This document shows positions 1-41,631 of a stretch of 41,631 nt of DNA, piece after piece. Position 1 is the first letter of the stretch; each line of letters begins with the position of its first letter. The stretch is from Paenirhodobacter populi (GTDB lineage Bacteria > Pseudomonadota > Alphaproteobacteria > Rhodobacterales > Rhodobacteraceae), in assembly GCF_004022215.1 (NCBI RefSeq), contig NZ_SAUZ01000032.1, positions 1-41,631 of the forward strand. The letters are read 5' to 3'. Both the position numbers and the translations under genes were made by a program. The notes beneath the pieces were generated by a model, which was not told where the DNA came from, made no database searches, and saw only the letters and a program-made list of their open reading frames with translations.

Positions 1-303
<303 letters not shown>

Positions 304-330
304 CGAAGGGGCGCCCGGAGGCGCCCTTCG
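304..330 (-). terminator. trxA terminator hairpin
   Basis: CGAAGG(G)GCGCC pairs with GGCGCCCTTCG around a CGGA loop, with one bulged base. The hairpin starts about 10 bases past the trxA stop codon. Its position and strength suit a Rho-independent terminator closing the tsaE-to-trxA transcript, although the T-tract is short. Confidence 0.65.
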
Positions 331-339
331 TTCATCGTT

Positions 340-660
340 TCAGATCGCGGAGTCGATCCAGGCCTTCAGCGCGGCCTTGGGCGCCGCGCCGATCTTGTTC
401 GACACGACCTCGCCGTCCTTGAACAGGAACAGCGCCGGGATGCCGCGCACGCCAAGCTGCGCCGGGCTGTCGGGGTTTTCGTCGACATTGACCTTGGCGA
501 TCTTGATCCGGTCGCCGTATTCCTCGGCCAGTTCCTCGAGCGAGGGGCCGATCATCCGGCACGGGCCGCACCATTCGGCCCAGAAATCCACGATGACGGG
601 CACGTCGGACTTGCGCACTTCGTCCTCGAAGGTGGTGTCGGTGACTTTGACGGTAGCCAT
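340..660 (-). CDS. trxA: Thioredoxin TrxA
   Basis: This 106-residue protein is a classical cytoplasmic thioredoxin that reduces protein disulfides using electrons from thioredoxin reductase. The active site WCGPC is at residues 30-34 (Cys31, Cys34), and the conserved cis-proline lies in RGIPAL near residue 75. The length is standard. The ATG at 658-660 was chosen over an upstream in-frame start because AGGAGA sits about 7 bases before it and MATVKVTD is a normal thioredoxin N-terminus. It is the last gene of the tsaE-amgK-murU-addB-addA run, 54 bp after addA, and a hairpin follows its stop. It may also have its own promoter in that gap, but I cannot identify one. Confidence 0.95.
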
Positions 661-714
661 TGCGGTCTCCTGAATATGCAGTTGGGTAAAAGGTATGCCC
701 CGCCCCCCCAACCG

Positions 715-3700
715 TCAAGGGACGGGCATTGTGCGCAGGGCCGCGTCCATCTGTGCATCCGGGAGTGTCGTGATCGTGCCGGTCGCGGTCCAGACGAGCG
801 CGCAATCCACCGCGCGCCCCGGATAGATCTGCCGCAGCGCGGCGCGATAGGCGGCAAGCTGGCGCACCAGACCCGCCGGCACCTGATCCGCCGTCCCCGG
901 CACCACGGCGTTGGATTTGTAGTCGAGGACGGAGACCCGATCCTCCGTCACCCGCAAAAGGTCGATCGTGCCGTGCAGCCTCTGCCCCCCCAGTTCGGGG
1001 GGATCGGCGGTGATCTCCACCTCCGCCAGCGTATCGGGGCCGAGGAAGCCGGCCTGCCGCACGACCTCCACCACCCGCGCGGCGACGGGCAGGATCGCCG
1101 CGATCTCGTCAGGCTCCGCCCGGTCGGGGCCGGAGCCGAGCAGATCCGCCGCGATCCCCTCCCACATCTCGGGCGTGGCAAGGGGCAGGTGTTCCAGCAG
1201 CAGGTGCAACTGCCGCCCGCGGCGTTTCGAGGCCTCGTCGTCGTTGAATTCGGTTTCCCCGGGCAGCGCCTTGGCGCCGCCGAGGTCCGAGGGCGACAGG
1301 GGGGCTGGCGGGCGCAAAGGCTCCGCCGCGCGGGTGCGGGTCCAGTCCGGCAGGGGGGCGGGCGGCGCGGTGGCCACCCCGGGCGCGCCCGGTTGCGCCG
1401 GATCGGGCCAGTCGCCATAGGCCACGCGCCGCACCGGGCCAAGCGCCTGCGCCGCGCCGGAACAGGCCGCGACCTCGGTGAAACCGGCGCGCTCCATGCC
1501 TTCGGCGACGAGGGAATACCAGCTTTCCTCGCCCGCGCCGACCTCGCCCGCCGCCGCGACGATCAGCCACTTCTCGGCCCGCGTCAGCGCGACATACAAA
1601 AGCCGCATCCGTTCCTCGGCCATGCGGGTCTTTTCCGCCTCCTGCAGGGCCTGCAAGGCGGGGGGCGCGACGGGGGTGCCGCCGCGCCACAGGACGGCGC
1701 CGTTGTCGGCGGGATACAGCTCGCCGCTGCGGGGGGCGCGGGGTTTGGCCGTATCCGGCAGGATCACGATCGGCGATTCCAGCCCCTTCGAGCCATGCAC
1801 CGTCATCACCCGGATCGTGCGGCCCTCATTCTCAAGCTGCCGCTTCACCTCGATCTCATCCGCGCCGAGCCAGCCGAGGAAGCCGGTCAGGCTGGGGATT
1901 TCCGTCGCCTCATAGGCCAGAGCCTGCGCGATCAGCTCGTCGATCCCGTCCTCGGCCTCGGCCCCCAGACGGGCGATCAGCCGGTCGCGCCCGCCGTGGC
2001 GGTTCAGCAGACGCTCGATCAGGTCGTAGGGGCGCAGGAAATCGGTGTGGTCGAGCAGATCCTGCACGATTTCCAGCGTATCCACCCGCCCGGAGGCCCG
2101 CAGCGCCTGCCACAGATAGCCCTTGCGCGGCTGCGCGAGGTCGTAAAGCTGCCCTTCCGTCCAGCCGAAGATCGGCGAGCGCAGAGCCTCGGCCAGCGCC
2201 AGATCATCCTCGGGCGTCGCCAGAAACGCGAGGACCGAGGTGATGTCCCGCACCGCCAGCTCGGCCCCCAGCTTCAGCCGGTCAGCCCCGGCGACGGCCA
2301 GCCCCGCCGCCTTGCAGGCCCGGATGATTTCCTGAAACAGCACCGACCGGCGCTGCACGAGGATCAGGAAATCCCCTTCATGCACCGGGCGCGGGTCGTT
2401 GCCATCGAGGATCCGGGTGCCCGCGTCGATCAGGGCGCGGATCTCGGCGGCGATGGTGCGGGCCAGCACGACATGCGCATCCGAGGCGCCGGGCTGATCC
2501 ACCGGATCTTCCCAGTCATCCTCATGGTCCGTATCGGCGGGGGCGACGGCGGGCCACAGGTCCACCCGCCCCGGCATCGCGCCGAAGAAGGCCAGATGTT
2601 CCGGCACGCCACCGAGCCCCACCGAGCCGCCCGCCGAGAACGACAGATCCACCAGCCGCAGCACCGCGACCGAGGAGCGGAACGAATGTTGCAGTTCCGC
2701 ATCCTGCAAGGGCCGCCCGATCACCGCGAATTTCTGCGCGAAATGGGCGCGCATCGCCTCATACCGGCGCAGATCGGCGCCCTGGAAGGAATAGATCGAC
2801 TGCTTGCGGTCGCCCACGACAAAGATCGTGCGCGGCTCATCCCGCGCGCCTTCGCCCGCGGTGAATTCGTCGGCCAGCCGCTCGATCACCCGCCACTGGC
2901 CGGGCGAGGTATCCTGCGCCTCGTCCACCAGAATATGGTCGATCCCGCCGTCGAGCCGGAACAGCACCCATTGCGCGACCGAGGGGCTGGACAGCAGCGC
3001 CCCGGCCCGCTCGATCAGGTCGTCGAAATCGAGCCATCCGGCCGCCGCCTTGCGCGCCCGGTAGCGCGGCAGGAACACCCCGGCGAAACGGGCCAGCACC
3101 AGCGAGCGTTCCGCCACCACCAGTGCCGATTCCGCCGCCCGCACCGCGGCGATCCGCTCCATGAAGGCATGGAGGTCCTCGACCAGATCCTCGCCCATCT
3201 CGCGCGCCGCCACCTTGGTGGGGATCGAGGCGGTCTTGGCCGTCGCATCCTTTTTCAGAAGCGCATCGTAGAGCAGTTCCAGATCGGTGCGGGCGGGCGC
3301 GGTCAGGTTGACGCACGAGAGCGTCGCGGCCAGTGTCTTCATCGTCGCCGACTGCGCCTTCAGCACCGGGATCACGCTGTCGAACAGGGATTTCTCGCCG
3401 CCATCGAAGGCCATCGGCAGCAGACCGTCGCGCGTGAAACCGGGCGGCAGGCCGAGCGCCGCCAGAACGTCGTCTCGCCCCGGCGGCGGGACGAAGGCAT
3501 CGGCATGGCGGGTGATGCCGCCGATCAGCGCGGTCAGATCCTCGCCCGCGTAGCACATCACCAGATCGTCCAGCACCCCGCGATCGGGGCCCGAGGCGAT
3601 GTCTTCGAGGATGTCGGAACGCAGCTCGGCCGCGGAACGGTCGTCAAGCTCCGCGAAGCCATGCGGCACCCCGGCCTCCAGCGGGAACCGCCGCAGGAGC

Positions 3701-4083
3701 GCGCCGCAGAAGGAGTGGATCGTCTGGATCTTCAGCCCGCCCGGCGCCTCGATCGCCTGCGCGAACAGCCGCCGCGCCTGCGCAAGCCGGTCGGCGGTGA
3801 CCTCGCCTTCCTCGCCCAGCTTGAGCAATTCGCGGCGCAGGCTGGCATCGTCCAGCATCGCCCATTCGCCCAGACGTTTCAGCAGACGGTTCTGCATCTC
3901 GCTCGCCGCAGCCTTGGTGTAGGTCAGGCAGAGCACCCGTTGCGGTTCCGTCCCGTTCAGCAGCAGCCGCGCCACGCGGTCGGTCAGCACCTTGGTCTTG
4001 CCCGAGCCCGCATTGGCCGAAAGCCAGGTCGATTGCCCGGGGCTGGCGGCGCGGATCTGCCGTTCGGTTGCCAGATCGGTCAT
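715..4083 (-). CDS. addA: Double-strand break repair helicase-nuclease AddA (alphaproteobacterial type)
   Basis: AddA (1122 aa) is the UvrD-like helicase and nuclease subunit of AddAB, which resects double-strand breaks for RecA loading. Visible motifs, in order, are Walker A NAGSGKT near residues 19-25, Walker B LVDEAQDTSPGQW, QSIYSFQGADL, MTVHGSKGLESP (motif V region) and LLYVALTRAEKW (motif VI). The C-terminal nuclease signature is GTIDLL...VLDYKS followed by a QLAAYRAAL motif. The start at 4083 gives MTDLATERQ and a 4-bp ATGA overlap with the addB stop, so translational coupling is likely. Frames open further upstream are only addB read in another phase. The gene is full length, with no disruption seen. 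Confidence 0.95.
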   Translation of the reverse strand: MTDLATERQIRAASPGQSTWLSANAGSGKTKVLTDRVARLLLNGTEPQRVLCLTYTKAAASEMQNRLLKRLGEWAMLDDASLRRELLKLGEEGEVTADRLAQARRLFAQAIEAPGGLKIQTIHSFCGALLRRFPLEAGVPHGFAELDDRSAAELRSDILEDIASGPDRGVLDDLVMCYAGEDLTALIGGITRHADAFVPPPGRDDVLAALGLPPGFTRDGLLPMAFDGGEKSLFDSVIPVLKAQSATMKTLAATLSCVNLTAPARTDLELLYDALLKKDATAKTASIPTKVAAREMGEDLVEDLHAFMERIAAVRAAESALVVAERSLVLARFAGVFLPRYRARKAAAGWLDFDDLIERAGALLSSPSVAQWVLFRLDGGIDHILVDEAQDTSPGQWRVIERLADEFTAGEGARDEPRTIFVVGDRKQSIYSFQGADLRRYEAMRAHFAQKFAVIGRPLQDAELQHSFRSSVAVLRLVDLSFSAGGSVGLGGVPEHLAFFGAMPGRVDLWPAVAPADTDHEDDWEDPVDQPGASDAHVVLARTIAAEIRALIDAGTRILDGNDPRPVHEGDFLILVQRRSVLFQEIIRACKAAGLAVAGADRLKLGAELAVRDITSVLAFLATPEDDLALAEALRSPIFGWTEGQLYDLAQPRKGYLWQALRASGRVDTLEIVQDLLDHTDFLRPYDLIERLLNRHGGRDRLIARLGAEAEDGIDELIAQALAYEATEIPSLTGFLGWLGADEIEVKRQLENEGRTIRVMTVHGSKGLESPIVILPDTAKPRAPRSGELYPADNGAVLWRGGTPVAPPALQALQEAEKTRMAEERMRLLYVALTRAEKWLIVAAAGEVGAGEESWYSLVAEGMERAGFTEVAACSGAAQALGPVRRVAYGDWPDPAQPGAPGVATAPPAPLPDWTRTRAAEPLRPPAPLSPSDLGGAKALPGETEFNDDEASKRRGRQLHLLLEHLPLATPEMWEGIAADLLGSGPDRAEPDEIAAILPVAARVVEVVRQAGFLGPDTLAEVEITADPPELGGQRLHGTIDLLRVTEDRVSVLDYKSNAVVPGTADQVPAGLVRQLAAYRAALRQIYPGRAVDCALVWTATGTITTLPDAQMDAALRTMPVP

Positions 4084-7025
4084 TCGGTCACCTCGCCGCC
4101 GGGGGTATCGGGCAGGTCGCTCATCTCCCATTCGCCAAAGCGGGACAGATGGTCGTAATCGCTGCGGTCGCGCACCGATTGCAGCGCGCGGCGCGCGGTA
4201 TAGCCGGTGCGCGGGTCCAGATAGCGCGCGATCAGCCGCTCGAACTTGGCCCATGTCACGTCGATATCGGCCTGATCCATCGGCAGGTCGCGGGTCTCGC
4301 CCTCGCCACCCAGCCGGATATAGGTCATCGCCCCCACCCGGCGCGGGCCGATCCGGTCGAAGGCGCCCTTGCCGATCATCGCGGCCTCCAGCAACAGCTG
4401 TTTGTCGAAATGCAGCACCTCGGCATCGGTGGGGGGCTTGCCGGATTTGTAGTCGTAGAGATGCGCCGAACCGTCGGGCAGGATGTCGATCCGGTCGGGC
4501 TTGGCCGAAAGCGTGAAGGCCGAGGCGGTCAGGGCCACCTTCCCCTGCTGTTCGATCACCACCGGGATGCCGGCGGCAAGGCGCGCGGCCTCGTCGGCGA
4601 CGAAACGCGCGGCGATGCGGCGGATGCGGGCATACCAGATCGCCTGCGCGCTCGGCCATTGAATCCGGGCATCCAGAATGCGGCGCGCGATGGCCAGCAG
4701 GCGGGCCTCGGCCTCAGGCAGGGTTTCGGCGGCGGGGCGGTCGCGCAGGAAGGTCTCGACGATCTCGTGCAGCACCTCGCCGCGCAGGCGCGGATCGGGT
4801 TCGGGGCGCAGCGGGTCGAGCGGACGCAGCCGCAGGATCCGCCGGGCGTAGACCGCATAGGGATCGCGGATCAGGGTGCGGATCGTCGTCACCGGCAATT
4901 CGCGCGGCCGCGCCTGTGCCGGGGGCCGGGGCGAGGGGCGGCCCTCGGGCGGCACCCGGTTGCGCGGCTGTTCCAGCGCGATCGCCATATCCACCCAAGC
5001 CTTGCCGCGCGCCCGCATGTCGGCCAGAGCCTGTGGCCCGTCGCCCTCCTTCAGACCGCCCAGCAGGTTCACCAGCCGGTTCAGCCAGCGCGAGGGCACG
5101 GTTTCCGCCCCCTCGGCCCGCTGTGAACGCGACAGCACCACCTGCGCCGCCCCCGCCGCCTGCTGGAAGTCATGCGCCGACAGGCCGATCTGCCGTTCCG
5201 GCAGCAACAGCCCGGCATCCAGCCGCATCCGCCGGCTGAGCCACGGATCGGGGGCCGGGGCCTCGGGCCAGCTTCCCTCGTTCAGCCCGGCAAGCAGCAC
5301 CAGATCGGCGGTCTGCACCCGCGCCTCCAGCGTGCCGAGGATCAGGATATCGGGATGCACCGCCTGCGCCTGCCGCACCTGCACCGCGCCGAACAGCGTG
5401 TCCAGCAGATCGGCGTAATCGGCGGGGCCGTATTGGCCGCCGTGATCCGCCTCGGCGGACAGGTCGTCCATGATCTGGCGGCAGGCCACCCCGGCCTCCT
5501 GCTGCCAGAGCCCGCTGGCACCGATGCTGCCGCCCGGGCCGGAAACCAGCCGCGCCACGAGGTCGAGATGCGTCGCGATGCAATCGGGCAGGGGCGCGGT
5601 TGCGGCCAGCGGGAACCGTTCCAGCAGATCCGCCACCCAGTCGGACCAGAGGCGGCGCGGCTCCTCCCCCTTCGTCCATTTCGGATCGCTCAGCGCGGCG
5701 CGGTCGGGGAAGGCCGGGCCATTGCGGCGCAGGTGCAGCTCCAGCTCGCGGCTGAAGCGCAGATGGTCGCCGCGCATCCCGCAGCCGGTCGCCGTCAGCG
5801 GCTGTTTCAGCAAGATCAGCAGCGGCTCGATCATCAGCCGCTGGCCGCGCAGCTTTGCCACATGCCGCAACAGACGCCCCGGCGCCGACAGCTGTAACGG
5901 CGCGCCCGCGCTGTCGTCGGGCAGGATGCCCCAGCGGTCGAGCGCCGCCGACACCCGCCGCGTCAGCATCCGGCTCGGCGTGATGAGCGCGGCCTTGCGC
6001 CCGTTTTCCGCGGCCTCGCGCAGGATCAGGGCCAGCGACAGCGCCTCGCGCCGTTCGTCGGGCGCCTCGATCAGGGTCAGGTCCGCGCAGGTGTCGGGCA
6101 GGCCGCGCAGCACGCGCCCCTCGGTCATCCATTGGTCGGTGACGGGGGCGGGGCGCAGAGCCAGCGACATCAGACCGTTGCGGGCGGGCGCGGGCGGCGC
6201 GGTATCGGTCCAGCAGCCGACCCGATCCGGCGCGGTGCCGAGTTTTCGCAGCAGGGTGCGGTAGCGGTATTGGGGATGATCCTCGATCGGCATGCGCCCG
6301 GCATCCAGCGCCTCCCACGCGAAATCCGGCATGTCGAAATCGAAACCGGGCAGGACGATCATCCCGTTCGGCAGCGCCGCCACCGCCCGCATGAAGGCCG
6401 CCGTGGTGCCGCGCGATCCGGTCGATCCGGCGATGACGATGCGGTCGTTCGTGGGCGCGATGGCCCAGTCCTCGGCCAGTCCCTCGACGATGCGGCGCAG
6501 GCGGCCGACGGCATCGGGTTCCGCCTCATCGGTGAAATAGCCCGCGACGATGCGGATGAAGTTCAGGCTCGCCTGCCAGTGGACGGCATGGCTGTCCTGA
6601 ATGTCGAGCGATTCCAGCGCGGCGGGGGGCACGCCTTCGTCCTGCATCTCGGCCAGCAGATCGGCGAGGCTGTCGGCCAGACGAAAGACCCCGGCGCCCG
6701 GCTCGAACTGCGGGAGCTTCGCCACCAGCCCGGCGACAAGACGCGCGAGTTCCAGCCGCCGCCTGAGCGCGGGCACCGCAGCGGGCACGCCGGGCCGGGG
6801 CAGCCGCGCAAGGTCCGCGATCAGCCCCAGACGCGGCAAGAACCGCGCGCCATGACGGTCGAATTCCTCGCGCACGCGGCGCTGCATCCGGCCGGAGTTG
6901 AGGTAGAGCCGCAGCCGCGCCATCGCCTCGGGCGGTTCATGCTCCATGCGCGTGATCAGCCCGGCGACCAGCTCGCGCGGGAAATCGACGCCGATCGGCA
7001 GGGCGAAGACGGGGCCTTCAGACAT
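4080..7025 (-). CDS. addB: Double-strand break repair protein AddB (alphaproteobacterial type)
   Basis: AddB (981 aa) is the partner subunit of AddA, an inactivated helicase fold with a C-terminal PD-(D/E)XK nuclease. The nuclease is visible as KPDRIDILPDG...LYDYKSGKPP followed by a KQLLLEAAM helix, near residues 880-925. The alphaproteobacterial signature IVIAGSTGSRGTTAAFMRA...GMIVLPGFD is near residues 195-230. No cysteines flank the nuclease domain, so the iron-sulfur cluster ligands of Bacillus AddB appear absent; I recall this as usual for the alphaproteobacterial type. The start overlaps the end of murU by 8 bp and the stop overlaps addA by 4 bp. Confidence 0.93.
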   Translation of the reverse strand: MSEGPVFALPIGVDFPRELVAGLITRMEHEPPEAMARLRLYLNSGRMQRRVREEFDRHGARFLPRLGLIADLARLPRPGVPAAVPALRRRLELARLVAGLVAKLPQFEPGAGVFRLADSLADLLAEMQDEGVPPAALESLDIQDSHAVHWQASLNFIRIVAGYFTDEAEPDAVGRLRRIVEGLAEDWAIAPTNDRIVIAGSTGSRGTTAAFMRAVAALPNGMIVLPGFDFDMPDFAWEALDAGRMPIEDHPQYRYRTLLRKLGTAPDRVGCWTDTAPPAPARNGLMSLALRPAPVTDQWMTEGRVLRGLPDTCADLTLIEAPDERREALSLALILREAAENGRKAALITPSRMLTRRVSAALDRWGILPDDSAGAPLQLSAPGRLLRHVAKLRGQRLMIEPLLILLKQPLTATGCGMRGDHLRFSRELELHLRRNGPAFPDRAALSDPKWTKGEEPRRLWSDWVADLLERFPLAATAPLPDCIATHLDLVARLVSGPGGSIGASGLWQQEAGVACRQIMDDLSAEADHGGQYGPADYADLLDTLFGAVQVRQAQAVHPDILILGTLEARVQTADLVLLAGLNEGSWPEAPAPDPWLSRRMRLDAGLLLPERQIGLSAHDFQQAAGAAQVVLSRSQRAEGAETVPSRWLNRLVNLLGGLKEGDGPQALADMRARGKAWVDMAIALEQPRNRVPPEGRPSPRPPAQARPRELPVTTIRTLIRDPYAVYARRILRLRPLDPLRPEPDPRLRGEVLHEIVETFLRDRPAAETLPEAEARLLAIARRILDARIQWPSAQAIWYARIRRIAARFVADEAARLAAGIPVVIEQQGKVALTASAFTLSAKPDRIDILPDGSAHLYDYKSGKPPTDAEVLHFDKQLLLEAAMIGKGAFDRIGPRRVGAMTYIRLGGEGETRDLPMDQADIDVTWAKFERLIARYLDPRTGYTARRALQSVRDRSDYDHLSRFGEWEMSDLPDTPGGEVTE

Positions 7026-7701
7026 GGGTCATCGCCTCGGCCAGCGGGATGGAGTCGGGATGGCCCACATCGCACCAGTCGCCCCGATAGATCATGCCGT
7101 AAAGCCGCCCCTCAGCCGCCAGCCGGTCCCACAGGAGGTTGAGCGAAAACGCCGGATCGGGGATGTCGGCCAGACCGGCGGGATCGATGATCTGCGCGCC
7201 GGTGTAAACGTAATCGCCCCCGCGCGTCAGCCGCCCGTCAGGAGCGACGGTGAAATCCCCCTTCGGCCCGTGACCGATGGCGCGATCCGCCGGCACCAGC
7301 GCCAGCAGCGCCCCCATCCGCGCCGGATTCCAGGCGGCGCGCAAGGCGCTCAGGACATTCGGCCCGCTCCAGACCGCATCGGTGTTGAGCGTGAACACCG
7401 GCCCCGGCCCCAAGAGCGGCAGCGCCTTGCGCAGCCCGCCCCCGGTTTCAAGGATACGGTCGCTTTCGTCCGAGATCGCCGCCCCCGTCCCCGCCAGATG
7501 CCGCACGACCTGATCGCCGAGGTAGTGGACATTCGCCACGATGCGCGCGATCCCCGCCCCCCGCACCAGATCCAGCGCATGGTCGATCAGCGGGCGCCCG
7601 GCCACCTCGACCAAAGGCTTGGGGCGGTGCCGCGTCAGCGCGCCCATCCGCGTGCCGAAGCCCGCGGCGAAGAGCATCAGGGCGTCGGGCATGTCGCGCA
7701 T
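7018..7701 (-). CDS. murU: N-acetylmuramate alpha-1-phosphate uridylyltransferase MurU
   Basis: This 227-residue nucleotidyltransferase should convert MurNAc-1-phosphate and UTP into UDP-MurNAc, the second step of the AmgK-MurU shortcut in peptidoglycan recycling. The N-terminal signature FAAGFGTRMGALTRHRPKPL (residues 11-30) is the glucose-1-phosphate nucleotidyltransferase G-x-G-T-R-M/PKPL motif. ETGGGLRKALPLLG and a TLNTDAVW metal-site segment follow. The 5' end overlaps amgK by 25 bp. A second ATG at 7692 (MPDALMLF) is possible, but GAAAG spacing favours 7701. Its family alone would fit other sugar-phosphate nucleotidyltransferases. The adjacent, coupled amgK makes MurU the best call. Confidence 0.88.
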   Translation of the reverse strand: MRDMPDALMLFAAGFGTRMGALTRHRPKPLVEVAGRPLIDHALDLVRGAGIARIVANVHYLGDQVVRHLAGTGAAISDESDRILETGGGLRKALPLLGPGPVFTLNTDAVWSGPNVLSALRAAWNPARMGALLALVPADRAIGHGPKGDFTVAPDGRLTRGGDYVYTGAQIIDPAGLADIPDPAFSLNLLWDRLAAEGRLYGMIYRGDWCDVGHPDSIPLAEAMTHV

Positions 7702-8669
7702 CGGTCTTTCAGCCTTTCCATCATCTCGGGCGTGGGCGGGGCATAGGCCGCGCGGACCAGCGCCGCAATATCGGCCAGCGCGGGGTGTTCCAGATCGCGG
7801 CTCAGGTTCGCCCAGTTCAGGGGCATGAAATCGACGTAATGCGCCTTGCCGCCCGCAAGGCAGAGCCGGGCGAAGACGCCGTGGATCCGCAACGCCCGCT
7901 GCGCGCCCAAGAGCGCATAGGCGGCGGCGAAACGGTCGGGGTCGAGCCCGCGCGCCGCCGTGTAACGGGCGATCTCGCGCGTCTCGGTCGCCGGGGAGAC
8001 GGCGCGGCGCACGTCCTGAAGCGCCGAGACCAGATCATAGGCCGGATGCGCCGCCACGGCATCCTGAAAGTCGAGCAGGCCGAGCCGCGCCACGCCCGTC
8101 CGATCCGGCAGCCAGAGGGCATTCTGCGCGTGGAAATCGCGCAGCGACAGCACGGGCGGCAGATCGTTCAGCCCCGCATGGTGCCACGCGATGGCCTCGG
8201 GCAGCGCCCGGGCCGCATCCGTGGACAGGACCGGCGCCCATTCGGCGGTGAGTTCCGTGAGCTGGCCAAGCGCCGGGCCGTCGAGCGGCGCGACGAATGC
8301 GGGCGGCTCAAGCCGGTGCAGCGCCAGAAGGAAAGCCGTGACCTCGGCGTAAAGCGCGGCCTCGCGGTCCGGCGCGCGGGCGAGGAGGACGGACAGCAGG
8401 TCATCGCCCAGATCCTCGATCAGCATCAGCCCCGCGCCCGCCTCCATCGCAAAGATGCGCGGCGCGGAAAAGCCGTGGTCCAAGAGCCAGCTGCCGACCT
8501 GTGCGAAGCGGGTGACCTCGGAGGGGGAGGGGGAGATCATCAGAACCGCCCGGTCCGCGCCCCGCGACAGCCTTTCGTAGCGGCGGGCCGAGGCATCGCC
8601 CGCCAGATCGCGGCGCACGGCATCGCCCCAGCCGGCGGCGGCGAGGAAGGCGTCGATCGCGTCAGTCAT
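7677..8669 (-). CDS. amgK: Anomeric MurNAc/GlcNAc kinase AmgK
   Basis: This 330-residue aminoglycoside-phosphotransferase-fold kinase is expected to phosphorylate MurNAc (and GlcNAc) at the anomeric C1, feeding MurU. The catalytic loop is SLRDFHAQNALWL (Asp178, His180, Asn183) and the metal-binding segment is GLLDFQDAV (residues 197-205), both diagnostic for this family. MTDAIDAFLAAAGW at 8669 is taken as the start. The frame is open a little further, but this start gives an 8-bp overlap with the tsaE stop, matching the overlap style of the operon. Its product lets the cell bypass de novo UDP-MurNAc synthesis, the route that escapes fosfomycin inhibition of MurA in bacteria that have it. Confidence 0.88.
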   Translation of the reverse strand: MTDAIDAFLAAAGWGDAVRRDLAGDASARRYERLSRGADRAVLMISPSPSEVTRFAQVGSWLLDHGFSAPRIFAMEAGAGLMLIEDLGDDLLSVLLARAPDREAALYAEVTAFLLALHRLEPPAFVAPLDGPALGQLTELTAEWAPVLSTDAARALPEAIAWHHAGLNDLPPVLSLRDFHAQNALWLPDRTGVARLGLLDFQDAVAAHPAYDLVSALQDVRRAVSPATETREIARYTAARGLDPDRFAAAYALLGAQRALRIHGVFARLCLAGGKAHYVDFMPLNWANLSRDLEHPALADIAALVRAAYAPPTPEMMERLKDRCATCPTP

Positions 8670-9153
8670 GGGCAGGCACCACATCGGCGAGCCGCGCCAT
8701 CCATGCCGCCGGCCCGGTGACCGTCACTTGCCGGGACGCGCCATCGTCCGTCGGCGCGAAGGTCAGCACCAGCGCATCGCCGGGCCGCAGCGATCCCAGC
8801 CGCTCCGGCCATTCGATCAGGCAGATCGCCGCCTGGAAGGCGTCCTCAAGGCCAAGCTCCACCGCCTCGTCGGGATGGGTGAGGCGGTAGAGGTCGGCGT
8901 GCCAGATCTCGGGTTCCGCATCGTAGGTCTGCACGAGGGTGAAAGTCGGCGAGGGAATATCCTCGCGCCGCCCGAGCCGCGCCAGCCGCGCGGTGATCAG
9001 CGCCCGGGCGAAATGGGTCTTGCCCGCGCCGATCGGCCCTTCGAGCAGGATCACGTCACCCGCGCGGAGGATATCCGCCATCCTGCGGCCGAAATCATCG
9101 GTCGCCTCGGGGTTCGGCAGGGTGAGGAAACGGGATCGGGGTTCGCCTTGCAT
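8662..9153 (-). CDS. tsaE: tRNA t6A biosynthesis ATPase TsaE
   Basis: TsaE is the small ATPase that works with TsaB, TsaC and TsaD to install threonylcarbamoyl on A37 of ANN-decoding tRNAs. The 163-residue protein shows Walker A GPIGAGKT at 39-46, PSPTFTLV near 67-74, HADLYRL at 85-91 and IEWPE at 113-117, the full signature set. It is the first gene of the long minus-strand unit and overlaps amgK by 8 bp. AAAGGCGGACC precedes the ATG. A promoter-like pair lies just upstream at 9174-9201. Confidence 0.95.
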   Translation of the reverse strand: MQGEPRSRFLTLPNPEATDDFGRRMADILRAGDVILLEGPIGAGKTHFARALITARLARLGRREDIPSPTFTLVQTYDAEPEIWHADLYRLTHPDEAVELGLEDAFQAAICLIEWPERLGSLRPGDALVLTFAPTDDGASRQVTVTGPAAWMARLADVVPAHD

Positions 9154-9173
9154 GGTCCGCCTTTCATGGGCGC

Positions 9174-9201
9174 AATCTACCCCATGGGCCGGTCAGGGCA
9201 A
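9174..9201 (-). promoter_or_regulatory. Candidate sigma-70-type promoter for the tsaE operon
   Basis: On the minus strand TTGCCC (9196-9201) and TAGATT (9174-9179) are separated by 16 bp, with the tsaE ATG about 20 bp downstream. The element lies between the pheT terminator and tsaE, which is where a promoter is needed. The call rests on spacing and partial consensus only. Confidence 0.4.
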
Positions 9202-9221
9202 GCATCGGCTTGCCACAAGGT

Positions 9222-9245
9222 GAAAGGCCCCCGCGGGGGCCTTTC
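9222..9245 (-). terminator. pheT terminator
   Basis: GAAAGGCCCC and GGGGCCTTTC form a perfect 10-bp stem around a short CGCG-type loop, starting about 8 bases beyond the pheT stop. It separates pheST from the tsaE operon on the same strand. Confidence 0.8.
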
Positions 9246-9252
9246 AAGTCCT

Positions 9253-11661
9253 TCATTTGCGCAAGGTGCCGCCCGTCGCCTTCGACACCTTGTCGATGAT
9301 CTTCGCGGAAACCGCCTCGATCTCCGCATCCGTCAAGGTCTTGTCCTTCGGCTGCAGGCGCACCGAGAGGGCCAGCGATTTCTTGCCCGCGCCCATCTGT
9401 TCCTCGGCCTTCGGGCCGGTGAACTGGTCGAAGACCGAAACCCCGGCGATCAGCGCCTTGTCCGCGCCATGGGCCGCGTTCACCGCCGTCATCGCCTCGA
9501 CCGTGGTGTCGACGACAAAGGCGAAGTCGCGTTCCACCGCATGCAGATCCGACAGGACCAGCGCCGGGCGGGTGGGCGTCTTGACCTTCGGGAAGGGCGC
9601 GTTTTCCAGCCGGATGGTGAAGGCGACCGCCGGCCCCTTCACGCCCATCTCGCGCAGGACTTTGGGGTGAACCTCGCCGAAGGTCGCCAGAACGTTCGGC
9701 CCGAGCGCGATGTTCCCCGCCCGGCCCGGATGCCACCAAGCGTCGAGCTTGCGGTTGATCTGCACGCGGGCGGGCGCGCCGATGGCGGCCAGGACCGCCT
9801 CGGCATCGGCTTTCGCGTCGTAGACGTCGACCGAGCGGCGCGACCCCCACGGATCGCGCGGCGCCGAGGCGCCGACCAGCAGCCCCGTCGCCTGCAACGC
9901 CTGTTCGCCCGGCTCGCCACCCGCGAAGGCGGGGCCGACCTCGAACAGCGCCAGATCGGCGAAGCCGCGCGCCTGATTGCGCGCCGCCGCCTGCAACAGG
10001 CCGGGCAGCAGATCGGGGCGCATATGCGTCATCTCGGACGAGATCGGGTTTTCGATCCGCGTCGCCTCTGCCCCGCCACCAAAGAGCGCCGCCGAAGCCG
10101 CGTCGATGAAGCTGTAGGTGACACATTCGTTGTAGCCGAGCGCCGCGATGGTCCTCCGCGCGGTTTTCTCGCGCACCTGCATCGGGGACAGGATCACGCC
10201 GGGCACGCCCGAGGTCTCGCGCGGCATCGGAATGCCCTTGAGCTTCGTCAGCGAGGCGATGCGGGCCACCTCCTCGACCAGATCGGCTTCACCCAGCACG
10301 TCGGGGCGCCAGCTTGGCACATGCGCCATGTCGCCGGTGAAGGTGAAGCCGAGCGCGGTCAGCGTGCGGCGCTGTTCCGCCTCGGGGATGTCCATGCCGA
10401 CGAGGCTGATCACCCGCGCCGGGTCCAGCCGGTAGGCGCGCGACGTATCCGGAATGGCGCCGTCCACCACGACATCCGACGCCTCGCCCCCGCAGAGGTC
10501 GAGCACCATCTGCGTCGCCAGTTCCAGCCCGTCCAGCGTGAAGGCCGGATCGACGCCGCGCTCGAACCGATAGCGCGCGTCCGAGGTGATCTTCAGCGCC
10601 CGGCCCGCCGCCGCGATGGTGATCGGGTCCCAATAGGCGCTTTCCAGGAAGACATCGGTGGTCTCCGCGGTGCAGCCCGAGGCCTCGCCCCCCATGATGC
10701 CCGCGATGCTTTCGACGCCGTTGTCATCGGCGATCACCATCATCGTAGGGTGCAGCGCATAGGTCTTGCCGTCAAGCGCGACGATCTCCTCGCCCTCCCG
10801 CGCGAAGCGGATCGACAGATCGCCCTTCACCTTCGCCGCGTCGAAGACATGCAGCGGGCGGTTCAGGTCGTAGGTGAAGAAGTTGGTGATATCGACCAGC
10901 GCCGAGATCGGCCGCAGCCCGATGGCCTCCAGCCGCTGTTTCAGCCAGTCGGGGCTTTCGCCATTCGTCACGCCGCGGATCAGCCGGCCGGCGAAAACGG
11001 GGCAGCCCCTGGCCTTCAGCGCGGGGTCGATCACCGGCCGGACCGGCGACGGGAAACCGCCCGGCACGGCCTCGATCTCCAGGGGTTTCAGCACGCCAAG
11101 CCCGCGCGCCGCAAGGTCGCGCGCGATGCCGCGCACGCCAAGCGCATCGGGGCGGTTCGGGGTGATCGAGATGTCGATCACCGGGTCGATCGCCTCGGGG
11201 CGGTTCTCGGCCAGCCAGTCGGTGAACTTCTCGCCGACCTCGCCCGAGGGCAGCTCGATGATGCCGTTGTGTTCCTCGGACAGCTCCAGCTCGCGTTCCG
11301 AGCACATCATGCCCATGCTCTCGATGCCGCGGATCTTGCCGACGCCAAGCGTCACGTCGATGCCGGGCACATAGTCGCCCGGCTTCGCCAGAACGACGGT
11401 GATGCCCTCACGCGCGTTGGGCGCGCCGCAGACGATGGTCTTTTCACCCTCGTCGGTCAGCACCTTGCACACCCGGAGCCGGTCGGCATCGGGGTGCTTT
11501 TCGGCATGCAGCACCTTGGCCAGCGTGAAGGGCGCGAGCTTCGCCGCCGGGTCCACGACCTCTTCGACCTCAAGCCCGAGGTCGGTCAGGGTATCGGCGA
11601 TCTCGGCCAAGGTGGCCGTGGTGTCGAGATGGTCTTTCAGCCAGGAGAGGGTGAATTTCAT
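9253..11661 (-). CDS. pheT: Phenylalanyl-tRNA synthetase beta subunit
   Basis: PheT (802 aa) is the large subunit of the alpha2-beta2 synthetase that charges tRNA-Phe. It starts [14 protein letters not shown]. An EMAP-like tRNA-binding domain covers about residues 40-150 ([23 protein letters not shown]), with [10 protein letters not shown] in the B3/B4 editing region, and the B5 and core domains follow. A ferredoxin-fold anticodon-binding domain lies at the C-terminus ([17 protein letters not shown]...). Length is normal for alphaproteobacteria. The ATG overlaps the pheS stop by 4 bp (ATGA), so the two subunits are coupled, and a strong hairpin follows the stop. Confidence 0.97.
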
Positions 11662-12740
11662 TTGGAGAGCCCTCCGAAAACAGTCGGCAGATCGAGCGCG
11701 GCGAAGCCGTAATGGCGCAGCCAGCGCAGGTCGGATTCAAAGAATGCGCGCAGGTCGGGGATGCCGTATTTCAGCATGGCGATCCGGTCGATGCCCATGC
11801 CGAAGGCGAAGCCCTGCCATTGGGTCGGGTCGATGCCGCCGGCCTGAAGGACCTTGGGCTGCATCATGCCCGATCCGAGGATTTCGAGCCACGAGTCGCC
11901 CTCGCCGATCTTCAGCTGACCGCCCGCCCAGGAACAGCGGATATCGACCTCGGCCGAAGGCTCGGTGAAGGGGAAATGCGAGGCGCGGAAGCGCAGTTCC
12001 ACATCCGGCACCTCGAAGAAGGCCTTGCAGAATTCCTCCAGCGTCCATTTCAGATTGGCCATCGAGATGTCGCGCCCGATCGCCATGCCCTCGACCTGAT
12101 GGAACATCGGCGCGTGGGTCTGGTCCATGTCCATGCGGTAGACGCGGCCCGGCGCGATCACCCGCACCGGCGCGCCGCGTTCCTGCATCGCGCGGATCTG
12201 CACGGGGCTCGTATGGGTGCGCAGCACATGCGGCGGGCGGTTGTCGCCCTCGGCCCGCGCCATGAAGAAGGTGTCGTGTTCCTGCCGCGCCGGATGCTCG
12301 GGGGCGATGTTCAGCGCGTCGAAATTATACCAGTCGCTTTCGATCTGCGGCCCCTCGGCCACGGCGAAGCCCATGTCGGCGAAGATCGCGGTCACCTCGT
12401 CCATCACCTGCGACACGGGATGGATCGTGCCATGCGGGCGCGGGCGGCCGGGCAGCGTGATGTCCAGCCATTCGCCCTTCAGCCGCGCATCCAGCGCGGC
12501 ATCGGCCAGCGCCTCCTTCTTGGCGCGCAGGGCCGCGTCGATTTCCGTCTTGAGCAGGTTCAGCGCGGCGCCGGTGGTCTGGCGTTCCTCGGGCGACATG
12601 CCGCCCAGTTCGCGCATCTTCAGGCTGATCTCGCCCTTCTTGCCAAGGGCCGCGAGGCGCAGATCCTCCAGCGCGGCCTCGTCCGGGGCCTGCGCGATCC
12701 CGTCCAGATATTTCGACTTGAGCTGGTCGAGCGCGTCCAT
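11658..12740 (-). CDS. pheS: Phenylalanyl-tRNA synthetase alpha subunit
   Basis: PheS (360 aa) carries the class II aminoacylation core. The coiled-coil N-terminus ([14 protein letters not shown]) is followed by [30 protein letters not shown] (motif 2 region), [20 protein letters not shown] and [21 protein letters not shown] (motif 3). The start at MDALDQLKS was chosen because AGGAGA lies about 8 bases upstream. A longer in-frame reading would run through the upstream terminator area. Four bases overlap pheT. Confidence 0.96.
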
Positions 12741-12765
12741 GTTCGTCTCCTGACTGGTCGATGCC

Positions 12766-12794
12766 GTGCTAGCCGCGCCCCGACCCGAATTCAA
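12766..12794 (-). promoter_or_regulatory. Candidate promoter for pheST
   Basis: TTGAAT (12789-12794 on the minus strand) and TAGCAC (12766-12771) are 17 bp apart. They sit between the rplT terminator and pheS, with a leader of about 20 bases. The -10 is weak, so this is tentative. I see no obvious phenylalanine-rich leader peptide in the short space available. Confidence 0.3.
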
Positions 12795-12809
12795 GCAAAT
12801 GAAATGCAA

Positions 12810-12843
12810 AACCCCGCGCACGGCGAAAAGCCGGCGCGGGGTT
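12810..12843 (-). terminator. rplT terminator
   Basis: AACCCCGCGC pairs with GCGCGGGGTT, and an inner CGGC/GCCG extension closes on a GAAAA-type loop. On the minus strand it is followed by TTTTGCATTTCATTT. This is the most convincing Rho-independent terminator in the window, and it separates rpmI-rplT from pheST. Confidence 0.9.
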
Positions 12844-12869
12844 CGTGATGTAATCCCGGTAAGGGGAGA

Positions 12870-13235
12870 TTACGCAGCCGCGGCAGCCTTCGCCTTTTCG
12901 ACGATGGCCCCAAAGGCTTCCGGTTCGTGGATGGCGAGATCGGCCAGAACCTTGCGGTCCACCTCTACCCCGGCCAGCGCCAGACCGTTGATGAAACGCG
13001 AATAGGTCATTTCCAGATCGTAGGCGCGGACCGCGGCGTTGATCCGCTGGATCCACAGCGCGCGGAAGTTGCGCTTGCGCTGCTTGCGGTCGCGGGTCGC
13101 ATACTGGTTCGCCTTGTCGACGGCCTGCGTCGCGGTGCGGAAGTTGCGCGAACGGTTGGAGTAGTAGCCCTTGGCCTTGGCCAGGACCTTCTTGTGCGAG
13201 GCGTGAGTAACCTTGCCGGATTTAACGCGAGCCAT
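12870..13235 (-). CDS. rplT: 50S ribosomal protein L20
   Basis: L20 (121 aa) binds 23S rRNA early in 50S assembly and autoregulates its own operon in several bacteria. The sequence is canonical: [25 protein letters not shown] at the start, then [21 protein letters not shown] and [24 protein letters not shown]. It lies 15 bp after rpmI. infC, the usual first gene of this operon, is not adjacent here. The stop codon lies inside a small inverted repeat (12850-12873) just before the terminator. Confidence 0.97.
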
Positions 13236-13250
13236 GTGTCAGCCTCCTGA

Positions 13251-13451
13251 TCAGCGGTTGTAGGGCATGTATTTCTTGACGATCTTGGCGTCCGAATCGG
13301 ACAAGATCATCGTGCCCGCGCTGTCGCGGATGAACTTCGTGGTGCGCTTGATCATGCCGTGGCGCTTGCCGGCCGGACCTGCGACGACCTTGCCGGTCGC
13401 GGTGAACTTGAACCGCTTCTTGGCGGCCGATTTGGTCTTCATCTTGGGCAT
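13251..13451 (-). CDS. rpmI: 50S ribosomal protein L35
   Basis: L35 (66 aa) has the diagnostic [20 protein letters not shown] start and a [19 protein letters not shown] middle. The start at 13451 is fixed by GAGGAGATGGAA immediately upstream and by the family's invariant N-terminus. A longer open frame to 13559 is not real. It is cotranscribed with rplT. Confidence 0.97.
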
Positions 13452-13521
13452 TTCCATCTCCTCTTGACGAGTGGTGAACGCGCGACTCGGCATGCCACTT
13501 CGGCCGGACGCGCGTGTAGTC

Positions 13522-13555
13522 AGGGGGCGGCCATTAAAGGACCGCCCCCCGTTTT
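13522..13555. terminator. Inverted repeat after pyruvate kinase
   Basis: GGGGGCGGCC and GGACCGCCCCC pair (one bulged A) around an ATTAAA loop. On the minus strand it follows the pyk stop. The T-rich flank (GTTTTGC) lies on the plus-strand side, so the direction is uncertain. It also lies upstream of rpmI, on the same strand, so the rpmI promoter must lie within or after it. Confidence 0.5.
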
Positions 13556-13570
13556 GCAAGTCCTATTCGG

Positions 13571-15016
13571 TCATTCCGGGTCTGTGCGGAAGATCAGCCG
13601 TTCGTCGCAGGGCGCGACGCGCAGGATGTTGGTCGTGCCCTGCACGTTGAAGGGCACACCGGCGATCACCACAATCTGCTGCGTCTCGTCGGCAAAGCCG
13701 AAGTCGCGGGCGGCGCGGGCAGCGTTGACCACCGCCATCTTGAAGCGGTCGACCACCTCGCTGTGGACGCAATGCACCCCCCAGTAAAGGCACATCCGGC
13801 GCAGCGTTTCCTGCAAGGGCGAGAGCGCGACGATCGGCACCCGGGGCCGTTCCCGCGCGATCAGCGAGACGGTCTTGCCGGTCTGCGTATAGCAGCAGAT
13901 CGCGGCGATATCGGTCGATTCCGCGATCTCGCGCGCGGCGGCGACGATGCCGTCGGCGATGGTCTTGCGGTCGATGTTGCGCGAAGCCTCGATGATCTCG
14001 TGGTAGGTCTTGTCGCTTTCGACGGACCGCGCGACGGCGTTCATCGTCTTCACCGCTTCGATCGGATAGCGCCCGGCGGCGGATTCGGCCGAAAGCATCA
14101 CCGCATCGGCGCCTTCGTAGATGGCGGTCGCCACGTCGGACACCTCGGCGCGGGTGGGCACCGGGCTTTCGATCATGCTTTCCAGCATCTGCGTCGCGAC
14201 GATGACGGGTTTGCCCGCCGTTCGGCATTTGCGGATCAGCCGCTTTTGAATCGGCGGCACCGATTCGACCGGCAGCTCCACCCCCAAATCGCCGCGCGCC
14301 ACCATCACCCCGTCGCTGACGGCGAGGATTTCGTTGAAGGCGCGCTCGGCGGCGGGCTTTTCGATCTTCGACAGGATCGCCGCCCGGCCGCGGGCAAGCT
14401 CGCGCGCCTCAAGCACATCCTCGGGCCGCTGAACGAAGCTCAGCGCCAGCCAGTCGACGCCCAGATCGCAGGCGAATTCCAGATCCCGGCGGTCCTTTTC
14501 CGACAGCGCCGCCAAGGGCAGCACCACATCGGGAACGTTCACGCCCTTGCGGTTGGAAATCGTGCCGCCGGTGGTCACGATGCATTCGGCGAAATCCGAG
14601 CCGCAGGCCTCGACCCGCATGCGGATCTTGCCGTCGTTCACCAGAAGCCGCGCGCCGGGTTCCAGCGCGGCGAAGATTTCCGGATGCGGCAGGCAGACAC
14701 GGTGGCTGTCGCCCTCGGTCGTGTCGAGGTCGAAGCGGAACGTCACCCCGTCCTCAAGCTCGGCGGCGCCGGCCGCGAAGGTGCCGACGCGCAGCTTCGG
14801 CCCCTGAAGGTCGGCGAGCACGGCAATCGGCCGGCCGGTATCGACCTCGATCTGCCGGATGATGTCGTAGCGCGCCTTCTGCTCGTCATGGGTGCCGTGG
14901 CTCATGTTCAGGCGGAAGACATCCGCTCCGGCCTCGAACAACGCCCGGATGGTGTCATAGTCGGAAGACGCGGGGCCGAGCGTGGCCACGATCTTCACAT
15001 TGCGAAGGCGTCTCAT
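13571..15016 (-). CDS. pyk: Pyruvate kinase
   Basis: This 481-residue enzyme transfers phosphate from phosphoenolpyruvate to ADP, the last step of glycolysis. Recognisable elements are KIVATLGPASSD at the N-terminus, FRLNMSHGTHDE, LADLQGPKLRVG, the substrate region KIEKPAAERAFNEIL...VMVARGDLGVELP and QMLESMIESPVPTRAEVSDVA. The regulatory C-terminal domain includes SLIARERPRVPIVALSP. The start is taken at MRRLRNVKIVATLGP (15016), where GAGG lies about 7 bases upstream. A start eight codons earlier is possible. It is divergent from the amidohydrolase gene across 133 bp. Confidence 0.95.
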   Translation of the reverse strand: MRRLRNVKIVATLGPASSDYDTIRALFEAGADVFRLNMSHGTHDEQKARYDIIRQIEVDTGRPIAVLADLQGPKLRVGTFAAGAAELEDGVTFRFDLDTTEGDSHRVCLPHPEIFAALEPGARLLVNDGKIRMRVEACGSDFAECIVTTGGTISNRKGVNVPDVVLPLAALSEKDRRDLEFACDLGVDWLALSFVQRPEDVLEARELARGRAAILSKIEKPAAERAFNEILAVSDGVMVARGDLGVELPVESVPPIQKRLIRKCRTAGKPVIVATQMLESMIESPVPTRAEVSDVATAIYEGADAVMLSAESAAGRYPIEAVKTMNAVARSVESDKTYHEIIEASRNIDRKTIADGIVAAAREIAESTDIAAICCYTQTGKTVSLIARERPRVPIVALSPLQETLRRMCLYWGVHCVHSEVVDRFKMAVVNAARAARDFGFADETQQIVVIAGVPFNVQGTTNILRVAPCDERLIFRTDPE

Positions 15017-15149
15017 GCTGCCTCGATGCTTAAGTTTCAAACGCTTCGTGGGCCCGTTGCCAGCTATGACCTAAATATTCGCACAGGGCAACTGGCACTC
15101 ACCCCCGGTCTGACGTAAATCCCGGACAAGACAACCGGGCGACGCAATC

Positions 15150-15899
15150 ATGACCATATCCCAGAATTCTGCCTACCGGATCATCAGCGAGGGGCGCGCG
15201 TCACGATGGCTGGTCACGGTGGACCATGCGACGAACCGGGTACCCGACTGGATTTCCGGCGGAAATCTGGGGATTTCGGCCCCCGACATGCAGCGCCACA
15301 TCGCCTTCGACCCCGGCGCGCTTGGCGTGGGCACGGCGCTGGCGGAACGGCTGGACGCGCCGCTGATCCACACGGATTTCTCCCGCCTCGTGATCGACCC
15401 GAACCGGGGCGAGGATGACCCGACGCTGGTGATGCAGCTTTACGACGGGACGATCATCCCCGCGAACCGCAGAATCACCGAAGCGGATATCGGGGAACGG
15501 CTGGACCGCCTCCACCGTCCCTATCACCTCGCGCTGGAGGATCTGGCCGCCAGACGCCCGGACGTGGTGATCTGCGCGATCCATTCCTTTACCCGGCAGT
15601 TGCGCCATTGCGCGCCCCGACCGTGGGAAGTGGGAATCCTCTATTCGCCCAAGGACACCCGGCTGGCGGTGCCGCTGATCGCGGCGCTGACGGCGACGGG
15701 CCTGACGGTCGGCGACAACGAGCCCTACGCCGGGCATCTGGACGGCGATTCGATCGACCGACACGCGCTGGCCTCCGGCCGCCCGAACGTGCTGATCGAG
15801 GTGCGCAACGACCTCATCGCCGATGCCGCGGGGCAGCGGGAATGGGGTGAGCGGCTGGCGCCGGTGTTGCAGATGGTGCTGAGGAACAGCGGGCTGTGA
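15150..15899 (+). CDS. N-formylglutamate amidohydrolase family protein
   Basis: This 249-residue protein belongs to the N-formylglutamate amidohydrolase (HutG-type, zinc-dependent) family. The visible signatures are WLVTVDHATNRVPDW near residues 20-34, SRLVIDPNRGEDDPTLV in the middle, the AIHSFTRQL histidine motif and a C-terminal VLIEVRNDLI segment. Classical members release glutamate from N-formylglutamate at the end of histidine breakdown. No other hut genes are present, so the true substrate is open. The dgcA/dgcN genes nearby would make N-acetyl-L-glutamate, a related N-acyl glutamate, but that link is only inference. The start has no strong Shine-Dalgarno sequence. Confidence 0.85.
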   Translation: MTISQNSAYRIISEGRASRWLVTVDHATNRVPDWISGGNLGISAPDMQRHIAFDPGALGVGTALAERLDAPLIHTDFSRLVIDPNRGEDDPTLVMQLYDGTIIPANRRITEADIGERLDRLHRPYHLALEDLAARRPDVVICAIHSFTRQLRHCAPRPWEVGILYSPKDTRLAVPLIAALTATGLTVGDNEPYAGHLDGDSIDRHALASGRPNVLIEVRNDLIADAAGQREWGERLAPVLQMVLRNSGL

Positions 15900-15915
15900 A
15901 AGGCCGGCGGACCTG

Positions 15916-16272
15916 TCAGAACAGGCCGAAGTTGACCTGCCCCGTCGTCCCGTCCGACAGCCGGTAGAAGCCCGCGGCCTGCGACGTGTGGCGGTTGAGG
16001 AAAACCTGAATCTCCCCCTTGCGCCTGTCGGAACAGGACAGCGGCGCTTTCGCGGGTTGCGGCTCGTCATCCGCATGCAGGAAGGTCGCGTTGCAGAACC
16101 AGCCCGCCTGACTTTTCAGGGTGATGCTCACGACCTGCGATCCCGGCACCGTTTCGAGGGTGCCGGATACCGCGCCGCCATCCGACGCCCTGCCGCCGCC
16201 CTGCGTTTCATTCGTTTCGACGCATCCGCACAAGGTTGCGAGGGTCGTCAGGGCAAGGAGTCGAAGGCGCAT
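15916..16272 (-). CDS. Small predicted lipoprotein
   Basis: This 118-residue protein has a short hydrophobic signal (RLRLLALTTLATLCGC) ending in a lipobox-like LCGC, so Cys17 would be lipidated. The mature part is polar, with two further cysteines (WFCNATF and LSCSDRR) that could form a disulfide, and it ends GTTGQVNFGLF. I recognise no domain. It converges on the amidohydrolase gene with 16 bp between stops and is separated from dat by the dat terminator, so it may be transcribed alone. Confidence 0.7.
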   Translation of the reverse strand: MRLRLLALTTLATLCGCVETNETQGGGRASDGGAVSGTLETVPGSQVVSITLKSQAGWFCNATFLHADDEPQPAKAPLSCSDRRKGEIQVFLNRHTSQAAGFYRLSDGTTGQVNFGLF

Positions 16273-16317
16273 GCGCTCGGCCTTTCCGGCATGGATTCGT
16301 CAGGGATCGCAAAGAGA

Positions 16318-16346
16318 GGACAGGCCCCTGTGCGCGGGGCCTGTCC
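16318..16346 (-). terminator. dat terminator
   Basis: GGACAGGCCCC and GGGGCCTGTCC form a perfect 11-bp stem with a 7-base loop, 5 bp beyond the stop of the transaminase gene and followed by TCTCTTTG on the minus strand. It closes the dgcN-dgcA-dat transcript. Confidence 0.85.
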
Positions 16347-16351
16347 GGAAC

Positions 16352-17212
16352 TCAGATCGAGTGTTTGCGCGCTTCGTCGATATAGATCTCGCGCAGGCGC
16401 CGTGCCACCGGGCCGGGGGTGCCGTCGCCAAGCGTGGCGCCGTCGACCTCGACGATCGGCATGACGAAGGACGAGGCCGAGGTGTAGAAGGCCTCATCCG
16501 CGCCCTGCGCGTCCTCGATGGTGAAGGGGCGTTCCTCGACCTTCATCTGCCGTTCCGCAAGGATCTTCAGCAGCGAGGCGCGGGTGATCCCGTGCAGGAT
16601 GTCGTTCGACAGCGGCCGGGTGATGATCGTGTCGCCCTTGACGATATAGCAGTTGTTCGACGATCCCTCGGTCACGAAGCCATCCTCGACGAACCAGGCG
16701 TCGTCCTTGCCGGCCTGCTCGGCAGTCATCTTGGCGATCGAGGCCCAGAGGAGCTGCACCGTCTTGATGTCGCGCCGGTGCCAGCGCAGGTCGGGAACGG
16801 AAATCACCTTCACGCCCTTGGTCACCTTCGGACCGTCGAGCATGTCGGGATGTTCCTGCGTATACAGCACCACCGTCGGCGGCGTGCCGGCGGGCGGGAA
16901 ATGGAAATCCCGGTCGCCCGCATTGCCGCGCGAAACTTGCAGATAGACCCCGCCAAGCGTCAGCCCGTTCAGTTCCAGCAGCTTGCGGTGGATCGCCAGC
17001 CATTCGTCGCGGCTGATGTCGCAGGTGATCTGCAATTCCCGCAGCGACCGTTCCAGACGGGTCATGTGGCCTTCGAAATCGGTCAGCTTGCCGTCAAGGA
17101 CGCAGGTCACCTCATAAACGGCATCGCCCATCACGAAACCCCGGTCAAAGATCGAGACCTGCGCCTCTTCCTCGGGGATATAGTCACCATTCAGATAAAC
17201 GGTGCGGCTCAT
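16352..17212 (-). CDS. dat: D-amino-acid transaminase (fold-type IV PLP enzyme)
   Basis: This 286-residue enzyme is expected to move amino groups from D-amino acids to 2-oxoglutarate, giving D-glutamate. It resembles Bacillus D-amino-acid transaminase throughout: VYLNGDYIPEEEAQVSIFDRG at the start, the PLP lysine in RRDIKTVQLL (Lys150), TEGSSNN (Glu182), ITRPLSNDILHGITR and FYTSASSFVMPIVEVDG. The usual R-x-H-x-F-P carboxylate-binding segment reads R101-D-F-H-F-P, so the histidine position appears changed. Branched-chain transaminase (ilvE) is the main alternative, but the DIK context and TEGSSNN favour a D-enzyme. The start at 17212 has AAGGAG upstream that lies against the dgcA stop, 11 bp away, so it is in one operon with dgcA. 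Confidence 0.85.
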   Translation of the reverse strand: MSRTVYLNGDYIPEEEAQVSIFDRGFVMGDAVYEVTCVLDGKLTDFEGHMTRLERSLRELQITCDISRDEWLAIHRKLLELNGLTLGGVYLQVSRGNAGDRDFHFPPAGTPPTVVLYTQEHPDMLDGPKVTKGVKVISVPDLRWHRRDIKTVQLLWASIAKMTAEQAGKDDAWFVEDGFVTEGSSNNCYIVKGDTIITRPLSNDILHGITRASLLKILAERQMKVEERPFTIEDAQGADEAFYTSASSFVMPIVEVDGATLGDGTPGPVARRLREIYIDEARKHSI

Positions 17213-17223
17213 CTTCGTCTCCT

Positions 17224-18186
17224 TCAGCCCCACAGGCCCGGCTCGGGCGGGAATACCTTGCCGCCGTCGTAATGCAGCGGCGCATCGCGGTCTTCTGCCA
17301 GAAGCAGCGGTCCGTCAAGGTCCACCACCTCGGCGCCCTGCGCGACCAGAACCGCGGGCGCCATCGCCAGCGACGAGCCGACCATGCAGCCGACCATCAC
17401 CTGATAGCCCTGCGCGCGGGCAAGGTTGCGCAGCTCCAGCGCCTCGGTCAGACCGCCGGTCTTGTCGAGCTTGATGTTGATCACGTCATACTTGCCCTTG
17501 AGGTGATCGAGGCTCTTGCGGTCGTGGCAGCTTTCGTCGGCGCAGACCGGCACGAGGCGGTCGAGCCCGATCAGATCCTCGTCCCCGGCGGCGGGCAGCG
17601 GCTGTTCTACCAGCGCCACGCCAAGCCGCACCAGATGCGGCGCGAGGTCGAGGTAGCTTTCGATCGTCCAGCCCTCGTTCGCATCGACGATGATCTTGGC
17701 ATCCGGCGCGCCACGGCGGACGGCCTCGAGCCGGGGCATGTCGTCGGGCGTGCCCAGCTTGATCTTCAAGAGCGGCCGATGCGCGTTTTCCGCGGCCTTG
17801 CGCTGCATGTTTTCCGGCGTGTCCAGCGACAGCGTATAGGCCGTGGTCACCGGCACCGGCGCGGGCAGGCCCGCCAGATCCCAGACCCGCTTGCCCGCGG
17901 CCTTCGCCTCAAGGTCCCACAGGGCGCAATCGACGGCGTTGCGCGCCGCGCCGGCGGGCAGGGCGTGCTGCAATTCGGCGCGGGTGATGTCGGCGGGCAG
18001 GCCGTTGATCTGGGCCGTCACGCTTTCGAGGCTTTCCTCATACCGCGCATAGGGCACGCATTCGCCCCAGCCCAGAATGCCGTCGCGCTCCACCCGGACG
18101 GTCAGCACCTTCGCCTCGGTCCGGCTGCCGCGCGAAATGGTGAAGACTTCGGCCAGCCGGAAAACGTCTGCCGTTACGGTGATCAT
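17224..18186 (-). CDS. dgcA: DgcA-type N-acetyl-D-glutamate racemase (dipeptide-epimerase family)
   Basis: This 320-residue enolase-superfamily enzyme is of the L-Ala-D/L-Glu epimerase type. The acid/base lysine pair KIK is at 141-143, the metal ligands are Asp168 (IIVDAN), Glu194 (LVEQPL) and Asp217 (CADES), and the second catalytic lysine lies in NIKLDKTGG. By sequence alone it could be a muropeptide-derived dipeptide epimerase. Directly behind a DUF1611 DgcN-type gene, the better call is DgcA, which racemises N-acetyl-D-glutamate to N-acetyl-L-glutamate. The start at 18186 is supported by AGGAGGAAGCGA. dat follows after 11 bp. Confidence 0.82.
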   Translation of the reverse strand: MITVTADVFRLAEVFTISRGSRTEAKVLTVRVERDGILGWGECVPYARYEESLESVTAQINGLPADITRAELQHALPAGAARNAVDCALWDLEAKAAGKRVWDLAGLPAPVPVTTAYTLSLDTPENMQRKAAENAHRPLLKIKLGTPDDMPRLEAVRRGAPDAKIIVDANEGWTIESYLDLAPHLVRLGVALVEQPLPAAGDEDLIGLDRLVPVCADESCHDRKSLDHLKGKYDVINIKLDKTGGLTEALELRNLARAQGYQVMVGCMVGSSLAMAPAVLVAQGAEVVDLDGPLLLAEDRDAPLHYDGGKVFPPEPGLWG

Positions 18187-18203
18187 TCGCTTCCTCCTGA
18201 TGA

Positions 18204-18230
18204 CGCCCCGCCCGGGGACCCGGACGGGCG
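18204..18230 (-). other. Hairpin between dgcN and dgcA
   Basis: CGCCC(C)GCCCGGG can fold onto CCCGGACGGGCG with one bulge and a GA-centred turn. It occupies most of the 52-bp gap between dgcN and the dgcA ribosome binding site. No T-tract follows, so a role in partial termination, mRNA processing or stability is more likely than full termination. Confidence 0.35.
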
Positions 18231-18238
18231 CAACAGTG

Positions 18239-19246
18239 TCAAATCGCGTCGAGCGCGTCCACCAGCTTTGCCGCACCGAAGCGGAAGGGATCGGTGGCGG
18301 GCAGGGACAGGTCGGCCTCGACCTGCGCCAGATAGGCCTTGGCCTCATCCTCGGACATGTGCTGGGTGTTGACCGAGACGCCGACGACCTTGCAGGCCGG
18401 ATTGGCCACCTGCGCCAGACGCAGCGCGACATCGCGCAGATCGGCAAGCGAAGGCAGCTTGTAGCCCGGCAGGCCGCGCATATGCGGCCGGGTCGGTTCG
18501 TGGCACAGAACCAGCGCATCCGGCTGCCCGCCATGCACCAGCGCCAGCGTCACCCCGGAATAGGAAACGTGGAACAGGCTGCCCTGCCCCTCGATCAGAT
18601 CCCAGTGGTCGGCATCATTGTCGGGCGTCAGCCATTCGATCGAGCCCGCCATGAAATCGGCGATCACCGCGTCGAGCGGCACGCCGTTGCCGGTGATCAG
18701 GATGCCGGTCTGGCCGGTGGCGCGGAAGGTCGCCTTCTGGCCACGGGCGCGGAGTTCCTTCTCCATGCAGAGCGCGGTATACATCTTGCCCACCGAACAA
18801 TCCGTGCCGACGGCGAGCATCCGCTTGCCCTGCCGCTTCACGCCATTGGCGATCGGATACTGGACCGAGGGCACCCGCACGTCATGCAGGCTGCGCCCGT
18901 GTTCGCGGGCGATGGCGACCAGTTCCGGTTCGTCGCGCAGCAGGTTGTGCAGGCCGGAAGCGATGTCGAACCCCTGTTCCAGCGCCGTCACCAGCACCTC
19001 TTTCCACGCGGGCGAAATGATGCCGCCGCGATTCGCCACGCCGATCACCAGCGTCTTGCAGCCCGCCGCCTTCGCCGCCGGCAGGTCCAGATCCGGCAGG
19101 CCCATGTCGGCCTTGCACCCCTCCATCCGATACTGGCCGACGGCATATTCCGGTCGCCAGTCCTTGATTCCCTGCGCGACCTTCGCCGCGAGCTGGTCGG
19201 GCGCATCACCAAGAAACAGCAGATAGGGGGTTTCGATCAACGACAT
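18239..19246 (-). CDS. dgcN: DgcN-type D-glutamate N-acetyltransferase (DUF1611 family)
   Basis: This 335-residue protein is of the DUF1611 family. An N-terminal Rossmann-like region (LVIGVANRGGIISPAW) is followed by a P-loop-like AVGTDCSVGKMYTAL (about 146-160), ATGQTGILITGNGVPLDAV, DLIEGQGSLFH and VLCHEPTRPHMRG. Members paired with a dipeptide-epimerase-type partner have been described as DgcN, which acetylates D-glutamate with acetyl-CoA as the first step of D-glutamate catabolism. The start at MSLIETPYLL (19246) is the family N-terminus, and the longer upstream frame is non-coding. It is the first gene of the dgcN-dgcA-dat unit. No DgcR-like regulator is adjacent. Confidence 0.82.
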   Translation of the reverse strand: MSLIETPYLLFLGDAPDQLAAKVAQGIKDWRPEYAVGQYRMEGCKADMGLPDLDLPAAKAAGCKTLVIGVANRGGIISPAWKEVLVTALEQGFDIASGLHNLLRDEPELVAIAREHGRSLHDVRVPSVQYPIANGVKRQGKRMLAVGTDCSVGKMYTALCMEKELRARGQKATFRATGQTGILITGNGVPLDAVIADFMAGSIEWLTPDNDADHWDLIEGQGSLFHVSYSGVTLALVHGGQPDALVLCHEPTRPHMRGLPGYKLPSLADLRDVALRLAQVANPACKVVGVSVNTQHMSEDEAKAYLAQVEADLSLPATDPFRFGAAKLVDALDAI

Positions 19247-19316
19247 GGTCACCTCGGCGGTTGTATTGCGGCGGTTGATGGGGAAGCGGCTCACACCGGC
19301 GAACCCTTGCCTACAG

Positions 19317-19322
19317 AATATA
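19317..19322 (-). promoter_or_regulatory. Candidate -10 element for dgcN
   Basis: On the minus strand CTATATTCTG places TATATT about 70 bases before the dgcN start. No good TTGACA-like -35 lies 16-18 bp further upstream, so the promoter may need an activator. This fits an inducible catabolic operon but is speculative. Confidence 0.3.
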
Positions 19323-19413
19323 GCGCACAGGTGAAATTTCTTGGGAAAGTCGTACCCGGATGGCCCGACCACGCGAAGATTATGCGACGACAGGCCGATC
19401 ATTCGAAGAAACC

Positions 19414-19429
19414 TGCGTCCGTTAACGCA
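19414..19429. promoter_or_regulatory. Inverted repeat TGCGT-N6-ACGCA
   Basis: The arms TGCGT and ACGCA are separated by 6 bases, about 170 bp upstream of dgcN. The TGCG/CGCA symmetry resembles LysR-type operator half-sites, but short palindromes arise by chance and no regulator is linked. Confidence 0.25.
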
Positions 19430-19515
19430 AGCATGAAACCAAACTGTCACACATGCGCACGATTCCGTGAATCTTACGAAGCCCTTGCCCGGCGCCCCGC
19501 AAGATTATATCTCAT

Positions 19516-19529
19516 TCAAACACGTTTGA
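19516..19529. promoter_or_regulatory. Palindrome TCAAAC-AC-GTTTGA
   Basis: Two 6-bp arms lie around a 2-bp centre in the A+T-rich part of the dgcN-accA gap. Its compact symmetry is typical of a dimeric repressor operator. Which gene it would serve is unknown. Confidence 0.3.
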
Positions 19530-19699
19530 GCCAGATCATTAGCAAGACGAACGACCGTCCCCGATTCGCTGCCCATCCGCTTCCTGCCGGGCACCGGGAC
19601 CCACCACGAACAGGCGGACAAGCAGATTTTCATGAAAGTGACGCGACGAAATTATTCTCCAAACGACAAACCAGGAAGCAAAAGTTATTGTCATATGGG

Positions 19700-19845
19700 G
19701 AAAAATGACTAAGGATTAGGCTGAATGTAAACACATTCAGAATCGAATCAGAATAGGATCCCGGAGCGGCGAGGAGGGGAGGCCACGCCAGCATGAGGGA
19801 ACCAGGGACGCCCCGGCCACAGGTCCGGGGCGTTTCCTTTTCTGT
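19700..19845 (+). ncRNA. Candidate small RNA or accA leader ending in an intrinsic terminator
   Basis: A plus-strand transcript ending at 19845 would contain the stem 19721-19740 (CTGAATGT and ACATTCAG around AAAC), a purine-rich GAGGAGGGGAGG segment near 19771-19784, and a strong terminator hairpin. No protein gene reads into this terminator on the plus strand. That layout is typical of a trans-acting small RNA, or of an attenuated leader for accA, which begins 150 bp downstream. TTGTCA at 19688-19693 with TAAGGA near 19710 is a possible promoter. The boundaries are approximate. Confidence 0.3.
19808..19845 (+). terminator. Orphan plus-strand terminator
   Basis: ACGCCCCGG (19808-19816) pairs with CCGGGGCGT (19825-19833), followed by TTTCCTTTTCTGTTT. 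Stem strength and T-rich tail are both good. There is no coding gene upstream on this strand between dgcN and here. Confidence 0.7.
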
Positions 19846-19994
19846 TTACCGCCGTCCCGCGCGCCGCACCATGCGACGTTTCGCTGCACCCCCCTCTGCC
19901 CCGCCCGTGACCGCCGATTCGTCCACCCACCGGGTTCGGTTGCATTTTCCATGCCGGACTTGCATATAGTCCGCACCGCAAACGGAGGGATCCG

Positions 19995-20957
19995 ATGACG
20001 ACCTATCTCGAGTTCGAAAAACCGCTGGCCGAAATCGAAGGCAAGGCGGAGGAACTGCGCGCGATGGCCCGCGCGAACGAACAGATGGACGTCGAGAAAG
20101 AGGCGGCGGCGCTCGACAAGAAGGCGGCGCATATGCTGCGCGACCTCTACAAGGATCTCAGCCCCTGGCGCAAGACGCAGGTGGCGCGGCACCCGGACCG
20201 CCCGCATTGCAGGGATTACATCGACGCGATCTTCGCCGAATACACGCCGCTGGCCGGTGACCGGAACTTTGCCGACGACCATGCGGTGATGGGCGGTCTC
20301 GCGCGGTTCAACGATCAGCCGGTGGTGGTGATCGGCCATGAAAAGGGCCATGACACCGCCAGCCGCATCACCCGCAACTTCGGCATGGCGCGGCCCGAGG
20401 GATACCGCAAGGCGATCCGCCTGATGGATCTGGCCGACCGCTTCCGCCTGCCGGTCATCACCCTTGTCGACACGCCCGGCGCCTATCCGGGCAAGGGCGC
20501 CGAGGAACGTGGTCAGGCCGAGGCGATCGCCCGCTCGACCGAGAAATGCCTGACCATCGGCGTGCCGCTGATCTCCGTCATCATCGGCGAGGGCGGATCG
20601 GGCGGGGCGGTGGCCTTTGCCACGGCGAACCGGATCGCCATGCTGGAACATTCCGTCTATTCGGTGATCTCGCCCGAGGGCTGCGCCTCGATCCTGTGGA
20701 AGGATGCCGAAAAGATGCGCGAGGCGGCCGAGGCGCTGCGCCTGACCGCGCAGGATCTGAAAAAGCTCGACGTGATCGACCGGATCATCAAGGAACCGCT
20801 TGGCGGCGCGCAACGCGACCGGGCCGCGACGATCGCGGCGGTGGGGTCGGAAATCGCGTTGATGCTCGAAGAGCTGAAGGGCAAGAAACCGTCCGAGATC
20901 ATCAAGGACCGGCGGAAGAAATTCCTCGACATGGGGACCAAGGGGCTCGCCGCCTGA
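19995..20957 (+). CDS. accA: Acetyl-CoA carboxylase carboxyltransferase subunit alpha
   Basis: AccA (320 aa) pairs with AccD to transfer the carboxyl group from biotin to acetyl-CoA, making malonyl-CoA for fatty-acid synthesis. The N-terminus [22 protein letters not shown] is typical. The crotonase-like carboxyltransferase core is seen in [36 protein letters not shown] and [21 protein letters not shown]...[21 protein letters not shown] precedes the ATG. Its stop shares one base with the start of the SMR exporter gene (TGATG), so the two are probably translationally coupled. Confidence 0.97.
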
Positions 20958-21268
20958 TGGCCTGGGTCCTGCTGTTCGTCGCGGGACTCGTCGAGGTCGG
21001 CTGGGTGATCGGGATGAAATATTCCCAAGGGTTCACGCGGCCGGTTCCCTCCATCCTCACGGTGATCGGGATTTTCGCCAGCGTGCTCCTGCTGGAACGC
21101 GCGGCACGCGACCTTCCGGTCGCCACGGCCTATGCGGTCTGGGGTGGGCTCGGCGCGCTTGGCACGGCGGTCATGGCGATGATCCTGCTGGGCGAGCCTC
21201 TCGGCCTGCAACGGCTGGCGGGGATCGCGCTGATCGTCGGCGGGATCGTCACGCTGAAGATGGCCTGA
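20957..21268 (+). CDS. gdx: SMR-family exporter, guanidinium (SugE/Gdx) type
   Basis: This 103-residue protein with four hydrophobic helices (about 1-20, 30-49, 57-79 and 84-102) belongs to the small multidrug resistance family. The segment GLVEVGWVIGMKYSQGFTR carries the membrane glutamate and matches E. coli SugE/Gdx more closely than EmrE, and PVATAYAVWGGLGALGTA is the second family signature. Gdx-type members exchange guanidinium for protons as dual-topology dimers. It starts inside the accA stop (TGATG), and its own stop touches the plsC stop on the other strand with no bases between. Confidence 0.88.
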   Translation: MAWVLLFVAGLVEVGWVIGMKYSQGFTRPVPSILTVIGIFASVLLLERAARDLPVATAYAVWGGLGALGTAVMAMILLGEPLGLQRLAGIALIVGGIVTLKMA

Positions 21269-21997
21269 TCAGGCGCGGAAACCCGCCTCGGCCATCAGCC
21301 GGTCGGAGGCGGTTTCGATCGCCGCCTCGATCTGCCGGGTAAAAGCGTGGAGTTCCTCGCCCGGCGGGATTTCCGGCAGGAATTCGACCACCGCAAGGCC
21401 CGGCTTGCGCAACAGGCTGTGGCGGCCCCAGAACACGCCTACATTGGTGGCGACCGGCACGCAGGGCTGTTTCAGCGCGTGATACAGCGCCGCCGCCCCG
21501 ATCTTGTACTCCATCTTCGCGCCCGGCGCGACGCGCGTGCCCTGTGGAAAGATGATGAGCTGCCCGTCCGCGAAACGCGGATTCCTGACCGCCGCCAGCA
21601 TCGCCTTGATCGCCGCGCCGCGCTTGCCGCGATCAACCGGGATGCAGCCGATCAGCCGGGCATACCAGCCCACGAACGGGGTCTGGACCAGCTCTTTCTT
21701 CATCACGAACTTGCCGCGCGGCAGCGCCGAATAGATCAGCAGGATATCGAGGAAACTCTGATGTTTCGCGGCGATCAGCACGTCGCCCGTGGGCACCGCG
21801 CCGCGCACCTCGGTCCGCAATCCAACGATCCACCGCGCGGAGAAGCGCACCCAATGGCAAAACAGCCGGCAGATGCCGATCGCCACCGACCGTCCGCCGA
21901 TCAGCGCCACCGGAAACAGGCAGACCCCGATCAGCGCCATCGCCAGATACATCTGCACGATGAAGATGACAGAGCGTATATATTGCACCACGATCAT
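21269..21997 (-). CDS. plsC: 1-acyl-sn-glycerol-3-phosphate acyltransferase
   Basis: This 242-residue membrane acyltransferase should convert lysophosphatidic acid to phosphatidic acid. The catalytic H-x4-D motif is in AAKHQSFLDILL, FPQGTR is the acceptor-binding block (more often FPEGTR), and PCVPVATNVGVFWGR follows. Hydrophobic segments near residues 8-45 anchor it. The start MIVVQYIRSV at 21997 gives a 4-bp overlap with the ftsX stop. It is the third gene of ftsE-ftsX-plsC, tying membrane lipid synthesis to the division machinery transcript. Confidence 0.92.
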   Translation of the reverse strand: MIVVQYIRSVIFIVQMYLAMALIGVCLFPVALIGGRSVAIGICRLFCHWVRFSARWIVGLRTEVRGAVPTGDVLIAAKHQSFLDILLIYSALPRGKFVMKKELVQTPFVGWYARLIGCIPVDRGKRGAAIKAMLAAVRNPRFADGQLIIFPQGTRVAPGAKMEYKIGAAALYHALKQPCVPVATNVGVFWGRHSLLRKPGLAVVEFLPEIPPGEELHAFTRQIEAAIETASDRLMAEAGFRA

Positions 21998-22893
21998 CGG
22001 ATCCCCCGCAGCATGTGCCGCGCCGCGGCGCGCGTCGCCCAGAAAGACACAACCGCCGCCAGCGGCGGCAGAACCAGCGGCCAGAGCCAGCCCCATCCGG
22101 TGAAGCCAAGGCCGGTGAGGAAGCCGCCCGCCTCGTTCGCGCGGGGCAGCATCGCCACCGCCGCCATGCCCAGAAGCGTCCCGGCCCCCGCGCCCAAGAG
22201 GCCGCGGATGGTGAAGCGCCGCTCGAACGCGCGGGCGATGAAGGTGTCGCGCGCGCCCACCAGCCGCAGCGTCCGGATCACCTGCCCGTTCGCGGCAAGA
22301 GATGCCTGCGCCGCCAGCGTGATCATCCCCGCCATCGCACCGCCGATCAGCAGCAGCGACAGCCCGCCCAAGAGACGCAGCCGTCCCGCCGCCTCGACCA
22401 GCGGCCGGCGCCAGCGGGTGTGATCGTCCAGCACCGCACCCGGCGCCTCGGCCGCAAGGCGCATCCTGAGCCCCTCGGCATCCATCCCGCCCGAGGTCTC
22501 GGTCAGCTCGATCAGCTTCGGCAGCGGCAGCGTCTCGACCGGCAGGTCCGGCCCGAACCAGGGATTGAGCAGCTTCTTCATCTCGTCGTCGTCCAGCACC
22601 CGGTAGCTGGCGATGCCGGGCGTGGTCTTCAGCGCCTCAAGGACCGCCTGCACCTGCGTATCCGCCTGTTCCGGCGGGGCCGAGATGCGGATCGTCGCGG
22701 TGCGCGCCAGCGCATCGGACCAGCGATCGGCCAGCCGGCCGCTCGCCATCGACAGGGCCAACGCGAAGACCGCCAGAAAGGCCATCGCCGCCGCCGTCAG
22801 GACGGTCAGGTTGGCGGTGTAGCTCGACGGCGGCACCACCCGGTCGGCCGGGTTCACGTCGGACCGGAACAGCGAAAGAACCACGCGAATCAC
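21994..22893 (-). CDS. ftsX: Cell division protein FtsX
   Basis: FtsX (299 aa) is the membrane subunit of the FtsEX complex, which relays ATP hydrolysis to periplasmic cell-wall hydrolases. Four membrane spans are visible at about 29-50, 172-195, 231-250 and 268-288. The large periplasmic loop between the first two includes ATIRISAPPEQ and GIASYRVLDDDEMKKLL. The segment RTLRLVGARDTFIARAFERRFTIRG is characteristic of the family. Its ends overlap ftsE and plsC by 4 bp each. Confidence 0.93.
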   Translation of the reverse strand: MIRVVLSLFRSDVNPADRVVPPSSYTANLTVLTAAAMAFLAVFALALSMASGRLADRWSDALARTATIRISAPPEQADTQVQAVLEALKTTPGIASYRVLDDDEMKKLLNPWFGPDLPVETLPLPKLIELTETSGGMDAEGLRMRLAAEAPGAVLDDHTRWRRPLVEAAGRLRLLGGLSLLLIGGAMAGMITLAAQASLAANGQVIRTLRLVGARDTFIARAFERRFTIRGLLGAGAGTLLGMAAVAMLPRANEAGGFLTGLGFTGWGWLWPLVLPPLAAVVSFWATRAAARHMLRGIR

Positions 22894-23561
22894 AGGTCCG
22901 CCCCCGCCAGATGCAGCCGCCGCCCGGCGATGCGCAGAACCCGCGCCGAAATCTGCGTCTTTGCCTGCCGGATCAGGTTCAGGTCATGCGTCGCGATCAC
23001 CACCGTCTTGCCCATCTTGTTCAGTTCGACCAGCAGCGACAGCAGCCGCAGCGACATTTCCCAGTCGAGGTTGCCCGTCGGCTCGTCCGCAAGGATCACC
23101 TCGGGCGAGGTCATCACCGCCCGCGCCAGCGCGGCGCGCTGCCGTTCGCCCCCCGAAAGCTGCGGCGGCAGCGCGGTCGACTGCGCCCGCAGACCGACCC
23201 AGCTGATCAGTTCCTTCAGCTCGCCGATGTCGACATGACGCCCGGCCACGGTCAGCGGCAAAGCGATGTTTTCCGCCACCGGCAGATGATCGAGGAACTG
23301 GCAATCCTGATGCACCACGCCGATCCGTTGCCGCGTGCGGGCGATATCGTCGCGCCCCATCAGCCGCACATCCTGCCCGAACAGCCCGATGAACCCGGTC
23401 GAGGGCAGCAGTTCGGCGTAGCACAGCTTGAGGAATGTGGTCTTGCCCGCCCCGGACGGGCCGGTCAGGAAATGGAACGACCCGGGCACGAGCTTCAGCG
23501 TCATCTCGGCCAGCAGATCGGCCCCGCCATAGCCCACCGCGACATTCTGCAGCTCGATCAA
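22890..23561 (-). CDS. ftsE: Cell division ATP-binding protein FtsE
   Basis: FtsE (223 aa) is the ABC ATPase of FtsEX. Walker A GPSGAGKT is at 34-41, the Q-loop lies in VVHQDCQFL, the signature LSGGERQ is at 135-141, Walker B VILADEP begins at 155, and the H-loop is in VVIATHD. It is the first gene of the ftsE-ftsX-plsC operon and is divergent from the zinc-ribbon protein gene, with 137 bp between the starts to hold both promoters. Confidence 0.94.
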   Translation of the reverse strand: MIELQNVAVGYGGADLLAEMTLKLVPGSFHFLTGPSGAGKTTFLKLCYAELLPSTGFIGLFGQDVRLMGRDDIARTRQRIGVVHQDCQFLDHLPVAENIALPLTVAGRHVDIGELKELISWVGLRAQSTALPPQLSGGERQRAALARAVMTSPEVILADEPTGNLDWEMSLRLLSLLVELNKMGKTVVIATHDLNLIRQAKTQISARVLRIAGRRLHLAGADL

Positions 23562-23698
23562 GGCGCGGCCCCTTCGTCTCGTCTTTGCGGATCTGCGGCG
23601 CGCACGGCACTCAAACCCTTGGATAAATGATCCTCGCTTGCTACAACATGTGCAAGGGAATTGCCAGAATGCCGATTACGGTCTGAATGGGGAGAGGC

Positions 23699-24619
23699 AT
23701 GCGGCTGATCTGTCCGGGATGCGGGGCACAATACGAGGTCGACGACGGCATCATCCCCGATGCCGGGCGCGATGTGCAATGCTCCGCCTGCGGTCAGGTC
23801 TGGTTCCAGAAAAGCCGCCCGATGCTGTTGTCGGAGGAGGAGGCCGTGGCCCTTCCGCTGACGGCGCAGGACCGGCATCCGGGAATCGAGCCGCCCCGTG
23901 CGCCGCTGTCTTCGTCCGATGCAGCGGATCAGGTGATGTCCTCGGCCTTTGCCGAAGACCCGGATCCCGAACTGCCCGAGACGCCTTCCGCCCCGGCCAC
24001 CCGGCCGCAGCCGCGCCGGGCGCTGGACGAAAGCCTGCTGGCGATCCTGCGCGAAGAGGCGGAGCGCGAGGCCCGCGCCCGCCGCGCCGAAAGCCCGGCG
24101 CTGGAAACGCAGGAAGAGATGAACCTGACCCCGGCGCCCGCCCCGCCCGCTCCGGCGGCGGCTACGCCGGCGGAACCGGTGCCGGAGGATGCACCGGCCG
24201 ACACACCGGCCGTCGACCCCCTGCCCGAAGAGATCGTGGTGGAAACGGCCGTAGTGGAAACGCCCGCGGAACCGGAACCCGAACCCGTCACCCCGCCGCC
24301 CCGCCCGGAGCCGGAACCGCTGCCCGATATCAGCGCGCTCAAGGCCTCGCTGCGGGCCAGCGCCGACCGCAACAGCGCGCATGTCGCGCAGATGGCCGAA
24401 CAGAAGCGCGCGGGATTCCGTCTGGGCTTCGTCTCGGTGCTTGCGGTCGCGGCGCTGGCGACGGCGATCTACGGCTTCGCGCCGGAACTGGGCGAGGCGG
24501 TGCCGGATCTGGATCCGGCGCTGTCGGCCTATGTCGATCAGGTGAATCAGGGCCGGGTCTGGCTGGACGAGCATCTGCGCAGCGCGATGACCGTGGCGCA
24601 GACCGCCCTGCGCGGCTGA
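23699..24619 (+). CDS. MJ0042-type zinc-ribbon membrane protein
   Basis: This 306-residue protein begins with a zinc ribbon, MRLICPGCGAQYEVDDGIIPDAG followed by CSACGQVWF, with ligands Cys5, Cys8, Cys28 and Cys31. A long disordered, proline- and glutamate-rich region fills about residues 45-215. One transmembrane helix (LGFVSVLAVAALATAIYGF, about 241-259) follows, with a short C-terminal tail. The zinc ribbon is expected to face the cytoplasm. Function is unknown. Such proteins are common in alphaproteobacteria, and the divergent ftsE only hints at an envelope role. The ATG at 23699 has GGGGAGAGGC upstream. Confidence 0.85.
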   Translation: MRLICPGCGAQYEVDDGIIPDAGRDVQCSACGQVWFQKSRPMLLSEEEAVALPLTAQDRHPGIEPPRAPLSSSDAADQVMSSAFAEDPDPELPETPSAPATRPQPRRALDESLLAILREEAEREARARRAESPALETQEEMNLTPAPAPPAPAAATPAEPVPEDAPADTPAVDPLPEEIVVETAVVETPAEPEPEPVTPPPRPEPEPLPDISALKASLRASADRNSAHVAQMAEQKRAGFRLGFVSVLAVAALATAIYGFAPELGEAVPDLDPALSAYVDQVNQGRVWLDEHLRSAMTVAQTALRG

Positions 24620-24628
24620 CACCCCCTA

Positions 24629-27235
24629 TCAGAACTGATCTAGCAGCCGGCGCAGGTAGTCGAGTTCGGCTTCGGGGCGCAGACGCTCGGCCGACCGGCG
24701 GCGGATTTCGTCCAGCAGGTCGCGCGCCCGGCGGTTCACATCCTCGCCCTGCAGCATGTCGTTGTCCGATCCGGCATGGGCGCCATCGCCGGTCGCGCGA
24801 CCCAAGGGATCGCGCGGCATTTCGCGCGCACCACGCCCGCCCGTCGCATCGCCAAGACGCTGGTTGCCCTCGGCCCCGGGCTGCTGGCCCGGCTGGCTGC
24901 CCTGTTCCTGCGCCAGCGCGTCGCGCATGTCGCGCATGCCTTCGCGCAGCGCCTCGATCGCATCGGCCTGCCGGTCCAGCGCCGCGCCGTTGTCGCCGTT
25001 GCGCAGCGCCTGTTCCGCGCCCTCCATCGCCCGGCCGGCATCCTCGAGGTTGCGCTGCGCCGATTCGCCCGCCTCGCCGCCCGGACGCGGCAAAAGCCCG
25101 CGCTGCCGGTCGAGTTCCTGCCGCAGCGCATTCTGCCGGTCGGCAAGGCTCTGGCCGCCCGGCTGACCGCCGCCCTGACCCTGCCCCGGCTGTTGCCCCT
25201 GCCCCGGCTGCTGACCTTCACCCTGCTGACCTTCGCCTTGTTGGCCCTCGCCTTGCTGACCTTCGCCCTGCTGGCCGGGGCCCTGCTGCAATTCGCGGAA
25301 GGCCTCGTCCGACAGCCGCTGCTGTTCGCGCAAAGTCTCCCCCAGATCGCGCATCGCCTGCTGGCCGGGGCCGCCGCCTTCGCCGCCCTGCCCCTGCTGC
25401 ACGCGCAGGTTTTCCATCAGCCGGGCGAGCTGATCGAGCAGTTCCTGCGCCTCGGCCATCCGGCCCTCCTCCATCAGGCGCTGGATTTCATCCATCATCT
25501 GCTGGATCTGGTCGCCGGTGATCTGCTGGCCCTGACCGCCGCCCGAGGGCTGATCGGTCTGGTCCTGCTGCTCGGCCTGTTCGGCCAGCGCGCGCAGGTA
25601 ATTGTCGGTCGCTTCCTTCAGCTCCCGCATCAGCTTGTCGATCTCGTCCTTCGAGGCGCCGTTGCGGATCGCCTCGGACAGGCGCTGCTGCGCCTGCTGC
25701 ATCGCGGCCAGCGCATCCGAAACGCCGCCATCCTCCAGCAGCTCGGCCATGTCCCAGAGCATCCCGGCGATCTCGTCGCGGGTTTCGGGCGTCAGATCGG
25801 GCTGTTCCAGCCGCAGCGCCGCAAGCCGCAGGGTCATGGGCATGTCGGGCTTGGGAAAGAAATTCTCCGGCCGATTGGTGATCGCGCGCAGGATTTCCGC
25901 GCTGGTGCCGGCATTCTCGCGCGACCACAGCAGATCGCGGCGCACCTCGATCAGCGCGGCGGCGCGGCGGTCGAAGAAGCGCCGCCCCGGCAGCTCGAGC
26001 GTTTCGGGCTCGCTCATCCCGGTCTGGCCGCGGCCATCCTCGACCGAGAGCGTCAGCTTCACCGGCAGGTTCGCCCAGGGGTGCTGTTCCGCATCCTCGA
26101 CCAGTTGATCGATGAAATCCGCGCGCGAGCCGGAAATCGGCATCGGCAGGTCGAAGACCAGATCCGGGCGCGGTTCCGGCTCCACCGTCAGCCCGTAGCG
26201 GCGCGGCACGGCGGCGAGGTCGAGGCTGACATGCGCCTCCCCCGACACCACGGCGTGGTCATCCTGCGCATGGAACGGCTGCGCGAGCTTGCCGTCCGCG
26301 CGGCGTTCCGCCAGCCCGACCAGCTCGACCGAGGGCGCTTCGTCGTTCAGCACGACGATCTCGAAATCGCGGCCGGCGGGACCGCCGATGGTGATGCGGC
26401 CGGAGCGGACCGCCTCGAAATCGCGGCGCTCCACCGTCGAGGCCTCGCCCGTGGACTCAAGCGGCGGGGCCGCCGGGCTGGAGACGGATTCGGTGAAGGG
26501 CACCGATCCCGGCGCACCGTAGAAGCGGAAGGCGAAGCGGGTGCCTTCGGGCACGGTGACCTGCCCGCCCTCGACCTTGTTCAGATAAAGCCCCGGCTTG
26601 CCGGTATAGCGCGGCGGCTCGGCCCAGCCTTCCCAGCTTGGCCCCATCGCGGCGGTCGCGGTGCCCGGCGCGCCGGGGCGGGGCGCGGCATCGAAGATCG
26701 CCAGCGGCGCGCCGAAGATCAGCGCCACCGCCGCCGCCGTCAGCGCCACCAGCCGCAGCGCATAGGGGTCATGCCGCGCCAGATCGGGATCGGGGGCGAC
26801 GGCGCGGGCGGATTTCGATGCCTCGGCCATGCGCCGCAGATGCGCGCGCCACAGCGCGGCCGAAGCCGCATCCTCCTGTCCGAGCGCGATCCGGTCGCCA
26901 AGCGCGGCGATCGGCCGGCCGGGCAGCGTCGCGTCCAGACGCCGGATCGCCTCTGCCCGCGTGGGCCAGCGGAAGCGGCGCAGCCCGAACCAGAGCGCGC
27001 CCAGCAACGCCAGCACCATCCCCACGGCCAGAACCGACAGGACCCCGCCCGACAGCGCATCCGGCAGTCCGAACGCCAGCCCGGTAAAGATCAGCGCGCA
27101 GAGCGACAGCAACGGCCAGAAGGCGCGCAGCCCCCGTTCTACCACCATCCCGGCACGGGTCAGCGCGATCGGGCGGGCAAGGGCCGCAAGTGGCCCCCGG
27201 TTACGGGTGTCTTTGCTGTCGGGGCTCTGTCGCAT
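24629..27235 (-). CDS. TIGR02302 family membrane protein (DUF4175)
   Basis: This protein of about 868 residues belongs to the alphaproteobacterial TIGR02302/DUF4175 group of unknown function. Hydrophobic helices are near residues 38-56, 63-84 and 155-178. A beta-rich middle follows (EGWAEPPRYTGKPGLYLNKVEGGQVTVPEGT is a family hallmark). A helical region then leads into an extreme Gln/Gly-rich tract near residues 650-690, and the C-terminus ends LRPEAELDYLRRLLDQF. The start MRQSPDSKD at 27235 has AAAGGA upstream. It lies 35 bp after lysA in the argH operon. Conserved linkage to lysA may be transcriptional rather than functional. It converges on the zinc-ribbon gene with 9 bp between stops. Confidence 0.85.
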   Translation of the reverse strand: MRQSPDSKDTRNRGPLAALARPIALTRAGMVVERGLRAFWPLLSLCALIFTGLAFGLPDALSGGVLSVLAVGMVLALLGALWFGLRRFRWPTRAEAIRRLDATLPGRPIAALGDRIALGQEDAASAALWRAHLRRMAEASKSARAVAPDPDLARHDPYALRLVALTAAAVALIFGAPLAIFDAAPRPGAPGTATAAMGPSWEGWAEPPRYTGKPGLYLNKVEGGQVTVPEGTRFAFRFYGAPGSVPFTESVSSPAAPPLESTGEASTVERRDFEAVRSGRITIGGPAGRDFEIVVLNDEAPSVELVGLAERRADGKLAQPFHAQDDHAVVSGEAHVSLDLAAVPRRYGLTVEPEPRPDLVFDLPMPISGSRADFIDQLVEDAEQHPWANLPVKLTLSVEDGRGQTGMSEPETLELPGRRFFDRRAAALIEVRRDLLWSRENAGTSAEILRAITNRPENFFPKPDMPMTLRLAALRLEQPDLTPETRDEIAGMLWDMAELLEDGGVSDALAAMQQAQQRLSEAIRNGASKDEIDKLMRELKEATDNYLRALAEQAEQQDQTDQPSGGGQGQQITGDQIQQMMDEIQRLMEEGRMAEAQELLDQLARLMENLRVQQGQGGEGGGPGQQAMRDLGETLREQQRLSDEAFRELQQGPGQQGEGQQGEGQQGEGQQGEGQQPGQGQQPGQGQGGGQPGGQSLADRQNALRQELDRQRGLLPRPGGEAGESAQRNLEDAGRAMEGAEQALRNGDNGAALDRQADAIEALREGMRDMRDALAQEQGSQPGQQPGAEGNQRLGDATGGRGAREMPRDPLGRATGDGAHAGSDNDMLQGEDVNRRARDLLDEIRRRSAERLRPEAELDYLRRLLDQF
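25206..25290 (-). repeat. 15-bp tandem repeat coding for GEGQQ units
   Basis: Within the TIGR02302 gene about five 15-bp units, imperfect at third positions, encode a run of G-E-G-Q-Q pentapeptides. This leads into further PGQGQQ-like sequence coded by 25163-25205. The units differ by synonymous or near-synonymous changes, so the protein repeat is maintained while the DNA drifts. Slippage could alter the copy number in frame because the period is a multiple of three. Confidence 0.85.
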
Positions 27236-27270
27236 CGGTCCTTTCCGGCCCCGGCGGGCGGGAGGATCGC

Positions 27271-28536
27271 CTAGAGCCACTCAGGGATCGTATCGCGGGA
27301 AAGCATTTCCTCAAAGCTCGGTCTCGCCCGAATGACGGCGAATTGATCCCCGTGGACCAGAACCTCGGGCACCAGCGGGCGGGAATTGTATTCCGACGCC
27401 ATCACCGCGCCATAGGCCCCGGCCGAGCGGAACGCCACCAGATCGCCCGCCGCCAGCGGCACCAGCGCGCGCGCCTTGGCGAAGGTGTCGCCGGTTTCGC
27501 ACACCGGGCCGACCACATCGCAGGGCGCCAGCGGCGTGCCCGGCGTGGGTTCCACCACCGGCACGATATCATGCCAGGCGCCATACATCGACGGCCGCAC
27601 GAGGTCATTCATCGCCGCGTCGAGGATCAGGAACTTCCGCCCCTCGCCCTCCTTCAGGTAGATCACCGAGGACACCAGCAGCCCGGCATTGCCGGAGATC
27701 AGCCGGCCCGGCTCGATCTCGATCTCGCAGCCCAGATCGCCGAGGGTCGCCTTGATGACCCCCACATATTCGACCGGCAGCGGCGGCGCATCGTTCGAGC
27801 GGGTATAGGGAATGCCCAGCCCGCCACCAAGGTCGAGCCGCTCGATCGCATGGCCGTCGGCGCGCAGCGCCTGTGTCAGGGTCCGGACCTTGAGGAAGGC
27901 GGCCTCGAAGGGCGCAAGTTCGGTCAGTTGCGAACCGATATGCACATCGACGCCCTTGATCGCGATCCCCGGCAGCTTCGCCGCCAGCGCATAGACGATA
28001 TGGGCGCGCGCGATCGGAATGCCGAACTTGTTTTCCGACTTGCCGGTGGCGATCTTTTCATGGGTATGCGCATCGACATCCGGGTTCACCCGGATCGCGA
28101 TCGGCGCCGTCACCCCCATGGCGGAGGCGATTTCGGAAATCGCCAGCAGCTCGGGTTCCGATTCCACGTTGAACTGACGGATGCCGCCTTCCAACGCCAG
28201 CCGGATTTCCGCCCGCGTCTTGCCGACGCCGGAAAAGACGATGCGGTCGCCCGGCACGCCGGCGGCCTTGGCGCGCAGATATTCGCCGCCCGAAACCACA
28301 TCCATTCCCGCGCCGAGCCCCGCCAGCACCTTCAGCACGGCGAGGTTCGACAGCGACTTGATCGCGAAGCAGACCAGATGCGGCGTGTCGCCCAGTGCCT
28401 CGTCGAACAGGCGGAAGTGGCGTTCCAGCGTCGCCGTGGAATAGACGTAGAACGGCGTGCCGACCGCTGCCGCGATCTCCGGCAGGGGGACATCCTCGGC
28501 ATGCAGGATGCCGTCGCGATAAAGAAAGTGATCCAT
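27271..28536 (-). CDS. lysA: Diaminopimelate decarboxylase
   Basis: LysA (421 aa) makes L-lysine from meso-diaminopimelate in a PLP-dependent reaction. PLP binds Lys60 in CFAIKSLSN. Other signatures are VVSGGEYLRAKAAGV, HIGSQLTELAPF, LDLGGGLGIPYTR (phosphate-binding glycines), EPGRLISGNAGLL and VGPVCETGDTFAKAR with the second-subunit catalytic cysteine. The start MDHFLYRDG at 28536 is the usual family start, and the longer reading frame upstream is not supported. The ribosome binding site is weak. It is preceded by two lipoprotein genes and argH. Confidence 0.95.
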   Translation of the reverse strand: MDHFLYRDGILHAEDVPLPEIAAAVGTPFYVYSTATLERHFRLFDEALGDTPHLVCFAIKSLSNLAVLKVLAGLGAGMDVVSGGEYLRAKAAGVPGDRIVFSGVGKTRAEIRLALEGGIRQFNVESEPELLAISEIASAMGVTAPIAIRVNPDVDAHTHEKIATGKSENKFGIPIARAHIVYALAAKLPGIAIKGVDVHIGSQLTELAPFEAAFLKVRTLTQALRADGHAIERLDLGGGLGIPYTRSNDAPPLPVEYVGVIKATLGDLGCEIEIEPGRLISGNAGLLVSSVIYLKEGEGRKFLILDAAMNDLVRPSMYGAWHDIVPVVEPTPGTPLAPCDVVGPVCETGDTFAKARALVPLAAGDLVAFRSAGAYGAVMASEYNSRPLVPEVLVHGDQFAVIRARPSFEEMLSRDTIPEWL

Positions 28537-28623
28537 GACGCCCCGGTTGGATGCTGCGGCCTTTTCCCGCTGGCTAGCGCAGAATGGCCGGGCGCGCAAT
28601 CGGCGGCACGGTCGGTCGCGCGG

Positions 28624-28839
28624 TCAGAACCCCGCACCCAGACTGACCGGGCCAAGCGAGGTGCCCAGATAACCGCCGCCATGATTGTTGACGCCGACGC
28701 TGACCGGGCCGACGCCGCTGCCGACGGAGGTCGTCACCCGCCCGCCGGATCCGGCATAGACGCCCACATGCGGCGGATGCGGCTGCGTGGCGCAACCCGC
28801 CAGCGCCAGCACCACGGCAAGGGCGCCCGCCCGGGTCAT
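28624..28839 (-). CDS. Small glycine-rich lipoprotein
   Basis: This 71-residue protein has a signal ending in LALAGC (Cys16 lipidated). The mature part is almost entirely G, S and V, with an internal duplication: VGPVSVGVN and LGPVSLGAG share the pattern GPVS[VL]G. I know no function for it. Its ATG overlaps the stop of the preceding small lipoprotein gene by 4 bp, so it is coupled to it. The 87-bp gap before lysA contains nothing I can name. Confidence 0.75.
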   Translation of the reverse strand: MTRAGALAVVLALAGCATQPHPPHVGVYAGSGGRVTTSVGSGVGPVSVGVNNHGGGYLGTSLGPVSLGAGF

Positions 28840-28985
28840 AGCCGCGTCGAGACGCCGAAGCGGGCCTCGCCGCTGATCGAAACGTCGGATTGCTTCACCT
28901 CGCGCGGGGGCTTCGGCGGACCGTCGACCCCGCAGGCGGCCAACAGCGTCGCCAGCAATGCAAGGGTCAGGGTGATGCGTGTCAT
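28836..28985 (-). CDS. lptM: LptM-like small lipoprotein
   Basis: This 49-residue lipoprotein has a signal TLALLATLLAACG with lipidated Cys18, followed by GVDGPPKPP. The short CG-x-x-GP-x-x-P pattern after the lipidated cysteine is the hallmark of YifL/LptM proteins, which in E. coli assist maturation of the LptD LPS translocon. Position next to lysA is also typical of this family. The tail (VKQSDVSISGEARFGVSTRL) is longer than the minimal motif. GAGGAGG upstream of the ATG overlaps the argH stop, 10 bp away. Functional equivalence to LptM is inference. Confidence 0.7.
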   Translation of the reverse strand: MTRITLTLALLATLLAACGVDGPPKPPREVKQSDVSISGEARFGVSTRL

Positions 28986-28995
28986 CCGGGCCTCC

Positions 28996-30396
28996 TCAGC
29001 CAAGGGCCTGTTTCCAGCGGGCGATCTGCGCGCGCACCTGATCGGGCGCGGTGCCGCCGTAAGACTGACGCGAGGCGACCGAATTGTGAACCCCGAGCAC
29101 GCCGAACACCGCATCCGTGATCGCCGGATGAACCGAGCGCATCTCGGCCAGTGTCAGATCGGGCAGGTCGACGCCCTTCTTTTCCGCCAGCGCGACCAGC
29201 GTGCCGGTGACGTGATGCGCCTCGCGGAAGGGAAGGCCCGCCTCGCGCACCAGCCAGTCGGCGAGGTCGGTGGCGGTCGAAAACCCGTTCGAGGCCGCGG
29301 CCTCCAGCTTTTCACGGTTCACCGTCAGGTCGGAGATCATCCCCGTCATCGCCGCCAGCGCCAGCATCAGCGTGTCGGCGGCATCGAAGACCTGTTCCTT
29401 GTCTTCCTGCATGTCCTTGGAATAGGCGAGCGGCAGCCCCTTCATCACCGTGAACAGCGCGACCGAGGCGCCGAGGATCCGGCCGATCTTGGCGCGCAGC
29501 AGCTCCGCCGCGTCGGGGTTGCGCTTCTGCGGCATGATCGAGGACCCGGTGGACCATTTGTCCGACATCGCGACAAAGCGGAACTGCGCCGAGGACCAGA
29601 TCACCAGCTCTTCGGCCAGACGGCTCAGATGCACGGCGCAGATCGAGGCCGAGGACAGGAATTCCAGCGCGAAATCCCGGTCCGACACGGCATCGAGGCT
29701 GTTCGCCATCGGCCGGTCGAAGCCAAGCGCCTCGGCCGTCGCGAAACGGTCGATCGGAAAGCCCGTCCCGGCCAGCGCGGCGGCGCCGAGGGGCGATTCG
29801 TTCATCCGCCGGCGCGCGTCGCCGAAGCGGCCCTTGTCGCGGGCGAACATTTCCACATAGGCCATCATGTGATGCCCGAAGGTCACCGGCTGCGCCGTCT
29901 GCAGGTGGGTGAAGCCGGGCATGACCCAGTCCGCCGTCGCCTCGGCCCGCGTCAGAAGCGCGCGGATCAGCGTGTCGAGGCTGTGGCCCGCCGCGTCGCA
30001 TTGATCGCGCACCCAGAGCCGGAAATCCGTCGCCACCTGATCGTTGCGGCTCCGCGCCGTGTGCAGCCGCCCCGCCGGTTCGCCGATCAGATCCTTCAGC
30101 CGCGCCTCGACGTTCATGTGGATGTCCTCGAGCGCGGTCGAGAACGGGAAATCGCCCGCCTCGATCTCTGACAAGACCGTGAGAAGGCCTTCCCGGATCG
30201 CTTCGGCATCGCTATCGGTAAGGATGCCCTGCGCGGCGAGCATCGCCGCATGGGCCCGGCTGCCGCGAATGTCCTGTGCGTAGAGCCGCTTGTCGAACGA
30301 GATCGAGGCGTTGATCGCCTCCATGATCGCGTCCGGGCCGGCGGCGAAGCGCCCGCCCCACATGGCATTCGAGGATTTGTCGGCACTGTCGGTCAT
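28996..30396 (-). CDS. argH: Argininosuccinate lyase
   Basis: ArgH (466 aa) splits argininosuccinate into arginine and fumarate, the last step of arginine synthesis. It shows [21 protein letters not shown] near the N-terminus, [33 protein letters not shown] (catalytic His) and the mobile-loop signature [12 protein letters not shown]. The start [17 protein letters not shown] was chosen because the family begins a few residues before MWGGRF and AAGGG lies upstream. It begins only 25 bp from the divergent tlpA-like start, so its promoter must overlap that gene. First gene of argH-lptM-lipoprotein-lysA-TIGR02302. Confidence 0.96.
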
Positions 30397-30421
30397 CGTT
30401 CGGCCCTTTTCAGGAGGCATC

Positions 30422-30964
30422 ATGCTCAGGTTGCTTGCTCTTTATACGGCCCTGAGCCTCGGCGCAAATCCCGCGGCGGCGCTGGACCTGTCGGCGCTGA
30501 AGACCGGCGAGATGAAGAAGATGGTGGTCTACGATCAGCCGCTGGCAACGCCCGACCTGCCCTTCGTCGATGCCGAAGGCGGGTCGCACAGCCTGCGCGA
30601 CTTTCGCGGCCAGCCGGTCTTGCTGAACTTCTGGGCCACATGGTGCGCGCCCTGCCGGGCCGAGATGCCGGCGCTCGACCGTGCGCAGGCCGATCTGGGG
30701 CCGCACGGGCTGAAAGTCGTGACGCTGGCGACGGGGCGCAATCCGCAGGCGCAGATCGGGCGGTTCTTCGATCAGGCCGGGGTCGCCCACCTGCCCCGCT
30801 ATCAGGATGAACCGCGTGCCCTTGCCCGCGCGATGGGGGTGGCGGGGCTGCCCGTTTCCGTCCTGATCGACCGCGAGGGCCACGAGGTCGCCCGGATCAT
30901 CGGCGAAGCGGATTGGGACAGCGCCGAAGCCCGCGCCGTGCTGGACGCGCTCACCCGGGAATAG
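30422..30964 (+). CDS. TlpA-like thiol:disulfide reductase
   Basis: This 180-residue TlpA/ResA-family periplasmic thioredoxin carries the active site WCAPC at 74-78 within [21 protein letters not shown]. The N-terminal 20 residues form a signal sequence ([17 protein letters not shown]). Other family features are [18 protein letters not shown] with the cis-proline. Such proteins keep apocytochrome or CuA-site cysteines reduced, but no cytochrome maturation gene is adjacent. AGGAGG lies 5-6 bases before the ATG at 30422. Its 3' end overlaps the convergent PAS gene by 14 bp. Confidence 0.88.
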
Positions 30965-32129
30965 CCATCGCCTGCACTTCGCCCATCGCCGCGCCGATCA
31001 CCTCGGACAACTGCACGATCGTTTCCAGCCGCGACCGGATTTCCGCATGGAATACATCGAGTTGGTCGATGGTGGAGGCAAGCCCGCCCGCCTCCTGCAT
31101 CCGGCAGCATTCGACCCGGCCCAGCACCCGGATCGTGTCGAGCGCCAGCATGTGGCGGCGAATCTCCGCCCCCGCGCGGCTGACCCGGGCCGAGGCGGCG
31201 ATCGTTTCCCCAACCGCCCGCTGCGCCGCAAGGGCAAGCCGCGGCCCGGTCGCTTTCAGCTGGCCGCGTTCGGCGTCGCTCATTTCCTGACCGACATCGC
31301 GCAACATCCGGATCGCACCCAGCAGGATCAGCACATGCGACAGCCCGCGGGCCGCCAGTTCGCACAGCCCCTCGTCGTGGCCAACAAAGGCCTGAAGCCG
31401 GCGCGAGATTCCCCGCGACGACGCCCGGTAGTTTTCCGCGATCGCCGAGACCGGCCCGCCCGTCGGCTCAAGCCGCGACGCGACGATCTGCATGTTGTTG
31501 GGGATGAGCTGCAACCCCTCGAAGCTGCGGATCAGCCCGACCTGGCCCTGCATGCCAAGCACCAGCGATTCGGTCATCGCCGAAAGCGCCCGGCCCCGCA
31601 GATCGGCGGCCGGGGTTCCCATGATCCCCCGCGCCGCGAATTCCTGCGCCAGCGCGCAGGCCACGAAACTGTCATATCCCGGAAATCCACGCGCCAGCGC
31701 CAGCCGCCGCAGGGTGATCCCATTGCGGTCCGGATCGGTGCGGTCCTCATCCTCGCGCGCGACCGATTCGCGGTAGATCCCGGGCACATCGGCGAAAATC
31801 TCCGCCCTCGGCGGCAGGTGAAGCGAGATGAACCCGTCCTCCAGCGGCAGCACAATGGCAAGGACCCAGTAGCTTTCGCCCGCACGGGTGCGACTGCACA
31901 GATAGGTCGCGGTCGGCTGCCGGGTGCCGAGCTTGCGCCACAGCAGGTCATAGATGGCGCCCGGCGTCTGCGGATCGCGCAGGACATGGTGCGACTGACC
32001 GGCAAGCTGCGCGGCGGAATGCCCCGAGAACCGGGCAAAAGCGTCGTTGACGGTGCGGATGATCCCGTCAGAATCGGCACGCGAATAGAGGATGTCGTCA
32101 ATCTGATGAATCTCGGCCCTTGTCGTCAC
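30951..32129 (-). CDS. Aer-type PAS domain signalling protein without MCP tip
   Basis: This protein of about 392 residues has an N-terminal PAS domain (about 10-105) of the Aer aerotaxis type (HHVLRDPQTPGAIYDLLWRKL...GESYWVLAIVLPLEDG), which in Aer binds FAD. The remaining 290 residues are mostly helical, with segments such as AERGQLKATGPRLALAAQRAVGE and DTIRVLGRVECCRMQEAG. No transmembrane segment, HAMP, kinase, GGDEF, EAL or conserved MCP hairpin tip is visible, so its output is unknown. A GTG start at 32129 with GGAGG upstream is preferred over a TTG ten codons earlier. The EAL gene is divergent, 158 bp away. Confidence 0.72.
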   Translation of the reverse strand: MTTRAEIHQIDDILYSRADSDGIIRTVNDAFARFSGHSAAQLAGQSHHVLRDPQTPGAIYDLLWRKLGTRQPTATYLCSRTRAGESYWVLAIVLPLEDGFISLHLPPRAEIFADVPGIYRESVAREDEDRTDPDRNGITLRRLALARGFPGYDSFVACALAQEFAARGIMGTPAADLRGRALSAMTESLVLGMQGQVGLIRSFEGLQLIPNNMQIVASRLEPTGGPVSAIAENYRASSRGISRRLQAFVGHDEGLCELAARGLSHVLILLGAIRMLRDVGQEMSDAERGQLKATGPRLALAAQRAVGETIAASARVSRAGAEIRRHMLALDTIRVLGRVECCRMQEAGGLASTIDQLDVFHAEIRSRLETIVQLSEVIGAAMGEVQAMAIPG

Positions 32130-32287
32130 CCTGCGCGCGCCTCCGCCCGTTCCGGTCAAGGCTAACGGCCACGGCTTTCCGGTTCCTTAACGCGCGTCCT
32201 TTCCGGCATTCTGCGGAAGCCCCGAAAAGTTTTACGGGTTGTTAGGCTCGGCGGAGGATGCTGTCGCCAGCCGTAACGGAGTGCCCC

Positions 32288-33133
32288 ATGTCGAACGCCG
32301 CAAATCTTCCGCCTGGCCCGCCGGATTCCGAATACCCGACTCCGCTGGATTACGCGATCGCGCGATGTGACAGCGAAGTCCTGACGATGGTGCGCCGCGC
32401 GATCGAGAGGAAAGAAGTTCTTCTGGCATTTCAACCCATTGTGCAAAGCACGCGGCCCGAACGCCCGGCCTTTTACGAAGGGTTGATCCGGCTTCTGGAT
32501 GAAACCGGGCGGATCATTCCTGCGCGCGATTTCATCGAACATGCGGAAACCACCGAACTCGGGCGGCGAATCGACTGCCTTGCGCTGGAACTCGGGCTCC
32601 GGGCGCTGGCGGAGGATCCGAACCTGCGGCTGGCGATCAACATGTCGGCGCGTTCGATCAGCTATCCCGACTGGATGCGGGTGCTGAACACCGGGCTGTC
32701 TTGCGACAGCACCGCGGCGGAGCGGCTGATTCTGGAAATCACCGAAAGCTCGGCGATGCAGATGCCCGACATGGTCACCACCTTCATGGCGGAGCTGCAA
32801 AACCGCGGGCTGAGCTTCGCGCTTGACGATTTCGGGGCGGGATACACCTCCTTCCGCTACCTGCGCGAGTTCTACTTCGACATCCTCAAGATCGATGGCC
32901 AGTTCATCCGCGGCATCTCGGACAATCCCGACAATCAGGTGCTGACCGCGGCGCTGATGTCGATCGCGCAGCATTTCGACATGTTCACGGTGGCGGAATC
33001 GGTCGAATCCGCCTCGGACGCCGCCTATCTGACCGAACTCGGCATCGACTGCATGCAGGGATATTACTTCGGCGCGCCGACCGTGCTGCCACCCTGGAAA
33101 CTGGCCGAGGCGGCCCGCGCCCTGCGTGCCTGA
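32288..33133 (+). CDS. EAL-domain cyclic-di-GMP phosphodiesterase
   Basis: This 281-residue single-domain EAL protein would hydrolyse c-di-GMP to pGpG. The EAL triad reads EGL (Glu64), and the other metal and catalytic positions are present: Asn118 (INMS), Glu153 (ITES), Asp180-Asp181 ([10 protein letters not shown]), Lys201 (LKID), Glu237 (AESVE) and Gln257 (MQGYYFG). Activity is therefore plausible despite the A-to-G change. About 35 N-terminal residues precede the domain, with no sensor or membrane helix. The start at 32288 has GGAG about 7 bases upstream. A hairpin (33120-33140) overlaps the stop and could end the transcript. Confidence 0.9.
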
Positions 33134-33169
33134 CGCAGGGTCCGCTATGCCCTACGCGCCGGATTAAGC

Positions 33170-33216
33170 TTGACCTGACAGACCCATACTGCATCCTGCC
33201 CTTAGGAAGATCTTCC
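33170..33216 (+). promoter_or_regulatory. Possible phaA promoter and palindrome
   Basis: TTGACC at 33170-33175 is a good -35 match, but the -10 about 16 bp downstream (CATCCT) is poor. A perfect palindrome GGAAGATCTTCC follows at 33205-33216 in the presumed leader of phaA and could be an operator. PhaR-type repressors usually control these genes, but their remembered TGC-rich site is not evident here. Confidence 0.25.
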
Positions 33217-33252
33217 GTCGCAGGCGGCGGAAGGTCCTGTGAGGAGAGGATC

Positions 33253-34428
33253 ATGACCAACGTCGTCATCGTTTCGGCCGCGCGCACCGCGGTCGGAAGT
33301 TTCAACGGTTCCTTCGCCAATTCGCCGGCCCATGAACTTGGTGCAGCGGTGATCGAGGCCGTCGTGGAACGCGCCGGAATCGAGAAGGGGGAGGTTTCGG
33401 AAACCATTCTCGGTCAGGTGCTGACCGCGGCGCAGGGGCAGAACCCGGCCCGTCAGGCGCATATCCTGGCCGGCCTGCCGATCGAATCGGCGGCCTGGGG
33501 ACTCAACCAGGTCTGTGGCTCGGGCCTGCGGGCGGTGGCGCTTGGCGCGCAACAGATCCAGCTGGGCGATTCGGCCATCGTCATCGCCGGAGGACAGGAA
33601 AACATGTCGCTTTCCACCCATGCGGCCTATCTTCGGTCGGGGCAGAAGATGGGCGACGTCAAGTTCATCGACACGATGATCAAGGATGGCCTGTGGGAGG
33701 CATTCAACGGCTACCACATGGGCCAGACCGCGGAAAACGTCGCCGAAAAGTGGCAGATCAGCCGCGAACAGCAGGATGAATTCGCCCTCGCCTCGCAGAA
33801 CAAGGCCGAAGCGGCGCAGAAGGCCGGCAAGTTCAAGGATGAGATCGTCCCCTTCACGGTGAAGTCCCGCAAGGGCGACACCATCATCGACACCGACGAA
33901 TACATCCGCCACGGCGCGACGATCGAGGCGATGCAGAAGCTCAGGCCCGCCTTCACCAAGGATGGCACGGTCACGGCGGGCAATGCGTCGGGCATCAACG
34001 ACGGCGCGGCGGCGGTCCTGCTGATGAGCGAGGCCGAGGCCGAAAGGCGCGGGCTGACGCCGCTTGCGCGGATCGCCTCTTGGGCGACGGCGGGGGTGGA
34101 TCCGGCGATCATGGGGACGGGCCCGATTCCCGCCTCGCGCAAGGCGCTGGAGAAAGCAGGGTGGACTGTTGCCGATCTGGACCGGATCGAGGCGAACGAG
34201 GCCTTTGCCGCCCAGGCCTGCGCGGTGAACAAGGACATGGGCTGGGATCTGGACAAGGTGAACGTCAACGGTGGCGCCATCGCCATCGGTCACCCGATCG
34301 GGGCCTCGGGCGCGCGGGTGCTGAACACGCTGCTCTATGAACTGCGCCATTCGGGCGGCAAGAAGGGGCTGGCAACCCTGTGTATCGGCGGCGGCATGGG
34401 CGTCGCCATGTGCGTCGAGGCGCTGTAA
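33253..34428 (+). CDS. phaA: Acetyl-CoA acetyltransferase (beta-ketothiolase) PhaA
   Basis: This 391-residue biosynthetic thiolase condenses two acetyl-CoA into acetoacetyl-CoA for polyhydroxybutyrate. The nucleophile Cys88 is in [11 protein letters not shown], His347 in [16 protein letters not shown], and the second catalytic Cys377 in [13 protein letters not shown]. The start [17 protein letters not shown] is canonical, with GAGGAGAGG upstream. The adjacent phaB makes the PHB role very likely. phaC and phaZ are not next to it. Confidence 0.96.
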
Positions 34429-34534
34429 CCCCGCATTCGCGGGCATGGGAACCACCGTGCCCGCGACAACTTTCCAATAAATACAAAAACAAGAACAATC
34501 AGCGTTACCGGCAATTTCGGCGATTGGAGGAATC

Positions 34535-35257
34535 ATGTCGAGAGTTGCACTTGTTACCGGAGGATCGCGCGGCATTGGTGCCGCAATTTCAGTCGCACTC
34601 AAGGTGGCGGGCTATACCGTCGCCGCCAATTACGCGGGGAACAGGGAGGCCGCCGCGGCATTCACCGCCGAAACCGGGATCAGGACCTACAAATGGTCGG
34701 TCGCTGATTATGACGCCTGCGAAGCGGGCCGAAAGGAGATCGAGGCAGATCTTGGCCCGATCGACATCCTTGTGAACAATGCCGGGATCACCCGCGACGC
34801 GCCATTCCACAAGATGACCGCGCAGCAATGGTCCGAGGTGATCGACACCAACCTGAACGGCCTGTTCAACATGACCCATCCGGTCTGGCCCGGAATGCGC
34901 GAACGCAAATTCGGGCGGGTGATCAACATTTCCTCGATCAACGGGCAAAAGGGCCAGTTCGGGCAAGCGAATTACTCGGCGGCGAAGGCGGGCGACATCG
35001 GCTTCACCAAGGCTCTCGCGCAGGAAGGCGCACGGGCGGGTATCACCGTCAACGTCATCTGCCCGGGCTATATCGCCACGGAAATGGTGATGTCGGTGCC
35101 GGAAAAGGTGCGCGAGTCGATCATCGGCACGATCCCGGTCGGCCGGCTTGGCACCCCGGCGGAAATCGCGCGCTGTGTGGTGTTTCTCGCCTCCGATGAC
35201 GCGGGCTTCATCACCGGTGCCACATTGACGGCGAATGGCGGCCAATATCTGGCCTGA
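34535..35257 (+). CDS. phaB: Acetoacetyl-CoA reductase PhaB
   Basis: This 240-residue NADPH-dependent short-chain dehydrogenase makes (R)-3-hydroxybutyryl-CoA for PHB synthase. The cofactor motif TGGSRGIG is at 8-15, NNAG near 81-84, and the catalytic residues are Ser134 (NISSINGQ), Tyr147 and Lys151 (YSAAK). The WSVADYDACEAG and MTHPVWPGMRERKFGRVINISSINGQKGQFGQANY stretches match PhaB rather than FabG. GGAGG precedes the ATG. The 106-bp gap from phaA is unusually A+T-rich and contains a small hairpin, so a second promoter or mRNA processing site is possible. A terminator follows. Confidence 0.95.
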   Translation: MSRVALVTGGSRGIGAAISVALKVAGYTVAANYAGNREAAAAFTAETGIRTYKWSVADYDACEAGRKEIEADLGPIDILVNNAGITRDAPFHKMTAQQWSEVIDTNLNGLFNMTHPVWPGMRERKFGRVINISSINGQKGQFGQANYSAAKAGDIGFTKALAQEGARAGITVNVICPGYIATEMVMSVPEKVRESIIGTIPVGRLGTPAEIARCVVFLASDDAGFITGATLTANGGQYLA

Positions 35258-35285
35258 CGGTCGGCAACCCCTTGGCAAATCAGCA

Positions 35286-35317
35286 AGAGGTCCGCATGGT
35301 GCGGGCCTCTTTCCTTT
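35286..35317 (+). terminator. phaAB terminator
   Basis: AGAGGTCCGC and GCGGGCCTCT form a 10-bp stem with one G-U pair and a 5-base loop, followed by TTCCTTTGC. It sits between the phaB stop and the EamA gene start. Confidence 0.75.
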
Positions 35318-35329
35318 GCAGGGGGCGGC

Positions 35330-36193
35330 ATGACCCGCACGCAGGCGACGCTCATCGGTTTTTCGGCCATTGTCCTGTGGGCGCTGCTGGCGTTGCTGAC
35401 CGTCGGATCGGCCCCGGTGCCGCCATTGCAGCTCAACGCGGTCTGCTTTGCCATCGGCGGCGCGATCGGGCTGATCTGGATCGCCGTCACTGGCAGCTTC
35501 GGGGCGCTGCGGCGTGTGTCGTGGAAGGTCTATGCCTTTGGAACGGTGGCACTTTTCGGATACCACCTGCTGTATTTCACCGCATTGCGGCTGGCGCCTC
35601 CGGCAGAGGCAAGCCTGATCGCCTATCTCTGGCCGCTGCTGATCGTGCTGTTTTCGGGTCTGCTGCCCGGCGAACATCTGAAACCGCTGCATATCATCGG
35701 CGCGCTGGTCGCCTTCGCCGGGGCAGGGCTGATCGTCGCGCGGGGCGGCATCTCGGCCCGGGCCGAGGCGCTGCCGGGCTACGGGCTGGCGTTTCTGTGC
35801 GCGCTCACATGGTCCGGCTATTCGCTGGTGTCGCGGCGTCTGGGCACGGCGCCCACGGCCGCGGTCGCCATCTACTGCCTCGCCACGGCGGTGTTGTCCG
35901 CCATCGCGCATCTGTTTCTTGAGCAAACGACATGGCCAACCACCGGCCCGGGCTGGCTCGCCATTCTGGCGCTCGGCATCGGGCCGGTGGGGCTTGCGTT
36001 CTATACCTGGGACATCGGGGTCAAGCGCGGAGATATCCAACTGCTGGGCACGGCATCCTATGCCGCGCCGTTGCTGTCCACGCTCGCCTTGATTTCGACC
36101 GGGATCGTGGGTGCCAGTCCCATCCTGCTGCTGGCTGCCTTCATGATCGCCGCCGGGGCCTTTCTTGCCGCCATGGCCAGCCGGTCACGCTGA
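35330..36193 (+). CDS. EamA/DMT-family transporter (YddG-like)
   Basis: This 287-residue integral membrane protein has about ten hydrophobic helices, arranged as two EamA repeats of five. The pattern ALRLAPPAEASLIAYLWPLLIVLFSGLLPGE in the first half and GTASYAAPLLSTLALISTGI in the second is that of YddG-like drug/metabolite exporters, which export aromatic or other amino acids. The substrate here cannot be read from the sequence. The start at 35330 has AGGGGGC upstream and lies just past the phaB terminator, so it probably has its own promoter or read-through. Confidence 0.85.
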   Translation: MTRTQATLIGFSAIVLWALLALLTVGSAPVPPLQLNAVCFAIGGAIGLIWIAVTGSFGALRRVSWKVYAFGTVALFGYHLLYFTALRLAPPAEASLIAYLWPLLIVLFSGLLPGEHLKPLHIIGALVAFAGAGLIVARGGISARAEALPGYGLAFLCALTWSGYSLVSRRLGTAPTAAVAIYCLATAVLSAIAHLFLEQTTWPTTGPGWLAILALGIGPVGLAFYTWDIGVKRGDIQLLGTASYAAPLLSTLALISTGIVGASPILLLAAFMIAAGAFLAAMASRSR

Positions 36194-36209
36194 TCCCGGA
36201 GGGGAGGCG

Positions 36210-36383
36210 TCAGGCCGGAGCCTGCTCGAGCCGCGAAATCTGTTCCTTGATGCGAAGTTTCTGTTTCTTCAGATCGGAGATCGTCAGATCATCGGTGCTT
36301 GGGCTGCGGGCCGCCTTTTCGACCTCGAGCGACAAAGCCTGGTGCTTCCTGCGCAGTTCGGTGATATGCGAAGTCAGTGACAT
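36210..36383 (-). CDS. YdcH/DUF465 family small protein
   Basis: This 57-residue protein was read directly from the minus strand. It begins MSLTSHITELRRKHQALS and ends KIKEQ-like ISRLEQAPA. It is almost all helix and rich in Lys, Glu and Leu, with the DLKKQKLRIKEQI segment that marks the DUF465 (YdcH) family of short coiled-coil proteins of unknown function. GAGGAGACTGCT lies directly before the ATG. It converges on the EamA gene with 16 bp between stops. Confidence 0.85.
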   Translation of the reverse strand: MSLTSHITELRRKHQALSLEVEKAARSPSTDDLTISDLKKQKLRIKEQISRLEQAPA

Positions 36384-36502
36384 AGCAGTCTCCTCATCTG
36401 TTTCGGTTTGATGATTGCAGCACGTTTTCCGAGTCGTGTCACCAGATTGTCGCGCGATTGAAACCGATGCGACAAAGAGTCAGGCGAAATCTTGCGAAAG
36501 TT

Positions 36503-37264
36503 TTAGCGATCGAGGCGCAAGTCCTTGCCGCGACGCAGAATATCCTGCGCAATATTCGTCAAATCCTCGGCATCTGCCGCGTGAACGGGCGATGCGTGAA
36601 GAATGAGGGGCGCCAGCAGCCGAAAGGCCCCGCGCCCGCCCTTGCGCGCCTGCACGATCACCCGCCCCGCGGCGCGATCCACCCGCGGCGCGATGGGCAG
36701 AACAGCAACGGAGCCGCCGCCCTGCGACAGCGCCGTCAGCAGATCGGGCAGCCGGTCGGCGTTCTGGATCATCGTCAGCCAGCCGCCCGGATGCAGCCGC
36801 CGATAGCCCGCCCGCACCCAGTCGGCCAGCGCGGTTTCCTCGCGCTGCGCCTTTTCCCGCCCGGCATCCGCCGCCGCCGTCCCGGTGCCCGCGCCGAAAT
36901 AGGGCGGGTTGGCGATGACATGATCGAAAGACCGCGCCCGCAGGTCAGCCGGCATCCGGGCCAGATCGCCCTCGACCACCGTCAAGGCGATGCCGTTCGC
37001 CGCCGCATTGCGCCGCGCCAGATCCGCATAGGCGGACTGAAGCTCCAGCCCCGTCAGCCGCGCCCCGGGCACCCGCCAGCCAAGGCAGAGGCTCGCCACA
37101 CCCGCACCGCACCCCAGTTCCAGCACCTCCTGCCCCGGTCTTGCCGGGCAGGCGGCGGCCAACAGCACCGGGTCCATCGCCGCCCGGTAGCCGTGCCGCG
37201 GCTGCGCCACCAACAACCTGCCGTCCAGAAAGCGATCCTGGGTCAATTCCGCGGGAGCGAACAT
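36503..37264 (-). CDS. tRNA1(Val) A37 N6-methyltransferase-like protein (TrmN6 family)
   Basis: This 253-residue class I SAM-dependent methyltransferase of the YfiC/TrmN6 type has the SAM-binding motif VLELGCGAGVASL at 47-59, an acidic GLELQ strand end near 72-76 and the catalytic NPPYF at 119-123, a signature of N6-adenine or N5-glutamine methylation. TrmN6 methylates A37 of tRNA1-Val in E. coli. The exact target here is inferred. The ATG at 37264 lies in a TGATG junction with the DUF2007 gene stop, so they are coupled. An alternative TTG one codon earlier is less likely. Confidence 0.8.
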   Translation of the reverse strand: MFAPAELTQDRFLDGRLLVAQPRHGYRAAMDPVLLAAACPARPGQEVLELGCGAGVASLCLGWRVPGARLTGLELQSAYADLARRNAAANGIALTVVEGDLARMPADLRARSFDHVIANPPYFGAGTGTAAADAGREKAQREETALADWVRAGYRRLHPGGWLTMIQNADRLPDLLTALSQGGGSVAVLPIAPRVDRAAGRVIVQARKGGRGAFRLLAPLILHASPVHAADAEDLTNIAQDILRRGKDLRLDR

Positions 37265-37476
37265 CAATCCGTCCCGATGTTGTTGTCACGCAGGATGGCC
37301 CGTGCCATGAACAGATCACGCTCCGCCACCATCAGGCGACGGGGCAGGATTCCAAGGCTTCCTTCCAGCACGCTCATGTGGACGTCGAGTGGAAAGGCCG
37401 TTATACCCTCGCCCTCAAGAAGGGCCGACGCCATAGCGATTTTTACCGGGTCCGTGGTGCGCAAAAGCTCTTTCAT
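37264..37476 (-). CDS. DUF2007 family protein
   Basis: This 70-residue protein has the DUF2007 pattern: MKELLRTTDPVKIAMASALLEGEGI at the start, HMSVLEGSLGILPRRLMVAE in the middle and a helical RAILRDNN end. The family is named 'putative signal transducing protein', but its function is unknown; the fold is a small alpha/beta PII-like domain by memory. It is coupled to the methyltransferase gene by TGATG and divergent from the polyprenyl synthase gene with 58 bp between starts. Confidence 0.85.
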   Translation of the reverse strand: MKELLRTTDPVKIAMASALLEGEGITAFPLDVHMSVLEGSLGILPRRLMVAERDLFMARAILRDNNIGTD

Positions 37477-37534
37477 AGTCCCTCACTTAGGGCCAGTTTC
37501 CCGGCCTGTCGAGTGAGGGGGATCGGAAGGAAGA

Positions 37535-38539
37535 ATGATGAGCCTCGACGAAAAGGCCACCAAGCCGCATGACCGCCTCGCCGAGGCCCTCGCCGCCGAC
37601 ATGGATCAGGTGAATGCCCTGATCCGCGAACGGATGGCTTCCGAACATGCCCCGCGCATTCCCGAGGTGACGGCCCATCTGATCGAGGCGGGCGGCAAGC
37701 GGCTGCGGCCGATGCTGACGCTGGCGGCGGCGCGGCTGTGCGGCTATGCCGGACCCTACCATGTGCATCTGGCGGCGACGGTCGAGTTCATCCATACCGC
37801 GACGCTTCTGCACGACGACGTGGTGGACGAAAGCACCCAGCGGCGCGGGCGGCCGACGGCGAACCTCCTGTGGGACAACAAATCCTCGGTTCTGGTGGGG
37901 GATTACCTGCTGGCCCGCGCCTTCCAGCTGATGACCGACACGGACAACATGCGGGTGCTGAACATCCTGTCCAACGCCTCGGCGGTGATCGCGGAGGGCG
38001 AGGTGTTGCAGCTGACCGCCGCGCAGGATCTGCGCACCGATGAATCGATCTATCTGCAGGTGATCCGCGGCAAGACGGCGGCACTGTTTTCCGCGGCGAC
38101 CGAGGTGGGCGCCGTCATCGCCGCCGCGCCTGAGGATCAGGTGAAGGCGCTGTATGATTACGGCGATTCCCTTGGCATCGCCTTCCAGATGGCGGATGAC
38201 CTGCTGGATTACGGTGGCTCGACCGTCTCGATCGGCAAGAATGTCGGCGACGATTTCCGCGAACGCAAGCTGACCCTGCCGGTGATCAAGGCTGTGGCGA
38301 AGGCGGACGCCGAAGAGCGCGCCTTCTGGAGCCGGGTGATCGAACAGGGCGATCAGCGGGACGGCGATCTGGACCATGCGCTTGAGCTGATGCACCGGCA
38401 TGGCGCGCTGGAAGCGACGCGGGCCGAGGCGCTTGGCTGGTCGGAACGGGCGCGCCATGCGCTGCGCCTGCTGCCCGATCAGCCGCTGCGCGGGATGCTG
38501 GCGGATCTGGCGGATTACGTCGTCGAGCGGGTGCGCTGA
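37535..38539 (+). CDS. ispB: Long-chain polyprenyl diphosphate synthase (ubiquinone side chain)
   Basis: This 334-residue trans-isoprenyl diphosphate synthase has the first aspartate-rich motif HDDVVDE (Asp94-Asp98), GGKRLRPML upstream, and the second motif ADDLLDY (221-225) followed by DDFRERKLTLP. It extends farnesyl diphosphate to the C40-C50 chain used for ubiquinone. Alphaproteobacteria generally make Q-10, so decaprenyl is expected, but chain length cannot be read here. GGAAGG precedes the ATG; MSLDEK one codon on is an alternative start. Confidence 0.92.
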   Translation: MMSLDEKATKPHDRLAEALAADMDQVNALIRERMASEHAPRIPEVTAHLIEAGGKRLRPMLTLAAARLCGYAGPYHVHLAATVEFIHTATLLHDDVVDESTQRRGRPTANLLWDNKSSVLVGDYLLARAFQLMTDTDNMRVLNILSNASAVIAEGEVLQLTAAQDLRTDESIYLQVIRGKTAALFSAATEVGAVIAAAPEDQVKALYDYGDSLGIAFQMADDLLDYGGSTVSIGKNVGDDFRERKLTLPVIKAVAKADAEERAFWSRVIEQGDQRDGDLDHALELMHRHGALEATRAEALGWSERARHALRLLPDQPLRGMLADLADYVVERVR

Positions 38540-38547
38540 CGGCGAAC

Positions 38548-38600
38548 GCCGGGGGCCGTCTGCCCCCGGACCCCCGAGGATATTTATGGAAGAATGAAGA
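38548..38600 (+). repeat. Dispersed hairpin repeat, copy 2
   Basis: CGGGGGC and GCCCCCG form a hairpin at 38550-38568, followed by GACCCCCGAGGATATTTATG and a short purine-rich tail. The core GGATATTTATGGAA is identical to copy 1 at 149-203. It occupies the gap between the convergent ispB and ispE genes and could double as a terminator for ispB. Confidence 0.6.
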
Positions 38601-38609
38601 GCAGGATGC

Positions 38610-39473
38610 TCAGGCCCGGCGCGCCTGCGACAGGGCGCGCTGATCGCCGAGCGCACCGCAGGCGCTCCACCACTCGGGGCGGGTTGCGCGCAGGCGGGTG
38701 AGGGCGGTTTCCGCCTCTGTCAGGGTCGCGAACAATCCGAAGCAGGTCGCACCCGAGCCCGACATCCGGGCGAGCCGGCACCCCGGCAGGGTGGCAAGGG
38801 CGGAAAGCGCCGCCGCGATCCCGGGTGCGATCGCCTTTGCCGGCGGTTCGAGGTCGTTGCGCTGCCCCGCCAGCCAGTCGATGCAATCGGCCGTCGAGGC
38901 GAAACCCGGGATCGTCGCCATCGGGGGATTGTCGCGCTCGGTCAGGGCCTTGAACACCGCCGGCGTCGGGACCGAGCCGCGCGGATTGACCAGAACCGCG
39001 GGCAGTGGCGGCAGGGTGACCGGGGTGATGTCCTCACCGATGCCCCGCACCCGCGCCGGGCGGGGATCGAGGCACATCGGCACATCCGCCCCCAGTTCCA
39101 GCCCGCGATCTTCGGGCAGGGACGCGCCGCGCAACAGCGCCAGCCCGCGCAGCATGGCCGCCGCATCCGACGAGCCGCCCCCTATCCCCGAAGCCGGCGG
39201 CAGGCGCTTGTCGAGCGTGATCGCCGCCCCCTGCCCCCCGGGCACCAGCGCCGCCGCGCGCAGGACGAGATTTTCCGGCCCCTCGGGCACGCCCGCGCCT
39301 TCCGGCCCGGTGACCGTCAGCGACAGGGCCGGGGCGGGAACCAGCGTCAGATGATCGCCGAAAGGCGCGAAGGCCACGAGACTGTCGAGCAGATGATACC
39401 CATCCGCCCGCCGCCCGGTGACATGCAGCGCCAGATTGACCTTGGCGGGGGCGAAGACCTCAATCGGCGGCAT
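38610..39473 (-). CDS. ispE: 4-diphosphocytidyl-2-C-methyl-D-erythritol kinase
   Basis: IspE (287 aa) is the GHMP kinase of the MEP isoprenoid pathway. The start [20 protein letters not shown] (residues 8-27) contains catalytic Lys11, the ATP-binding loop [14 protein letters not shown] is at 92-105, and Asp130 is in LGADVPMCL. The third motif is [16 protein letters not shown] near the C-terminus. The start overlaps the end of the TPR gene by 14 bp. Together with the facing ispB it makes a small isoprenoid cluster. Confidence 0.94.
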
Positions 39474-41169
39474 GAACCGGATGCAGCGCCGGGGCGCCTT
39501 CTTCGCGCAGAACCGCGTCCAGACCGATATCCAGCTTGCGCCGCACCCGGTCCATGTCCAGATCCTCGCCGGGGCCGAGGCTCAACGCCCGGTGCCACTG
39601 GAATTCCGCCTCGCGCTTGCGCCCGACGGCCCAGTAGACATCGCCCAGATGGTCGTTCAGCAAGGGCTCCGTCGGTTCCAGCGCCACGGCCTTTTCCATT
39701 TCCGTCACCGCATCATCGTAGCGGCCGAGCATGTAATAGGCCCAGCCGAGGCTGTCGATGATATAGCCCGCATCGGGCCGCGCGGCGACGGCGCGCTTGA
39801 TCATGTCGAGCGCCTCGTCCAGATCCTGCCGCCGCTCGACATAGGAATATCCGAGGTAATTCAATACGGAAGGCTGATCGGGGCTGAGCGTCAGCGCCTC
39901 GCGGAAATCCTTTTCGGCCTTGTCCCACTGGTCCGACTTGTGTTCCGAAATGCCGCGCGCGAAGTAGACGAACCAGTCGCGCGGGCCGGGATTGCCGATC
40001 AGCGCGATCGCCTTGTCATAGGCGGTGACGGCATCGGCATAGCGTTCCGCGCGCCGGTAATTGTCGCCAAGCGACAGCCAGACGGAGCCCAGATCCGGAT
40101 GCGCCTGCGCGAGCTTTTCCAGCACCCCGATCGCCTCATCCCCACGGTCGGCGGCGACCAGCGCCTCGGCCCGGCCAAGCTCGGTCGCCGGATAGACCGG
40201 GCTGTCGGGTTTCACCTGCGCATAGGCCGCGATCGCCAGATCATATTGTTCCTGGCCCTCGAGGATCGCCGCCGTCAGCAGCACCGCATCGCCGAAATCG
40301 GGCCGCACCAGCAATGCGAGCCGCGCATGGACCAACGCCATCGCCGTCGGCCCGTCGGCGTTCAGCGCCTGCGCCACGGTGAAGAACGTCTCGGCCACCC
40401 CTTCGGAGGCCGTGCGCACGATGGTGAAGGGCACGGCCTCACCGTTGGCAAGGCTCGCCCGCACACCGGCAAGCTCGGGGTCCAGCCCCGGGCCGAAGGC
40501 GTCGTCCAGCAGTTTCAGCGCCTCCTCGTCGCGTTCGAGCTGCGACAGGATCTGCACATGCGCAAGGATCGAGCGCCGCGTGCCGTGCAGCACCTGCGCC
40601 AGATCGCCGGAAAAGATCTTCTCCGCGCCTTCGTAATCGCCGACCATCGCCAGCGACAGGGCCTTGTGATAGGCGGCGAAGCCCGCCAGCCCCTGCGTCG
40701 CGCCGAGCGTATCGAAGGCCTTGCCCGCCTCGGCCATCTGGCCCTCGCCGACCAGCGCCCAGGCCCGGAACAGGCCAGAAACCAGCTCTCCGCCATCGCC
40801 GCCCTGATCCAGAATCGCCAGCCCGCCGGCGAAATCGTCGGCCTTCGCCGCCTCGGCCAGCCCGGTCAGCGCGGCGATCTGGCTTGGAGGTTTCTCGGCC
40901 AGCATGATCTTGGTCAGCGCGGCGACCTGGTCCTGATCATCGAGCGCGATATGCGTGACCAGCGCGCCTTCCTGCACGTTCCGGTCTTCGGGCGTGGCCA
41001 GCAGCAGCCGGTCGTAATAGGCGCGCGCCGCGGCGTAATCGTTCTGCGTCGTCGCAAGACGGGCGGCCAGATAGGGGCCGGCATAGTCCGCGGCCGGGGC
41101 CGGCGGCGCGACAATCGCCATCATGGCCGCCGCGACAAGGGCGGAACGCAGGAACGGGAGGCTGGGCAC
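39460..41169 (-). CDS. Exported tetratricopeptide-repeat protein
   Basis: This 569-residue protein has a Sec signal ([20 protein letters not shown], cleavage likely before ADY near residue 27) and TPR units through most of its length. The clearest are [60 protein letters not shown] and [20 protein letters not shown]. TPRs scaffold protein-protein contacts; the partners are unknown. It starts with GTG at 41169, with AAGGA about 9 bases upstream. The 3' end overlaps ispE by 14 bp, so the two are cotranscribed. Confidence 0.87.
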
Positions 41170-41285
41170 GGGCGGGTCCTTTCAATTTCCCCCGACCCTA
41201 GCCAAGGCGTTCGGGCAAGGCAATGGACGGTGCCCCGCCACGCCCGGCCCGGTCCGGGTTTACACGCCGTTGTGACGGGCCCCCG

Positions 41286-41631
41286 TCACATATTCGGATA
41301 ATTCGGTCCGTCGCCGCCCTGAGGTGTTGTCCAGTTGATGTTCTGGCTTGGGTCCTTGATGTCGCAGGTCTTGCAGTGGACGCAGTTCTGGAAATTGATC
41401 TGGAAGCGCGGGCCGGCCTCGCCCTCGATCACCTCGTAGACGCCGGCGGGGCAGTAGCGTTGCGCGGGCTCGGCGTAGTCGGGCAGGTTCACCCGGATCG
41501 GAATCGTCGGATCCTTCAGCTTCAGGTGGCAGGGCTGCGATTCCTCGTGGTTGGTGAAGCTGAAGGCCACGTTGGTCAGCCGGTCGAAGCTGATCACCCC
41601 GTCCGGTTTCGGATAGTCGATCGGCTTGAAA
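41286..41631 (-). CDS. etfD: Electron transfer flavoprotein-ubiquinone oxidoreductase, C-terminal part
   Basis: This is a partial gene. Only the last 114 codons are present, and the frame stays open to the window edge, so the 5' end lies outside. The visible part reads [45 protein letters not shown] and [20 protein letters not shown]. The cysteines of YCPAGVYE and CVHCKTC bind the [4Fe-4S] cluster. ETF-QO passes electrons from ETF (fatty-acid and amino-acid oxidation) to ubiquinone at the membrane. A short hairpin (41271-41290) overlaps its stop codon. The gap to the TPR gene is 116 bp. Confidence 0.93.

Follow-up and report, generated by a model that had tools for sequence, protein, structure and literature searches.

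Much of the organic nitrogen in the sea is held in D-amino acids, which turn over slowly and of which Rhodobacteraceae are important consumers. Yu et al. reportedly described in 2023 (ISME J) a DgcN-DgcA pathway for D-glutamate in Pseudoalteromonas sp. CF6-2, with a gene cluster that is said to include a regulator, DgcR. A 2022 paper of Yu et al., like the 2023 one cited in PMC12363236, is said to deal, by its title, with a D-Ala aminotransferase route in the same strain, so that the chemistry of a funnel from D-amino acids through D-glutamate would already be implicit there. Within the Rhodobacteraceae, strain LCG007 is said to have all three enzymes and to grow on D-Phe, D-Lys, D-Glu, D-Ser and D-Ala, although the accessible portion of that article does not present them as one operon or pathway (PMC11747546). 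The pair of DgcN and DgcA has thus been published, as has the complete set of enzymes for a single strain of the family (PMC11747546, as far as that portion goes). The first-pass annotation of the locus studied here held that the pair had been described for D-glutamate alone.

The locus lies in a 41,631-nucleotide stretch of the Paenirhodobacter populi genome (hereafter the window). A minus-strand array dgcN-dgcA-dat closed by a terminator, with 11 bp between its last two genes, had been claimed for it, and the open reading frames and the spacing are as claimed (Table 1). The terminator hairpin has a fold energy of -26.4 kcal/mol, with a z of -5.0 relative to 200 shuffled sequences; its support is this fold energy, since a consensus terminator scan gave 3 sites against a shuffle mean of 3.1, with no excess. 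A consensus scan for sigma-70-type promoters found 0 sites, against 0.7 in shuffles. An in-frame GTG at 17233 is also possible as the start of dat, but it overlaps dgcA, and the ATG was chosen because alignments of relatives begin there. The spacing of the three genes is operon-like, and we predict that they form an operon.

Table 1. Predicted features of the dgcN-dgcA-dat locus (window coordinates)
Feature	Position	Strand	Details
dgcN	18239..19246	-	335 aa; ATG at 19246, stop ends at 18239
dgcN-dgcA gap			52 bp
dgcA	17224..18186	-	320 aa; ATG at 18186, stop ends at 17224
dgcA-dat intergenic gap	17213..17223	-	11 bp; AGGAG inside
dat	16352..17212	-	286 aa; ATG at 17212, stop ends at 16352
Intrinsic terminator, operon end	16318..16346	-	11-bp stem, 9 GC pairs
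FGase-family gene	15150..15899	opposite to operon	hutG 25.8, cut-off 278.75

Curated models support the first two family assignments of the earlier annotation. dgcN, the sole PF07755 match found in the P. populi genome, is predicted to encode a member of the D-glutamate N-acetyltransferase (DUF1611) family: its product carries the domains PF07755 and PF17396, exceeds the NF041892 equivalog cut-off (561.5 bits against 480) and has a solved relative in 7XRJ (576 bits over 333 residues). The dgcA product, predicted to belong to the N-acetyl-D-Glu racemase / L-Ala-D/L-Glu epimerase line of the enolase superfamily, exceeds the DgcA equivalog NF042940 (510.7 bits, cut-off 400) and stays below the L-Ala-D/L-Glu epimerase equivalog PRK15129 (314.1 bits, cut-off 343). 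Its nearest solved chain is 4GFI, followed by the Escherichia coli epimerase 1JPD (275.5 bits), and other enolase-superfamily matches in the same genome are more distant, the best reaching 114.5 bits with the DgcA model. Residues K141, K143, D168, E194, D217, K239, D289 and D291, which we take to be the KxK motif, the second lysine, the metal-ligand acids and the C-terminal DxD motif of a putative catalytic site, are invariant in 113 sequences from genomes with DgcN, in 12 from genomes without it and in 1JPD. The active-site residues checked are thus identical between the two groups (125 rows). With the residues that it keeps from the dipeptide-epimerase line, DgcA may act on L-Ala-D-Glu as well, an activity that the first-pass annotation had named, if exclusive, as a refutation of its proposal.

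The assignment of Dat as a D-amino-acid transaminase stands at the level of the NF005209/PRK06680 subfamily (359.6 bits, cut-off 320) and fails for the TIGR01121 D_amino_aminoT equivalog (228.3 bits, cut-off 277.45) and for the canonical motifs. The nearest solved chains, 9PXS and 1DAA, are D-alanine/D-amino-acid aminotransferases, close enough to map residues by bsDAAT (1DAA) numbering. Dat retains Y31, V33, Y88, R98, K145 and E177, whereas the P-pocket lysine K35 is missing, as is the carboxylate-trap histidine H100, which is replaced by Phe in 132/132 family Dats counted. The canonical motifs FxxxxYxV[IVA][KR], HxY and [RK]xH (PMC8401098, Table 1) are broken by changes at F26, position 34, K35, H86 and H100. 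As mapped in this way, the alpha-carboxylate pocket departs from that of canonical D-amino-acid transaminases, and a broad D-amino-acid range cannot be read from the family name. The histidine-to-phenylalanine change throughout the family Dats offers a clear structure-function test. A branched-chain aminotransferase, which the first-pass annotation had named as a reading that would undermine its proposal, is rejected at the sequence level: all listed BCAT models stay under their cut-offs, and position 31 is Y, not the F of the BCAT motif (PMC8401098, Table 1). An (R)-amine transaminase was ruled out by cut-offs and motifs.

To follow gene order, we fetched 112 DgcN loci from other genomes of the family, sampled at about one genome per genus. 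dgcA adjoins dgcN in 108 of them, and 104 carry a downstream dat in the same orientation, which is within 200 bp in 81. The gap between dgcA and dat is -4 to 176 bp in 81/104 loci (35 bp or less in 63) and 293-3183 bp in the other 23. So frequent a dat in this place and orientation, in a sample of about one genome per genus, puts the arrangement beyond chance and makes it a family trait; the conservation of the three-gene order that the earlier annotation had proposed to look for is there within the family. Among 337 genomes of the class, DgcN exceeds its cut-off in 82 and DgcA does so too in 81 of these, the remaining genome having a sub-threshold DgcA (325 bits) adjoining DgcN; the pair lies within 400 bp in 77/81. 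One further genome combines a near-threshold DgcN (467.4 bits) with a negligible DgcA match (best E 3.8e-8). DgcN over the cut-off is absent from 32 of the 113 class genomes with DgcA over its cut-off, one of the 32 having a DgcN match just below it (468.7 bits). dgcN and dgcA also stay together in the loci inspected beyond the family, but dat rarely adjoins the pair there. This rarity, together with the occurrence of dat in genomes without DgcN, indicates that the link to dat is lineage-specific and not obligatory.

The same rarity would suit a conserved neighbourhood without a common pathway, in which dat belongs to the pyk region and dgcN-dgcA sits upstream by happenstance. So would four DgcN-less genomes (L229, L231, L246 and L250) in which dat lies near an FGase-family gene and pyk with no dgcA beside it. 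We nevertheless consider this explanation improbable, as dgcA and dat share a strand at close spacing in most loci while dat and the FGase-family gene lie apart by distances that differ by kilobases, and as dgcA and dat stay together on one strand in two genomes (G005 and G062) that carry dgcN elsewhere. The FGase-family gene itself was rejected as a missing deacetylase: it lies on the opposite strand, is found near pyk in DgcN-less genomes and scores far under the hutG cut-off.

Among the 35 family genomes without DgcN, those that have dgcA-dat amount to a natural experiment. dat exceeds its cut-off in 28 of the 35; the other 7, where it does not, all lack a DgcN match, at a completeness of only 73-94%. 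In 12 of the 28, a full-length dgcA immediately precedes dat, a count that covers the dat neighbourhood only, where 15 genomes have no dgcA. These counts suggest that neither dgcA nor dat needs DgcN. Genomes with dgcA-dat and no DgcN occur in scattered places on the DgcA tree, where they require 10 changes (starred branches force at least 5 of these; shuffled labels require 11.6 on average), and some relatives lack dgcN at this very locus. A citE-like gene, divergent and within 800 bp of dgcN in 79/112 loci, is instead divergent from dgcA in 6 of the 12 DgcN-less genomes, and likewise in L238, which retains a dgcA fragment only. Since dgcA-dat is kept in scattered genomes and the citE-like gene flanks dgcA in half of them, DgcA and Dat probably have a role that does not depend on DgcN as well. 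A relaxation of selection on dgcA once dgcN was lost was considered and rejected: by ratios that are rough because synonymous sites are partly saturated, pn/ps rises from 0.247 to 0.335 for dgcA in DgcN-less genomes (p 0.003), but from 0.198 to 0.273 for dat as well (p 0.009), so that the effect is not specific to dgcA. Nor did a replacement acetyltransferase show up beside dgcA, the starts of the upstream ORFs at 13 DgcN-less loci having no GNAT look by eye.

These genomes lend some weight to a salvage of murein peptides, with DgcA chiefly an L-Ala-D/L-Glu epimerase, Dat disposing of D-Ala and a dispensable DgcN handling free D-Glu. The retention and scatter of dgcA-dat, the position of the citE-like gene, the unchanged active-site residues, the lack of a relaxation specific to dgcA, the class genomes with DgcA and no DgcN, and the rank of 1JPD as second-best solved match, in a genome whose other enolase-superfamily proteins are more distant, would all agree with it. 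On the other hand, DgcA reaches its own equivalog and misses that of the epimerase, the class-wide adjacency of dgcN and dgcA suggests an old unit in which DgcA serves DgcN, the operon holds no peptidase or other murein gene, and the neighbours of 20 DgcN-less DgcA genes outside the family offer no clear murein context by eye (seven representatives read). DgcN-less genomes may, moreover, have an acetyltransferase elsewhere. We regard murein-peptide salvage as the chief role as somewhat unlikely; murein-derived L-Ala-D-Glu is perhaps the substrate that DgcA-Dat handles independently of DgcN. The DgcN-less genomes also suggest that the label 'N-acetyl-D-Glu racemase', which an equivalog model assigns automatically, misses part of the function of the DgcA family.

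Elsewhere in the P. populi genome, ArgJ (402.8 bits, cut-off 298) and two ArgE-type genes over their cut-off could take up N-acetyl-L-glutamate. A gene of the DadA type is found as well, at 694.5 bits against a cut-off of 383, as is a MurI-type gene just under its cut-off (141.7 bits, 146.65), and with both present Dat need not be the sole source of D-Glu or sink of D-amino acids. An anabolic Dat, supplying D-Glu or D-Ala for peptidoglycan while DgcN and DgcA drain the excess, would gain from the shortfall of the MurI-type match and from an excerpt of PMC8401098 that calls DAATs the main bacterial enzymes of D-Glu synthesis. Yet that match covers model positions 1-246 of 251 in an intact 284-aa ORF, and dat adjoins genes of a described catabolic pathway, which leaves this alternative very improbable.

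On balance we lean towards a D-amino-acid salvage operon in which Dat, DgcN and DgcA form a route to N-acetyl-L-glutamate and DgcA has an additional, DgcN-independent substrate. Dat would transaminate D-Ala, and perhaps other D-amino acids, with 2-oxoglutarate as acceptor, yielding D-Glu and a keto acid; DgcN would acetylate D-Glu with acetyl-CoA, and DgcA would invert N-acetyl-D-Glu to N-acetyl-L-Glu, which could enter arginine synthesis or give L-Glu through ArgE-type deacetylation. The survival of dgcA-dat where dgcN is missing makes a second substrate of DgcA very likely, for which L-Ala-D-Glu released from murein is the best candidate, and the operon would most likely salvage D-Ala and D-Glu derived from the cell wall. 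For P. populi, we infer these reactions, their direction and their substrates from sequence. The general D-amino-acid funnel of the first-pass annotation is plausible in this form: the enzyme identities, the spacing, the family-wide order and the ArgJ and ArgE-type genes speak for it, whereas it is weakened by dat and dgcA without DgcN, by the dipeptide-epimerase residues of DgcA, by the Dat pocket and by the DadA- and MurI-type genes. If the three genes do serve one pathway, the presence and position of dat should help to predict the use of D-Ala as well as D-Glu.

It is tempting to go further and tentatively suggest, as a possible but doubtful extension, that the core unit in Rhodobacteraceae is dgcA-dat, with a bifunctional DgcA (N-acetyl-D-Glu racemase and murein dipeptide epimerase) and dgcN as an add-on repeatedly lost in place without loss of dgcA. 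Dat would then stand for a D-transaminase clade of its own, able to hold the alpha-carboxylate although the canonical histidine is missing, and tuned to D-Ala and D-Glu from murein turnover.

Compared with known enzymes, DgcA has the lysines, acid residues and DxD motif of the E. coli L-Ala-D/L-Glu epimerase (1JPD) but falls under the NCBIfam epimerase cut-off and differs from it at near-invariant DgcA positions such as 138, 145, 149, 273, 277 and 300. Dat shares fold type IV with the canonical Bacillus bsDAAT (1DAA), from which it departs by the changes H100 to F, S181 to N, K35 to C, H86 to G and F26 to M. Among the closest described systems is that of Pseudoalteromonas sp. CF6-2, whose DgcN and DgcA reportedly belong to the same equivalog families and are adjacent as in P. 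populi; the P. populi operon differs in that no DgcR was seen in it and in that a D-amino-acid transaminase gene follows dgcA after 11 bp.

The ORFs of the window (contig C25; source genome 4.78 Mb, 91 contigs) match the positions at which the first-pass annotation had placed dgcN, dgcA and dat. DgcN and DgcA are NCBIfam equivalog matches (561.5 bits vs. a cut-off of 480 and 510.7 vs. 400), and Dat belongs to the NCBIfam D-amino-acid transaminase subfamily PRK06680 (359.6 vs. 320); with the stricter TIGR01121 model, Dat falls below the cut-off (228.3 vs. 277.45 bits). Among its best named relatives, DgcN is 85-87% identical to proteins of Paenirhodobacter enshiensis, Sinirhodobacter hankyongi, Rhodobacter capsulatus and several MAGs; on this basis the family sampled below is taken to be Rhodobacteraceae. 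The terminator proposed at the operon end is backed by fold energy; a consensus scan gives no support. Just past it lies a 118-aa ORF with a lipoprotein-like start, for which we found no Pfam or NCBIfam match and no tblastn match at 1e-10 among the loci listed. An FGase-family protein (PF05013), scoring far below the hutG cut-off, is convergent with the operon and adjoins pyk in many relatives.

The dgcN-dgcA-dat arrangement is real and widespread in Rhodobacteraceae. Among 149 evenly drawn genomes of this family, DgcN had a match in 116 and exceeded the cut-off in 113, counting that of the window; we fetched the loci of the other 112. dgcA adjoins dgcN on the same strand in 108 of them, and dat lies downstream, again on the same strand, in 104. 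The dgcA-dat gap is at most 200 bp in 81 of these 104 loci and 293-3183 bp in 23. Two contigs end just past dgcN (L201, L215), and in two genomes (G062, G005) dgcA is away from dgcN and paired with dat elsewhere, with gaps of about 20 and 550 bp. dat is absent from the fetched stretch in three of the 112 loci and on the opposite strand in one.

Coupling of dat to dgcN-dgcA is mostly but not exclusively a feature of Rhodobacteraceae, since dat is rare downstream of dgcA in the non-family loci fetched. Among 337 genomes sampled from the class, DgcN exceeded the cut-off in 82, DgcA in 113 and both in 81, at most 400 bp apart in 77 of the latter. DgcA occurs without an over-cut-off DgcN in 32 genomes, including G330 with a DgcN just below the cut-off; G239 has such a DgcN and no real DgcA. 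Downstream genes were counted by hand in the best-scoring class loci only, leaving out three genomes in which this region was lacking or not long enough (G235, G296, G332). In 25 non-family genomes, 1000 bp or more beyond dgcA were available and contained no dat; among 11 with about 500 bp visible it was seen in one, G404. Coordinates indicate one further non-family case, G213.

DgcN is absent from 35 of the 149 family genomes: 33 lack any match and two (G035, G136) contain a distant paralogue only, while G108, with DgcN split across two contigs, was scored as present. Several DgcN-less genomes are complete or nearly so (G055, one contig; G104, three; G034, five). Distant DUF1611 paralogues, which score roughly 165-230 bits against the DgcN model, occur in a number of family genomes. 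dat exceeds the cut-off in 28 of the 35, and all 28 loci were fetched. In 12 of them, dat is immediately preceded by a full-length dgcA on its own strand; in L238 (genome G077) an apparently decayed dgcA of 64 matching residues takes that place, and no dgcA was found in the fetched stretch of 15. A citE-like gene is divergent from dgcN, at most 800 bp upstream, in 79 of the 112 DgcN loci. Seven DgcN-less loci (L238 and six whose dgcA is full-length) have it no more than 800 bp upstream of dgcA, so that dgcN looks to have been lost in place there. In the window, the divergent neighbour is accA, not a citE-like gene.

On a FastTree tree of DgcA (127 rows; 55 of 124 inner branches open), the 12 DgcN-less rows are scattered, requiring 10 parsimony changes, at least five of them forced by starred branches, vs. 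11.6 with shuffled labels. The DgcA-like protein of G093, a one-contig genome without DgcN in which it is paired with dat (L239), groups near the E. coli L-Ala-D/L-Glu epimerase; the grouping is a long-branch join, and this protein may be a different enzyme. The putative catalytic residues of DgcA are the same with and without DgcN. Measured against the nearest DgcN-bearing relative, dgcA pn/ps is 0.335 in DgcN-less genomes (11 rows, without G093; median 0.336 for 12 rows including it) vs. 0.247 in the others (108 rows; P = 0.003). For dat the values are 0.273 (11 rows) and 0.198 (104 rows; P = 0.009), so both genes show the rise, not dgcA specifically. It is therefore probable that DgcA acts on a substrate independent of DgcN.

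Between dgcN and the divergent accA, on the accA strand, lies an RNA-like element, for which an sRNA or an accA leader/attenuator are candidate identities. A model built from 15 training copies gave 30 matches in 60 sources (E up to 0.01). Nine exceed 75 bits, eight being training copies (window included) and one, L040, a non-training locus. About ten are weaker (24-48 bits), several of these immediately 5' of accA and in its orientation; other matches lie elsewhere or antisense to the element and are probably other hairpins. No Rfam family matched the element at gathering thresholds (sX6, only 15.5 bits).

Coordinates of features in the window and in other genomes
Feature	Location	Strand	Remarks
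RNA-like element, ~85 nt	window 19756-19842	+	conserved, structured, terminator-type hairpin at end
118-aa ORF	window 15916-16272	-	
FGase-family protein	window 15150-15899	+	
decayed dgcA (apparent)	L238 (G077), about 4865-5056		
dat and DgcA-like protein	L239 (G093), about 4004-5834		
distant DUF1611 paralogue	G075:C4:73937-74737		example

The D-amino-acid funnel proposed by the first-pass annotation, from mixed D-amino acids through D-Glu to N-acetyl-L-Glu, is a sound hypothesis, mostly built of known parts. Judging from homology, N-acetyl-L-Glu would have two possible exits in the genome of the window, ArgJ (402.8 bits vs. a cut-off of 298) and two over-cut-off ArgE-type genes (406.8 and 362.4 bits). 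A DadA-type gene (694.5 bits vs. 383) likely provides an oxidative route for D-Ala in addition to Dat; a nearly full-length MurI-type gene scores 141.7 bits, just below its cut-off of 146.65. Passages of earlier papers discuss the DgcN-DgcA pathway in Shewanella (PMC10845958), report dgcN from 32 class-level clades and cite work on a D-Ala aminotransferase of Pseudoalteromonas sp. CF6-2, the strain in which DgcN/DgcA were described (PMC12363236), list all three enzymes for one Rhodobacteraceae (PMC11747546) and describe a D-amino-acid transaminase of another marine isolate active on seven D-amino acids (PMC6965332). Among the literature matches listed, whose coverage is incomplete, none describes a dgcN-dgcA-dat operon. 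The newer points are the persistence of dgcA-dat independent of DgcN and the altered Dat pocket.

Mapped onto bsDAAT, the canonical Bacillus D-amino-acid transaminase, Dat keeps Y31, V33, Y88, Q90, R98, K145 and E177. Every one of the 132 family Dats counted, of which 104 come from operon loci and 28 from DgcN-less genomes, has F in place of H100 and N in place of S181; 8 other rows were set aside, and four paralogues tallied separately carry F at 100 but A or C at 181. Among 30 non-family Dats (best class matches), 24 have H and 6 have F at position 100. Owing to the residue changes, Dat lacks the DAAT motif of Hohne as tabulated in PMC8401098 (Table 1). Loss of H100 is compatible with D-specificity, since passages on non-canonical DAATs describe other arginines or lysines taking over (PMC8401098, PMC10671532). 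K35 is missing from class Dats too, so this change is not peculiar to Rhodobacteraceae.
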